Positions 1 to 36,415 of a stretch of 36,415 bases of DNA are shown here, one piece after another. Both the position numbers and the translations under genes were made by a program. The number at the start of each line of letters is the position of its first letter. The stretch's first letter is position 1. Source of the DNA: an uncultured Caryophanales bacterium. Its GTDB lineage: Bacteria > Bacillota_I > Bacilli_A > RFN20 > CAG-449. The notes under the pieces were generated by a model. The model did not search any database. It had not been told where the DNA came from and saw only the letters and a list, made by a program, of their open reading frames with translations. The stretch is from the NCBI GenBank assembly GCA_945873815.1, contig CAMCEE010000018.1:1-36415 (forward strand). Reading direction: 5' to 3'.

Positions 1-6
1 TAAAGA

Positions 7-38
7 AAAAGCAGTTTAGAGTGTAATAAACTGCGTTT
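7..38 (-). terminator. Rho-independent terminator downstream of rlmD
   Basis: On the minus strand an 8-bp perfect stem (GCAGTTTA / TAAACTGC, 8-nt loop) is followed by TTTTTCTTTA. It lies about 70 nt past the rlmD stop and is the best end for that transcript. A longer AT-only inverted repeat at 81-106, overlapping the stop codon, lacks a following T-run. Confidence 0.6.
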
Positions 39-104
39 ACTTTAAAAATTTACGATATCTACTTAAAAAACTCGATTTTTAATTACTATATAAATATATA
101 GTAA

Positions 105-1481
105 TTAATTTTGTCGAAATGTTTTCAAAACCAGTAAAACGCACGTCTCGACATGATACGATTGTGGAAACATATCTAACGGTGTAATTGAAACAATATC
201 ATACTTTTCTTTTAAAGTTTTTAAATCTCTTGCAAGAGTCGCAGGATCACAAGAAACATAAACTATTTTTTTAGGTTTTGTTTCTAGTAACGTAGATAAG
301 AACCTTTCATCAGATCCTTTTCTTGCAGGATCCATAATAACAACGTCATAGATTATTCCTTTTTTATGTTGATTTAAAATATATTCACCCGCATCACCAG
401 AATAATATTTAGCATTGGAGATATTATTTATAATTGCATTTTCTTTTGCGTCTTCAATCGCTTTTTCAACAATTTCTATTCCATGAACTTCCTTACAATA
501 TCTAGAGGAAATAAGACCAATAGTACCTATCCCACAATATGCATCTAATAATAAATCATCTTTAGTTAAGTTAGCTTTTTCAATCGCAAGAGAATAAAGT
601 TTCTCCACTTGAATAGGATTAATCTGATAAAAAGACTTCGCAGATATTTTGAATTTAACATCGCAGATTGAATCAAAGATATAACCTTTTCCGAAAAGAA
701 CCTTTTCTTTATCACCTAAAATGACATTAGTATCTTTTGAATTAATATTTTGCACTATCGTTGTAATACATGGTTCTTTATTAATCAGTTCTTTAATAAA
801 TGCTTCTTGATTTTTAAAAGAATCACTATTAGTAACTAAAACAACCATTATTTCTTCAAAATGATAACTTGATCTAATTAGAACATGTCTAACTACACCC
901 TTTCTTTTTTCCTCATCATATGCGGAAATAGAATACTTATGCATAAGCAATTTAATACATTCAAGGATTTGATCAGCCTTTTCGTTTTCAATATAACATT
1001 TAGTAATTGGTATCACTTCATGCGTTCTTTCTCGATAAAATCCAGAAACCAAATTACCATGTTTATCTATTCTGATAGGCATTTGAATTTTATTACGATA
1101 AAAATATGGATTCATCATGCCTATCGTGTCATCCACATTAACATTATCGATTCCACCAATACGTTTTAAAGCCTCAATAACTCTATTCTTTTTAAAATCA
1201 AGCTGAGCTTCATACGACATATGCATTAACGAACACCCACCACAATTCTTATATACTGGGCATATTGGTTTAACTCTATAAGGAGAAGGTTCTAACACTT
1301 CTTTCACATATCCCGTAAATTGATTTGAGGTGTAATATGTCATTACGATTTTTGCTCTTTCTCCTTTAATTAGCCCCGGAATAAAACCGATGTGCCCATT
1401 ATAAAAGACGCAGCCTTTCCCGTCAAAAGACATATTTTCACAAACAGCTTCAAATTCAATTTTCTTATTCACTATCCCCAT
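105..1481 (-). CDS. rlmD: 23S rRNA (uracil-C5)-methyltransferase, RlmD/RlmCD (RumA/TrmA) family
   Basis: SAM-dependent enzyme expected to make 5-methyluridine in 23S rRNA. Numbering from an upstream TTG at 1493, the order is: N-terminal TRAM-type domain (about 1-65), [4Fe-4S] cysteines C78, C84, C87 and C166, the SAM-site motif DAYCGIGTIGL (317-327), DPARKG (388-393), the catalytic cysteine in VSCDPATLARDL (C415) and a C-terminal HVET glutamate (E449). All key residues are present and the length (about 458 aa) is normal. I prefer the ATG at 1481: GGAG lies 6 nt before it and overlaps the TTG, so the TTG is probably part of the ribosome-binding site. Which uridine(s) it methylates (single- or dual-site type) cannot be told from sequence. 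It appears monocistronic. Confidence 0.93.
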   Translation of the reverse strand: MGIVNKKIEFEAVCENMSFDGKGCVFYNGHIGFIPGLIKGERAKIVMTYYTSNQFTGYVKEVLEPSPYRVKPICPVYKNCGGCSLMHMSYEAQLDFKKNRVIEALKRIGGIDNVNVDDTIGMMNPYFYRNKIQMPIRIDKHGNLVSGFYRERTHEVIPITKCYIENEKADQILECIKLLMHKYSISAYDEEKRKGVVRHVLIRSSYHFEEIMVVLVTNSDSFKNQEAFIKELINKEPCITTIVQNINSKDTNVILGDKEKVLFGKGYIFDSICDVKFKISAKSFYQINPIQVEKLYSLAIEKANLTKDDLLLDAYCGIGTIGLISSRYCKEVHGIEIVEKAIEDAKENAIINNISNAKYYSGDAGEYILNQHKKGIIYDVVIMDPARKGSDERFLSTLLETKPKKIVYVSCDPATLARDLKTLKEKYDIVSITPLDMFPQSYHVETCVLLVLKTFRQN

Positions 1482-1540
1482 ACCAATCTCCAAATATCAT
1501 TGTATCATCATAGAGAGATATGTTAAATAATAATGTTCTC

Positions 1541-2788
1541 CTAAGAATTAATTTTATCAATAAGAGTTAATATTTCTTTCAATGAATCTATTTTCACATT
1601 TGTTTTATTGTATTCCGTAACGTAACTAATTCCAACCGAAACAAAAGAAGCAGCATTCGCAGCATCAATTCCTGCAGTTGCATCCTCAATCACTAAGCAT
1701 TCTTCAGGAGATAATCCCATTGCCTTTGCAGTAACTAAGAATACTTCTGGATCAGGTTTAGCTTTTGTAATCATCGTTCCATCATACACAACATCAAACC
1801 AATCATAAATTCCTGCTTTTTTTAATATCTTAGTAGCATTAACGCTCGAACTCCCAACAGAGATTTTAATATTCTTTTCTTTTAATGCTTTCAATACATA
1901 TTTCGCTTCATCTGGAATCGATGATTCATTGACACTTTCTAATTCAATATCATAATAAATACCTTTTCGGTCCGATAATTCTTTCTTTTCATCTAAGGAA
2001 TATGTTCTATTACTCCTTCTTAAAATCACTTCTAAAGAAGCGCCTCTTGATATTCCCCTCAATTCATTATTGATTTCTCTATCAAAATATATTCCTTCAT
2101 CATCTGCAACTTTCTTCCATGCATTAAAATGCAAATCTACCGTATTAATTAATACTCCATCTAAATCAAAAACTACTCCTTTGATTCTAGATAGTTTTAC
2201 TATTTTCAATAATTCTTTATAATTATTTCCTTGGAATGCGCATTTCCTTTCCGCTTTATAATCATTAATCGAAAAAGAATCAATTCCAGCATTATTAGAA
2301 GAAATAAGATCTAATTCTCTATCTCCAACTACAAGACAATCCTTTTTATCAAGATTATATTTTTCAATCATTTTTTCTAAAGGTTCAGATGAAGGTTTAT
2401 TCGCATTAATAATATAATCTTTAAAATATTTCTTTAAGCCATATTTTTCTAAATAGTAATATGTCTTTTCATCTCTATTAGTATAGATAAAACAATCCAC
2501 ATTAAGTGAATGTAATTCTTCTAACATTTCTTTTGTTCCTTCAAAAGGTTCAAAAGATGGTAAAGAATCATCTTCTTCCATAATTATATGATATAAATCC
2601 CACTCTTCTTGCGTCATATTCATCTTTTCCGATAATACGCGAAAAGATTCCATTGCCATAAAAAACAATTGGTCATAAGAGATATCAACATTTCTTTTAG
2701 TTTTAAATACTTTTATTAAGGCATTTAACATACGTGGATAGCCATTAAATAGCGTTCCATCAAAATCAAAAAACAAGTGTTTATACAT
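1541..2788 (-). CDS. Tandem HAD hydrolase fusion: phosphatase-like HAD + beta-phosphoglucomutase-like HAD
   Basis: Two complete HAD-superfamily units in one chain. Numbering from an upstream ATG at 2806, the first has motif I DFDGTLF (D14, D16), motif II YTNRD (109-112), a lysine at about 137 (NKPSSEP) and motif IV GDRELD (161-166), as in small phosphoglycolate phosphatase / pyrophosphatase-like HADs. The second (about 208-421) has DLDGVL (D214, D216), GISRGASLEVIL, GSSS (318-321), KAKPDPEVF (lysine near 350) and VIEDATAGI (372-380), the signature of the beta-phosphoglucomutase group. Each unit is the size of a usual stand-alone enzyme. The ATG at 2788 is preferred: GAGGAT lies 4-5 nt upstream, and TATAAT lies about 25 nt further up. 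Substrates are unknown; a salvage or housekeeping role is only a guess. Confidence 0.85.
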   Translation of the reverse strand: MYKHLFFDFDGTLFNGYPRMLNALIKVFKTKRNVDISYDQLFFMAMESFRVLSEKMNMTQEEWDLYHIIMEEDDSLPSFEPFEGTKEMLEELHSLNVDCFIYTNRDEKTYYYLEKYGLKKYFKDYIINANKPSSEPLEKMIEKYNLDKKDCLVVGDRELDLISSNNAGIDSFSINDYKAERKCAFQGNNYKELLKIVKLSRIKGVVFDLDGVLINTVDLHFNAWKKVADDEGIYFDREINNELRGISRGASLEVILRRSNRTYSLDEKKELSDRKGIYYDIELESVNESSIPDEAKYVLKALKEKNIKISVGSSSVNATKILKKAGIYDWFDVVYDGTMITKAKPDPEVFLVTAKAMGLSPEECLVIEDATAGIDAANAASFVSVGISYVTEYNKTNVKIDSLKEILTLIDKINS

Positions 2789-2881
2789 ATAAATCCTCAT
2801 CCACATTAATATTATAAGCCATATTCAAAATTAAAGATAGATGTGATTTTTTATGCAAAAACCCTCTTGTTTTGTTACATA

Positions 2882-3868
2882 TTAGTTCTTTAACAATCCT
2901 TTCAATGTTTCAACAACATTATAAGCCGCGCCACGTCGAATATTATCTCCAACTACATATAAAATTATTCCATTTTCACAAGCAATATCTTTTCTAACTC
3001 TTCCAACATATACTAAGTCATTATTTATCGCATCACTAGAAAGAGGATAGATGTGATTTAAGAAGTCATCTTTTAGTATGATTCCCTTTGAATGAGATAA
3101 TATATCTCTTATTTCTTTTAAATCAATCTTCTTTTCAAATTCTACATGAATCACTACCGCATGTGATCGAACAAGAGGCACTCTTACACACGTTGCAGAA
3201 ATCAAAATATTTTCTCTACCTAAAATCTTTTTACTTTCTTCAATCATTTTCATCTCTTCTTTTGAATACCCATTTCTTAAAGGACTATCAATTTCAGGAA
3301 TGCATGTTTTAGATATATCATATGGAAAAATTGAAGGTTTTCTTCCCATTCTAACATTTTCAAGTTCCTCTATTCCTTTATTACCTACTCCCGAAACAGA
3401 TTGATATGTAATATAATTGATTTTCTTTATACGATAAGCATCATCTAATGGTTTTAAAGCAAGCACACTTTGAATTGTAGAACAGTTAGGGCAAGCTATT
3501 ATCTTTCTTTTTCCTTTCACACTATTAATATTAAGCTCAGGTACAACTAATGCTACATCATCACGCATTCTAAAAAAAGAAGAATTATCGATAACAACAA
3601 TTCCTTTCTTTTCTAATATTGGTGCCCAAATAGAAGATATTGATGAAGGAACGGACAATAAAGCATAATCTATATCATCGAATTCCTTTTCATTCAATTC
3701 TTGAATCATATATTCTTCGTTTCTAAATCTAACTATCTTTCCTATAGACTTATTAGATGCAAAGAACTTAATATCATTAATCGATACATCGCTTTCTTCT
3801 AATATCGATAAGATTGTTCGACCAACAAGGCCAGTAACTCCAATTAATGCAATATTTATCTTTTTCAT
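2882..3868 (-). CDS. asd: Aspartate-semialdehyde dehydrogenase
   Basis: NADP-dependent reduction of aspartyl-4-phosphate to aspartate semialdehyde, the branch point for lysine/diaminopimelate, threonine and methionine. Numbering from an upstream in-frame codon at 3880, the dinucleotide-binding loop is GVTGLVG (14-20), the catalytic cysteine sits in CPNCST (C133), Q160 lies in TYQSVSG, and the R233/H240 pair of CVRVPLVRSH matches the substrate and acid-base residues of the family. Length about 328 aa is typical. The ATG at 3868 is preferred, with GGTGA 5 nt upstream. No other aspartate-pathway gene is in the window. A perfect inverted repeat lies directly upstream (3879-3899). Confidence 0.93.
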   Translation of the reverse strand: MKKINIALIGVTGLVGRTILSILEESDVSINDIKFFASNKSIGKIVRFRNEEYMIQELNEKEFDDIDYALLSVPSSISSIWAPILEKKGIVVIDNSSFFRMRDDVALVVPELNINSVKGKRKIIACPNCSTIQSVLALKPLDDAYRIKKINYITYQSVSGVGNKGIEELENVRMGRKPSIFPYDISKTCIPEIDSPLRNGYSKEEMKMIEESKKILGRENILISATCVRVPLVRSHAVVIHVEFEKKIDLKEIRDILSHSKGIILKDDFLNHIYPLSSDAINNDLVYVGRVRKDIACENGIILYVVGDNIRRGAAYNVVETLKGLLKN

Positions 3869-3878
3869 AATATTCACC

Positions 3879-3899
3879 ATTCATATTAAGAATATGAAT
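3879..3899. promoter_or_regulatory. Perfect 9-bp inverted repeat in front of asd
   Basis: ATTCATATT - AAG - AATATGAAT, arms 3879-3887 and 3891-3899, located between the kinase stop codon and the asd ribosome-binding site. There is no T-run after it on the minus strand, so it is unlikely to be a terminator. It could be an operator or an RNA hairpin just upstream of the Shine-Dalgarno sequence; nothing in the sequence decides between them. Confidence 0.4.
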
Positions 3900-3931
3900 A
3901 ATAAGAAAATAATAAACATTATTAATTATGA

Positions 3932-4732
3932 TTATCCCAATAATTCATCAACAAGAAGATAATATTCGATTAATTTATCATCCTTTTCTATCCCAAGAAG
4001 ATCAAATAGAGCATTTTCTTCAAACCCATCATATGACTTTCCATATCTTCCTTCCATATTATATTTGATGCTTCGATACAATATTGCTAAATCATGATAT
4101 CTATGAGAAATACCAGTCAAACCTAAATCGATAAACCCTACTACTTCATCATTCTCAACAATAATGTTTGTAAGGCATAAATCGCCATGAGATAAAACAT
4201 AATCTTCTTGTGGTTTATTATTTTCTAGATAATCTACGATCTCATCAAAATTCTTAAATTTGAAAGTAATTGTTTTATCTGAATTATCATAGTCGATTGT
4301 TTTTTCTTTCAAGCATTTCTTCCCAAAATCCATGATAGTGTCATATGTGTTTTGTAAATCTAATTTCTTAACATCAACCTTCCATAATAGTTTTACTGCA
4401 TCTGAAGCAAGCTTAAATAATAGTTTAGGATTACCTAGGTAGCTATCATCGCAAAGCATTTTCCCTTTGAGTTTTGATTTTAAGATATATACTCTTTCAT
4501 CGATTACTTCATAAGCTATAATATCCGAGATTGGAAGTTTATCTTTCAAATTATTGTATACTCTTATTTCATTTTCAATATCAAAAGAAAGAGTAGAAAT
4601 CTTCAAAATATAATCATCAAAAATAAATATATTCGAATTACTTTTTCCAATATCATCCACCTTATAATTCAATCCATCTAAATATTCCATTATCGACTCA
4701 GGAACATGATAAATCTCCCTTAATTCATTCAT
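3932..4732 (-). CDS. Aminoglycoside 3'-phosphotransferase (APH(3'))-like kinase
   Basis: Kinase-fold phosphotransferase. Numbering from a GTG at 4747: candidate ATP-binding lysine K49 (YILKIS) and partner E60, catalytic loop HGDLCLTN (H187, D189, N194), metal-binding D207 in the IDLG motif followed by a YHDLAILYRSI segment, and an ending FDLLGIEK...YYLLVDELL that resembles the C-terminus of APH(3')-III from memory. The active site looks intact, so it may phosphorylate aminoglycosides, but chromosomal relatives often have other small-molecule substrates, so resistance is not shown. Start choice is open: the GTG abuts the lipoprotein stop (TAGGTG); the ATG at 4732 has AGGTGA 11 nt upstream and is preferred. 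Contact with the lipoprotein gene suggests cotranscription. Confidence 0.82.
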   Translation of the reverse strand: MNELREIYHVPESIMEYLDGLNYKVDDIGKSNSNIFIFDDYILKISTLSFDIENEIRVYNNLKDKLPISDIIAYEVIDERVYILKSKLKGKMLCDDSYLGNPKLLFKLASDAVKLLWKVDVKKLDLQNTYDTIMDFGKKCLKEKTIDYDNSDKTITFKFKNFDEIVDYLENNKPQEDYVLSHGDLCLTNIIVENDEVVGFIDLGLTGISHRYHDLAILYRSIKYNMEGRYGKSYDGFEENALFDLLGIEKDDKLIEYYLLVDELLG

Positions 4733-4747
4733 AATTTTATATTTCAC

Positions 4748-7558
4748 CTAGTTCATTTCTTCCCAATTCATCGGATTTATTCTTCCATCTTGGCAGATCA
4801 AAACAAAAGAAGTATCCCAATAATATACATATTCATATGAAGATTTAATGTTTTTATTAATCCAATCTTCCATTGTCCCACAATAATAAACTTTGCTTAG
4901 ATAAATGCAATCTCTAAAAGGGTTTCTCCCCCATTTAATCGATTCTGAAAGGATATTAACAGAATTTAAAGATAAACAATTTTCAAAAGCAAGATCTCCA
5001 ACTTCCTTTATTCCACTTGAAATAACCACTGTTTCCAAATTAGATGAGCCTTTAAAGCATCTATCCCCGAGTTTAGTAAGTGAAGAAGGTAAACTTACTT
5101 CCTTTAGTCCACTATTTCTAAATGCCTCATCCATAATTGAAATTAGCCCTTCTTTAAAATCAAACGATGATAGGTTAGTACAACCATAAAACGCTCTACT
5201 TTCAATTGATTTAATATTACCATTTATAGTAACGCTTTCTAATGACGTACATCCATTAAACACATCTCTTTTTATCATATCAATATCTGAAAAGAAGATA
5301 ATTTTAACTAATTCCACGCAAGACATAAACGCTTCTTCATCAATTTCAGTTAATGATTTAGGAAGAGTTAGTTCCTTATTTCTAGTATTCTTAAAGGCTG
5401 AATAGCCTATTTTTTCTAATCCCTCATTCAATTGTAAAGAAGAAAGGGAACAACCATAAAATGCCTCTCCACAAATTGATTTCACATCACCATTAATTAA
5501 TACTTCATTTAATCTATTACATTGATAAAATGTTTTTGTTTCAATTTCATCAACATTTGAATTAATTATTACTTTAACCAAATCACTATTATTAATAAAT
5601 GAGAATTCTCCTATTTTAATTAACGTAGAAGGGAATTCTATTTCTTCAATCGCAGAGTACGAAAATGCTCCATTTCCTATTTCTTCTAATCCTTCTTTAA
5701 ATGTGAACTTTCTTAGTTTACTACAATATGAAAAAGCTTCAGCTTCAATTCTTCTTACATTACCATTAATTAGAACTTCATCTAATTGATTACATTGATA
5801 AAATGCTTTGTACTCAATATTTTCAATATCTGAATTGATTACAATTCTAGTTAATGACATATTTTGAGCAAAAGAAAATTTTCCTATTCTTTTTAATGAT
5901 GAAGAAAAATTTATTTCCTCAATCGAAGTATTTTCAAAAGCATTATCTCCAATCTCTTCTATTAGAATATTAAACGAAAATTGCTTTAAATTTTCACATC
6001 TTGCAAAGGCATAATAATCTATTAATCTCACTTTTCCATCTATTTCAACGCATGACAAATTTGTACATTCATAGAAACTCTTCATATTAATGGTATCTAT
6101 ATCACCGGATAAAGATAATTTCTCAAGTTTTGAATAACATTCAAATGAATAAGGTTTAATATTATTTATTCCCGAAAGTGAAATCTCATTTATTTCTTCT
6201 CCATCTTTTATTAAACTACTTCTTAAACTAATCGGATTCGATTCTAAATCAAAATCAATGTCAATCCATGATTCTAGACTATTAATGTATATTTTCGATA
6301 TATCACTTTCCTCAAAAGCCTTTAATTCAATTGTTTTTAATGTGGAAGGAACATGTAATTCTTCTATATTACTATTTCTAAAAGCATATGCTCCAATTGA
6401 TGTTATCCCTTCTTCAAGAACAACCTTTTTAATACCTTTAATACCTTCAAATGCACTTTCTGATACTTCTATATTATCTGATAAAATAATAATAGAAAGT
6501 TCACATTCACTATCAATATTGAAGAATGATCCACATTTCTTATAATTAGAATATATCGATACATCAAGAGTTCTTTTAATATTGTTATTATGTGTAATAC
6601 CATTAAATATCCTTTTTAAAGATGTATTACTAAGAGGCTTCATTTTTATCTCACGAAGATAATTTTGACCGCTTAATAAACCATCTTCAATGACTTCAAC
6701 TGTATCAGGAATATATAACTTTGTTAAATTTACATCCTTAAATAAAGTACTACATAATTTAATCACTGGTTTATTATCTATAGAATCAGGAAGACTAACA
6801 TCGTCTTCTTTTTCAATCATATCAAATAATGCTATCCCTTTTTCTCCTACAGGATAATACTTGTATTTACTTTCTTTTGGAACATAAAATGCTTTTAGAG
6901 TTAAATCATCTTTCCTATCTAAAGTAGATCCAATATCAATCTTTTTTCCATTATATAACCAACAAGAAAACTCATATCCCTCTTTTGTTGGTACAGGAAG
7001 ATAATCAATAGTTTTCGAATATACACATTCAATACTATCTTTTTCCACCTTTCCTCCATTCGCATCAAAAAATATTCTAACTTTATCTAAAAAATGAGAA
7101 GTTAAAACAATATCTTCTTTTACATCAAATGAAGCAACATATCTTCTATTAAGTTCGTCATAATAAGCATCAAAAACGCCATCTTCCGTATCAGGTAGTG
7201 TCTCGAGTTTCACACATGTTCCATAATCGTATAAAGTCGTTTTTCCATCAATTGTAACACTATATTGATTTATTGAATAAACTGCAAATACCCTAGTATG
7301 AGAATAGATTCTAGTTGAATCAAAATCAAAAGGTTTTCCCTTTTCATCAACCCATCCAATAAATGTATATCCTTCTTTTTCCATATTGATTGATGGTTCT
7401 CTAACTGTGTCTCCATCCCTAACGATTACAGGAGAAGTTATCTTCCGTCCATTATAATAAAATGAAACATAATGACCAAGATTATAACAACTAGTTAGAC
7501 CAAAAAAAACTAGAAATGCTAATATAAATCCGCATGCAAATTTCAATAATATCTTCAT
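4748..7558 (-). CDS. Surface lipoprotein with InlB-type repeats and BspA-type leucine-rich repeats
   Basis: 936 aa. A type II signal peptide ends in lipobox LTSC (C24), so the protein should be anchored outside the membrane. Two Listeria/Bacteroides (InlB B-repeat, Flg_new) modules follow, at about 30-95 (ending GYTFIGW..) and 160-225 (DANGGKV...EGYEFSCW). From about 255 to 890 it consists of LRR_5 (BspA-like) units of about 22-23 aa (pattern IxxIxxxAFxxCxxLxxVxIxxxV). Residues 547-880 fall into a higher-order repeat of 90-91 aa (starts at 547, 637, 728, 818). The tail VYYCGTMEDW is typical of BspA-like proteins. GGAGAT lies 5 nt before the ATG. Binding to host or bacterial surfaces is plausible from the family but not shown. 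The APH-like kinase gene follows without a gap. Confidence 0.88.
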   Translation of the reverse strand: MKILLKFACGFILAFLVFFGLTSCYNLGHYVSFYYNGRKITSPVIVRDGDTVREPSINMEKEGYTFIGWVDEKGKPFDFDSTRIYSHTRVFAVYSINQYSVTIDGKTTLYDYGTCVKLETLPDTEDGVFDAYYDELNRRYVASFDVKEDIVLTSHFLDKVRIFFDANGGKVEKDSIECVYSKTIDYLPVPTKEGYEFSCWLYNGKKIDIGSTLDRKDDLTLKAFYVPKESKYKYYPVGEKGIALFDMIEKEDDVSLPDSIDNKPVIKLCSTLFKDVNLTKLYIPDTVEVIEDGLLSGQNYLREIKMKPLSNTSLKRIFNGITHNNNIKRTLDVSIYSNYKKCGSFFNIDSECELSIIILSDNIEVSESAFEGIKGIKKVVLEEGITSIGAYAFRNSNIEELHVPSTLKTIELKAFEESDISKIYINSLESWIDIDFDLESNPISLRSSLIKDGEEINEISLSGINNIKPYSFECYSKLEKLSLSGDIDTINMKSFYECTNLSCVEIDGKVRLIDYYAFARCENLKQFSFNILIEEIGDNAFENTSIEEINFSSSLKRIGKFSFAQNMSLTRIVINSDIENIEYKAFYQCNQLDEVLINGNVRRIEAEAFSYCSKLRKFTFKEGLEEIGNGAFSYSAIEEIEFPSTLIKIGEFSFINNSDLVKVIINSNVDEIETKTFYQCNRLNEVLINGDVKSICGEAFYGCSLSSLQLNEGLEKIGYSAFKNTRNKELTLPKSLTEIDEEAFMSCVELVKIIFFSDIDMIKRDVFNGCTSLESVTINGNIKSIESRAFYGCTNLSSFDFKEGLISIMDEAFRNSGLKEVSLPSSLTKLGDRCFKGSSNLETVVISSGIKEVGDLAFENCLSLNSVNILSESIKWGRNPFRDCIYLSKVYYCGTMEDWINKNIKSSYEYVYYWDTSFVLICQDGRINPMNWEEMN

Positions 7559-7587
7559 AAAAAATCTCCAAATTTTATCTATAAGAA

Positions 7588-7596
7588 ATTATATCA
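7588..7596 (-). promoter_or_regulatory. Extended -10 promoter of the BspA-like lipoprotein gene
   Basis: TGATATAAT (TG-N-TATAAT) on the minus strand, about 30 nt upstream of the start codon, with GGAGAT between. No convincing -35 at 16-18 bp, as expected for an extended -10 promoter. Confidence 0.6.
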
Positions 7597-7615
7597 CTTA
7601 CGAATAGTCCATAAA

Positions 7616-7690
7616 ACAAAAAAATCATACCAATTAAGATACGATCTTATTTTGTTATTTATCTGTTACATACATGATAACTATTTTTTC
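7616..7690 (-). repeat. Dispersed terminator-bearing repeat, copy 1 (diverged)
   Basis: Minus strand: ATAGTTATCATGTATGTAACAG, an AT stretch, then an 8-bp hairpin (ATCGTATC / GGTATGAT) and seven T. It aligns with the copies at 9215-9290 and 11081-11143 over both the TTATCAAATAGGTAACAG core and the GATC hairpin, with several mismatches. Confidence 0.6.
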
Positions 7691-7803
7691 TGTAATCCAC
7701 ATCATGACATTTTTCAAAATGAAATTGTAATATTACACATTGTTTTTTATAAATCTGCCAAATCTATTTTTTTTGATCTTCGGAAATTGAAATGATTGTT
7801 CTT

Positions 7804-8086
7804 CTAAAACATGATAAAGTAAATTGGATAATATATTTCATTCCCATTAACTTCTTCATTATAATTAGAAAAAACGAACGCGTTCTTAATTCCGTAATCT
7901 TTATTATTTAGCACATTATTTAAATATGTTTTACCAATTTGTCTAGCATCAGTTACTAATAATGCTTTTTTCTCATTATAAATCCAACCTATAATATCTT
8001 TTTGGCGTTTTGGTGCCTTCTTTTTCAACGCAAAAAATTGAATTATGCCCTCTTTTTCAAGTATTTTTTGTTCTTCTGTGCCTTAA
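7804..8086 (-). pseudogene. Relic of an AAA ATPase with DUF4143 domain (internal deletion)
   Basis: An open frame runs from about 8086 to a stop at 7804. Its N-terminal part has the P-loop of AAA_14 ATPases (LLVTDARQIGKTYL; family form LL.TGARQVGKT). About 10 codons later it jumps to what looks like the family's last residues (FVFSNYNEEVNGNEIYYPIYFIMF). Intact members are about 400 aa, so roughly 300 residues are missing. The first possible start, a TTG at 8028, has no ribosome-binding site. A second relic of the same family tail lies at 8603-8788. Confidence 0.7.
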
Positions 8087-8231
8087 AATGCAAAGAAAAC
8101 ACAAACTAATGTGATCTTAGTTTTCAATATACATTTGCTTACTGTAATTTTTTCAAATTCAAATTATCATATTTTCCAAAATAAACTTGTAATGTTACAT
8201 ATTGTTAATAAACTGCTCGAATAGATGGAAT

Positions 8232-8549
8232 TTAGCAGTTTGGCGCCGGTGCTTTAACAACAATAAACTCTAGCGTTTCTTCAGAAACATTTTTTAAGTT
8301 CATTTTTGTATGGAATGGAACTTTTAATACTGTTCCTGAATGATATTCATGTGTTTTCTGTTCATTCAAGGTCGCTGATAATGTTCCGCGAACAACTGTA
8401 ATATACACATTTTTTGCATTTGAAAAATGCTCTGGCAGACATTCACCCTTATTTAAGATCATATGCATATAGTGTATATTTTCATCAATAATTACCTTTT
8501 CAACTGTTTTTTCATTTCCTTGTGTTAATTTAAAAATTTGTTCAATCAT
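8232..8549 (-). CDS. Small cupin-domain protein
   Basis: About 105 aa single-domain cupin: KGECLPEHFSNAKNVYITVVRGTL is the first cupin motif (PEH with a downstream glycine) and HSGTVLKVPFHTKMNLKN the second. Only a few of the usual metal ligands are present, so an enzymatic role is uncertain; a small-ligand or sensing role is possible. The ATG at 8549 is preferred, with GGGAG upstream; an in-frame upstream codon at 8594 lacks such a site. It lies between two relics of DUF4143 ATPase genes and probably shares the promoter at 8803-8832. Confidence 0.75.
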   Translation of the reverse strand: MIEQIFKLTQGNEKTVEKVIIDENIHYMHMILNKGECLPEHFSNAKNVYITVVRGTLSATLNEQKTHEYHSGTVLKVPFHTKMNLKNVSEETLEFIVVKAPAPNC

Positions 8550-8602
8550 ATTTTTCCGTCTCCCTTTTTGTTTCATTAACTCTGTAAATTCCAATTTAAT
8601 TA

Positions 8603-8788
8603 TTAATTTTTTTCTTTTAAAGCAGAAAAATCAAAATTGATTATATTATTTTCTATAACCTTCTTTTGAAAAAACATTATCATATAAATAGGAATATATA
8701 TTCTATTATCAACAACTTCTACTATAATACTTAAATTGCATTTTTCCAACCTTTTTATCGATGTTTTGTTACGTTTTTCCAACATCAA
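8603..8788 (-). pseudogene. Second relic: C-terminal tail of a DUF4143-type ATPase
   Basis: 61-codon frame whose middle, IIVEVVDNRIYIPIYMIMFF, resembles the C-terminal end of DUF4143 proteins and matches the end of the relic at 7804 (EVNGNEIYYPIYFIMF). No P-loop and no ribosome-binding site. The leftover of a larger gene is the simplest reading; a short expressed peptide from the promoter at 8803-8832 cannot be excluded. Confidence 0.55.
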
Positions 8789-8802
8789 AAGTATTTTTAT
8801 TT

Positions 8803-8832
8803 ATTATAATATTATTTACATATTTATTTCAA
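8803..8832 (-). promoter_or_regulatory. Promoter upstream of relic 2 and the cupin
   Basis: Minus strand: -35 TTGAAA (8827-8832), 18-bp spacer, -10 TATAAT (8803-8808). It reads into relic 2 and then the cupin. Three phased 11-bp repeats lie 34 bp upstream of the -35 (8866-8898). Confidence 0.6.
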
Positions 8833-8865
8833 AGAATGTAATAATCATTAGTAGTAAAAAACTCG

Positions 8866-8898
8866 ATATGGACTGAGTATGGAGCTAATATGGACACC
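8866..8898. repeat. Three tandem 11-bp direct repeats (ATATGGAC-type)
   Basis: ATATGGAC at 8866, GTATGGAG at 8877 and ATATGGAC at 8888: period exactly 11 bp, about one helical turn. The position upstream of a good -35 suggests binding sites for an activator or other protein. No binding family assigned. Confidence 0.55.
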
Positions 8899-8906
8899 AG
8901 AACGTA

Positions 8907-8975
8907 AAAAAAAGACCGCCCTTTCGAACGATCTTTATTAATTATAAATTTTCTTCTGCCTTTACACTGCGACTA
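8907..8975 (-). repeat. Dispersed terminator-bearing repeat, copy 2 (diverged)
   Basis: Minus strand: AAAGATTAGTCGCAGTGTAA, GGCAGAAGAA, then the hairpin AGATCG / CGGTCT (8913-8936) and a run of T. It has the same order of parts as the other copies but the core is the most diverged. Confidence 0.5.
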
Positions 8976-9162
8976 ATCTTTATTGTAACGGTCCAAATCC
9001 AATTTGTAATTTTTATCCAAAATGAACAAGTAATGTTACAACATTTGTAATACGGCGAAGCAACTTTATATGTTTATCACAAATCCGCCTTACACATTTA
9101 TTATGTCGTGAAGGTTTCATTTCGCGAGCCCCCAAAGCGAAGAATATTTAGTACAAAACGAA

Positions 9163-9196
9163 AAAAAGTCCCACCGATTGCTTCCGACAGGACCGT
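9163..9196 (-). terminator. Terminator-like hairpin
   Basis: Minus strand GTCC(TGTCG)...(CGGTG)GGAC, closed by GC and GU pairs, then TTTTTTT. It lies about 25 bp beyond the terminator at 9215-9248, so it may be a backup or the end of a lost gene. Confidence 0.45.
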
Positions 9197-9214
9197 ATTT
9201 ATATATTCATATAT

Positions 9215-9290
9215 AAAAAAAGACCACCACTGATGTTTGTGGTGATCTATTTGTTATTTTCTTCTGTTACCTATTTGATAACTAATTTTG
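9215..9290 (-). repeat. Dispersed terminator-bearing repeat, copy 3, with terminator of the mntA-hepT-GNAT operon
   Basis: The hairpin ATCACCAC / GTGGTGGT followed by seven T (9215-9248) is the only good minus-strand terminator after the GNAT gene. The core at 9259-9289 is identical over 31 bp to 11113-11143. Confidence 0.75.
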
Positions 9291-9352
9291 TCTATAACTA
9301 GAAAAAACACTTTGTCTTTTAAAGAACAATTGATGTAGTCAGACAAGTCCAT
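9254..9352 (-). CDS. Possible 32-codon peptide overlapping the repeat
   Basis: ATG at 9352 preceded by GAGGAAAA, stop TAA at 9254, an in-frame TGA just upstream of the site; the product starts MDLSDYIN and ends ISYQIGNRRK. The good ribosome-binding site is the only support. The last third is encoded by the repeat core shared with 11113-11143, where the frame is also open but without a start. It could be a fragment of a lost gene. Low confidence. Confidence 0.2.
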   Translation of the reverse strand: MDLSDYINCSLKDKVFFLVIDKISYQIGNRRK

Positions 9353-9392
9353 TTTTCCTCAAAATGACAATTTCAATCTTCATGTCTTAATT

Positions 9393-10202
9393 CTATTTTT
9401 CAATATGTGCAGTTATTGTATTTCCGTTCACTTTTACGAATCCTAAACTTTTATACGCTTTAATTGCAGGAATATTATCAATATCAACATCTAATTTCAT
9501 ACCTTTATTTCCATTTAACTCTATTGCATAAGATAACATTTCTTTTGCTACACCTAATCCTCGATATTCTTCTTTAACATAAACATCAAACGGTATATTA
9601 ACTTCATCCGTATAAGTAATATCAACATATCCGACAACTTTATTATCTTTAACGCATAATATAACTTTAAATTTATCAAGTGAATTTAGCACTTTATCTG
9701 CAGTCCAATAGAATCCATCGTCATGAATACTAATATAATCTTTTTTATACTCGTCACTATACAAAACAATATTGTGCTTCCCTTTATAATAACAAGGAAC
9801 ATTTAATACCATCTTTTGTTGTTCTTTATCGAAAATAGCCTTGCGTTCTTTTAATTTTCTCATCATATAATCATTTTTAGGATTAAATACTACATCAATC
9901 GAATAGTCATTATATTCCTTATCTAGCAGTTCAAATAATTCTTTATATGCAATTTCACTACTTGATATTGCGTGAGTAATTTCAATATATTTTTCATCAG
10001 TAAGGATATATAAAACAAATATTCCAATTATCTTGTTATCATCATATATACCTATAAATCTTTTATTATTTAAATTTCTAGGATTATAGAAATAATACTC
10101 TCCTTCATCATCTAGTAAAAATGGATCATAATATTTTTCATTTTCCATGATATCATCAACAAAATATTTATAATCTTTTAAATCAAATAACTCTTTTTTC
10201 AT
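9393..10202 (-). CDS. GNAT-family acetyltransferase (probable tandem GNAT fold)
   Basis: 269 aa. The C-terminal half is a GNAT domain with the acetyl-CoA loop YRGLGVAKEML (R214-A219) and the DIDNIPAIKAYKSLGF segment (241-255). The N-terminal half (about 1-135) has a GNAT-like strand pattern (RFIGIYDDNKIIGIFVLY) without a recognisable acetyl-CoA loop, so it may be a degenerate second domain. It starts 11 bp after the hepT stop, with only a weak GTGAT site upstream, and the next terminator lies beyond it (9215-9248), so it is probably the third gene of the mntA-hepT operon. Substrate unknown. Some toxin-antitoxin systems use GNAT toxins, but those are shorter single domains; a link to the toxin is inferred from position only. 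Confidence 0.78.
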   Translation of the reverse strand: MKKELFDLKDYKYFVDDIMENEKYYDPFLLDDEGEYYFYNPRNLNNKRFIGIYDDNKIIGIFVLYILTDEKYIEITHAISSSEIAYKELFELLDKEYNDYSIDVVFNPKNDYMMRKLKERKAIFDKEQQKMVLNVPCYYKGKHNIVLYSDEYKKDYISIHDDGFYWTADKVLNSLDKFKVILCVKDNKVVGYVDITYTDEVNIPFDVYVKEEYRGLGVAKEMLSYAIELNGNKGMKLDVDIDNIPAIKAYKSLGFVKVNGNTITAHIEK

Positions 10203-10213
10203 ATATCAATCAC

Positions 10214-10549
10214 TTATTTAATAATATCTTCACAATAATCTTTTAATTCTCTAATACTCTCTACTGCAGTATTCCATAATATTTCAAGATTTATCGTATC
10301 ATATCCATGAACAATTCTATTTCTAAGTCCTTTTATTTGTTTCCAAGGAATCTTTTTATATTCATCCAAAAATTCATTTGATAATTTACTGGTTAATTCA
10401 CCTATTTGAAACAAATTAAAAGCAACAATCTCCTGCAAATCATTGTCACCATAAAAATCAGCTTCTTTGATATCTTTTAGTTTATTCATTATTCTGTCAC
10501 AGTGACTTATTATCATTAAGATGATACCATTGTCTTTAAAATTTAGCAT
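10214..10549 (-). CDS. hepT: HepT-like toxin (DUF86 / HEPN family RNase)
   Basis: 111 aa, all helical. RNRIVHGY (R76-Y83) is the R-X4-H-X-Y motif of HepT toxins: R76 and H81 form the HEPN RNase site and Y83 is the tyrosine that MntA AMPylates in characterised type VII systems. The ATG overlaps the mntA stop by 7 bp (ATGCTAA) and GGAGGAT lies 11 nt upstream, so translation is likely coupled to the antitoxin. Family members cleave RNA (tRNA in described cases) as dimers or higher oligomers. Motif and length are intact, so it is probably functional. Confidence 0.88.
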   Translation of the reverse strand: MLNFKDNGIILMIISHCDRIMNKLKDIKEADFYGDNDLQEIVAFNLFQIGELTSKLSNEFLDEYKKIPWKQIKGLRNRIVHGYDTINLEILWNTAVESIRELKDYCEDIIK

Positions 10550-10995
10550 AGTTTAATTAAATCCTCCTCAATTTGTGATCTAAAATATTCATCCATTTTT
10601 GATGAAATAAATACTAAATCAACTTTTTTGCCTAATTCAGCCTCAAGTCTATCTTCAAGGATACCCTGGTCGATTAAAGTTTTAACATTTCCTTTATCAC
10701 ATAAAATATCTACATCAGAATTGGCATTTGCTTCTCCTCTAGCATAAGAGCCAAACAAATATATTTCTTTTATATCAAATTCATTTAGAACTTTCTTAAG
10801 TATTCTTTTAATGTCTTTTAATTTTAAAACATTAGGAAATGCATCTTCTTTTATCAATGAAACTAAATACGAATTTCTCATATTGATATTATCTAAGTAT
10901 TCTATAATCTCATCATCTTTTCTTACTCTAAACTGATACATCTTATAGTTATCTTTATTATATTTTGATATGTATGCATTTTGTTTAAAACTCAT
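10543..10995 (-). CDS. mntA: MntA-like nucleotidyltransferase antitoxin with N-terminal ribbon-helix-helix-like domain
   Basis: Minimal nucleotidyltransferase. Residues from the ATG at 10995: GS-X10-DXD motif (G82, S83, D94, D96) in FGSYARGEANANSDVDIL and a third acidic residue D126 (KKVDLVF). MntA AMPylates and silences HepT in described systems. Unlike plain MntA (about 95-140 aa, starting near the NT fold), this one has about 55 extra N-terminal residues. The pattern there is strand YKMYQFRVRK, helix DDEIIEYLDNI, turn NMRNS, helix YLVSLIKED, which is the layout of Arc/MetJ ribbon-helix-helix proteins. The start at 10995 is chosen because AAGGTGG lies upstream and the upstream ATG at 11019 would lie inside the -10 region. 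Two palindromic operators precede it. Confidence 0.85.
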   Translation of the reverse strand: MSFKQNAYISKYNKDNYKMYQFRVRKDDEIIEYLDNINMRNSYLVSLIKEDAFPNVLKLKDIKRILKKVLNEFDIKEIYLFGSYARGEANANSDVDILCDKGNVKTLIDQGILEDRLEAELGKKVDLVFISSKMDEYFRSQIEEDLIKLC

Positions 10996-11015
10996 ATATA
11001 TGCACCACCTTCCAT

Positions 11016-11068
11016 ACATATGATATCATATGTGCATTCAATTATCAACACATATGATATCATATGTG
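11016..11068 (-). promoter_or_regulatory. Promoter and twin palindromic operators of mntA-hepT-GNAT
   Basis: Two identical 18-bp perfect palindromes, ACATATGATATCATATGT, at 11016-11033 and 11050-11067 (the second extends to 20 bp, 11049-11068); centres 34 bp apart. On the minus strand -35 TTGATA (11043-11048) and -10 TATCAT (11020-11025) are 17 bp apart with a TG extension. The -10 lies inside the first palindrome and the second overlaps the edge of the -35. A protein on either site would block RNA polymerase, and the RHH-like part of MntA is the obvious candidate. Confidence 0.8.
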
Positions 11069-11080
11069 AGCAAAACAACG

Positions 11081-11143
11081 AAAAAGACCACCATTACGAG
11101 TGATCTTATTAATTCTTCTGTTACCTATTTGATAACTAATTTT
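11081..11143 (-). repeat. Dispersed terminator-bearing repeat, copy 4, with terminator of rpsF-ssb-rpsR
   Basis: The hairpin AGATCAC / GTGGTCT (8-nt loop) followed by five T at 11081-11107 ends the ribosomal operon. The core at 11113-11143 is identical over 31 bp to 9259-9289. The stretch 11144-11200 also contains a GGACCG motif shared with copy 2 (near 8988). Confidence 0.75.
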
Positions 11144-11206
11144 CTTCGCCGGTCCACTTCGTGATCTTTTTACAAAGTCAGTCTGTGGTGCGACAACATT
11201 TTTTAA

Positions 11207-11434
11207 TTAGTCAATAATGAATGGTAATAAAGCCATGATACGAGCATTTTTAATTGCTTGTTCAACTGCTCTTTGGTGTTTAGCACATGCGCCTGTAACA
11301 CGTCTTGGAGCAATCTTACCATTTGGAGAAATGAAACGTTTTAATGTTTCAACATCCTTATAGTCAATGACTTGATTCTTATTTTTACAGAAAATACAAA
11401 CCTTTTTTCTAGGTCTAATCTTTTTGAATCCCAT
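11207..11434 (-). CDS. rpsR: 30S ribosomal protein S18
   Basis: 75 aa, typical length. It ends in the conserved block [20 protein letters not shown] followed by [11 protein letters not shown]. It carries C13, C16, C50 and H53, the zinc-ribbon type of S18. S18 pairs with S6 on the 30S platform, and here it closes the rpsF-ssb-rpsR operon. AGGAAA lies 8 nt before the ATG. The terminator follows at 11081-11107. Confidence 0.97.
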
Positions 11435-11486
11435 ATTAATGTTTCCTTTCTTTCACTGTGAGTGAAACTATTCAATCTACCTCGAA

Positions 11487-11951
11487 TTAGAAAGGTAAAT
11501 CATCATCAGCTACATCAATTGAAGATACATTCTTTTGTTGTGGTTCTTCAATAACAGGGTCTGGTTGATAACTAGGAACAGTATCATTTACAAATGCACT
11601 ATCTCCATTTGTTACACCACTTGTATTCTCATCTTTTCTTTCTAAGAATTGAACTGAATCACAAATAACCTCAATAACTGATACTTTGCGTCCATCTTTA
11701 GAGTCGTAGGTACGTTGATTTAATCTACCTTCAACTCCAACTAAAGAACCCTTGTGAACAAAACGAGAAACATTTTCTGCTGCTTGATTCCAAACTGTAC
11801 ATGGAATGAAGCTTGCTGTTTTATTTCCAGCTGCATCTTTTGTTCTGTTGTCAACTGCTACTGTGAAGGAAGAAACAGCTGCACCACTTGTAGTTCTTCT
11901 TAATTCTGGATCTCTTGTCAAGCGTCCAACTAATACAACACGATTAATCAT
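11487..11951 (-). CDS. ssb: Single-stranded DNA-binding protein
   Basis: 154 aa. OB-fold (residues 1-105) beginning MINRVVLVGRLTRDPELR, a glutamine/proline/acid-rich linker, and the acidic tip DDDLPF that recruits replication and repair proteins. It coats ssDNA at the fork and in repair, as a tetramer in this family. It sits between rpsF and rpsR, the usual Bacilli order, with AGGAGG 8 nt before the ATG. Confidence 0.97.
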   Translation of the reverse strand: MINRVVLVGRLTRDPELRRTTSGAAVSSFTVAVDNRTKDAAGNKTASFIPCTVWNQAAENVSRFVHKGSLVGVEGRLNQRTYDSKDGRKVSVIEVICDSVQFLERKDENTSGVTNGDSAFVNDTVPSYQPDPVIEEPQQKNVSSIDVADDDLPF

Positions 11952-11981
11952 AAATTTATCCTCCTATTGTTTTGTGGATAC

Positions 11982-12266
11982 TTATTTTACTACGACGATA
12001 TGACGTAATACATTAGTATTGAGTTTTGCTCTTCTACTGAATTCATCTAAGACTGCTGGAGCAGATACTGTTGCTTCAACAACTACGTAATATCCTTTTT
12101 TCTCTTTGTTGATTTCGTAAGCTAAATCTCTTACGCCCCATTCATTAACGTTATCGATTGTTCCACCGTCAACTGTTAATAAATCGTTGAGTTTACCAAT
12201 TAATTCATTACGATTTGCATCGTCTAAATTAGCTTTAAGGATATACATGATTTCATATTTCTTCAT
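11982..12266 (-). CDS. rpsF: 30S ribosomal protein S6
   Basis: 94 aa, usual length: MKKYEIMYILKANLDD at the start, WGVRDLAYEINKEKKGYYVV in the middle, LNTNVLRHIVV at the end. The ATG at 12266 follows GGGAGGTG; the longer open frame reaching 12356 is the non-coding leader and starts upstream of the expected transcript. First gene of rpsF-ssb-rpsR. Confidence 0.96.
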   Translation of the reverse strand: MKKYEIMYILKANLDDANRNELIGKLNDLLTVDGGTIDNVNEWGVRDLAYEINKEKKGYYVVVEATVSAPAVLDEFSRRAKLNTNVLRHIVVVK

Positions 12267-12385
12267 ATATTTACACCTCCCTATGGTCTTCTGGCTGCAT
12301 CTAAAAATGCAACAGAGAAGTTCTTTCCGCCTACCTTCACGAAAGCGGACACTCATACTATATAATAGTATCTTCTAAATGTAAA
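12267..12385 (-). promoter_or_regulatory. rpsF promoter and structured leader, probable S6:S18 autoregulatory RNA
   Basis: Promoter: -35 TTTACA (12380-12385), 17-bp spacer, -10 TATAGT (12357-12362). The about 85-nt leader folds into a GC-closed hairpin (TCCGC 12345-12349 with GCGGA 12326-12330) and a second stem (GTTGCAT 12307-12313 with ATGCAGC 12294-12300) before GGGAGGTG. Bacterial rpsF leaders bind an S6:S18 complex through a CCG-containing loop; a CCG is present, but I have not shown that this fold matches the known motif. Confidence 0.6.
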
Positions 12386-12449
12386 GCGTTTTTTTTTCGC
12401 ATTTCACAAATACCCACATATTATACATTCGATGATTTCTAGTTTTATT

Positions 12450-14423
12450 CTAACATATTTTTTCTTCTTTGCGATTTTTTTTTATTCTTCTAGCCATATC
12501 GATAATGCTATTTCCATCATAGGAGGAATTATTTGAAACATATCGTTTAAACTTATCTTTTTCATCAGAAGTTGGTAAAACATCATTATCACTCATGTAT
12601 TTATCGAATATTCTTTCGCACATGTCTTTATCGATCTTTTTAAATTCAATAATCGAATCAAGCATAGATAAAAATTCATTACCTAATGTTTCAGAAATAT
12701 TGTTTTCTTCCTTATTATCATTTGTCGAATCTTTAGTAGGTATTGATAAATTGAACCTTTTATTATAATCATTCGTAAAAACAAACAAGAACGTGCAATT
12801 TGATACTGAAATCTTTGAATTGTTATCATCATAGATATATCCATTTTCCAGCATATTTGTAACAAAATGAACCGTCTCTTTATCGGCTGATTCCATATCC
12901 TCGAATACAATTAATGAAGATGGTTTTTCTTTAATTAATCTTAGCATTTCTTCATATTTATCGTTATACAACCCTTTATTCCATACACTTTGTTTTCTGC
13001 AGAAAAGTGCGCTGTTTATTATTATGTTATCCTCTAAATATACTTCATTAATAAGCGTTTTTATTACAGTTTTTTTACCTACCCCTTTTTCTCCCGTCAA
13101 TAATATTTTCTTGTTCATATTCACTAAAGAAAGAATAAGTTTATCCTTCATTTCATCTTGTCCGATTAAACGTTGATTTAGCATAGTTTCAAAACGTTCC
13201 AACTTCTCATTATGATTATAGATATTAAAGATATTCTCTAACGTATAATCTACATCATTACGGCTTAATTTCTCCTTTGCTCCAACGCATGAATTATCGA
13301 GTAATTCAATTGCCTTATCAGGGAATTTTTGATTAATCATATAATCATTTGCTTTATTACATATATAATCAGTGATTTCATCATCAATTCTAAGCGAATA
13401 ATATTCTTCATATATATCTTTGATTCCACGTAGAATGTTTTTTGTGTCCTCCAAGGAATTCTCTAATACATTAATCAATTGAAATCTTCGTTTTAAAGCT
13501 TTATCTTTTTCAAAAGAAGCATTAAATTCATCAAATGTCGTTGCACCTATAATTTGAATATCTGCACGTGCTAAATACGGTTTAAGGATATTTGAAGCAT
13601 CTATCGCACCTTCTGCACCCCCTGCTTTTACAATAGAATGTATTTCATCAATAAAAAGAATAATATTTCCTTCTTCTTTAACTCTTTTAATAATTCTTTT
13701 TAGTTTCTCTTCAAATTCACCGCGATATTTCGTCCCTCCTACAGTTGAAGCTATATCTAATTCATATATAACTTTCCCTGAAAGAATATCTATTTCGTTA
13801 TTCAATAATCTTTTTGCTATTTCTTCCACTATTGCAGTTTTTCCAACTCCAGGTTCTCCTAATAGAATTGCATTTGGCTTATTACGTCTTGCTAAAGCAT
13901 ATATCACTTTATTGATTTCTTTATCTCTTCCTATCAATAAATCTCTATTTTTATCTCCCATAAGATGGAGATCATTAATACCTAAATTATCTCTATTTCT
14001 CTTTTTTGAATCTAGGAGAATATGAGAAAGATAATCAATATCAATCCCATATGATTTTAATAAATCCGAAGCGGCATTTTTCAAATTAATAAGGGTAAAA
14101 ATTAGTGAATTTATACTTGCACTAGATTCTTTGTTTTTAAGTGAAAACCTTTTTGTTTCTTCAATAATATCATTCAATTCTATGGAATATTTAATGTCAA
14201 AAAAAGTATTCTTTTCATACTTATATAGGTTTTTAATCTTGTCACAGATTAAACGATATTTAATTCCTTTTTTATTTATTTCATCGCTTAAATAATTATC
14301 TCCACTCTTTAATAAAGCAAGTAAAATATGCTCGCTTCCTATCACTGGATGAGCCATACTACGAGCTATTTCTTCTCCCATAATTAATACTTGTTGAACT
14401 GCATATGATAAACGTTTATCCAT
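12450..14423 (-). CDS. ClpC-like AAA+ unfoldase with decayed second ATPase domain
   Basis: 657 aa against about 810 for ClpC. The N-domain (1-140, Clp_N-like, ARSMAHPVIGSEHILLALL) is followed by an intact D1: Walker A GEPGVGKT (189-196), pore loop TKYRGEFE (231-238), Walker B LFIDE (256-260), arginine pair RR (312-313). The coiled-coil M-domain is nearly absent. D2 is recognisable (LIGQDEMKDKL at 419) but degenerate: Walker A GEKGVGKKT (lysine where Ser/Thr is expected), Walker B FED instead of DE, a GLYNDKY remnant of the pore loop, and SMLD where other family members have the NRID arginine finger. D2 probably hydrolyses ATP poorly or not at all. It follows the MATE gene by about 70 bp; TAGGAG precedes the ATG. 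Confidence 0.85.
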   Translation of the reverse strand: MDKRLSYAVQQVLIMGEEIARSMAHPVIGSEHILLALLKSGDNYLSDEINKKGIKYRLICDKIKNLYKYEKNTFFDIKYSIELNDIIEETKRFSLKNKESSASINSLIFTLINLKNAASDLLKSYGIDIDYLSHILLDSKKRNRDNLGINDLHLMGDKNRDLLIGRDKEINKVIYALARRNKPNAILLGEPGVGKTAIVEEIAKRLLNNEIDILSGKVIYELDIASTVGGTKYRGEFEEKLKRIIKRVKEEGNIILFIDEIHSIVKAGGAEGAIDASNILKPYLARADIQIIGATTFDEFNASFEKDKALKRRFQLINVLENSLEDTKNILRGIKDIYEEYYSLRIDDEITDYICNKANDYMINQKFPDKAIELLDNSCVGAKEKLSRNDVDYTLENIFNIYNHNEKLERFETMLNQRLIGQDEMKDKLILSLVNMNKKILLTGEKGVGKKTVIKTLINEVYLEDNIIINSALFCRKQSVWNKGLYNDKYEEMLRLIKEKPSSLIVFEDMESADKETVHFVTNMLENGYIYDDNNSKISVSNCTFLFVFTNDYNKRFNLSIPTKDSTNDNKEENNISETLGNEFLSMLDSIIEFKKIDKDMCERIFDKYMSDNDVLPTSDEKDKFKRYVSNNSSYDGNSIIDMARRIKKNRKEEKIC

Positions 14424-14481
14424 TTGGCATTTCTCCTATAATTACAATATGAATTCTTATAATAATTATTGCCAAATATGG
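14420..14481 (-). promoter_or_regulatory. Inverted repeat that could sequester the clpC-like start
   Basis: CCAT(AT)TTGGCA at 14470-14481 is complementary, apart from a 2-nt bulge, to TGCCAAATGG at 14420-14429, which contains the start codon. In the transcript the two arms would enclose the Shine-Dalgarno sequence. It could be translational control or chance in AT-rich DNA. Confidence 0.35.
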
Positions 14482-14494
14482 AGATTATATTCTC

Positions 14495-15817
14495 TTATTC
14501 TTTTATTAACGCTTTAGTTTTCCATTTATCAGATTTCCATCTTAAGAACATTAATATTCCTCTAATGATTTCATCGCATGCTTTAGCAATCCAAACACCA
14601 AGAACATACCACTTTAAAGTTGTCCCTAATATATAAGATCCTCCACCTGCAACTAATACCATAAAAACAATTCCAATAATAACAGTAAATGTAGCATCTC
14701 CTGCCGCTTTTAGCGCATTACCAATAGTAAGATTTACCGACCTTCCTAATTCTAAAATAATATCAACAAATAAAACCGTTACTCCAATACCAATAATTGT
14801 TTCATTATCAGTAAATATCGATAATAATCGGCCAAAAAGTGCTAAAAGAGTCGCGGAAGCAATAGAAATAATCATCGCGAATAAAAGAACGCGCAAGGTA
14901 AATTTCTTACATTCATCAAATCGTTTTTCTCCAATAAACCAACCTACTTTAATTGCATTAGCCTGAGACATTGCAATACACATAACATATCCAAAGTATG
15001 TTATTTGGTTACAATATGTATACGCTGTAACATAAAAACCATCATCATCCATATGATTCAAGCAAGTAGTAATAAACGCCATTACAAGATTGAAAATAAT
15101 AGTTTCTAGTGCTCCTGGTATGCCAATCCTAACGATATCTTTAAGAATTTGTTTATCGCTAAGTTGAGGTTTAGTTTTATCCTTATTTCTATATATAAAA
15201 TAAAAAATAACATTCAAAGATAATCCACAAAATTTTGCAATAACTGAAGATATAGCTACTCCTCTAACTGCATCCATTGGGCAAGTTCTAGTATAGATAA
15301 ATAAAGCATTCAATGAAACGTTAACTACATTCATCACTCCGGTAGAAATCATTGGATATTTCGTTTTTCCATACGACCTTAAATATGCTGAAAAAATAGG
15401 AGTAAGCGCATCAATAAATAAGAACGACCCAATTATCCATAAATATTTTGTCGAATATTCAATGATATTAGATGCGACATCAAGTGCTTGTAATAAAGCA
15501 CTCGTTCCAAAAAACATTGAAACTGAAAGAATCAATCCAAAAATAATATTAATAATTAAAGCAAGAAAGTGAGCTCTATTTGCAGAACTTTCGTATTTTG
15601 CACCAATATATTGGCTCATTACCGCTGCAAGACCTCCGGAAATAACACTAAAAAGAATAGTTATCAAATATGAATAACTATTTGCTGTCCCTACCGCTCC
15701 AACTAAATCATCTCCTACTGCTGATAACATAAATGTATCAATAGAACCTATAAGAACTGTGAGAATCAATTCTATCATAATTGGAATCAATAATTGTCTA
15801 TACGATTTTCTTTGCAT
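14495..15817 (-). CDS. MATE-family efflux transporter
   Basis: About 440 aa, 12 predicted membrane segments in two halves, starting MQRKSYRQLLIPIMIELILT with the SIDTFMLSAVG motif early in TM1 typical of MATE/NorM proteins. It probably exports drugs or metabolites by Na+ or H+ antiport; substrate unknown. The ATG at 15817 is preferred (GAGGAT 8 nt upstream, overlapping an in-frame TTG). It has its own promoter and probably reads on into the clpC-like gene. Confidence 0.9.
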   Translation of the reverse strand: MQRKSYRQLLIPIMIELILTVLIGSIDTFMLSAVGDDLVGAVGTANSYSYLITILFSVISGGLAAVMSQYIGAKYESSANRAHFLALIINIIFGLILSVSMFFGTSALLQALDVASNIIEYSTKYLWIIGSFLFIDALTPIFSAYLRSYGKTKYPMISTGVMNVVNVSLNALFIYTRTCPMDAVRGVAISSVIAKFCGLSLNVIFYFIYRNKDKTKPQLSDKQILKDIVRIGIPGALETIIFNLVMAFITTCLNHMDDDGFYVTAYTYCNQITYFGYVMCIAMSQANAIKVGWFIGEKRFDECKKFTLRVLLFAMIISIASATLLALFGRLLSIFTDNETIIGIGVTVLFVDIILELGRSVNLTIGNALKAAGDATFTVIIGIVFMVLVAGGGSYILGTTLKWYVLGVWIAKACDEIIRGILMFLRWKSDKWKTKALIKE

Positions 15818-15848
15818 ATAAAATATCCTCAATAAGAAAACAACTAGA

Positions 15849-15877
15849 ATACTATCACTTCTTATGTTATCTGTACA
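15849..15877 (-). promoter_or_regulatory. Promoter of the MATE (and clpC-like) gene
   Basis: -35 TGTACA (15872-15877), 17-bp spacer, extended -10 TGATAGTAT (hexamer 15849-15854), about 30 nt before the start codon. Confidence 0.55.
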
Positions 15878-16114
15878 CGATAATTGGTGTTTTTTTTCAT
15901 AAAAAAACTGTGATACTTTTTACACACGAAAAAATATTATTCTTAAAGAATCTTCGTATCTATTAAAGATTATTTTATTTTGATTATGCTCCCCCTTATC
16001 ACTAATTCATTATCAACATAATGCAAATACTTATAAGTAGAATCAGTTGGTTGATTTTCATTTTCAATTGTTTATAAAGATATACATAAATATACCCTTC
16101 TTTATTTATATAAA

Positions 16115-16156
16115 AAAAGAATGCAACTACCTTTACGAAAGTTACACTCTTGTAAG
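16115..16156 (-). terminator. Rho-independent terminator (second in tandem)
   Basis: 11-bp stem AGAGTGTAACT / AGTTGCATTCT with two GU pairs, followed by seven T on the minus strand. It lies about 45 bp beyond the first yfhO terminator. Confidence 0.65.
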
Positions 16157-16202
16157 TTTTTGTTAACACATGGATTTTTGAGCATTTTCTATATTAACAA
16201 AT

Positions 16203-16250
16203 AAAAGCTGTATAATCATCCTATTTTATAACGATTATGTACAGCCTTTT
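16203..16250 (-). terminator. Terminator right after yfhO
   Basis: GGCTGTACATAATC / GATTATACAGC stem with one bulged base, followed by TTTTATTTG on the minus strand; begins 6 nt past the yfhO stop. Confidence 0.65.
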
Positions 16251-16255
16251 ATTCA

Positions 16256-19200
16256 TTATATCTCAATGATTTTTTTCATATATTCTTTATATCTTTGATT
16301 TAAATCTAAACCAATATACATTATAGAGAATAATGTGAATCCTATTCCAAAGCCAAGTATTCCTGTTTTAAGACCAGGAGTAACATATTCTAATGAATAA
16401 GAAAAGTCTCCCTTTTCCGCGACGAAAGAATTAAATCCACCTTGTGCTTTATATAGTTTGATTTGTGTTTTATTCCCTTTATCATCAAAACGATACAAAC
16501 TCCATCCTTCATCATAAGGAATCGTTAATACTTCCATTTTTGTATCAGTGTAATTAGTATCAAAAGTGAAACTATTTGTACGGATTTTTAAATTCTCTAT
16601 TTTATTTTGATTTAATTTATCAATATTAGCTTTGTAATCATCGTAATATGTAACAGTAATATTTGGTTTTGCAAATTTTTGATTTTCTTTAAATGTATCA
16701 TATGCTCTTACTCTTATTCGAGTCACTTGATCATTGACATAGAACCCTCTTTCAAATTTCCAATCACCACTCTTATCGTAAGCATGCTTCATATGGATAT
16801 CGCGAGCTAGTTCATACTCATTTCCATATTCATCTTCACCATATAATGTGATAAATAAGTTTTCACCCATTCTCGCATTAACAGTAACAAATGCTCCACC
16901 TCTTAATTTTGCTTCACTTGCAACATTATATGATGATAAATCAACATCCATGTATGAATTCCAATATATATTCTTAAAGTTAGAAGGATAATTTTGTGGT
17001 TCAGAGAATGATGTTGCAACTCCATTTTTATGATCCCAGTTTTGTAAATAAACTTGAATATCAGAATTCGAAACATTGATTACATCTATACTATTTCTAA
17101 TATTATTTGTTTTATAAATCGAATAATTTTGATCTAGATAATATTCAAAATTTGCATCTGTATAAGTATCCTTAATTTCTAATATATCTTCTGGATCAAG
17201 TATTGCCGTCCTTACATAAGCGGCTTCATTGAGCATTACTTTTCCATTATATGTAGCATCATAATAAGAATCACTCGCAGTAAGAGGACTATTCGAATGC
17301 AATGTGTCGAATGCAAAACCAAAATTAACGAAATTCTTATTCTCATAAACTACATTATATTCATCTCGAGCAATTTCTTCATACCCAAATGGAACGTTTG
17401 TATCCTCTCCTTTAAATACAACTGGCTTCAATGTTTCACCATTAGTCATTACGATATTATAAATAATATTATTTTTCTCCGATTCCATTTTTTGAATTGA
17501 TTTAATTGTTGAATACGTACTATTAGATAGACTATTAGGGCAGCCTTTTACTCCAATATCTAAATCATTAAAGAACCAGTTACCATTAGCTCCTATTGAA
17601 ACCTTAATCGCTTCTTTACTTGAGATAGTGATATTATATGTTTTCTTTACATCATCAGAATTTGATGTATTTGTAACAAATTCAACTGTGAAAACATCCA
17701 TTTCACCTTTTTGTTCTTTTAAAGAAATTGAGGAGATGACATATTCTCCAGAATTATAATCTACTAACGAACTAGAATATGCGTTAAGTGAAGCAGCATT
17801 TTCATTAACTGACCATTTACCATTAGAAATACTCAATAGCTTACTATTCGAAGTAAGACGAGAATCATTTGCATTTACAATATAATATTTTACACCTAAG
17901 AACGTATCAAGATTTGCCCTTTTCTCATGGACTCCCATCGACCATGGTCTCCACGATTTTGAAGATGTAGTGTAAGTGATTCTTGACCATTCTGCAAATT
18001 CGTCTAATTCATAATTATACATAGAATGGAAAGTACCGAGTCCTCTATATCCTTCAACCATACCTAAGTTATTTGAATCACGATCTGCGCTAGTATTAAA
18101 TATACGGAAATACGAATCATCATTCTTATTTATATCTGCGATTAATTTAGTTGATGAACTAACATCATTTAATCCACCATAAAGCGTATCCATCGATACT
18201 GTTCCTTGACCAATTACGACCATATTCCCAACGAATACGGCTTCAAAAATAAGAAGTGTTTTCAACGTTTCAAAAAAACTCTTCTTCATAAAGTTTTGTC
18301 TAATGATTATATAAACAACAACTAAATATATAGGTTGAATAAGTGCAACATATAATCGTTCATCTACACTAGTGCTTGTAAGAAGGTTCTTACTTCCCAT
18401 TGTTCCTTGAAATTTTAAAGAAAGGATAATCAATACGATTTCTAAAGCTAAACAAGCTACAACCGATATGTCAAAATACCAACCTTTCATCTTCTTAATC
18501 TCATCGATATTAAAGGCAATATAAATACAAGCAATCGCAACAATAAAGAGTTGCCATCTACCATAACATACGGTGGTGAATCCGGTGAAACAATAATAGA
18601 AGAATGGGCTAAAAATCATTACTACTGCACCAACAAAGCCAATAAGATGAGAAACCTTTTTCTCTTTGAAACTCTTAATTAATGAAGGAATTAATAATAA
18701 AGTCAATGGCGTGTACATAAATAGGGAGCAGTTCGTATTATCATATCCGTTATTTGCAAATAAAGGTGAATCGAAGCATCCTACAGGTGGAAAGAAATAT
18801 GAAACTAAAGGATACATCGTATGCTTTTTCGCATCGGATCCACTGAATTTAAAGATTATATCAAAAAATTCTTTTATCGCTTCTCCAAATGTACCTTTCT
18901 CTGTATTTCCTTTAATCGCTTCAAAAACATTTTTTAACGCATTAGTTAAATTAGATAAATATGATCCTGAAGAAGTCTGTGCTCTTGACGATTCCATTGC
19001 GACTTTAAATGCAGGAATAAGAATGACAGCTGCCATAACAATTGCAACCGCGAAAGATAAGACACCTAATGCAATTTTAATTGCACGGTCCTTACCATTA
19101 TTATCTTTCCACATTTGGAAATATCTAAATAATGCATAAATCACTCCACAAAAGCAAAACATAATGAAAAAGAAATAATTCGTGATCGCGGATACGAATA

Positions 19201-19855
19201 AAGACATTACTAGATGTCCTATTTTCTTTTCCTTTAAGACTTTTTCAATACCTAATAATACCCAAGGGAAAAGTACTGCAATTTCCAAGAAGTGATTAAA
19301 CCAAAGATAGTAGAAAGACCATCCAGAAAAAGCGTAAGCAATAGAAACAATTTTCGCAGTTTTAGAAGAAATACCCATATATGATAATAATTTCTTCATA
19401 ACAAAACCTGCTAAAACGAATTTAGTAATAATGATAAAAGCCAATGCTTGAGGAACTAATACTCTTGGAAATAATAGTGTAGGAAGGAAGAAGATATTCC
19501 ATAAATAATAGAACGTGTTTGTACCGATATTATTTTGTCCAAGGAATCCAGAATCATCCCACATGACAAATTGTCCACTCAATAATGATTTCCACCAATC
19601 ATCATATCCGTTATAGTAAAATGGAACTTCTTGAAGTTTAAAATCACCAGAAATAACAATTGCTAAATAATTTGAAAAAAGCGTCATTAAAAAAACTAAT
19701 ATTGCAATTCCATATAGAAGAAGGACGAATTTTCTATCTCCTTTTTTAAAAAAATTATATATATAACATCCAACTTTACTTCTTTTAAATCTATCAATAA
19801 GGTCGTTAACATAATCTTTCGCTCTTTGAGTTCTTTCCTTTATATTTATTTCCAT
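16256..19855 (-). CDS. YfhO-family membrane protein (probable glycosyltransferase of cell-envelope polymers)
   Basis: 1199 aa. The first about 600 residues hold about 12-13 membrane segments of GT-C type with a long extracytoplasmic loop (YYNGYDDWWKSLLSGQFVMWD, 83-103); a large exposed domain (about 600-1160) follows, then a last membrane segment (ILGFGIGFTLFSIMYIGLDL) near the end. This layout and length match the YfhO family (PF09586). In Bacillus and Listeria, YfhO/GtlB-type proteins take part in glycosylating teichoic acids from lipid-linked sugars; the polymer here is unknown. AGGAGG precedes the ATG, 12 bp after rlmH, so it is the last gene of the gdpP-rplI-dnaB-walJ-rlmH operon. Confidence 0.85.
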   Translation of the reverse strand: MEINIKERTQRAKDYVNDLIDRFKRSKVGCYIYNFFKKGDRKFVLLLYGIAILVFLMTLFSNYLAIVISGDFKLQEVPFYYNGYDDWWKSLLSGQFVMWDDSGFLGQNNIGTNTFYYLWNIFFLPTLLFPRVLVPQALAFIIITKFVLAGFVMKKLLSYMGISSKTAKIVSIAYAFSGWSFYYLWFNHFLEIAVLFPWVLLGIEKVLKEKKIGHLVMSLFVSAITNYFFFIMFCFCGVIYALFRYFQMWKDNNGKDRAIKIALGVLSFAVAIVMAAVILIPAFKVAMESSRAQTSSGSYLSNLTNALKNVFEAIKGNTEKGTFGEAIKEFFDIIFKFSGSDAKKHTMYPLVSYFFPPVGCFDSPLFANNGYDNTNCSLFMYTPLTLLLIPSLIKSFKEKKVSHLIGFVGAVVMIFSPFFYYCFTGFTTVCYGRWQLFIVAIACIYIAFNIDEIKKMKGWYFDISVVACLALEIVLIILSLKFQGTMGSKNLLTSTSVDERLYVALIQPIYLVVVYIIIRQNFMKKSFFETLKTLLIFEAVFVGNMVVIGQGTVSMDTLYGGLNDVSSSTKLIADINKNDDSYFRIFNTSADRDSNNLGMVEGYRGLGTFHSMYNYELDEFAEWSRITYTTSSKSWRPWSMGVHEKRANLDTFLGVKYYIVNANDSRLTSNSKLLSISNGKWSVNENAASLNAYSSSLVDYNSGEYVISSISLKEQKGEMDVFTVEFVTNTSNSDDVKKTYNITISSKEAIKVSIGANGNWFFNDLDIGVKGCPNSLSNSTYSTIKSIQKMESEKNNIIYNIVMTNGETLKPVVFKGEDTNVPFGYEEIARDEYNVVYENKNFVNFGFAFDTLHSNSPLTASDSYYDATYNGKVMLNEAAYVRTAILDPEDILEIKDTYTDANFEYYLDQNYSIYKTNNIRNSIDVINVSNSDIQVYLQNWDHKNGVATSFSEPQNYPSNFKNIYWNSYMDVDLSSYNVASEAKLRGGAFVTVNARMGENLFITLYGEDEYGNEYELARDIHMKHAYDKSGDWKFERGFYVNDQVTRIRVRAYDTFKENQKFAKPNITVTYYDDYKANIDKLNQNKIENLKIRTNSFTFDTNYTDTKMEVLTIPYDEGWSLYRFDDKGNKTQIKLYKAQGGFNSFVAEKGDFSYSLEYVTPGLKTGILGFGIGFTLFSIMYIGLDLNQRYKEYMKKIIEI

Positions 19856-19867
19856 TATATGTTCCTC

Positions 19868-20350
19868 CTATTTATGATAAGTTTGATTCGCATTGATTTT
19901 GAAAGTTCTATAGATTTGTTCAAGAATAATTACTCTTGTCATTTGATGAGTGAACGTCATAGGAGAAAGCTTTAATAAAAAATTACTTCTCTTTCTCACT
20001 TCATCACTCAACCCTAAAGAACCACCAATTACAAAAGTTATATTCGAAGTTCTAGAAGAAATTAATTCATCCATTTTTCTTGCAAAATCCTCGCTAGATA
20101 TTTCTTTTCCATGCAAGTCGAGCAAGAATACATATTCATCTTCTCTAATTTGAGATAATAGTCTTTGTCCTTCCTTAAATAATACCATCTCTTCTTCTTT
20201 TATCGATGCGTTATCCTTTAATTTTTCTTCATCGGCTTCAACGATTTGGCACTTTGAAAAGCGAGATAACCTTTTTAAATATTCATCAATCTCATCACGA
20301 TGATATTTTTCCTTTATTTTTCCAACGCATACTATCTTTATATTAACCAT
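19868..20350 (-). CDS. rlmH: 23S rRNA (pseudouridine1915-N3)-methyltransferase
   Basis: 160 aa from the ATG at 20350, the usual length. SPOUT fold: IKIVCVGKIKEKY at the start, FVIGGSLGLSDEVRKR (knot / SAM site) and the family's tail HQMTRVIILEQIYRTFKINANQTYHK. It methylates pseudouridine 1915 in helix 69 of 23S rRNA on the 70S ribosome. The start overlaps the walJ stop by 8 bp (ATGGTTAA), with AAGGAGAAGG upstream, so it is translationally coupled. Confidence 0.95.
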   Translation of the reverse strand: MVNIKIVCVGKIKEKYHRDEIDEYLKRLSRFSKCQIVEADEEKLKDNASIKEEEMVLFKEGQRLLSQIREDEYVFLLDLHGKEISSEDFARKMDELISSRTSNITFVIGGSLGLSDEVRKRSNFLLKLSPMTFTHQMTRVIILEQIYRTFKINANQTYHK

Positions 20351-21110
20351 TTGATACCTTCTCCTTTCCACCACTTACGGTTTCCGTTTGAGAAGTACAT
20401 TTGATATCAAAAAGTGAAATATCGATATTTCTTTCTTCAAATACTTTATTATAATCTTCCATTGCTTGAGAAGGAGTGTTCGCTTCTGAAGAAAGGTGAG
20501 CTAAAAAGATTTGTTTTGTCTTATCACCGATTACATCACACATGTAATTTGCCGAATCTTCATTAGATAAATGCCCACAATCACCAATAACTCTCTTTTT
20601 CAAATATTGTGGTCTATTGCATTCTAATTCCATCCTAACATTGTGATTTGATTCTATAATGTAATATTCTTTATTTATGATTTTTTCACATACTCTTTCA
20701 TAAATATATCCTGTGTCTGTAATATATACTAAAGTTTCTCCATCGCATTCAATAATAAAACCACAAGATCCAGGTGCATCATGAGAAGTAGGAATACAAG
20801 TAATCATAAATCCATTGATTTCATATGTTTCAAAAGGAACAAGATAATTGCTTACAGGAGCTCCAATATTACATAATGAAGTGGAATATAAAATATCTTT
20901 AGGAAAATAGCTTATTCCTCCAATATGATCAGTATGAGAATGTGTAACTAAAAGAGCTTTAATATCCTCTTTTTGAATATTAAAGTCCTTTAATTTATCC
21001 ATTGTTTTTTTCTTTGTGAGTCCATTATCAATCATTATGTATCGATGGTCATCTGATTCAATAACTGTACAATTTCCTCTTGATCCAGACTCAAAAATAT
21101 GAAATCTCAT
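20343..21110 (-). CDS. walJ: MBL-fold hydrolase, WalJ/YycJ family
   Basis: 255 aa metallo-beta-lactamase fold: HSHTDH motif (H57, H59, D61, H62), SHDAPGSCGF with another metal histidine, DTGY and GDCGHLSNEDS further on. YycJ is usually encoded with WalKR, the cell-wall two-component system, and was linked to cell division/DNA replication coordination; the sensor and regulator genes are not in this window. Its start is 1 bp after the dnaB stop and its end overlaps rlmH. Confidence 0.88.
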   Translation of the reverse strand: MRFHIFESGSRGNCTVIESDDHRYIMIDNGLTKKKTMDKLKDFNIQKEDIKALLVTHSHTDHIGGISYFPKDILYSTSLCNIGAPVSNYLVPFETYEINGFMITCIPTSHDAPGSCGFIIECDGETLVYITDTGYIYERVCEKIINKEYYIIESNHNVRMELECNRPQYLKKRVIGDCGHLSNEDSANYMCDVIGDKTKQIFLAHLSSEANTPSQAMEDYNKVFEERNIDISLFDIKCTSQTETVSGGKEKVSNG

Positions 21111-21111
21111 C

Positions 21112-22491
21112 TTATTCTTTTCCCTCTGGAATTAATTCAACAAACTTACCTGTATTCATTATCATTTCAAATGCTATAGGGCCAGTTTTACCATTTCTAT
21201 TTTTAGCAACTGTAACAATCGTTCTATCTACTTTATTTTCATCGATTTGATTAGAGTTATCAAATTCTCCTTCTCCTCCATTTTTTTGATAGCTTTCACG
21301 GTGGATAAAAAGAACGATATCAGCATCTTGTTCAATAGAACCAGAATCTCTTAAATCTGATAACTTCGGTGCTTGGTCGGTTTTATTTCTTTTTTCATTA
21401 TCTCTAGATAATTGTGATAAGCAAATTATAGGGACTTCAACTTCACGGGCCAATGCTTTAAGTTGACGAGAAATTGCTGCAACTTCATTTTGTCTATTAT
21501 CTGCTTTCATATTAGTAGTAATCAAGCCTAAATAATCGATAAAGATTGCACATAAATCAGGATTTTGTGCTTTCAATTTAAATACTTTTGTTTTTATATC
21601 TGTGAGTTTTTCTCCTGGTGTATCATCAATCCATAATTTACAATTCTTTATAGCTTTAACCGCAGAATCTAAATTAAGCCAATCGTTATCTGATAGTTTC
21701 CCTTCATAAATACTATCACTACTTAAGCTAGATACTGTCGAAAGCATTCTTTTTACAATGGATTTTGCATCCATTTCTAATGAGAAAAAAGCCACTGTTT
21801 TTCCTGATGTTTGCGCAGCATTATATGCAAGGTTTAAAGCAAACGCAGTTTTACCAACCGAAGGACGTGCACCAATAATATTAAATTGACCTGGTTGCCA
21901 ACCTTTTGTGTAATAATTGAGTAATGTAAATCCTGTAGATACATTTTGATTCTTTTGTTTTTTATCCTTCGAAAGTTTCATTTCTTCGGTGATTCTTTCA
22001 ACAATTTCTCCTGCAGATTCAAATTCTGATACTCTTCTTGCTTTAGTAATATCAAGGATTTTACTTTCGCATTCGGCAACGTATTGTCCAATGTCTTCGA
22101 ATTTTTCATTTTCAAACCCGTCACAGCAATCACGTAAACAAGCATGTAAACGTCTTGCTAAAGAAAGATCTTTAACAGTATTTGCATGATATACCGCATT
22201 TCTATCACCAATATATCTTTCTTGAAGACTAATCAAATATTGGGTTCCCCCAACATATTCTAAGCATTTCATATTTACTCCAAGTTCAGTAGTTACTGAA
22301 GTAATATCAACAATCGCTGAATCGGAAACTAGTTTTTCAATCGCTCTAAAAATAAGTTGATGAGGTCCATTTTTCTCGTAAAAATCATCCTCAACCAATA
22401 TATTTAAAATATCATTACGTGCATTAGTTGATTCTAACATCGCACCTAATACATCGCACTCTTCTTCTATATTAAACAACGTATCTTTCAT
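21112..22491 (-). CDS. dnaB: Replicative DNA helicase DnaB (DnaC in Bacillus)
   Basis: About 459 aa from the ATG at 22491. N-terminal DnaB domain, linker, then the RecA-like ATPase: Walker A GARPSVGKT (207-215), H1a motif FFSLEM, Walker B IFIDYLGL, and LSQLSRDNEKR with the SDLRDSGSIEQDAD arginine-finger region. It unwinds DNA at the fork as a hexamer. The frame also contains a TTG at 22533, but that lies inside rplI. The ribosome-binding site is weak and the gene starts 4 bp after rplI, so coupling is likely. Confidence 0.96.
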   Translation of the reverse strand: MKDTLFNIEEECDVLGAMLESTNARNDILNILVEDDFYEKNGPHQLIFRAIEKLVSDSAIVDITSVTTELGVNMKCLEYVGGTQYLISLQERYIGDRNAVYHANTVKDLSLARRLHACLRDCCDGFENEKFEDIGQYVAECESKILDITKARRVSEFESAGEIVERITEEMKLSKDKKQKNQNVSTGFTLLNYYTKGWQPGQFNIIGARPSVGKTAFALNLAYNAAQTSGKTVAFFSLEMDAKSIVKRMLSTVSSLSSDSIYEGKLSDNDWLNLDSAVKAIKNCKLWIDDTPGEKLTDIKTKVFKLKAQNPDLCAIFIDYLGLITTNMKADNRQNEVAAISRQLKALAREVEVPIICLSQLSRDNEKRNKTDQAPKLSDLRDSGSIEQDADIVLFIHRESYQKNGGEGEFDNSNQIDENKVDRTIVTVAKNRNGKTGPIAFEMIMNTGKFVELIPEGKE

Positions 22492-22495
22492 AAAA

Positions 22496-22945
22496 CTATT
22501 TCTTCTCTGAAACGTGAACTTTGATTGTTCCAATCACATTTTTAAATAACTCAACCTTCAATTTAGTATATCCAAAAGCATTGCATGGATATTTATCAAC
22601 AAATTTTCTTTTATCGACAATGATACCATATTTGTCTTTTAATTCTGCGACAATTTGTTTTTCGGAAATTGTCCCCATCATTCTTCCATCTTTTGAAGAA
22701 GGTGCTTCAAACTCCAAAACGATATCTTCTAAACGTTTTGCTTCCTCTTTAGCTAATGCTTCTTTTCTTGCCAATTCATCTTTTTCGTCTTGGATTTGTT
22801 TTTTCATTACTTCCAATCCTTTTTCCGTAGATTTAACCGCAAGGCGTCTAGGAATTAAGAAATTGCTTGCATATCCATCTGATACTTCAACAATTTGGTT
22901 TTTCTTTCCTACACCTTTAACATCTTGTAATAAAATAACTCTCAT
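22496..22945 (-). CDS. rplI: 50S ribosomal protein L9
   Basis: 149 aa: N-domain MRVILLQDVKGVGKKNQIVEV with the family's YASNFLIPRRLA, a long connecting helix rich in Lys/Glu (about 40-75), then the C-domain (FGSVTSKQI equivalent MGTISEKQIVAEL). Typical length. AGGAGG upstream, 11 bp after gdpP and directly before dnaB, the standard Bacilli order. Confidence 0.96.
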   Translation of the reverse strand: MRVILLQDVKGVGKKNQIVEVSDGYASNFLIPRRLAVKSTEKGLEVMKKQIQDEKDELARKEALAKEEAKRLEDIVLEFEAPSSKDGRMMGTISEKQIVAELKDKYGIIVDKRKFVDKYPCNAFGYTKLKVELFKNVIGTIKVHVSEKK

Positions 22946-22956
22946 TTTCGTTCCTC

Positions 22957-24951
22957 CTATTTTCTTTCCGTTCTAGATTCTTGCAAATACATATCAAGAA
23001 CTTCTTTTAATTGTTTTTCAATTTCATCTATTGATAGATTCTCAAATTGTGCTCCTGCCGCAGCAAAATGTCCTCCACCATTCATTCTTTCCATCAAATA
23101 TTGAACGTTAATTGTTCCATCGCTTCTTGCAGAAATACTAACTTGCTTAGAATCAGTTCTACCGATAACAAAACAAGCATTTGTTCCATTGATTTGTAAG
23201 AAATCTTGCGCAACAATCGCAAGCATTGTTCTATCGATAATATCTTCTTCATTTGCCTTACATACAACTATTCCAAAAAATGGTATTGATGCATTAGACA
23301 TTATTCTAACTTTTAAAGCATGTTCTTCAAATTCTTCTTTTAAAAATCCTGAAGCAATCGCATTATCCGCGCCTGAATCTTTCAAGAAAACTGAAGCATC
23401 GAAAGTTCTTGCACCCGTTTTATTACGATAAAAGTTTGTATCAACTAATATACCTGCAAGCATCATAGTTGCATTTCTGCTATCTAATTTAATGTTTTTG
23501 TCATTATATCTAATAAGTTCAACAACTAATTCTGATGCGGAAGATGAAGAAGGTTCAACATATGAATATACAGGAGAATCAACAAATTCCTCTCCTCTTC
23601 TATGGTGATCAATTACCGCAATTTTGTTTGCTTCTTCTAGAATCTTTGGATACAATGCAATACTTGGTCTATGCGCATCGACAAATATCAATAATGTATT
23701 TTGTGTAATTTCTTCGCTTGCTTGCTTTGGAGTTATTGTGATTTTTCTAATCTCATCTCTAGTAAATGATTGTTTAAATGCTTTCTTAGTTTTAGTCTCT
23801 ACCATTCTTTCATCATAGATAATTCTTGCTTCTTTTCTACAAGATTCAGTAAAGGAATAAAGTCCTAAAGAAGCTCCTAATGCATCTAGGTCCATATCTT
23901 TATGTCCCATGATAAATACCTTCTCAGCATCATTAATTAAGGTTGATAATGATTTTGAAAGAACCCTAATTTTAACTCTACTTCTTTGAGATTTTGCTTC
24001 AAAACGACCCCCTAAGAAAATCAAGTTTTCCCCATATGGTTGAATGACAACTTGATCTCCACCTCTTGACATACAAACGTCAAGTGCAGAAGCTGCAAGA
24101 TCGTTTAATCGGACATATTCCGCGCTACCATACGCAATACCTATTGATAAAGTGAGTTCGTTCTCCTCCGCTTCTCTAATCGCATGTATACGATCAAGAA
24201 TGGAGAAATGATCATTATACATTTTTTTATATTGATCGTATGTTGCAACAAAAGAATAAGAATCAGAATGATATTGTCTAATCAAAATTCCATATTCTTT
24301 ACCATATTCTAAAATTGTTCTTTTTATCTCTGCGATCAAATCGGTAGTTTTAGTATCATCGATAAGAGACATAACATCTTGATAATTATCAATAGCCATT
24401 AAACCGATAACCGGTGAATGATCTTTTGAGAATTTAATAACAGCTTTATAATCTGTGACATCCTTAAAAATAAACAAATATGCTTCTCTAATGAACTTAA
24501 CTTCGTACAATCTATTATCAATCTCTAGTTCAATCAATCCCACATTCGCATCCATTAAGGATTCCAATTCTGGTTTCCATACAAATATATTATTATCAAC
24601 GATTCCTGTTTGAACATCACTAAACCAGTCATTAGTCCAAATAATCTCGAAATTATCATCGACAATGATGATACCAAGATTGCCAAAATTATATACTTCT
24701 TGAATATCTTCTCCTACAATATCTAATGCAGTTACATCATTCTTTTTTCTTGCTTTTGCAATAAGATTTAGAACAATCCATATATATGAAACATTGATAA
24801 GAATAAAAAAGCATAAAGAAATTACTAAAGATTCAACTAAATAATTAAAACTATTGAGTTTATATAATAAGAAAAACAAAACGCCTGCTAATAATTCAAC
24901 AAAGAAAATCATAAGTGCGATAAACATGTATTTCTTTATTCTTTTTTGCAT
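22957..24951 (-). CDS. gdpP: Cyclic-di-AMP phosphodiesterase GdpP
   Basis: About 664 aa. Numbering from a GTG at 24960: two membrane helices (about 10-32 and 42-66), a PAS-like domain (about 85-170), a degenerate GGDEF domain (about 180-305, GGDQV in place of GGDEF), then DHH/DHHA1 phosphodiesterase: GHKDMDLDA (H353, D355, D357), FVDAH (D428), IDHH (451-453) and C-terminal GGGHFAAAGAQF. It hydrolyses c-di-AMP to pApA, setting osmotic and wall homeostasis. The ATG at 24951 is preferred, with GAGGTGA upstream. First gene of the six-gene operon; the DUF2232 gene that usually precedes it lies about 3 kb away (27929-28915). Confidence 0.94.
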   Translation of the reverse strand: MQKRIKKYMFIALMIFFVELLAGVLFFLLYKLNSFNYLVESLVISLCFFILINVSYIWIVLNLIAKARKKNDVTALDIVGEDIQEVYNFGNLGIIIVDDNFEIIWTNDWFSDVQTGIVDNNIFVWKPELESLMDANVGLIELEIDNRLYEVKFIREAYLFIFKDVTDYKAVIKFSKDHSPVIGLMAIDNYQDVMSLIDDTKTTDLIAEIKRTILEYGKEYGILIRQYHSDSYSFVATYDQYKKMYNDHFSILDRIHAIREAEENELTLSIGIAYGSAEYVRLNDLAASALDVCMSRGGDQVVIQPYGENLIFLGGRFEAKSQRSRVKIRVLSKSLSTLINDAEKVFIMGHKDMDLDALGASLGLYSFTESCRKEARIIYDERMVETKTKKAFKQSFTRDEIRKITITPKQASEEITQNTLLIFVDAHRPSIALYPKILEEANKIAVIDHHRRGEEFVDSPVYSYVEPSSSSASELVVELIRYNDKNIKLDSRNATMMLAGILVDTNFYRNKTGARTFDASVFLKDSGADNAIASGFLKEEFEEHALKVRIMSNASIPFFGIVVCKANEEDIIDRTMLAIVAQDFLQINGTNACFVIGRTDSKQVSISARSDGTINVQYLMERMNGGGHFAAAGAQFENLSIDEIEKQLKEVLDMYLQESRTERK

Positions 24952-25299
24952 AAGATTCACCTCTTCTATTATCTCATTATACTATATTTTTTATATAGTA
25001 TACAAATCAAAAGGAATAAACAAATATATTATTTCATTCGTTTTTCTAAAATATTCATACTTCACTATGTTTCAATCATCAATTTTTTTATATTAAAAAA
25101 AGTCAACTTAGAAACAGAACTAGAAATTTATCTATTAGGAAAGATAAATCGATTATCATTAAGAAAAAGAAAGAATTTAAAAAATATGCGTGTTAAAGAA
25201 CAATCATTAGCGCATTAAAAAATCAATTTATAGTAGAAACAAGGAAAAGAAATGATAACAAAATCCCTTTTTTGAACTACTAAGGCAAAACAAAGATTA
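24952..25299. other. Non-coding stretch between gdpP and the gltS-like gene
   Basis: Contains the gdpP promoter. Open frames on the plus strand here lack ribosome-binding sites and family resemblance. No clear terminator for the gltS-like gene was found. Confidence 0.5.
24976..25005 (-). promoter_or_regulatory. gdpP operon promoter with an inverted repeat between -35 and -10
   Basis: -10 TATAAT (24976-24981), -35 TTGTAT (25000-25005), 18-bp spacer. A perfect 10-bp inverted repeat, TATACTATAT / ATATAGTATA with 5-bp gap (24978-25002), fills the spacer, so it may be an operator; it would not be transcribed. Confidence 0.55.
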
Positions 25300-26706
25300 T
25301 TATTTATTATTAATATCTATCTTTTTCTCTTTCTTTTTAAAGATATATTTTCTTAACAAGAAGACATTATATCCAACAAACATCGGAACGATAATTGCAA
25401 GAGTTATAAGCGAAGAAGTTAAATCTTTTCCTGCGAAAGAAACTAATAATATCACCGGAAATCCAAATGCGATTGCTGGAACTTGTTGAAGAACTAAATT
25501 TTGTGCTGCTGGAGTTTCAAAATTAGGATCTATCTCCCTTAATAAAATCATTCCAGTAGAAGCGGTTCCTGTTAACATTCCAAACATTGAGAAAAATGCT
25601 TCATGTTCGTATTCTGGATAAACTTTATGACAGATAAAACGCACATAAACAAATGTTGCAAATGCACCAAAGGCACATATGATTAATAATGGCCATAATA
25701 ATCCACTTAAATTATTCCAATCAATCGCTGCAATACCTGCGACAATCATAATATCAAAGAAGAACCCAGATAATCTGTTGAGCATATAATTATTAACGTA
25801 AGTGTGTTTCATTATCTTTTTATTCTTTAATGCAACTAAGATTTTTTTGATGATAAAAGCAAATAAGGATCCGAATAGGAAGTTGAATCCCCAGAATAAT
25901 GGTTTTAAAGTATTTGTTCCGAAATTGCCTAAAAAACGTTCAGATAAATAAGATAAACCAAATATGACGAAATACGTAATTAAATATACTAAGAACACTA
26001 CCGCGAATTGAATGGTTAATTTATCAACCGCTTCATTTAACGGTGCTTCATCTTCAGCATAAATATCATCAGTTGATAATCCATTATTTGCAATTCTTTC
26101 TTCTTGAACTTTTAATTTACCTTTTCTTTTAAGAACATTCAAATAGATTACTCCAATAATACAAGCAATCAAGAATCCTATCGCTGCGATAGAAAGACCA
26201 AATGTTGCACCATTTTCAAAACCAAGTCCTTCGTAAATCTTTCCAAAATTCAATGCTTGGCCTGTTCCTTGTCCAAAACCCATCGGAAGCAATAATCCTG
26301 CCGCATGGAATAATGAAGGGAAAATTGTAAAAGATAAAACAAGCGATAAAGTCAATCCCACAATTCCTTGAATCAAATATCCATTAACCGTAATAAGGCC
26401 AGTATCAACGATTACAAGTTTATTATGGTCTTTCTTAATTTGATTTGTTTTGAGTGCTAATGCAATAAACCCAAGTCCTAAGCAATGATAAGTTAACATT
26501 TCCATTAAATCTCTATTTATATAGTTATTAACCGCAGGTATAAAATTGATAATAAAAATCAATAAACCCGCTAAAACAGAAGTTGGAAGTAATGAATTCC
26601 TAATAAATTTAATTTTTCTTCTAATAATATTACAAATGATGATTGCTGTTAGAATTATTCCAAGTTGCAATACTATTGTCCACGCATCATAGTCCCAAAA
26701 ATTCAT
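25300..26706 (-). CDS. Sodium/glutamate symporter (GltS)-like permease
   Basis: 468 aa, about 12 membrane segments, in two repeats. MGFGQGTGQALNFGKIYEGLGFENGATFGL corresponds to the conserved GGHGTGAAW...GF..A region of GltS, and GMLTGTASTGMILLREIDP to the second repeat. Glutamate or a related dicarboxylate with Na+ is likely but the sequence is divergent, so no symbol is given. A charged insert (about 190-225) separates the halves. AGGAGG before the ATG; the start overlaps the end of the acyltransferase gene by 20 bp. Confidence 0.8.
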   Translation of the reverse strand: MNFWDYDAWTIVLQLGIILTAIIICNIIRRKIKFIRNSLLPTSVLAGLLIFIINFIPAVNNYINRDLMEMLTYHCLGLGFIALALKTNQIKKDHNKLVIVDTGLITVNGYLIQGIVGLTLSLVLSFTIFPSLFHAAGLLLPMGFGQGTGQALNFGKIYEGLGFENGATFGLSIAAIGFLIACIIGVIYLNVLKRKGKLKVQEERIANNGLSTDDIYAEDEAPLNEAVDKLTIQFAVVFLVYLITYFVIFGLSYLSERFLGNFGTNTLKPLFWGFNFLFGSLFAFIIKKILVALKNKKIMKHTYVNNYMLNRLSGFFFDIMIVAGIAAIDWNNLSGLLWPLLIICAFGAFATFVYVRFICHKVYPEYEHEAFFSMFGMLTGTASTGMILLREIDPNFETPAAQNLVLQQVPAIAFGFPVILLVSFAGKDLTSSLITLAIIVPMFVGYNVFLLRKYIFKKKEKKIDINNK

Positions 26707-27874
26707 TATTTTTGCCCTCCTTTTTATTTCTTCTTAGATAGTAATAATACATATATTTTAATACATTCAGCCTTTTTGTACCTTTAATTTGATATGTTTC
26801 TTGACCTACATAGAAATTCAATTTATTTTTCCCAAGTATAGTCATTTCATCGATATCATCTAATTTAAACGATGAAACTTCTTTCTTTCCTTGAATTAAT
26901 ATTTCATCTTGTTTTAAAACTAATCGTCCTTCATTAATAAACAATCTACTATCATAAAGTCGTGGAATTTTTAATGATACTTTTTCATCAGTGAATATTT
27001 CTTCACTTAATGTAAAATCATATTTGCTTATCCAATCTTTTTGATAATCGTACCATTCATTTACATGGTTAAATTTAATCTTTTTATCATTAGATGATAA
27101 TGTGAGATTCTCATTGTATTTAAAACTCATTTTGCAATTGGTACAAGTAATCTCATCGTATGAAGAAACAAGGGTCGACATTCTTTCACATCTTGGGCAA
27201 ACGAAAAATACTCTTTCGAGATATTCAGCCTTTCTCTTACTTTTAAATCTTATTTCATCATTAAAATTATTGACATCAAGTTCTTTAAGAATGATCTTCA
27301 TGAGTTCATCATTATCAATATCTTTATATTCTTCATAAGAAATAACTCTTTTTACAAAAGCATCCATTTTACCCTTTCTAATATTATCCGCCCATCTTGG
27401 AGAAGTGCCATATCCTCCAATAATGTTAAATAAAACTATTGGTTTTTTTAATACCTTTGCAAGTTTCACAATCGATTCGTTAATGTAACATAGATTTCCA
27501 CTATATGATCTATTACCTTCTGGAAATATACATATATGACCATTTTCTTTTCCAAGTGATATACATTCTTTTATACATTTTAGATCACTTTTTTTCGATT
27601 TTTCTTTGTGAATAGGCGCAACTAAATAGTCGATAAGTTTTCCAATAAACTTATGTTCAAAAATATCTATTGAAGCCATATAATAGATTGGTTCTTTAAA
27701 AGCTACGCCAACGATAAACTGATCCATTGAAGTAAGATGATTAGATAAAATGAGACTCCCTTCTTCTGGAAGAGAGGTTGTTTTAACTTTTAAGTTATAT
27801 TTCATTCTAAAAAATACTTTAAAAAATGGTCGAACAAAATTTGATACTCTTCTATGCCTTTTCTTTATTCTCAT
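26687..27874 (-). CDS. PlsC-like acyltransferase with C-terminal zinc ribbon
   Basis: 395 aa. Acyltransferase domain (about 25-210) with NHLTSMDQ (H46, D51) and FPEGNRS (117-123), the catalytic HX4D and the glycerol-phosphate-binding motif, as in 1-acyl-glycerol-3-phosphate acyltransferases. A CX2C-X14-CX2C ribbon follows (C225, C228, C243, C246), then about 140 residues, probably beta-rich, of unknown function. Stand-alone PlsC is about 200-250 aa, so this is an extended version. It should act at the inner face of the membrane in phospholipid synthesis; the acyl acceptor is unknown. AAGGAG precedes the ATG. The stop is TGA, the only one seen in the window. Confidence 0.83.
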   Translation of the reverse strand: MRIKKRHRRVSNFVRPFFKVFFRMKYNLKVKTTSLPEEGSLILSNHLTSMDQFIVGVAFKEPIYYMASIDIFEHKFIGKLIDYLVAPIHKEKSKKSDLKCIKECISLGKENGHICIFPEGNRSYSGNLCYINESIVKLAKVLKKPIVLFNIIGGYGTSPRWADNIRKGKMDAFVKRVISYEEYKDIDNDELMKIILKELDVNNFNDEIRFKSKRKAEYLERVFFVCPRCERMSTLVSSYDEITCTNCKMSFKYNENLTLSSNDKKIKFNHVNEWYDYQKDWISKYDFTLSEEIFTDEKVSLKIPRLYDSRLFINEGRLVLKQDEILIQGKKEVSSFKLDDIDEMTILGKNKLNFYVGQETYQIKGTKRLNVLKYMYYYYLRRNKKEGKNNEFLGL

Positions 27875-27893
27875 TCATATCTCCTTCAAAGTG

Positions 27894-27921
27894 ATATTAT
27901 TATTTTATCATTGAATTGCAA
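27894..27921 (-). promoter_or_regulatory. Promoter of the plsC-like/gltS-like operon
   Basis: -35 TTGCAA (27916-27921), 16-bp spacer, -10 TAATAT (27894-27899), followed by AAGGAG. Confidence 0.5.
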
Positions 27922-27928
27922 AATATCA

Positions 27929-28915
27929 TTATTGTTTTTCATTAGAATTATTGATTCTAATTCTTTCAATAATTCTTTTACTTATACCATAGAATGAATC
28001 AATAACTCCTAATAATATTAAGAATAATTGAAATGGAGGTATTAAAACAAATAGATATACAATAATGATGAGCCATCCTTTATTAACATATCGAGTAAAT
28101 AAAATTGCCGTCTTCATTCCAAAATAGACATAAATCAATGAGAAGATCAAAAATACATTGATTACAATTATATATAAAACATGTACTACCATATTTTCAT
28201 CTTCAAAATGCATAAATGAAAACACGGCAATAGGAAGCAAGATAATAAAAGAAATCGAAAGCCAAATAGGCGCTACCATAAATGAAAATGGTTGCCTTTT
28301 TGCATAAAATCTAAACATCTTAGTCTTCATAATAATAAGATTAAAAAGTAAATATATTAAAACCGCATCAATAAGTGAAATCAAAATTAATATCGCAGGA
28401 ATTAATCCTTCTAATATCGCTTGAAAAAATGGGACATCAAATCCAAAAAGATTTAATTTAGGCGCTAGTTCTGCTATTCCATTTACAATCCATTCTATCT
28501 CTTTAAAAATGTTTTCAATATTTAGCATTGAAGAAAGAACAATGCTTGATAAGATTTCGGAAACAAGAGCAATCCCCGTTATTATTAAAATGATAAATAC
28601 TGCTTTCATTTTAGTTTGGATTAATATTCCCCCAAAAATAGATCCAATAAGAAGAGATGGTAGAATATAGACAAACGAAGAAAATGGAGTGGTACATATA
28701 AATACGGATAGAATAGTAGTTGCAAATAAAGGTATAATACTTATTTTAAATCCATATTTGTAAGCGTATAAAGCAATAGGAATAGGCAAAACAAAAAATA
28801 AATCATATTCAAGTAATGATCCACTTAATCTAGAAAGCAAAAAGAAAGCGCAATATATTGCACATATTATAGATGCATCTGTGATTTGTCTAATCCTAGT
28901 AGAAGTTCTTTTCAT
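27929..28915 (-). CDS. DUF2232 (YybS-like) integral membrane protein
   Basis: About 328 aa, eight or so membrane segments; the N-terminus (RTSTRIRQITDASIICAIYCAFFLLSR) and the overall hydrophobic pattern match DUF2232/YybS. In Bacilli yybS stands immediately before gdpP; here a two-gene operon lies between. Function unknown, possibly envelope-related. GAGAGG precedes the ATG at 28915, overlapping an in-frame TTG. Confidence 0.75.
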   Translation of the reverse strand: MKRTSTRIRQITDASIICAIYCAFFLLSRLSGSLLEYDLFFVLPIPIALYAYKYGFKISIIPLFATTILSVFICTTPFSSFVYILPSLLIGSIFGGILIQTKMKAVFIILIITGIALVSEILSSIVLSSMLNIENIFKEIEWIVNGIAELAPKLNLFGFDVPFFQAILEGLIPAILILISLIDAVLIYLLFNLIIMKTKMFRFYAKRQPFSFMVAPIWLSISFIILLPIAVFSFMHFEDENMVVHVLYIIVINVFLIFSLIYVYFGMKTAILFTRYVNKGWLIIIVYLFVLIPPFQLFLILLGVIDSFYGISKRIIERIRINNSNEKQ

Positions 28916-28987
28916 GTAGCCTCTCAATATGAATATAATATCACATTGAGCAAGATAATAATATTTAAAACTCCATATTTCATTTGA

Positions 28988-28993
28988 TATAAT
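28988..28993 (+). promoter_or_regulatory. Extended -10 promoter of the acetyltransferase gene
   Basis: TGATATAAT (TG-N-TATAAT, hexamer at 28988-28993) on the plus strand, 22 bp before the ATG; AGGAG lies between. Confidence 0.6.
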
Positions 28994-29015
28994 CTACTAT
29001 ATAGGAGAAGGATAT

Positions 29016-29630
29016 ATGACAGAAGAAGAGAAGATGATTAAAGGCATGATTTATGATGGAAGTGAAGATACACTTTATAACCAACGAGCATTGGCTCATA
29101 AACTTTGCAATCAATATAATAAAATCGAAGATGATTCAGATCCAAGAAGAAAAGAAATACTCGATAAATTAATTCCAAATAATAATGGAGTATATTTACA
29201 AGGACCTATTTATTTTGATTATGGGAAAAACATTGAATTTGGAAAACATTGTTTTGCAAACTTCAATCTCACCATTCTTGATATATGCCCAGTAACAATT
29301 GGAGATAATGTATTCATTGGTCCTAACGTTTCACTTGTAACTCCAATTCATCCATTTTTACCTGAAGAAAGAAATCTCTATCGAAATGAAAAAGGAAGAA
29401 TAACAGATAAAGAATATGCAAAGCCAATAACAATAAAAAGCAATACTTGGATAGCAAGTAACGTCACAGTTTGTGGAGGAGTTTCCATTGGTGAAGGATC
29501 AGTAATAGGTGCTGGTTCAGTTGTTACTCGCGATATTCCAAATGGCGTGTTTGCTGCAGGAAACCCTTGTAAAGTGATTAGAAAAATCACTAATGAAGAT
29601 TCAATTTATTTAAAGAAAAACTTATTCTAG
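29016..29630 (+). CDS. Maltose O-acetyltransferase-type (LacA/Maa family) acetyltransferase
   Basis: 204 aa with the left-handed beta-helix hexapeptide repeat (about 65-185: IGDNVFIGPNVSL, IKSNTWIASNVTV, GVSIGEGSVIGAGSVV) after an N-terminal helical region MIKGMIYDGSEDTLYNQR, the maltose/galactoside acetyltransferase signature. The catalytic histidine is H112 (VTPIHPF). It acetylates sugars or other hydroxyls with acetyl-CoA as a trimer; substrate uncertain. It is the only plus-strand gene seen in the window, divergent from the DUF2232 gene and convergent with the CPBP gene. Confidence 0.9.
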   Translation: MTEEEKMIKGMIYDGSEDTLYNQRALAHKLCNQYNKIEDDSDPRRKEILDKLIPNNNGVYLQGPIYFDYGKNIEFGKHCFANFNLTILDICPVTIGDNVFIGPNVSLVTPIHPFLPEERNLYRNEKGRITDKEYAKPITIKSNTWIASNVTVCGGVSIGEGSVIGAGSVVTRDIPNGVFAAGNPCKVIRKITNEDSIYLKKNLF

Positions 29631-29635
29631 ATTAT

Positions 29636-29674
29636 AAAGAGATGATCATTAATTACGAATCATCTCTTTTTTAT
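29636..29674 (+). terminator. Terminator of the acetyltransferase gene, overlapping the CPBP gene end
   Basis: Perfect 11-bp stem AAAGAGATGAT / ATCATCTCTTT with 12-nt loop, then a T-run on the plus strand. The CPBP stop codon (29649-29651) lies in the loop of this hairpin. Confidence 0.75.
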
Positions 29675-30377
29675 TTATGAAATACAATAGGACCAATGTA
29701 TATATGAACATGAATGTCCCCCTTATCATCTCTGCGATAAATAACTCATTTCCAGAAAGAAGAATAAACTTACTCTCAAAATCGAAAAGAAAATGTATTA
29801 GCATCAAAGGATAGATTGTATTAGTAAGGTATAATAAGCAAGTAGCCATGAACCCAAAGATCAAAGCATTGAGAACAACAAGCAATGTTTCTAAAACATC
29901 ATTACTCATCATAAAAGATGAAGTATGTCCTAATCCAAAAATCAAAGATGAAATGATAATTGCAGGCATAATAGAAAAATTCTTGTCAAGAAAGTGTTTT
30001 GCTACTCCTCTATAATATACTTCCTCTACGATTCCAACCATTAAATATAAAAGAAGAATACCAAAGAAACTTCCCAAGTCTTTTCCTTTAAATCCTTTTA
30101 CTGCAACTGGAATAAACACTAATAAACTAGGTAAATAGAATAGCATCCTTTTATTCCAATTTATTTTTCCATATCCCATCTTTTTACAATCGATTTTCTT
30201 AATCTTTATTACAATGAGAAATACTATTAACGGAATCGCCATAAAGCCCGCTTGAAGATAATAAACACAAGGCGCGGAAATATTACAAATAGTTGCAATA
30301 AATCCAGATAGAATTGGAAATAAAACAACAAATACTCCACTCATAAAGCTGTATAACACACTTTTATATCTACTCAT
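29649..30377 (-). CDS. CPBP-family intramembrane metalloprotease (CAAX protease-like)
   Basis: About 242 aa, seven or so membrane segments. Three catalytic motifs are visible: EEVYYRG (EExxxR), FGLGH (FxxxH) and HFLFDF (HxxxD). Members cleave membrane substrates or serve in bacteriocin immunity; no bacteriocin gene is nearby, so the role is unknown. The ATG at 30377 is preferred, with GGAGG 11 nt upstream; the ATG at 30395 has none. Convergent with the acetyltransferase gene. Confidence 0.85.
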   Translation of the reverse strand: MSRYKSVLYSFMSGVFVVLFPILSGFIATICNISAPCVYYLQAGFMAIPLIVFLIVIKIKKIDCKKMGYGKINWNKRMLFYLPSLLVFIPVAVKGFKGKDLGSFFGILLLYLMVGIVEEVYYRGVAKHFLDKNFSIMPAIIISSLIFGLGHTSSFMMSNDVLETLLVVLNALIFGFMATCLLYLTNTIYPLMLIHFLFDFESKFILLSGNELFIAEMIRGTFMFIYTLVLLYFINKKEMIRN

Positions 30378-30452
30378 AAATCGTAAAACCTCCATAATAT
30401 TAAATAATATAATAACCTCTCTAATTATCTACATATTTATTTAGGTAAATAA

Positions 30453-30490
30453 AATAAGGCGATAGATTTTTTATATTCTATCACCTTTAT
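30453..30490 (-). terminator. Terminator after metG (possibly bidirectional)
   Basis: AATAAAGGTGATAGA / TCTATCGCCTTATT stem, followed by TTATTTTATTT on the minus strand, starting 10 nt after the metG stop. Confidence 0.65.
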
Positions 30491-30499
30491 TTGATTCTA

Positions 30500-32089
30500 T
30501 TATTTACTTGTCATCAAACTTCTAATGTATTCTACTTCAACCGCAGGATCTAAACGTGGGAACAATGGTTCTCCTTTAGTTACTTTTTGTCCACCTAACA
30601 AATTGAAATCATTAACAGTTCTATATTCTTTTAAATCTCCTTCAATTCCTAATTGAGCAAATAGTTTTTCTGGTGCTTCAACTAATGCAGGAGATAAAAG
30701 AATTGCAGATTGTCTTAATGCATTTGCTAGATGATTCATTACCGATTTTAATTCATTAATCTTCTCTGGATCTTTTGCTAGTACCCATGGTTTTGATTCT
30801 TCAATATATTTATTAGCTCTAGAGATATATGTGAATAAAGCCTCATATGCTTCATTAACTTTTAATGAATCCATCTTTGTATGATAATTCTTGATTGCAA
30901 TTTTACCAACTTCTTCTAATTCTCTATCTAAATCTGTCAATTGGCCTTGATATTCAGGAATTATACCATCGAAATATTTAATAATCATTCCGACAGTTCT
31001 ATTCAATAAATTTCCAAAATCATTTGCCAAATCAATATTGATTCTTTCAACAAATTGTTCAGGAGTGAATTGACCATCTGTTCCAAATACAACTTCCCTT
31101 ACATAATAGAAACGCAAAGTATCTACTCCATATCTATCAATCAATGCATTTGGAGAAATAACATTTCCTTTTGATTTGGACATCTTTCCATCTTTTGTCA
31201 TAATAAGGCCATGAACATAAATCTTATCTGGCAATCTCATTCCCATGCTCATTAAGAATATAGGCCAATAGATTGTATGGAATCTAGTGATATCATTACC
31301 AATAATATGAATAATTTCAGCATCATCACCCCAGAATTTCTTATAATTTGAATCATCTTCTTGCATAAATCCTAAGGCAGTAACGTAATTAAACAATGCA
31401 TCTAACCAAACATAAACAACATGTTTTGGATTTTCTCTAATTGGAATTCCCCATGAGAATGTCGTTCTTGAAATGCATAAATCTTCTAATCCTTTTTTAA
31501 TAAAATTATTAACCATTTCATTTTTTCTTGATTCAGGAGTAATGAATTCAACATTGTTATTATAAAATTCCATTAATCTATTTGAATACTTACTCATTTT
31601 AAAGAAATATGCTTCTTCTTTTGCTCTATGTACTGGTCTACCACAATCAGGACAGATATGATCTTCTCCAGCTTGAGTATCAGTCCAGAAAGATTCACAA
31701 GGAGTACAATACCATCCTTCATAATTTCCTAAATAAATATCTCCATTTTCATACATTTTTGTGAAGATTTTTTGAATTACTTCAACGTGATATTCATCAG
31801 TTGTTCTTATGAAGTGATCATTTGATATCTTCATGTCTTTCCATAATTTTTTAATTCCTTTGACAATATCATCTACAAAAGCTTGAGGAGTTACTCCTTT
31901 AGCTTCAGCATTTTTTTGAATTTTTTCTCCATGTTCATCAGTTCCAGTTAAAAAGAATGTTTCAATTCCTTGCATTCTTTTATATCTTGCAATTGTATCT
32001 GTAAGTGTCGTACAGTAAGCATGACCAATATGTAGATTTGCACTTGGATAATATATCGGTGTAGTTATATAAAAATATTTTTTGCTCAT
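30500..32089 (-). CDS. metG: Methionyl-tRNA synthetase
   Basis: About 529 aa. Numbering from an upstream ATG at 32101: HIGH motif in ANLHIGHAYC (24-27), zinc-knuckle cysteines C132, C135, C150, C153, KMSKS (306-310), then the anticodon-binding helical domain. There is no C-terminal tRNA-binding (EMAP-like) extension, so this is the shorter type. The ATG at 32089 is preferred (GGAGG upstream). It lies about 63 bp downstream of rpmE, with an rpmE terminator between, and no separate good promoter found. Confidence 0.96.
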   Translation of the reverse strand: MSKKYFYITTPIYYPSANLHIGHAYCTTLTDTIARYKRMQGIETFFLTGTDEHGEKIQKNAEAKGVTPQAFVDDIVKGIKKLWKDMKISNDHFIRTTDEYHVEVIQKIFTKMYENGDIYLGNYEGWYCTPCESFWTDTQAGEDHICPDCGRPVHRAKEEAYFFKMSKYSNRLMEFYNNNVEFITPESRKNEMVNNFIKKGLEDLCISRTTFSWGIPIRENPKHVVYVWLDALFNYVTALGFMQEDDSNYKKFWGDDAEIIHIIGNDITRFHTIYWPIFLMSMGMRLPDKIYVHGLIMTKDGKMSKSKGNVISPNALIDRYGVDTLRFYYVREVVFGTDGQFTPEQFVERINIDLANDFGNLLNRTVGMIIKYFDGIIPEYQGQLTDLDRELEEVGKIAIKNYHTKMDSLKVNEAYEALFTYISRANKYIEESKPWVLAKDPEKINELKSVMNHLANALRQSAILLSPALVEAPEKLFAQLGIEGDLKEYRTVNDFNLLGGQKVTKGEPLFPRLDPAVEVEYIRSLMTSK

Positions 32090-32114
32090 TTTGACCTCCA
32101 TATTCTATGTTCTA

Positions 32115-32145
32115 ATAAAAAACCGCCTCCAAATAGGGACGGTAT
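32115..32145 (-). terminator. Terminator of rpmE
   Basis: ACCGTCC / GGAGGCGGT stem with one mismatch, then TTTTTTATT on the minus strand. Confidence 0.65.
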
Positions 32146-32152
32146 TCTTTTC

Positions 32153-32356
32153 TTATTTCATTCCGTATTTTTTCATGAATTTGTCGACACGGCCATCTGC
32201 TTGAGTAAATCTTTGTTTACCTGTGTAGAATGGGTGGCAATTTGAACATGTATCAACACGAATTTCTTTTACTGTTGAACCTGTTGTGAATGTTGTTCCA
32301 CATGTTATGCATGTTACTTTTGTTTCAAAGTATTGTGGGTGAATATCTTTTTTCAT
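32153..32356 (-). CDS. rpmE: 50S ribosomal protein L31 (zinc-binding type)
   Basis: 67 aa, typical. Starts [16 protein letters not shown]; four cysteines C16, C19, C37, C40 bind zinc, so this is the C+ paralogue type, usually the main form when zinc is plentiful; it ends [15 protein letters not shown] precedes the ATG. No zinc-free paralogue in the window. Confidence 0.96.
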
Positions 32357-32413
32357 TTGCTTAATCTCCTTATTCGCCTAGAGTATCTTCGTTTTCTCTA
32401 AGTCAGCGTAATA

Positions 32414-32442
32414 ATATTATCAAAGATAATTTTGTTTTACAA
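32414..32442 (-). promoter_or_regulatory. Promoter of rpmE
   Basis: -35 TTGTAA (32437-32442), 17-bp spacer, extended -10 TGATAATAT (hexamer 32414-32419). Leader of about 50 nt. Confidence 0.55.
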
Positions 32443-32493
32443 TTGCTTTTTCAATATTTTATGAAATTTTCTAATTATATTGGCTTTTTTTAT

Positions 32494-32528
32494 AAAAAAA
32501 ATGAGAAATGGATAATCACTTCTCATTT
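32494..32528 (-). terminator. Terminator of the small lipoprotein gene
   Basis: Perfect 9-bp stem AAATGAGAA / TTCTCATTT, 12-nt loop, then a T-run on the minus strand, about 20 nt past the stop codon. Confidence 0.7.
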
Positions 32529-32549
32529 AATTTTCCTATTTTTTTACTA

Positions 32550-33101
32550 TTATTTGCTGTATGTATTAGTTACTGAAGTATACATATTGATTGCTCCAGA
32601 AACAGTAATACCCATACTAGAAGCAGAAAAGGATACATCAACACTAACTGTAGAATCTACTAATAAACCTTCTTCATTGAAATGATATGTTTCAACAACG
32701 CCTTTTCCTGAAAATTTTGTGTTTTCATTTGTAGCAACATCGTATTCTGCTAAATAGTCCTTAACAGAAGTTTTCTTTGATACAGTTAATTTCTTTCCAT
32801 TAATAACATATTCGTATTTGTCATTAAATGCAGCACCGACACTACCAAATAAACCTTCTACAGGTTCAAATTCAATCTCTGTTTCCTTCTTTCCTACTTC
32901 AAACATAGCTGCAAAGATGCCTTCTGCTTTCTTAACTTCCATTACTGTTTTAGAAACACATTTTGTAGATGTAACATTTTCAGCAACATAGTTTTCTTCT
33001 GCGAATGCTTTTGCTTTTTCGTGGTCAACCTTTTGTCCACAACCACTTAGAGTTAACGCAGTTGCAATTGCTAAAGTAAATGATAAAATTTTTTTATTCA
33101 T
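32550..33101 (-). CDS. Small secreted lipoprotein of unknown function
   Basis: 183 aa. Type II signal peptide MNKKILSFTLAIATALTLSG with lipobox LSGC (C21). The mature part has a few strands and no family I recognise; it contains a second cysteine (C48). AGGAGAGG precedes the ATG, and TATAAT lies at 33122-33127 with a weak -35. Flanked by its own terminator, so monocistronic. Confidence 0.75.
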   Translation of the reverse strand: MNKKILSFTLAIATALTLSGCGQKVDHEKAKAFAEENYVAENVTSTKCVSKTVMEVKKAEGIFAAMFEVGKKETEIEFEPVEGLFGSVGAAFNDKYEYVINGKKLTVSKKTSVKDYLAEYDVATNENTKFSGKGVVETYHFNEEGLLVDSTVSVDVSFSASSMGITVSGAINMYTSVTNTYSK

Positions 33102-33164
33102 TTTTTCCTCTCCTTCTCATCATTATACTATAATCATACATAGAAAAAATATTATCATCAATAT

Positions 33165-33533
33165 CTAAAGCAATATTAAATGAGATAATGTCGTTTCTCC
33201 CTTTTTATTTACTGTTACAAGGGTATAAGGATATGTGTAATCATAAAGATATACTTCCGTTTTATATTTATCAAAATAATCTAGTGCATAATTGATTATT
33301 ATCTCATCTTTTTCTTTTTGTTCACTCTTCATTTCTATCGTTATATAATATTTGTTTTTCGCGGAAATCTTAAGTGTTTTATCATCATCAATAATAGTAA
33401 ATTCTTCAATTTTACTTTCTCCAACTTCATGAGAATAATAAGAAAAAGAAGCTATAATATAAGATATAATCACAAGAAATAATATAAATCCTACTGAATA
33501 TATGATTTTAAAAAAAGACTTAAACACTTTCAT
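33165..33533 (-). CDS. Small membrane-anchored protein of unknown function
   Basis: 122 aa with one N-terminal membrane segment (about 8-30, FKIIYSVGFILFLVIISYIIASF) and a polar extracellular part of about 90 residues rich in strands. No family recognised. Its start is 17 bp after the tadA stop and has no clear ribosome-binding site, so it is probably the last gene of the ffs-tadA transcript. It could instead be a decaying gene. Confidence 0.55.
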   Translation of the reverse strand: MKVFKSFFKIIYSVGFILFLVIISYIIASFSYYSHEVGESKIEEFTIIDDDKTLKISAKNKYYITIEMKSEQKEKDEIIINYALDYFDKYKTEVYLYDYTYPYTLVTVNKKGETTLSHLILL

Positions 33534-33550
33534 TAAGTCTTATTATATGT

Positions 33551-34006
33551 CTATTTTCTTTTTTCTTTAAAATATGAAGAAATTAATGTTGAACATTCAT
33601 CTTTCAACACTCCACCTTCCACTTCAGGAAAATGATTTAATGTATTAATAGAATATAGATTTAAAGCGCTGCCAAGTGCACCTTGTTTTAAATCATAAGC
33701 ACCGAATACAACTCTTTTTATTCTCGATTGATAGATTGCGCCTGCGCACATCGAACAAGGTTCTAAAGTGACGTATAAAGTACAATCAACCAATCTCCAT
33801 GAATTCATCCTTTTGCAAGCTTTTCTAATCGCATTGATTTCTGCATGACTAGTAACATCATTATTTCTTTCTTTTTTATTGTATCCTCTTGCAATAATCT
33901 TATCATCTTTTACAATCACACATCCAATTGGAACTTCGTCGATTTCTTTAGCCTTCAATGCCTCTTTATAAGCCTGTTTCATATATTTTTCATCATCTGA
34001 ATTCAT
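33551..34006 (-). CDS. tadA: tRNA adenosine(34) deaminase TadA
   Basis: 151 aa from the ATG at 34006. Zinc deaminase motifs HAEINAI (H54, E56) and PCSMCAGA (C84, C87), with family contacts such as RVVFGAYD. It converts A34 to inosine in tRNA-Arg(ACG), an essential wobble change. The ATG follows GGCGGTGA; an in-frame GTG at 34039 lies inside the SRP RNA and is ruled out. The start lies about 16 nt after the SRP RNA's T-run, so there is no room for a separate promoter. Confidence 0.95.
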   Translation of the reverse strand: MNSDDEKYMKQAYKEALKAKEIDEVPIGCVIVKDDKIIARGYNKKERNNDVTSHAEINAIRKACKRMNSWRLVDCTLYVTLEPCSMCAGAIYQSRIKRVVFGAYDLKQGALGSALNLYSINTLNHFPEVEGGVLKDECSTLISSYFKEKRK

Positions 34007-34021
34007 TATTTCACCGCCTAG

Positions 34022-34105
34022 AAAAAAACCACCGCACACGTAAGATCAGTTTAAGGCTGCTACCTTCCGGTCCTGACCTGGTTCGCCTACTTACATCGCG
34101 ATGGC
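34022..34105 (-). ncRNA. ffs: Signal recognition particle RNA, small (4.5S-like)
   Basis: About 84 nt on the minus strand. The conserved domain IV core is present: GGTCAGGACCGGAAGGTAGCAGCC reads as symmetric and asymmetric loops closed by a GGAA tetraloop. The ends GCCATCGC and GCGGTGGT pair and are followed by TTTTTTT (34022-34028). It has no Alu domain, unlike the about 270-nt RNA of Bacillus. Partner is Ffh, for membrane protein targeting. 5' end placed 7 nt after the -10, 3' end at the T-run. Confidence 0.93.
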
Positions 34106-34111
34106 AAATGT

Positions 34112-34139
34112 ATTATAACATAATATAAATGAATGTGAA
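34112..34139 (-). promoter_or_regulatory. Promoter of ffs (and tadA)
   Basis: -35 TTCACA (34134-34139), 16-bp spacer, -10 TATAAT (34112-34117). Readthrough of the ffs T-run is probably what expresses tadA. Confidence 0.65.
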
Positions 34140-34172
34140 TAATATTTCTTTTTATTTTGAATTTTTTTAAAT

Positions 34173-34215
34173 AAAAAAGCGTGTCCTTACACTTTGTTTT
34201 TATGTAAAAACACGC
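34173..34215 (-). terminator. Terminator of serS
   Basis: GCGTGT / ACACGC stem with an inner TACA / TGTA pair, followed by TTTTTTATTT on the minus strand, ending 7 nt after the serS stop. Confidence 0.7.
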
Positions 34216-34222
34216 ATATTTT

Positions 34223-35509
34223 TTATTTAATAGGTTTAATTACTGATTCTCCTCCCATATATGGTTGAAGTGCCTTTGGAATAAGAATTGAACCATCTTC
34301 TTGATAGTTATTTTCAATCACAGCAATAAGTCCTCTTGGAGTTGCAAGAACAGTATTATTCAATGTATGAACGAGGTAGTTTCCATTCTCTCCTTTTGCT
34401 CTAATGCCAAGTCTTCTTGCTTGTGCATCTCCTAATGTTGAACATGAGCCTACTTCAAAGTATTTCTTTTGTCTAGGTGACCATGCTTCAACATCACATG
34501 ATTTTACTTTTAAATCTGCTAAATCACCTGAACAACATTCAAGTGTTCTAACTGGAACATCTAAACTTCTAAAGAATTCAACTGAATATGTCCACATCTT
34601 TTCGTACCATTCCATTGATTCTTCAGGTTTACATAAAACAACCATTTCTTGTTTCTCAAATTGATGAACTCTATAGATGCCTCTTTCTTCAATTCCATGA
34701 GCTCCTACTTCTTTTCTAAAGCATGGTGAATATGAAGTTAGTGTAATAGGAAGATCTGCTTCCTTTACTAATTGTCCTTTAAATCTACCAATCATTGAGT
34801 GTTCTGAAGTTCCAATTAAATATAAATCTTCTCCTTCAATTTTATACATCATATTTTCCATTTCGGCAAAAGACATAACTCCAGTGACGACATCTGAACG
34901 AATCATAAATGGTGGGATGCAGTATGTGAATCCTTTATTTATCATAAAATCTCTTGCGTATGAAAGCATTGCAGAATGTAATCTTGCAATTGGCCCTAAT
35001 AAATAATAGAATCCGTTTCCTGATGTTCTCCCTGATGCTTCTTTATCAAGTCCATTAAATCTTGCGATAATATCTGCATGATATGGAATCTCGTAATCAG
35101 GAACAACAGGCTCTCCAAATTTTTGATTTTCAACATTTTCTGAATCATCTTTTCCAACAGGAACTGATTTATCGATAATGTTTGGAATTACCATCATTTT
35201 TTGTTTTAGTTCTTCACTTAATTTTACTTCTTCTTCCTCAATTGATACTAATTGAGCATTGATTTCAACGACTCTAGCTTTCATCGCCATTGCTTCATCT
35301 TTTTTGCCTTCTCTCATTAAGCTACCAATAGTATTTGACGTTGAATTTCTTTCTGCTCTTAGATCTCCGCCTTTTTGCTTTAATGCTCTTACTTTAGCAT
35401 CCAATTCAATTACTTCATCAACAAGAGGAAGTTTTGCATCTTGAAATTTCTTTTTAATGTTTTCTTTAACAATTTCTGGGTTTTCTCTTAAAAATTTAAT
35501 ATCTAACAT
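34223..35509 (-). CDS. serS: Seryl-tRNA synthetase
   Basis: 428 aa. N-terminal coiled-coil arm (about 28-105) that grips the tRNA-Ser long arm, then the class II core with motif 2 FRKEVGAHGIEERGIYRVHQFEK and motif 3 LNNTVLATPRGLIAVIENNYQ, where the R of motif 3 (ATPR) is kept. The ATG follows AAAGGAAAAAGG. It is controlled by the T-box upstream and ended by its own terminator. Confidence 0.96.
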   Translation of the reverse strand: MLDIKFLRENPEIVKENIKKKFQDAKLPLVDEVIELDAKVRALKQKGGDLRAERNSTSNTIGSLMREGKKDEAMAMKARVVEINAQLVSIEEEEVKLSEELKQKMMVIPNIIDKSVPVGKDDSENVENQKFGEPVVPDYEIPYHADIIARFNGLDKEASGRTSGNGFYYLLGPIARLHSAMLSYARDFMINKGFTYCIPPFMIRSDVVTGVMSFAEMENMMYKIEGEDLYLIGTSEHSMIGRFKGQLVKEADLPITLTSYSPCFRKEVGAHGIEERGIYRVHQFEKQEMVVLCKPEESMEWYEKMWTYSVEFFRSLDVPVRTLECCSGDLADLKVKSCDVEAWSPRQKKYFEVGSCSTLGDAQARRLGIRAKGENGNYLVHTLNNTVLATPRGLIAVIENNYQEDGSILIPKALQPYMGGESVIKPIK

Positions 35510-35525
35510 ACCTTTTTCCTTTCAT

Positions 35526-35743
35526 AAAAAAATCCTTTGGTAAAATACCAAGGGACGAATTACCGTGTTGCCACCCAAGTTGTAATAAAATAATATTACC
35601 TCTTCATTAATTACTTTAACGCAGTAAACGAAAGTTCATCACTTTTTCCTAAAGGGTGGAATTCATCATTATCCATATTGTCTTTCACCACACGACAATT
35701 CTCTAAAATGGAATCATAATTACTAAATCCTTATCATCGGACT
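35526..35743 (-). promoter_or_regulatory. T-box riboswitch of serS with UCC specifier
   Basis: T-box sequence TGGGTGGCAACACGG (35563-35577) and a following terminator (hairpin 35533-35553, seven T at 35526-35532). Upstream on the RNA is Stem I, with AGTAA, AGAGAA and GGTGAAAGAC segments. The specifier loop reads GAAT-TCC-ACC; TCC at 35658-35660 is a serine codon followed by A, so uncharged tRNA-Ser is the expected trigger. Antitermination lets serS be transcribed. Confidence 0.92.
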
Positions 35744-35749
35744 AAAAAC

Positions 35750-35778
35750 ATTGTAAATCTAACAAATAATTCTTTCAA
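35750..35778 (-). promoter_or_regulatory. Promoter of the T-box/serS transcript
   Basis: -35 TTGAAA (35773-35778), 17-bp spacer, -10 TACAAT (35750-35755). Start near 35743. The intron 3' end is 16 bp beyond the -35. Confidence 0.7.
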
Positions 35779-35793
35779 TAAAATCTTTAATTA

Positions 35794-36415
35794 ATCGAGT
35801 AGAAAGTGAGAATCTATAGTTTCTCCGCTCCCTCTCACACCACCCTACGTACGGTCTTCCGTATAAGGCGGTTTAAATAAACATTCTACGCTACCTGTTT
35901 AAGGTAGTATTCAAGAGGGTCTAAAAGCCCTCTTTTCTTTAGTCGTGAATTTGAAATTGCTTTAGTTATGCTCCAACAGTGACAAATGTGTTGGTATCCC
36001 TTTCTTGAATTAGAGACACATTTGGCTTCATTTTCACTTAATCCAAGTTTTATTAGAGCTTGTCTTCTTGTAAATGGTAATTTCCATTGTTTCCAAATTA
36101 TAACTCTAATTGCATTTCTTAACCATTCACCAATTTTTGTGATTTTCACTTTCATAGAAGATTGTCGGTAATAGTTAATCCAACCTCTTAAAACTTCGTT
36201 TATCTTTTTAATTCGATAAGTTAAATCAATGCTCCAAGAACGCTTAACTAGTTTCTTTAATTTGAGAAATAGTTTCTTGAAACTCTCTTTGTGTGGTTTA
36301 GACTTCCAATTTCCTTTGTCTTTCCAAAATGAAAATCCTAGGTACTTAAGATTATTTGGCCTTGTGATATGTGTCTTTTCTGCATTAACCTTTAACTTGA
36401 GTTTTGTTTCAATAA
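35794..36415 (-). mobile_element. Group II intron, 3' part (continues past the window end)
   Basis: Contains the maturase gene end, then domain V (about 35840-35873: CCGCC/GGTGG stem, GAAGA-type tip, CGTA bulge region), domain VI (GGGAG.GAGAA / TTCTC.CTTTC stem, TACTCGAT with a bulged A) and the intron end at 35794 (final AY as AT of CTCGAT). The 5' part lies outside the window, so I cannot say whether the intron is complete. It is not inside a gene; it sits just upstream of the serS promoter. Confidence 0.8.
35886..36415 (-). CDS. Group II intron reverse transcriptase/maturase, C-terminal part (truncated by window)
   Basis: The frame is open from the right window edge to a TAG at 35886, about 176 codons. 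It has the RT domain end, INAEKTHITRPNNLKYLGFSFW-like (kVNAEKT...KYLGFSF), the thumb/maturase segment SFKKLFLKLKKLVKRSWS and RGWINYYR, and the GIIM maturase block EWLRNAIRVIIWKQWK and RKGYQHICHCWS. No endonuclease domain follows; it ends YYLKQVA. The function is RNA splicing and retrohoming with the flanking intron RNA. The catalytic YADD motif would lie outside the window. Confidence 0.85.
   Translation of the reverse strand, partial: IETKLKLKVNAEKTHITRPNNLKYLGFSFWKDKGNWKSKPHKESFKKLFLKLKKLVKRSWSIDLTYRIKKINEVLRGWINYYRQSSMKVKITKIGEWLRNAIRVIIWKQWKLPFTRRQALIKLGLSENEAKCVSNSRKGYQHICHCWSITKAISNSRLKKRGLLDPLEYYLKQVA

Follow-up and report, generated by a model that had tools for sequence, protein, structure and literature searches.

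Modules of the mntA-hepT type are among the most abundant toxin-antitoxin (TA) modules. The pair is defined by an RX4HXY motif in the HepT toxin and a GSX10DXD motif in the MntA antitoxin (PMC7641770). Neither MNT nor HEPN was considered a likely transcription regulator in a 2009 analysis, which proposed a trans-encoded component (PMC2701414). MntA of Shewanella oneidensis (SO_3165) binds its own promoter, in which palindromes lie near -10 and -35, with about 1.6-fold repression (PMC4621449). As this binding was reported for a protein that lacks the N-terminal domain described below, which a preliminary description of the present locus had proposed as the repressor part, promoter binding is not peculiar to a fused MntA. 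In the open-licence literature that was searched, no paper unites MntA, HepT and the ribbon-helix-helix (RHH) fold, and MntA fused to an RHH or XRE domain is undescribed.

The locus considered here lies on a 36,415-nucleotide stretch of DNA from an uncultured Caryophanales bacterium of the gut (GCA_945873815.1, contig CAMCEE010000018.1, positions 1 to 36,415), referred to as the window. It is read here, with a probability of about 0.85, as a type VII-like mntA-hepT operon in which the antitoxin has gained a DNA-binding domain, represses its own genes and inactivates HepT by addition of AMP. In comparing the locus to SO_3165/SO_3166 (PMC4621449, PMC7641770), both motifs, the order of the genes (antitoxin first), the overlapping toxin gene and the nucleotidyltransferase (NT) fold are shared; in SO_3165 no DNA-binding domain can be recognised and the two palindromes differ from each other, whereas the present antitoxin carries a separate domain of 54 residues and faces two identical palindromes of 18 bp. 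The best structural neighbours of the C-terminal part (Z 11.8-10.9) are the Legionella HEPN-MNT antitoxin (PMC11586414; 8xeh/8xeo) and Haemophilus HI0073 (1no5), which differ in consisting of the NT domain only, with about 100 residues. Type II RHH antitoxins (RelB, ParD, CopG-like, VapB) likewise have an N-terminal DNA-binding domain and autorepress through promoter palindromes, but their C-terminus wraps the toxin, whereas here it is a predicted enzyme. TA components joined to an RHH or HTH domain are also known from paREP1 (HEPN-RHH) and HicB-RHH/HicB-Xre (PMC2701414); in these, the added domain sits on a HEPN or HicB protein and not on a nucleotidyltransferase antitoxin.

Table. Features of the mntA-hepT locus in the window
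Feature	Position	Strand	Detail	Source
mntA-like antitoxin gene	10543..10995	-	150 aa: N-terminal DNA-binding domain (putative) + nucleotidyltransferase	translation
N-terminal domain	10834..10995	-	residues 1-54; predicted helix-strand-helix-helix, RHH-like	AlphaFold2
Predicted DNA-contacting beta-strand YKMYQFRVR	10921..10947	-	residues 17-25	
Minimal nucleotidyltransferase domain	10546..10833	-	residues 55-150	
GSX10DXD catalytic motif	10708..10752	-	G82 S83 ... D94 V95 D96	
hepT-like toxin gene	10214..10549	-	111 aa, intact	Pfam HepT-like E 3e-24
RX4HXY motif of HepT	10301..10324	-	R76-NRIV-H81-G-Y83 (RNRIVHGY): predicted RNase site + AMPylated tyrosine	
Proximal operator (putative) ACATATGATATCATATGT	11016..11033	.	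over -10 hexamer	
Distal operator (putative) ACATATGATATCATATGT	11050..11067	.	directly upstream of -35 hexamer; 34 bp from proximal copy	
Predicted promoter TTGATA-17-TATCAT	11020..11048	-	TG before -10; region's best-scoring site (10/12), in a scan whose sites are no more numerous overall than in shuffles	
Intrinsic terminator of upstream rpsR transcript	11084..11107	-		

The antitoxin reading frame had been placed correctly in the preliminary description, and every N-terminal segment quoted there is present in the translation in the same order. Translation from the ATG at 10995 begins with MSFKQNAYISKYNKDNYKMYQFRVRKDDEIIEYLDNINMRNSYLVSLIKEDAFPN...; an in-frame ATG at 11019, which would give a longer product, falls inside the proximal operator and precedes the ribosome-binding stretch GGAAGGTGG, and the alignment of all relatives begins at MSF, both of which make 10995 the likely start. 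The catalytic site was rightly described as complete, GS-YARGEANANS-DVD being an exact fit to GSX10DXD, and 30 relatives all share G82, S83, D94 and D96. Pfam NTP_transf_2 extends over residues 62-148 (E 7e-15), the NCBIfam MntA model matches at E 7e-12 with 45 bits, below its naming cut-off of 60 bits, and PADLOC places the NT domain in the candidate defence family PDC-S09. The AlphaFold model of residues 53-150 matches solved MntA/MNT antitoxins (Foldseek E 4e-6; VIA structural Z 11.8-8.5), the best of which is the MNT antitoxin 8xeo at 11.8. The upstream mntA overlaps hepT by 7 nt (ATGCTAA), and the NCBIfam HepT model scores the toxin at 44 bits, again below its 60-bit naming cut-off.

The TA pair is located directly downstream of rpsF-ssb-rpsR (window 11207-12356), behind the intrinsic terminator; as this ends the rpsR transcript, the arrangement of the sequence suggests that the pair is probably transcribed from its own promoter. 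On the other side, a two-part GNAT acetyltransferase gene (9393-10202) begins 11 bp after hepT. It was considered as a third TA component and rejected, as it was found beside no other locus of the family.

The mntA promoter holds a perfect palindrome of 18 bp, ACATATG-ATAT-CATATGT, in two identical copies, both of which fall within 11010-11070. This segment had been named earlier as a target for gel shift, with no mention of the palindromes. A palindrome scan of the window with 3 mismatches is not significant alone, while searches of the genome and the order are. With up to one mismatch, the 16-bp core CATATGATATCATATG occurs at three places in the 1.8-Mb genome, namely the two copies here and the promoter of a paralogue. 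Across 279 genomes of the order the exact core has 12 sites, all 12 of them just upstream of a family gene that was found independently. The palindrome or a variant of it (up to 5 mismatches) lies 28-71 bp upstream of the start in all 30 family members examined; in 64 MntA genes with other N-termini the best match has 4-8 mismatches, mostly 6 or more, and no such palindrome precedes L047, L048 (with DUF4926) and L049, three relatives in which the N-terminus is cut short or swapped for another. An inverted-repeat operator over the protein's own promoter is thus conserved together with the N-terminal domain, and this pattern of sequence conservation indicates that the domain very probably reads the palindrome in its own promoter. 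The earlier proposal of a fused repressor therefore holds in its main part, a DNA-binding N-terminus that very probably reads a conserved operator at its own promoter, while the RHH identity of that N-terminus is only plausible.

In a scan of named genomes, 31 full-length relatives were found in uncultured gut Bacilli (recorded as Erysipelotrichaceae, Bacillales and Bacilli), along with shorter or rearranged ones, and about 46 full-length matches came from the 279 genomes surveyed in the host's order. Conservation in many genera shows that the N-terminal domain is not a chance extension. One MntA (L123:1500-1925) has DUF4926 (E 6e-11) in place of the domain and lacks the palindrome upstream, which is evidence of domain exchange. 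Other MntAs of the order carry XRE-like or RelB-type N-termini (L006-L013, L128-L207). Among the 63 that were classified, which are the strongest further matches of the survey in the 279 genomes and not a random sample, 53 are XRE-like and 10 are RelB-like (RHH); N-termini were trimmed before classification since a shared linker spoils iterated profiles. Pfam supports representatives of these classes through HTH_3 and, above cut-off for L012, RelB, so that an unambiguous RHH (Pfam RelB) fusion to MntA exists in the same genus. These fusions resemble the present protein in joining a DNA-binding N-terminus to the NT domain, often with hepT next, and differ in an unrelated N-terminal domain and the lack of the ACATATG operator. 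The statement of the preliminary description that MntAs are mostly NT only is accurate for relatives in Clostridia (mostly NT-only, about 100 residues) but not for the host's order, where all 63 of those classified have a DNA-binding N-terminus; the survey of homologues suggested there does find the fusion, which is no singleton, a DNA-binding N-terminus being usual in this order.

A profile search with the N-terminal domain alone recovers it in three settings: in MntA, in proteins of about 128 residues, and by itself in small proteins (56-76 residues), to which the MntA domain is homologous (hhalign 99%). The downstream neighbour of the ~128-residue proteins resembles HipA kinases (HipA_C E 1e-5, below the Pfam cut-off); such pairs were seen at L122:290-1614, L208, L210, L211, L226-L241, L251, L252 and L254. 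All 23 genes in the HipA setting have ACATWTG-n4-CAWATGT at -45 to -53, with 7-bp arms, a 4-bp gap and a G/C-rich centre, the conserved form being ACATTTG-CCCC/GGCC-CAAATGT at about -45. In control DNA, up to 3 arm mismatches are found in 5 of 1037 pieces and up to 2 in none. The MntA and HipA settings have different types of toxin and antitoxins that are otherwise unlike, so that the domain is the common factor. The usual partner of HipA is the XRE-type HipB, for which reason the pairing of this domain with a HipA-like kinase looks like an undescribed HipA-like module. Stand-alone copies of the domain lack this half-site palindrome, and no stand-alone relatives were found in phages and plasmids; at one locus, L212 (G045:C1:36750-37942), three small stand-alone paralogues occur within about 1.2 kb.

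The centre of the operator changes together with residue 21 of the predicted strand, although independent changes are few. This residue is Q in 22 of 22 cases with an ATAT centre, P, S or L in 23 of 27 with an asymmetric centre, and K or R in all 23 with a G/C-rich centre (Fisher 4e-10 and 3e-19, with relatedness ignored). About 5 changes of residue 21 fall on a tree of 49 MntAs, with the centre always concordant and never opposite, which is too few for significance; only about 2 of these changes fall on well-supported branches, many branches of the tree being weak, and the difference between K and non-K may be a single event.

The DNA-binding domain is likely an RHH as judged from its predicted model, whereas a reading in which it binds DNA through another helix-strand-helix-helix fold, or through an RHH with a shortened first helix, is considered unlikely. 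AlphaFold2 places helices at residues 5-16, 30-35 and 40-52 and strands at 17-19 and 23-25 (block pLDDT 81-91), with the same elements predicted when the domain is modelled alone; the strand-helix-helix topology of an RHH is present, with the helix 5-16 ahead of it. Across 30 relatives, hydrophobic residues occupy positions 20, 22 and 24 of the strand, whereas 21 is Q or P, 23 is an invariant R and 25 is K or R, an alternation that is expected of an RHH strand and that puts the centre-matching residue 21 on the outer face. Searches by similarity favour the other fold: neither the N-terminus by itself nor 28 relatives had a credible match in Pfam, NCBIfam or PHROGs, weak matches to RRF_GI, MenC_N and FlhA being taken as chance, and a PDB sequence search with profiles A3, A5 and A6 returned noise only (homing endonuclease, NDP kinase, aldo-keto reductase). 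A comparison with RelB-type RHH by hhalign was negative (probability 1.4%), and Arc/CopG have 3-4 residues more between the strand and the last helix. A search of the class for the RHH_7 family gave no usable relatives, and the match of one stand-alone relative to RHH_7 speaks for an RHH at an E of only 0.1. Foldseek of the N-terminal model against the PDB and viral models, in the spirit of the fold check suggested earlier, found no significant match, which on the terms set there neither refutes the RHH proposal nor confirms it, so that compatible topology and strand alternation are what stand behind the fold that we infer. RHH proteins are obligate dimers, and for this reason a poor match is to be expected from a 55-residue model of the monomer, so that a missing match does not argue an RHH away; in VIA-align there was only one chain to compare.

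Two further readings concern the regulator and the toxin. It is highly improbable that the N-terminal part serves for oligomerisation or for binding the toxin and that another, trans-encoded regulator binds the palindrome, although such a DNA-binding component was proposed for MNT-HEPN by Makarova in 2009 (PMC2701414). The operator tracks the N-terminal domain rather than the toxin or the nucleotidyltransferase part, being kept where hepT is broken or gone, recurring with the HipA-like kinase partner and missing at MntAs with other N-termini; it is also found nowhere else in the genome, so no regulator gene bearing its own site is seen. That the locus is no longer a TA pair, with MntA surviving to regulate on its own or to protect in trans against related toxins, is quite improbable, and here the state of hepT has to be weighed. 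The gene is broken in 6 of the 31 relatives, by a stop (L016, L017, L022 and L025), a frameshift (L024) or a 3-codon deletion that takes out the catalytic histidine (L028), and none is detected in 7. The antitoxin genes beside broken hepT are intact. A second antitoxin copy in the same genome (G000:C19:3131-3583; L124:3131-3586), 62% identical and with the same operator, is followed by a hepT reduced to its first ~6 codons, and cross-regulation between this paralogue and the window's locus is possible. Pairwise dN/dS is about 0.07-0.22 in both antitoxin domains and about 0.1-0.2 in toxin-less antitoxins, again in both domains, which would suit a function that outlives the toxin, but this selection may predate toxin loss. 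A toxin often broken or missing beside an intact antitoxin is also what is expected if HepT is toxic, and the window's own hepT is full length with RX4HXY intact, as 18 of the 31 relatives also appear to be.

In the preferred reading, that of an autorepressed mntA-hepT operon, the antitoxin would have gained an N-terminal DNA-binding domain whose RHH-like dimer, with the strand at residues 17-25 in the major groove, would bind ACATATG-n4-CATATGT over -10 and beside -35, thereby repressing transcription of mntA-hepT. The C-terminal nucleotidyltransferase would add AMP to the tyrosine of RX4HXY and leave the RNase inactive, both the AMPylation by MntA and the toxicity of HepT being predicted by homology. 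Inactivation of the toxin and control of the pair's genes would thus probably lie in one protein. By analogy with classic type II systems, the HepT:MntA ratio would likely change operator occupancy, and transcription may be linked to AMPylation state and toxin binding, as had been put forward at the outset.

A broader and tentative proposal, which we hold as less likely than the alternative that it is wrong, is that this is an undescribed DNA-binding domain family common to two unrelated TA chemistries, an AMPylating MntA and a HipA-like kinase partner, in which half-sites are the same and one strand residue sets the 4-bp centre that separates the circuits; in the MntA version, occupancy of the operator may depend on how far HepT is AMPylated, and copies that lack a toxin, among them the C19 paralogue, may act through the identical operator as co-repressors or give protection in trans. 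The fusion addresses the transcriptional control of mntA-hepT modules by joining a DNA-binding part to a modifying enzyme, and each base of its putative operator can be specified. As DNA-binding fusions (XRE, RelB-type and the present domain) are usual in the order, a coupling of modification to transcription is testable on many natural variants, and residue 21 is a direct handle for a swap of specificity.

Follow-up and report, generated by a model that had tools for sequence, protein, structure and literature searches.

Twin palindromic candidate operators at the promoter of a MntA-HepT-type operon whose antitoxin carries an RHH-like N-terminal domain

Two identical copies of the 18-bp perfect palindrome ACATATGATATCATATGT, designated O1 and O2, are located at the predicted promoter of an antitoxin-toxin operon in the window, i.e. 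the whole 36,415-bp stretch of DNA analyzed. Comparative sequence evidence makes it very probable that both are operators of the RHH-MNT antitoxin, through which this protein would repress its own antitoxin-toxin operon by means of its N-terminal domain. Such autorepression is standard antitoxin logic, and the proposal from which this work started, that the fused antitoxin is autoregulatory, is strongly supported by the comparisons described below.

The fused antitoxin gene (10543–10995, minus strand) encodes 150 aa, with a predicted N-terminal RHH-like domain followed by an MntA-type nucleotidyltransferase. Residues ~55–150 match the MNT nucleotidyltransferase family (PF01909, E 8.5e-15) and their structure model matches MntA (7bxo and 8xeo); the GSx10DxD motif is intact (GSYARG...SDVD), GSYARGEANANSDVD is present, and the score against the NCBIfam MntA equivalog model is below the cut-off (45 of 60 bits). 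The start of the adjacent gene (10214–10549, minus strand) overlaps the antitoxin stop, and its 111-aa product is a predicted HepT-type HEPN ribonuclease toxin (PF01934, 85.3 bits), in which the Rx4-6H motif and the following Tyr are intact as RNRIVHGY; against the NCBIfam HepT equivalog model it too scores below the cut-off (44.3 of 60 bits). In type VII MntA-HepT systems, the toxin is by definition neutralized by AMPylation. A third gene (9393–10202, minus strand), encoding a two-domain GNAT acetyltransferase, is probably co-transcribed with the antitoxin and toxin genes. Elsewhere in the window (4748–7558), a 936-aa repeat protein is encoded that begins with a signal-peptide-like segment and, as judged by eye, contains leucine-rich BspA-like repeats.

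Among the promoter-like sites scored in the region 9100–11500, the top-ranked one (10/12 matches) consists of a -35 hexamer TTGATA (11043–11048), a 17-bp spacer and a -10 hexamer TATCAT (11020–11025), both on the minus strand, the latter with the TG of an extended -10 (TGATATCAT); it is the predicted operon promoter. A Shine-Dalgarno-like sequence, AAGGTGGTG (11003–11011, minus strand), precedes the ATG at 10995 and supports this start codon over the one at 11019, where a longer frame opens within O1, ahead of the point at which transcription is expected to begin. An intrinsic terminator (11084–11107, minus strand) is situated between the rpsF-ssb-rpsR operon and the palindromes.

Both exact 18-mers of the original prediction were confirmed, at 11016–11033 (O1) and 11050–11067 (O2), as was their placement: O1 covers the -10, and the 18-mer of O2, part of a 20-bp perfect palindrome (11049–11068) just upstream of the -35, ends 1 bp from that hexamer. 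The repeat on the plus strand spans 19 bp (11016–11034 and 11050–11068). Each 18-mer contains two CATATG boxes, themselves palindromic and 10 bp apart centre to centre (11017–11022 and 11027–11032 in O1; 11051–11056 and 11061–11066 in O2). O1 and O2 are the sole perfect 18-bp palindromes within the window, where ACATATGATATCATATGT is the only 18-mer recurring within 60 bp and no further copy was found at up to 3 mismatches (0.10 expected). From the base composition of the host DNA (29.5% G+C), about 0.0004 copies are expected in the whole genome, in agreement with the claim that a chance origin is very unlikely. The sequences flanking O1 and O2 are unlike (5 of 14 matching positions on each side); identity thus ends where the palindrome ends, as expected of a selected site and not of a recent segment duplication. 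The palindrome was also considered as an RNA structure, a candidate rejected since it has no Rfam match and O1, overlying the -10, would be mostly untranscribed.

A search of the 1.8-Mb host genome allowing for up to 2 mismatches yielded three copies of the 18-mer: O1, O2 and one at C19:3096. This last copy lies immediately next to the start of the only paralogue (158-aa frame, 62% identical), the sole other gene with the N-terminal domain. A genome-wide search had been set beforehand as the test on which the prediction would fall if the 18-mer were scattered; the single extra copy, lying where it does, speaks for the prediction, and the palindrome was rejected as a dispersed repeat. No HepT gene was found behind the paralogue (L004, 3110–3586), of which the RHH-MNT gene and the operator are intact; it may be an orphan antitoxin able to cross-bind the operators of the window. 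In 84,980 species genomes, the exact 18-mer was found in 27 stretches representing 26 distinct places. Fourteen of these abut the start of a gene of the same antitoxin family (one truncated and one cut by a contig end), and the other 12 adjoin no gene of the RHH-MNT antitoxin family, which weighs against the operator reading. The pattern ACATATGN4CATATGT had 13 sites over 395 genomes versus 4 for the reversed control.

Thirteen family loci were collected by protein alone, without selection on the site. The 16-bp core CATATGATATCATATG is exact in 9 of them and is conserved with at most 2 mismatches at the promoter of the locus's own operon in 12; dinucleotide shuffles had, on average, 5.3–6.3 mismatches to the core. 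In those relatives, the site lies on the -10 box and ends 15–21 bp before the ATG, and most have a TTGACA-like hexamer ending 9 bp upstream of the 18-mer, a 17-bp spacer and a TATCAT -10 inside the palindrome. The diverged site of L021 (TGTATG-ATAA-CATACA) carries mirror changes on both arms, and in L087 (G377) two sites overlap to form a perfect palindrome of 28 bp (CATATGATATCATATATGATATCATATG) that occupies the whole interval between the -35 and the -10, ~17–45 bp upstream of the ATG. A separated twin operator is present in 1 of the 20 family loci compared, namely the window. Comparison across relatives, which had been proposed as a check, thus favours the prediction as regards one widely kept site but not as regards the separated twin. 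Judged from these sequences, the family normally has a single putative operator, a pattern seen in many gut bacteria, and the upstream O2 is peculiar to the host genome. In two assemblies (L045/L056 and L062/L067), contigs end at the operator; in one of them this seems to be because two family copies share it. In L089 (G353:C73), a P-loop kinase-like N-terminus replaces most of the RHH-like domain in front of the family's MNT domain, representing either a fusion or an assembly chimera.

In the mechanism that we propose, dimers of the N-terminal domain would bind the CATATG boxes, most likely as two dimers per 18-mer placed one helical turn (10 bp) apart, a spacing compatible with dimers on palindromic boxes. 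Binding at O1 would cover the -10 and keep RNA polymerase from initiating transcription of the antitoxin-toxin(-GNAT) operon, possibly with HepT as a corepressor, and the operon would reopen when the antitoxin level drops. O1 would be the ancestral, family-wide operator, and O2 an extra, auxiliary copy that probably raises the local concentration of the repressor, covers the -35 or damps read-through from rpsF-ssb-rpsR.

In the rival version built on the original prediction of RHH dimers binding cooperatively on one face of the DNA, those on O1 and O2 touch and the twin is the functional unit. Identical copies with unlike flanks do imply selection on both, and the multimeric MntA-HepT complexes could loop the DNA to span the 34 bp. 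Even so, we consider this arrangement unlikely. The spacing described as "34 bp, about three turns" is in fact 3.24 turns (34/10.5), which sets the two copies ~86 degrees off at 10.5 bp per turn, and nearly all relatives are single-site. Moreover, in relO, the closest studied operator of an RHH antitoxin, repression was lost even with 10 bp inserted in phase (PMC2812701). Because of this precedent and the 3.24 turns, dimers on O1 are unlikely to touch those on O2, and RHH cooperativity is better placed inside each 18-mer, between boxes 10 bp apart, than between O1 and O2.

The N-terminal domain (54 aa; 10834–10995, minus strand) is predicted to have the order helix-beta strand-helix-helix, i.e. 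the RHH order preceded by one additional helix at the N-terminus. The structure models, built as monomers, are of moderate confidence (pLDDT 52–85), and the strand at ~17–25, which precedes two helices, is assigned in one model and merely extended in the other. No RHH family match to this domain was found in Pfam, NCBIfam or PDB sequences, a Foldseek search with the 54-aa model had no hits at all, and hhalign to an RHH_1 protein gave a probability of 2%, with the register correct. The label "RHH" given to it initially therefore agrees with the predicted topology but not with any sequence family or fold library match, and we refer to the domain as RHH-like, not as a proven RHH member.

Matches confined to the N-terminal domain, one of which was reused as query, led to operons that combine the same 54-aa domain (38–44% identical to that of the window) with another C-terminal half and have a gene for a HipA-like kinase behind it (HipA_C, E 1.8e-6, just short of the Pfam cut-off). 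ACATWTG-N4-CAWATGT was present ~24–30 bp before the ATG in 8 of the 8 HipA-type loci with a readable promoter. The centres of these sites are mostly G/C-rich (GGGT, CCCC, TGCC, TACC, GGCC, GGGG, CCCC and CCCC), whereas that of the MNT type is ATAT. The strand residues track the centre, being K-M/T-Y/I-Q/P-F-R in the MNT type versus K-T/S-I/L-K-L/I-R in the HipA type, a correlation resting on two clades. The HipA-type loci, L107–L114, form a second toxin-antitoxin-like family, and some genomes carry both the HipA-type and the MNT-type families.

For 22 MNT antitoxins with an Xre-type HTH, another RHH domain or no DNA-binding domain, the best match to the site had 3–5 mismatches. Since the half-sites are shared with the HipA type and absent from these 22, they travel with the N-terminal domain and not with the MNT domain, and it is most likely the N-terminal domain that reads the site. 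Recognition of the site by the MNT domain itself or by an MNT-HepT complex is improbable: the Shewanella MntA does bind its own promoter without any DNA-binding domain (PMC4621449), but the HipA-like operons have only the N-terminal domain in common with the window and retain the half-sites, which MNT proteins with other N-termini lack. Most of the other MNT antitoxins (L023–L044, L079 and L128) have an N-terminal Xre-type HTH; L031 and L128, with an RHH_1-like N-terminus, share TGTATTTACA upstream, suggesting an operator of their own.

Since an extended -10 (TGATATCAT) is present inside the palindrome, the latter might be merely a strong promoter element of this kind, or else the site of an unrelated regulator. 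We regard this as highly improbable, as the whole palindrome is conserved, the centre varies in the HipA type while the arms stay, the one outlier is mirror-changed on both arms, and the site keeps to a single gene family in hosts of different families and orders. An origin by chance or through faulty assembly, for which the AT-richness of the host and the contigs of some relatives breaking at the site could be cited, has a negligible probability, being refuted already by conservation in independent assemblies and at odds with the number of copies expected per genome.

The antitoxin-toxin-GNAT module is bordered by two perfect 31-bp direct repeats (9259–9289 and 11113–11143, plus strand), 1854 bp apart, and no further copy of the repeat was found in the host genome. 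A genome of the same genus (G005, L135) has an empty site behind rpsR, with one repeat copy and the same flanks, indicating that the module is mobile and was inserted precisely, as ~1.85 kb of DNA, at a terminator. Two other family loci are likewise flanked, L017 by exact direct repeats of 45 bp comprising a terminator hairpin (1402–1446 and 2285–2329) and L061 by 40-bp direct repeats with 2 mismatches (812–851 and 1711–1750), in both cases ending directly upstream of the promoter. The sequence and length of the repeats vary per site, and none were found flanking most other family loci. A phage or plasmid origin of the module was rejected, as no full-length relatives were present among 72,556 plasmids or 50,697 phages; 5 viral MNT relatives align to the MNT part only, and the sole exact 18-mer match in IMG/VR has no readable RHH-MNT frame nearby.

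A broader reading is offered tentatively, with slightly less than even confidence: i) an unrecognised RHH-like family may be a regulatory plug-in for toxin-antitoxin effectors that are unrelated to each other (MNT-HepT and HipA-like kinases), bringing the operator arms with it, ii) the central 4 bp (ATAT versus mostly G/C-rich) together with strand residues (M/T19 and Q/P21 versus T/S19 and K21) may prevent cross-regulation of co-resident systems, and iii) the MNT form may be a travelling cassette that leaves direct repeats of 31–45 bp.

Autoregulated antitoxins and MntA-HepT modules are already known. In the literature searched, with most subscription journals outside its scope, we did not find an MNT antitoxin with an RHH-like domain and a conserved operator, half-sites shared with HipA-like operons, a twin operator or, in print, the sequence of the 18-mer site. 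HEPN-MNT modules have been described as being without a DNA-binding domain (PMC7641770), and in the one system for which promoter binding was reported, no domain accounts for it (PMC4621449). With a predicted dedicated DNA-reading domain and a conserved candidate operator, the antitoxin of the window would make type VII autoregulation directly testable.

The window operon resembles SO_3165/SO_3166 of Shewanella, a type VII MntA-HepT system, in having the antitoxin gene first and overlapping the toxin gene, in the GSx10DxD and Rx4-6H motifs, and in the palindromes near the -10 and the -35 (PMC4621449). Repression of the antitoxin's own promoter was shown in Shewanella (PMC4621449) and would apply by analogy here. 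Unlike SO_3165/SO_3166, which has no DNA-binding domain and two dissimilar palindromes, the window has the extra N-terminal domain and identical palindromes of a kind conserved in the family. Features in common with RelBE/relO are an antitoxin-borne domain of beta-alpha-alpha topology (here a candidate one), 6-bp boxes repeated along the same face of the DNA and an operator at the transcription start (PMC2812701). The relO half-sites, however, are contiguous over 24 bp (~-10 to +17), whereas the boxes of the window are 10 bp apart in an 18-mer overlapping the -10; unlike RelBE, the window has a second 18-mer 34 bp away, and the effector part of its antitoxin is an enzyme. HipA-like kinase operons have the same 54-aa domain and the half-sites ACATWTG/CAWATGT at the promoter, but differ in the other effector half, the HipA-like partner and the centre, which is mostly G/C-rich and not ATAT. 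These common half-sites may represent a natural experiment in how co-resident toxin-antitoxin systems with one DNA-binding domain in common avoid crosstalk.

Follow-up and report, generated by a model that had tools for sequence, protein, structure and literature searches.

The closest described relatives of the protein considered here are the ClpC unfoldases of Staphylococcus aureus and Bacillus subtilis. It has in common with them an N-terminal Clp_N domain, two AAA+ domains (D1 and D2), the locus, the closest solved structures, and a ClpP encoded in the same genome, but it differs in having no M-domain, no PhiGF motif, lost D2 motifs, and no MecA or McsB found. ClpB is likewise an HSP100 protein with Clp_N, D1, and D2, though our protein is without the long M-domain of that group. 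In two-ring AAA+ proteins such as Pex1/Pex6, one ring does the work and the second serves as a scaffold; unlike the ClpC examined here, these belong to a different AAA+ clade, form a hetero-hexamer, and have no protease partner. ClpI (ClpIb) of Actinomycetota is likewise double-ringed and related to ClpC, and has no LGF docking motif (PMC10149685), but it keeps both ATPase modules and its M-domain; our protein, also without the motif, has a decayed D2, and loss of its gene tracks ClpP. Studies of the importance of the D2 ring point opposite ways for B. subtilis ClpC and for Chlamydia ClpC (PMC10128030). In the open-access literature that we searched, no ClpC with a decayed D2 was found.

A ClpC at the clpC locus

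The window analyzed here is a stretch of 36,415 nucleotides from an uncultured Caryophanales bacterium. The unfoldase gene, its features, and its conserved downstream neighbors are as follows:

12450–14423 (minus strand): ClpC-derived unfoldase, 657 aa, with an ATG start and an RBS-like AGGAG upstream
13989–14423 (minus strand): N-domain (residues 1–145), Clp_N (PF02861, 30.2 bits against a cut-off of 20.7)
13233–13952 (minus strand): D1 AAA+ ring (158–397), every motif intact
13836–13859 (minus strand): D1 Walker A, GEPGVGKT (189–196)
13719–13736 (minus strand): D1 pore loop, GTKYRG (230–235)
13644–13661 (minus strand): D1 Walker B, ILFIDE (255–260)
12453–13214 (minus strand): D2 ring (404–657), catalytic motifs gone, AAA+ fold predicted to be retained
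13071–13094 (minus strand): D2 Walker A, GEKGVGKK (444–451)
12966–12995 (minus strand): D2 pore-loop region (477–486), shortened, low pLDDT
12897–12914 (minus strand): D2 Walker B, LIVFED (504–509)
12708–12767 (minus strand): D2 loop (553–572), the PhiGF site in other ClpCs, here FNLSIP without GF
12663–12665 (minus strand): Met587, in the D2 arginine-finger column
12510–12512 (minus strand): Asn638, in the D2 sensor-2 column of an alignment that includes close relatives
11982–12356 (minus strand): rpsF, from TIGR00166 and synteny
11487–11951 (minus strand): ssb, from synteny

D1 also carries IGATT and LKRRFQ. The M-domain is absent, as the preliminary description of this DNA had noted, with 55 residues between the PDK of D1 and the GQ of D2 against 126 in most reference ClpCs. 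None of the NCBIfam HSP100 models matched the 657-aa protein over its cut-off, and the best of them was a ClpB model at 317.7 bits against a cut-off of 1232.1. The closest solved structures are ClpCs, S. aureus ClpC scoring 278 bits (249.8 over the N-domain and D1, 23.5 over D2), and an AlphaFold model built on a 29-row alignment (mean pLDDT 79.7) likewise had ClpC chains as its top Foldseek matches. Because the same architecture recurs in 14 genomes of family f1, to which the window genome belongs (one orthologue, L013, is cut by a contig end), we rejected a fragment, a frameshift, or an assembly artefact.

The clpC locus of genome G002 and its relatives reads ftsH-dusB-lysS-clpC-rpsF-ssb-rpsR, a neighborhood that we take to be the Firmicutes clpC site. 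Our gene lies at this locus, with a MATE transporter gene occupying the position of lysS. The Bacillus locus (L118) is ctsR-mcsA-mcsB-clpC-radA, where McsB was named by search and the other genes by inspection. The window genome (1.80 Mb, 96.5% complete) encodes two HSP100s, this ClpC and an ordinary ClpB without PhiGF. The protein had earlier been suggested to be ClpB/ClpC-derived; the locus bears out ClpC, and together with the separate ClpB elsewhere in the genome it leads us to reject a ClpB origin. The D1 tree, in which the genome's own ClpB was not separated from the reference ClpCs, leaves that origin undecided. By locus, the 657-aa protein is the clpC of its family, and is neither a fragment nor ClpB.

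The window also holds adjoining genes for a HepT-like protein (PF01934) and an MntA-like nucleotidyltransferase in a type VII toxin-antitoxin layout (10214–11019, minus strand). At 4748–7558 (minus strand) lies the gene for a probable surface protein of 936 aa, which has leucine-rich repeats of the BspA type as well as Listeria-Bacteroides repeats, and a 1199-aa YfhO-like membrane protein (PF09586), for which there was no NCBIfam match, is encoded at 16256–19855 (minus strand).

Orthologues, ClpP, and the docking interface

Motifs were tabulated for 25 orthologues, found among 98 related genomes, and for 23 reference ClpCs. The D1 ring, described earlier as live, has its motifs intact in all 25. 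The M-domain is missing from every one of these orthologues found in the order, and its loss therefore predates D2 decay. The PhiG[FY] tripeptide is present in all nine outgroup orthologues (families f3, f6, and f8; L023–L031), as is PhiGF in 23/23 reference ClpCs, and is absent from all 16 members of the window's own clade (family f1 plus G090 and G076, the latter genome only 61% complete). This clade has support of 100/99 in the D1 tree, where the split of the 25 orthologues is weakly supported (83/71). D2 is intact in eight of the nine outgroup orthologues. The ninth, L031 of G031, is a separate D2 collapse: it is truncated to 593 aa with a broken D2, without P-loop or C-terminal subdomain, in a genome 86% complete where no ClpP was found.

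Within the clade, genera g3 and g4 keep the D2 arginine finger and sensor 2, with a Walker B of DE or EE, and D2 hydrolysis is predicted for them. Walker B in the window's genus (seven sequences) instead reads DD, DS, EE, ED, EG, AN, or ED, and three of the seven, the window protein (L001), L008, and L010, have lost the arginine finger and sensor 2 too. D2 decay is thus concentrated in this genus, and is not common to the whole clade, a possibility raised earlier. From these graded motif losses across clade and genus, the aligned sequences indicate that the M-domain was lost first, then PhiGF, then D2 catalysis.

The window genome has a single ClpP, encoded near whiA, with the catalytic Ser, His, and Asp in place. 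ClpX scored over its cut-off in 0 of the 98 related genomes (control positive in 10/14). Strong ClpP matches occurred in 27/98 and a clpC orthologue in 25/98; the two were found together in 22 genomes, clpC only in 3, ClpP only in 5, and neither in 68 (Fisher p = 3e-14, counting the 98 genomes as independent and uncorrected for phylogeny). Weak ClpP matches in G011 and G023, from the 29 genomes listed, were left out, and the one in G011 consists of frames unlike the window genome's ClpP. Five genomes of another family have divergent ClpPs without this clpC, which counts against the reading that we favor below.

Across the 18 genomes of family f1, 13 have both genes, four have neither, and none has clpP alone. 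The remaining genome, G005, has clpC with no ClpP found, and was set aside as a likely assembly gap because whiA, which lies beside clpP, is also missing from its assembly. At the clpC site, rpsF directly follows lysS in G008 and G011, lysS adjoins rpsF in G014 with only a small opposite-strand frame between them, and a different gene lies upstream of rpsF in G001. At the clpP site of these four genomes, whiA and pgk are present and no clpP separates them; in the three that belong to genus g2 another gene, gapA by inspection, is found there. The two sites thus show a joint loss of clpC and clpP in two lineages, g2 and G001, of which one is represented by a single genome, 76% complete. ClpB is present in 18/18 of the family, and so its presence does not track ClpP. 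Since relatives keep or lose clpC together with clpP, the window ClpC probably still works with ClpP, as a one-motor protein shredder.

The preliminary description had suggested that the protein perhaps acts without ClpP. A stand-alone unfoldase or disaggregase that has given up ClpP docking, as proposed for ClpIb, would account for the absence of PhiGF throughout a clade whose outgroup and reference ClpCs all have it, a motif likewise absent from Actinomycetota ClpIb in the available portion of PMC10149685, and for G005 having the gene with no ClpP found. We consider this unlikely, as clpC and clpP have twice been lost together, G005 is also without whiA, and the intact ClpP would be left without any other partner found.

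Other ClpP arrangements were seen among the related genomes. Tandem divergent ClpPs lie at L062 (G053), L064 (G085), and G077:C28:31157-32233, in genomes without window-type ClpC and without ClpX; at L062 and L064, one ClpP of the pair, like ClpR, seems to be without the catalytic serine motif. A second, distinct ClpP (L046, L051, L053, L055, and L059) is present in G013, G017, G090, G024, and G029, respectively.

If the window ClpC still docks onto ClpP, both proteins have changed at the likely contact. The window ClpC has S560-I561 where G-F is expected, in a loop that by eye follows F-x3-[L/I/F] in 12/14 members of f1 (exceptions L010 and L021). The E-R of the ClpP N-terminal hairpin is kept in 0/13 ClpPs of f1 and in 8/8 outgroup ClpPs, and Leu115, which we take to be a pocket residue, is Tyr in 13/13 and 0/8, respectively; the ClpP of G090, from the same ClpC clade, is without E-R and keeps Leu115. 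Pocket positions 29, 49, 63, 83, and 91 are named in excerpts of PMC9823225 or PMC10128030. The pocket floor (I29, L/I49, Y63, I91) is unchanged in f1, which speaks against complete remodelling of the pocket; residue 83, aromatic or His in 1/13 ClpPs of f1 against 6/8 of the outgroup, is a weak sign of co-evolution. PMC12521514 describes an S. aureus complex whose interface is formed by the ClpC loop and the ClpP hairpin alike. With change on both sides in f1, a remodelled dock is a better fit than a free surface, a fit rather than proof.

MecA was found in 0/41 genomes (control positive in B. subtilis and L. lactis), and McsB in 0/23 relatives using the Bacillus McsB as query, with the query's own genome as sole, positive control; the PF00217 profile was dropped for McsB, as no control genome was positive with it. 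CtsR was found in 0/41 genomes, a weak result since the control missed B. subtilis. The earlier expectation of no MecA/McsB control agrees with these searches. Among the genes whose presence had been queried, then, clpP proved intact, mecA and mcsB were not found, and the second HSP100 was ClpB.

State of the second ring

The structure prediction and ClpC alignment proposed earlier confirm the observation of a D2 that has lost its motifs, within a predicted AAA+ fold. Walker A keeps K450, with K451 replacing Ser/Thr, and Walker B has E508-D509 in place of D-E. M587 occupies the arginine-finger column with no Arg nearby, and the pore loop reads NKGLYND instead of SPPGYVGY. Two residues might be merely shifted, as had been allowed for: the sensor-1 Asn (N551) is one residue off its column, and R645 falls in the conserved Arg column when close relatives are left out of the alignment. 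The finger and the Walker A Ser/Thr are lost. Alignment with relatives, together with a predicted helix start at residue 637, puts N638 in the sensor-2 column, and so we read sensor 2 as lost, with some doubt remaining from R645. By sequence, D1 is thus the one intact module, D2 having lost Walker A, Walker B, finger, and sensor 2.

Predicted alone, D2 gave a pTM of 0.77, with low confidence at the pore-loop and docking-loop segments. It resembled the D2s of ClpA (Z 19.9 over 237 residues), ClpC (18.8 over 235), and ClpB (18.6 over 234), in models whose alignment of mainly ordinary ClpCs biases them toward a ClpC-like fold. The ratio of D2 to D1 divergence rises from 1.2 for ordinary ClpCs and 1.16 for the outgroup to 1.4 (g3), 2.1 (g4), and 2.4 (the window's genus). 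Between the window protein and L008, identity is 69% in D1 and 25% in D2, and dN/dS is 0.22 and 0.63, respectively, with dS near saturation. In four less decayed f1 pairs, dN/dS was 0.15–0.26 for D2 and 0.05–0.12 for D1, and in the closest such pair, L014/L015, 0.04 and 0.07; the pair L009/L013 yielded no finite dS. Faster divergence and higher dN/dS indicate that constraint on D2 is weaker than on D1, yet its frame is open and its fold predicted. An open D2 frame of 250 codons has P = 8e-12 from base composition alone, and with the graded decay of the same motifs across relatives this makes the state of D2 more than chance.

It is improbable that D2 remains an ATPase through swapped or shifted residues (E508/D509, N551, R645). 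The invariance of K450 and the glycine frame in 14 aligned clade members would suit such a ring, as would the alternative placement of R645, but there is no Arg near residue 587, Lys replaces the Walker A Ser/Thr, and the sisters L008 (E-G) and L010 (A-N) have lost different Walker B residues, which fits decay and not a new active site. A gene on its way out, its D2 decaying neutrally before loss of clpC as in genus g2, would match the faster D2 and the clpC losses nearby in the family, but is hardly to be expected with 657 codons open, D1 strongly conserved, an intact fold predicted for D2, and dN/dS of 0.04–0.26 for D2 in five less decayed pairs.

Proposed working and significance

We favor, as rather likely, a D1-powered ClpCP with a passive D2 ring and remodelled docking onto ClpP. 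D1, judging from its motifs, would bind and hydrolyze ATP and pull substrate with its KYR pore loop. D2 would serve as a passive lower ring, keeping the hexamer together and passing substrate to ClpP; with K450 kept it may still bind nucleotide, and hydrolysis would be poor or nil. ClpP would remain the partner, what speaks for the partnership being co-presence and co-loss of the genes, and docking without PhiGF would probably fall to the shorter loop with its Phe and Leu/Ile and to the altered ClpP hairpin and rim. As the M-domain and MecA/McsB are absent, this ClpC presumably escapes the resting state that the M-domain imposes on ordinary ClpC. More tentative is the fuller version in which D1 alone is the motor, D2 a dead coupling ring, and a new loop/pocket dock co-evolved after PhiGF loss.

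Published work bears on this in both directions. Inactivating the D2 Walker B of Chlamydia ClpC cost it ~30% of its ATPase and left chaperone activity in place (PMC10128030), which makes a D1-powered ClpC plausible. The greater share of the ATPase of B. subtilis ClpC comes from D2 (85%, according to a citation in PMC10128030), and a change of the AGF motif in S. aureus ClpC abolishes ClpP binding (excerpts of PMC12521514), a motif for which the window ClpC has no counterpart; both results count against our favored reading.

Why HSP100 unfoldases carry two motor rings has been studied mostly by point changes in few species. At one locus, this family spans a natural gradation from two working rings to a single one, in members that have PhiGF and in members that do not. 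If ClpP is still driven, neither D2 hydrolysis nor PhiGF would be indispensable for a ClpCP protease.
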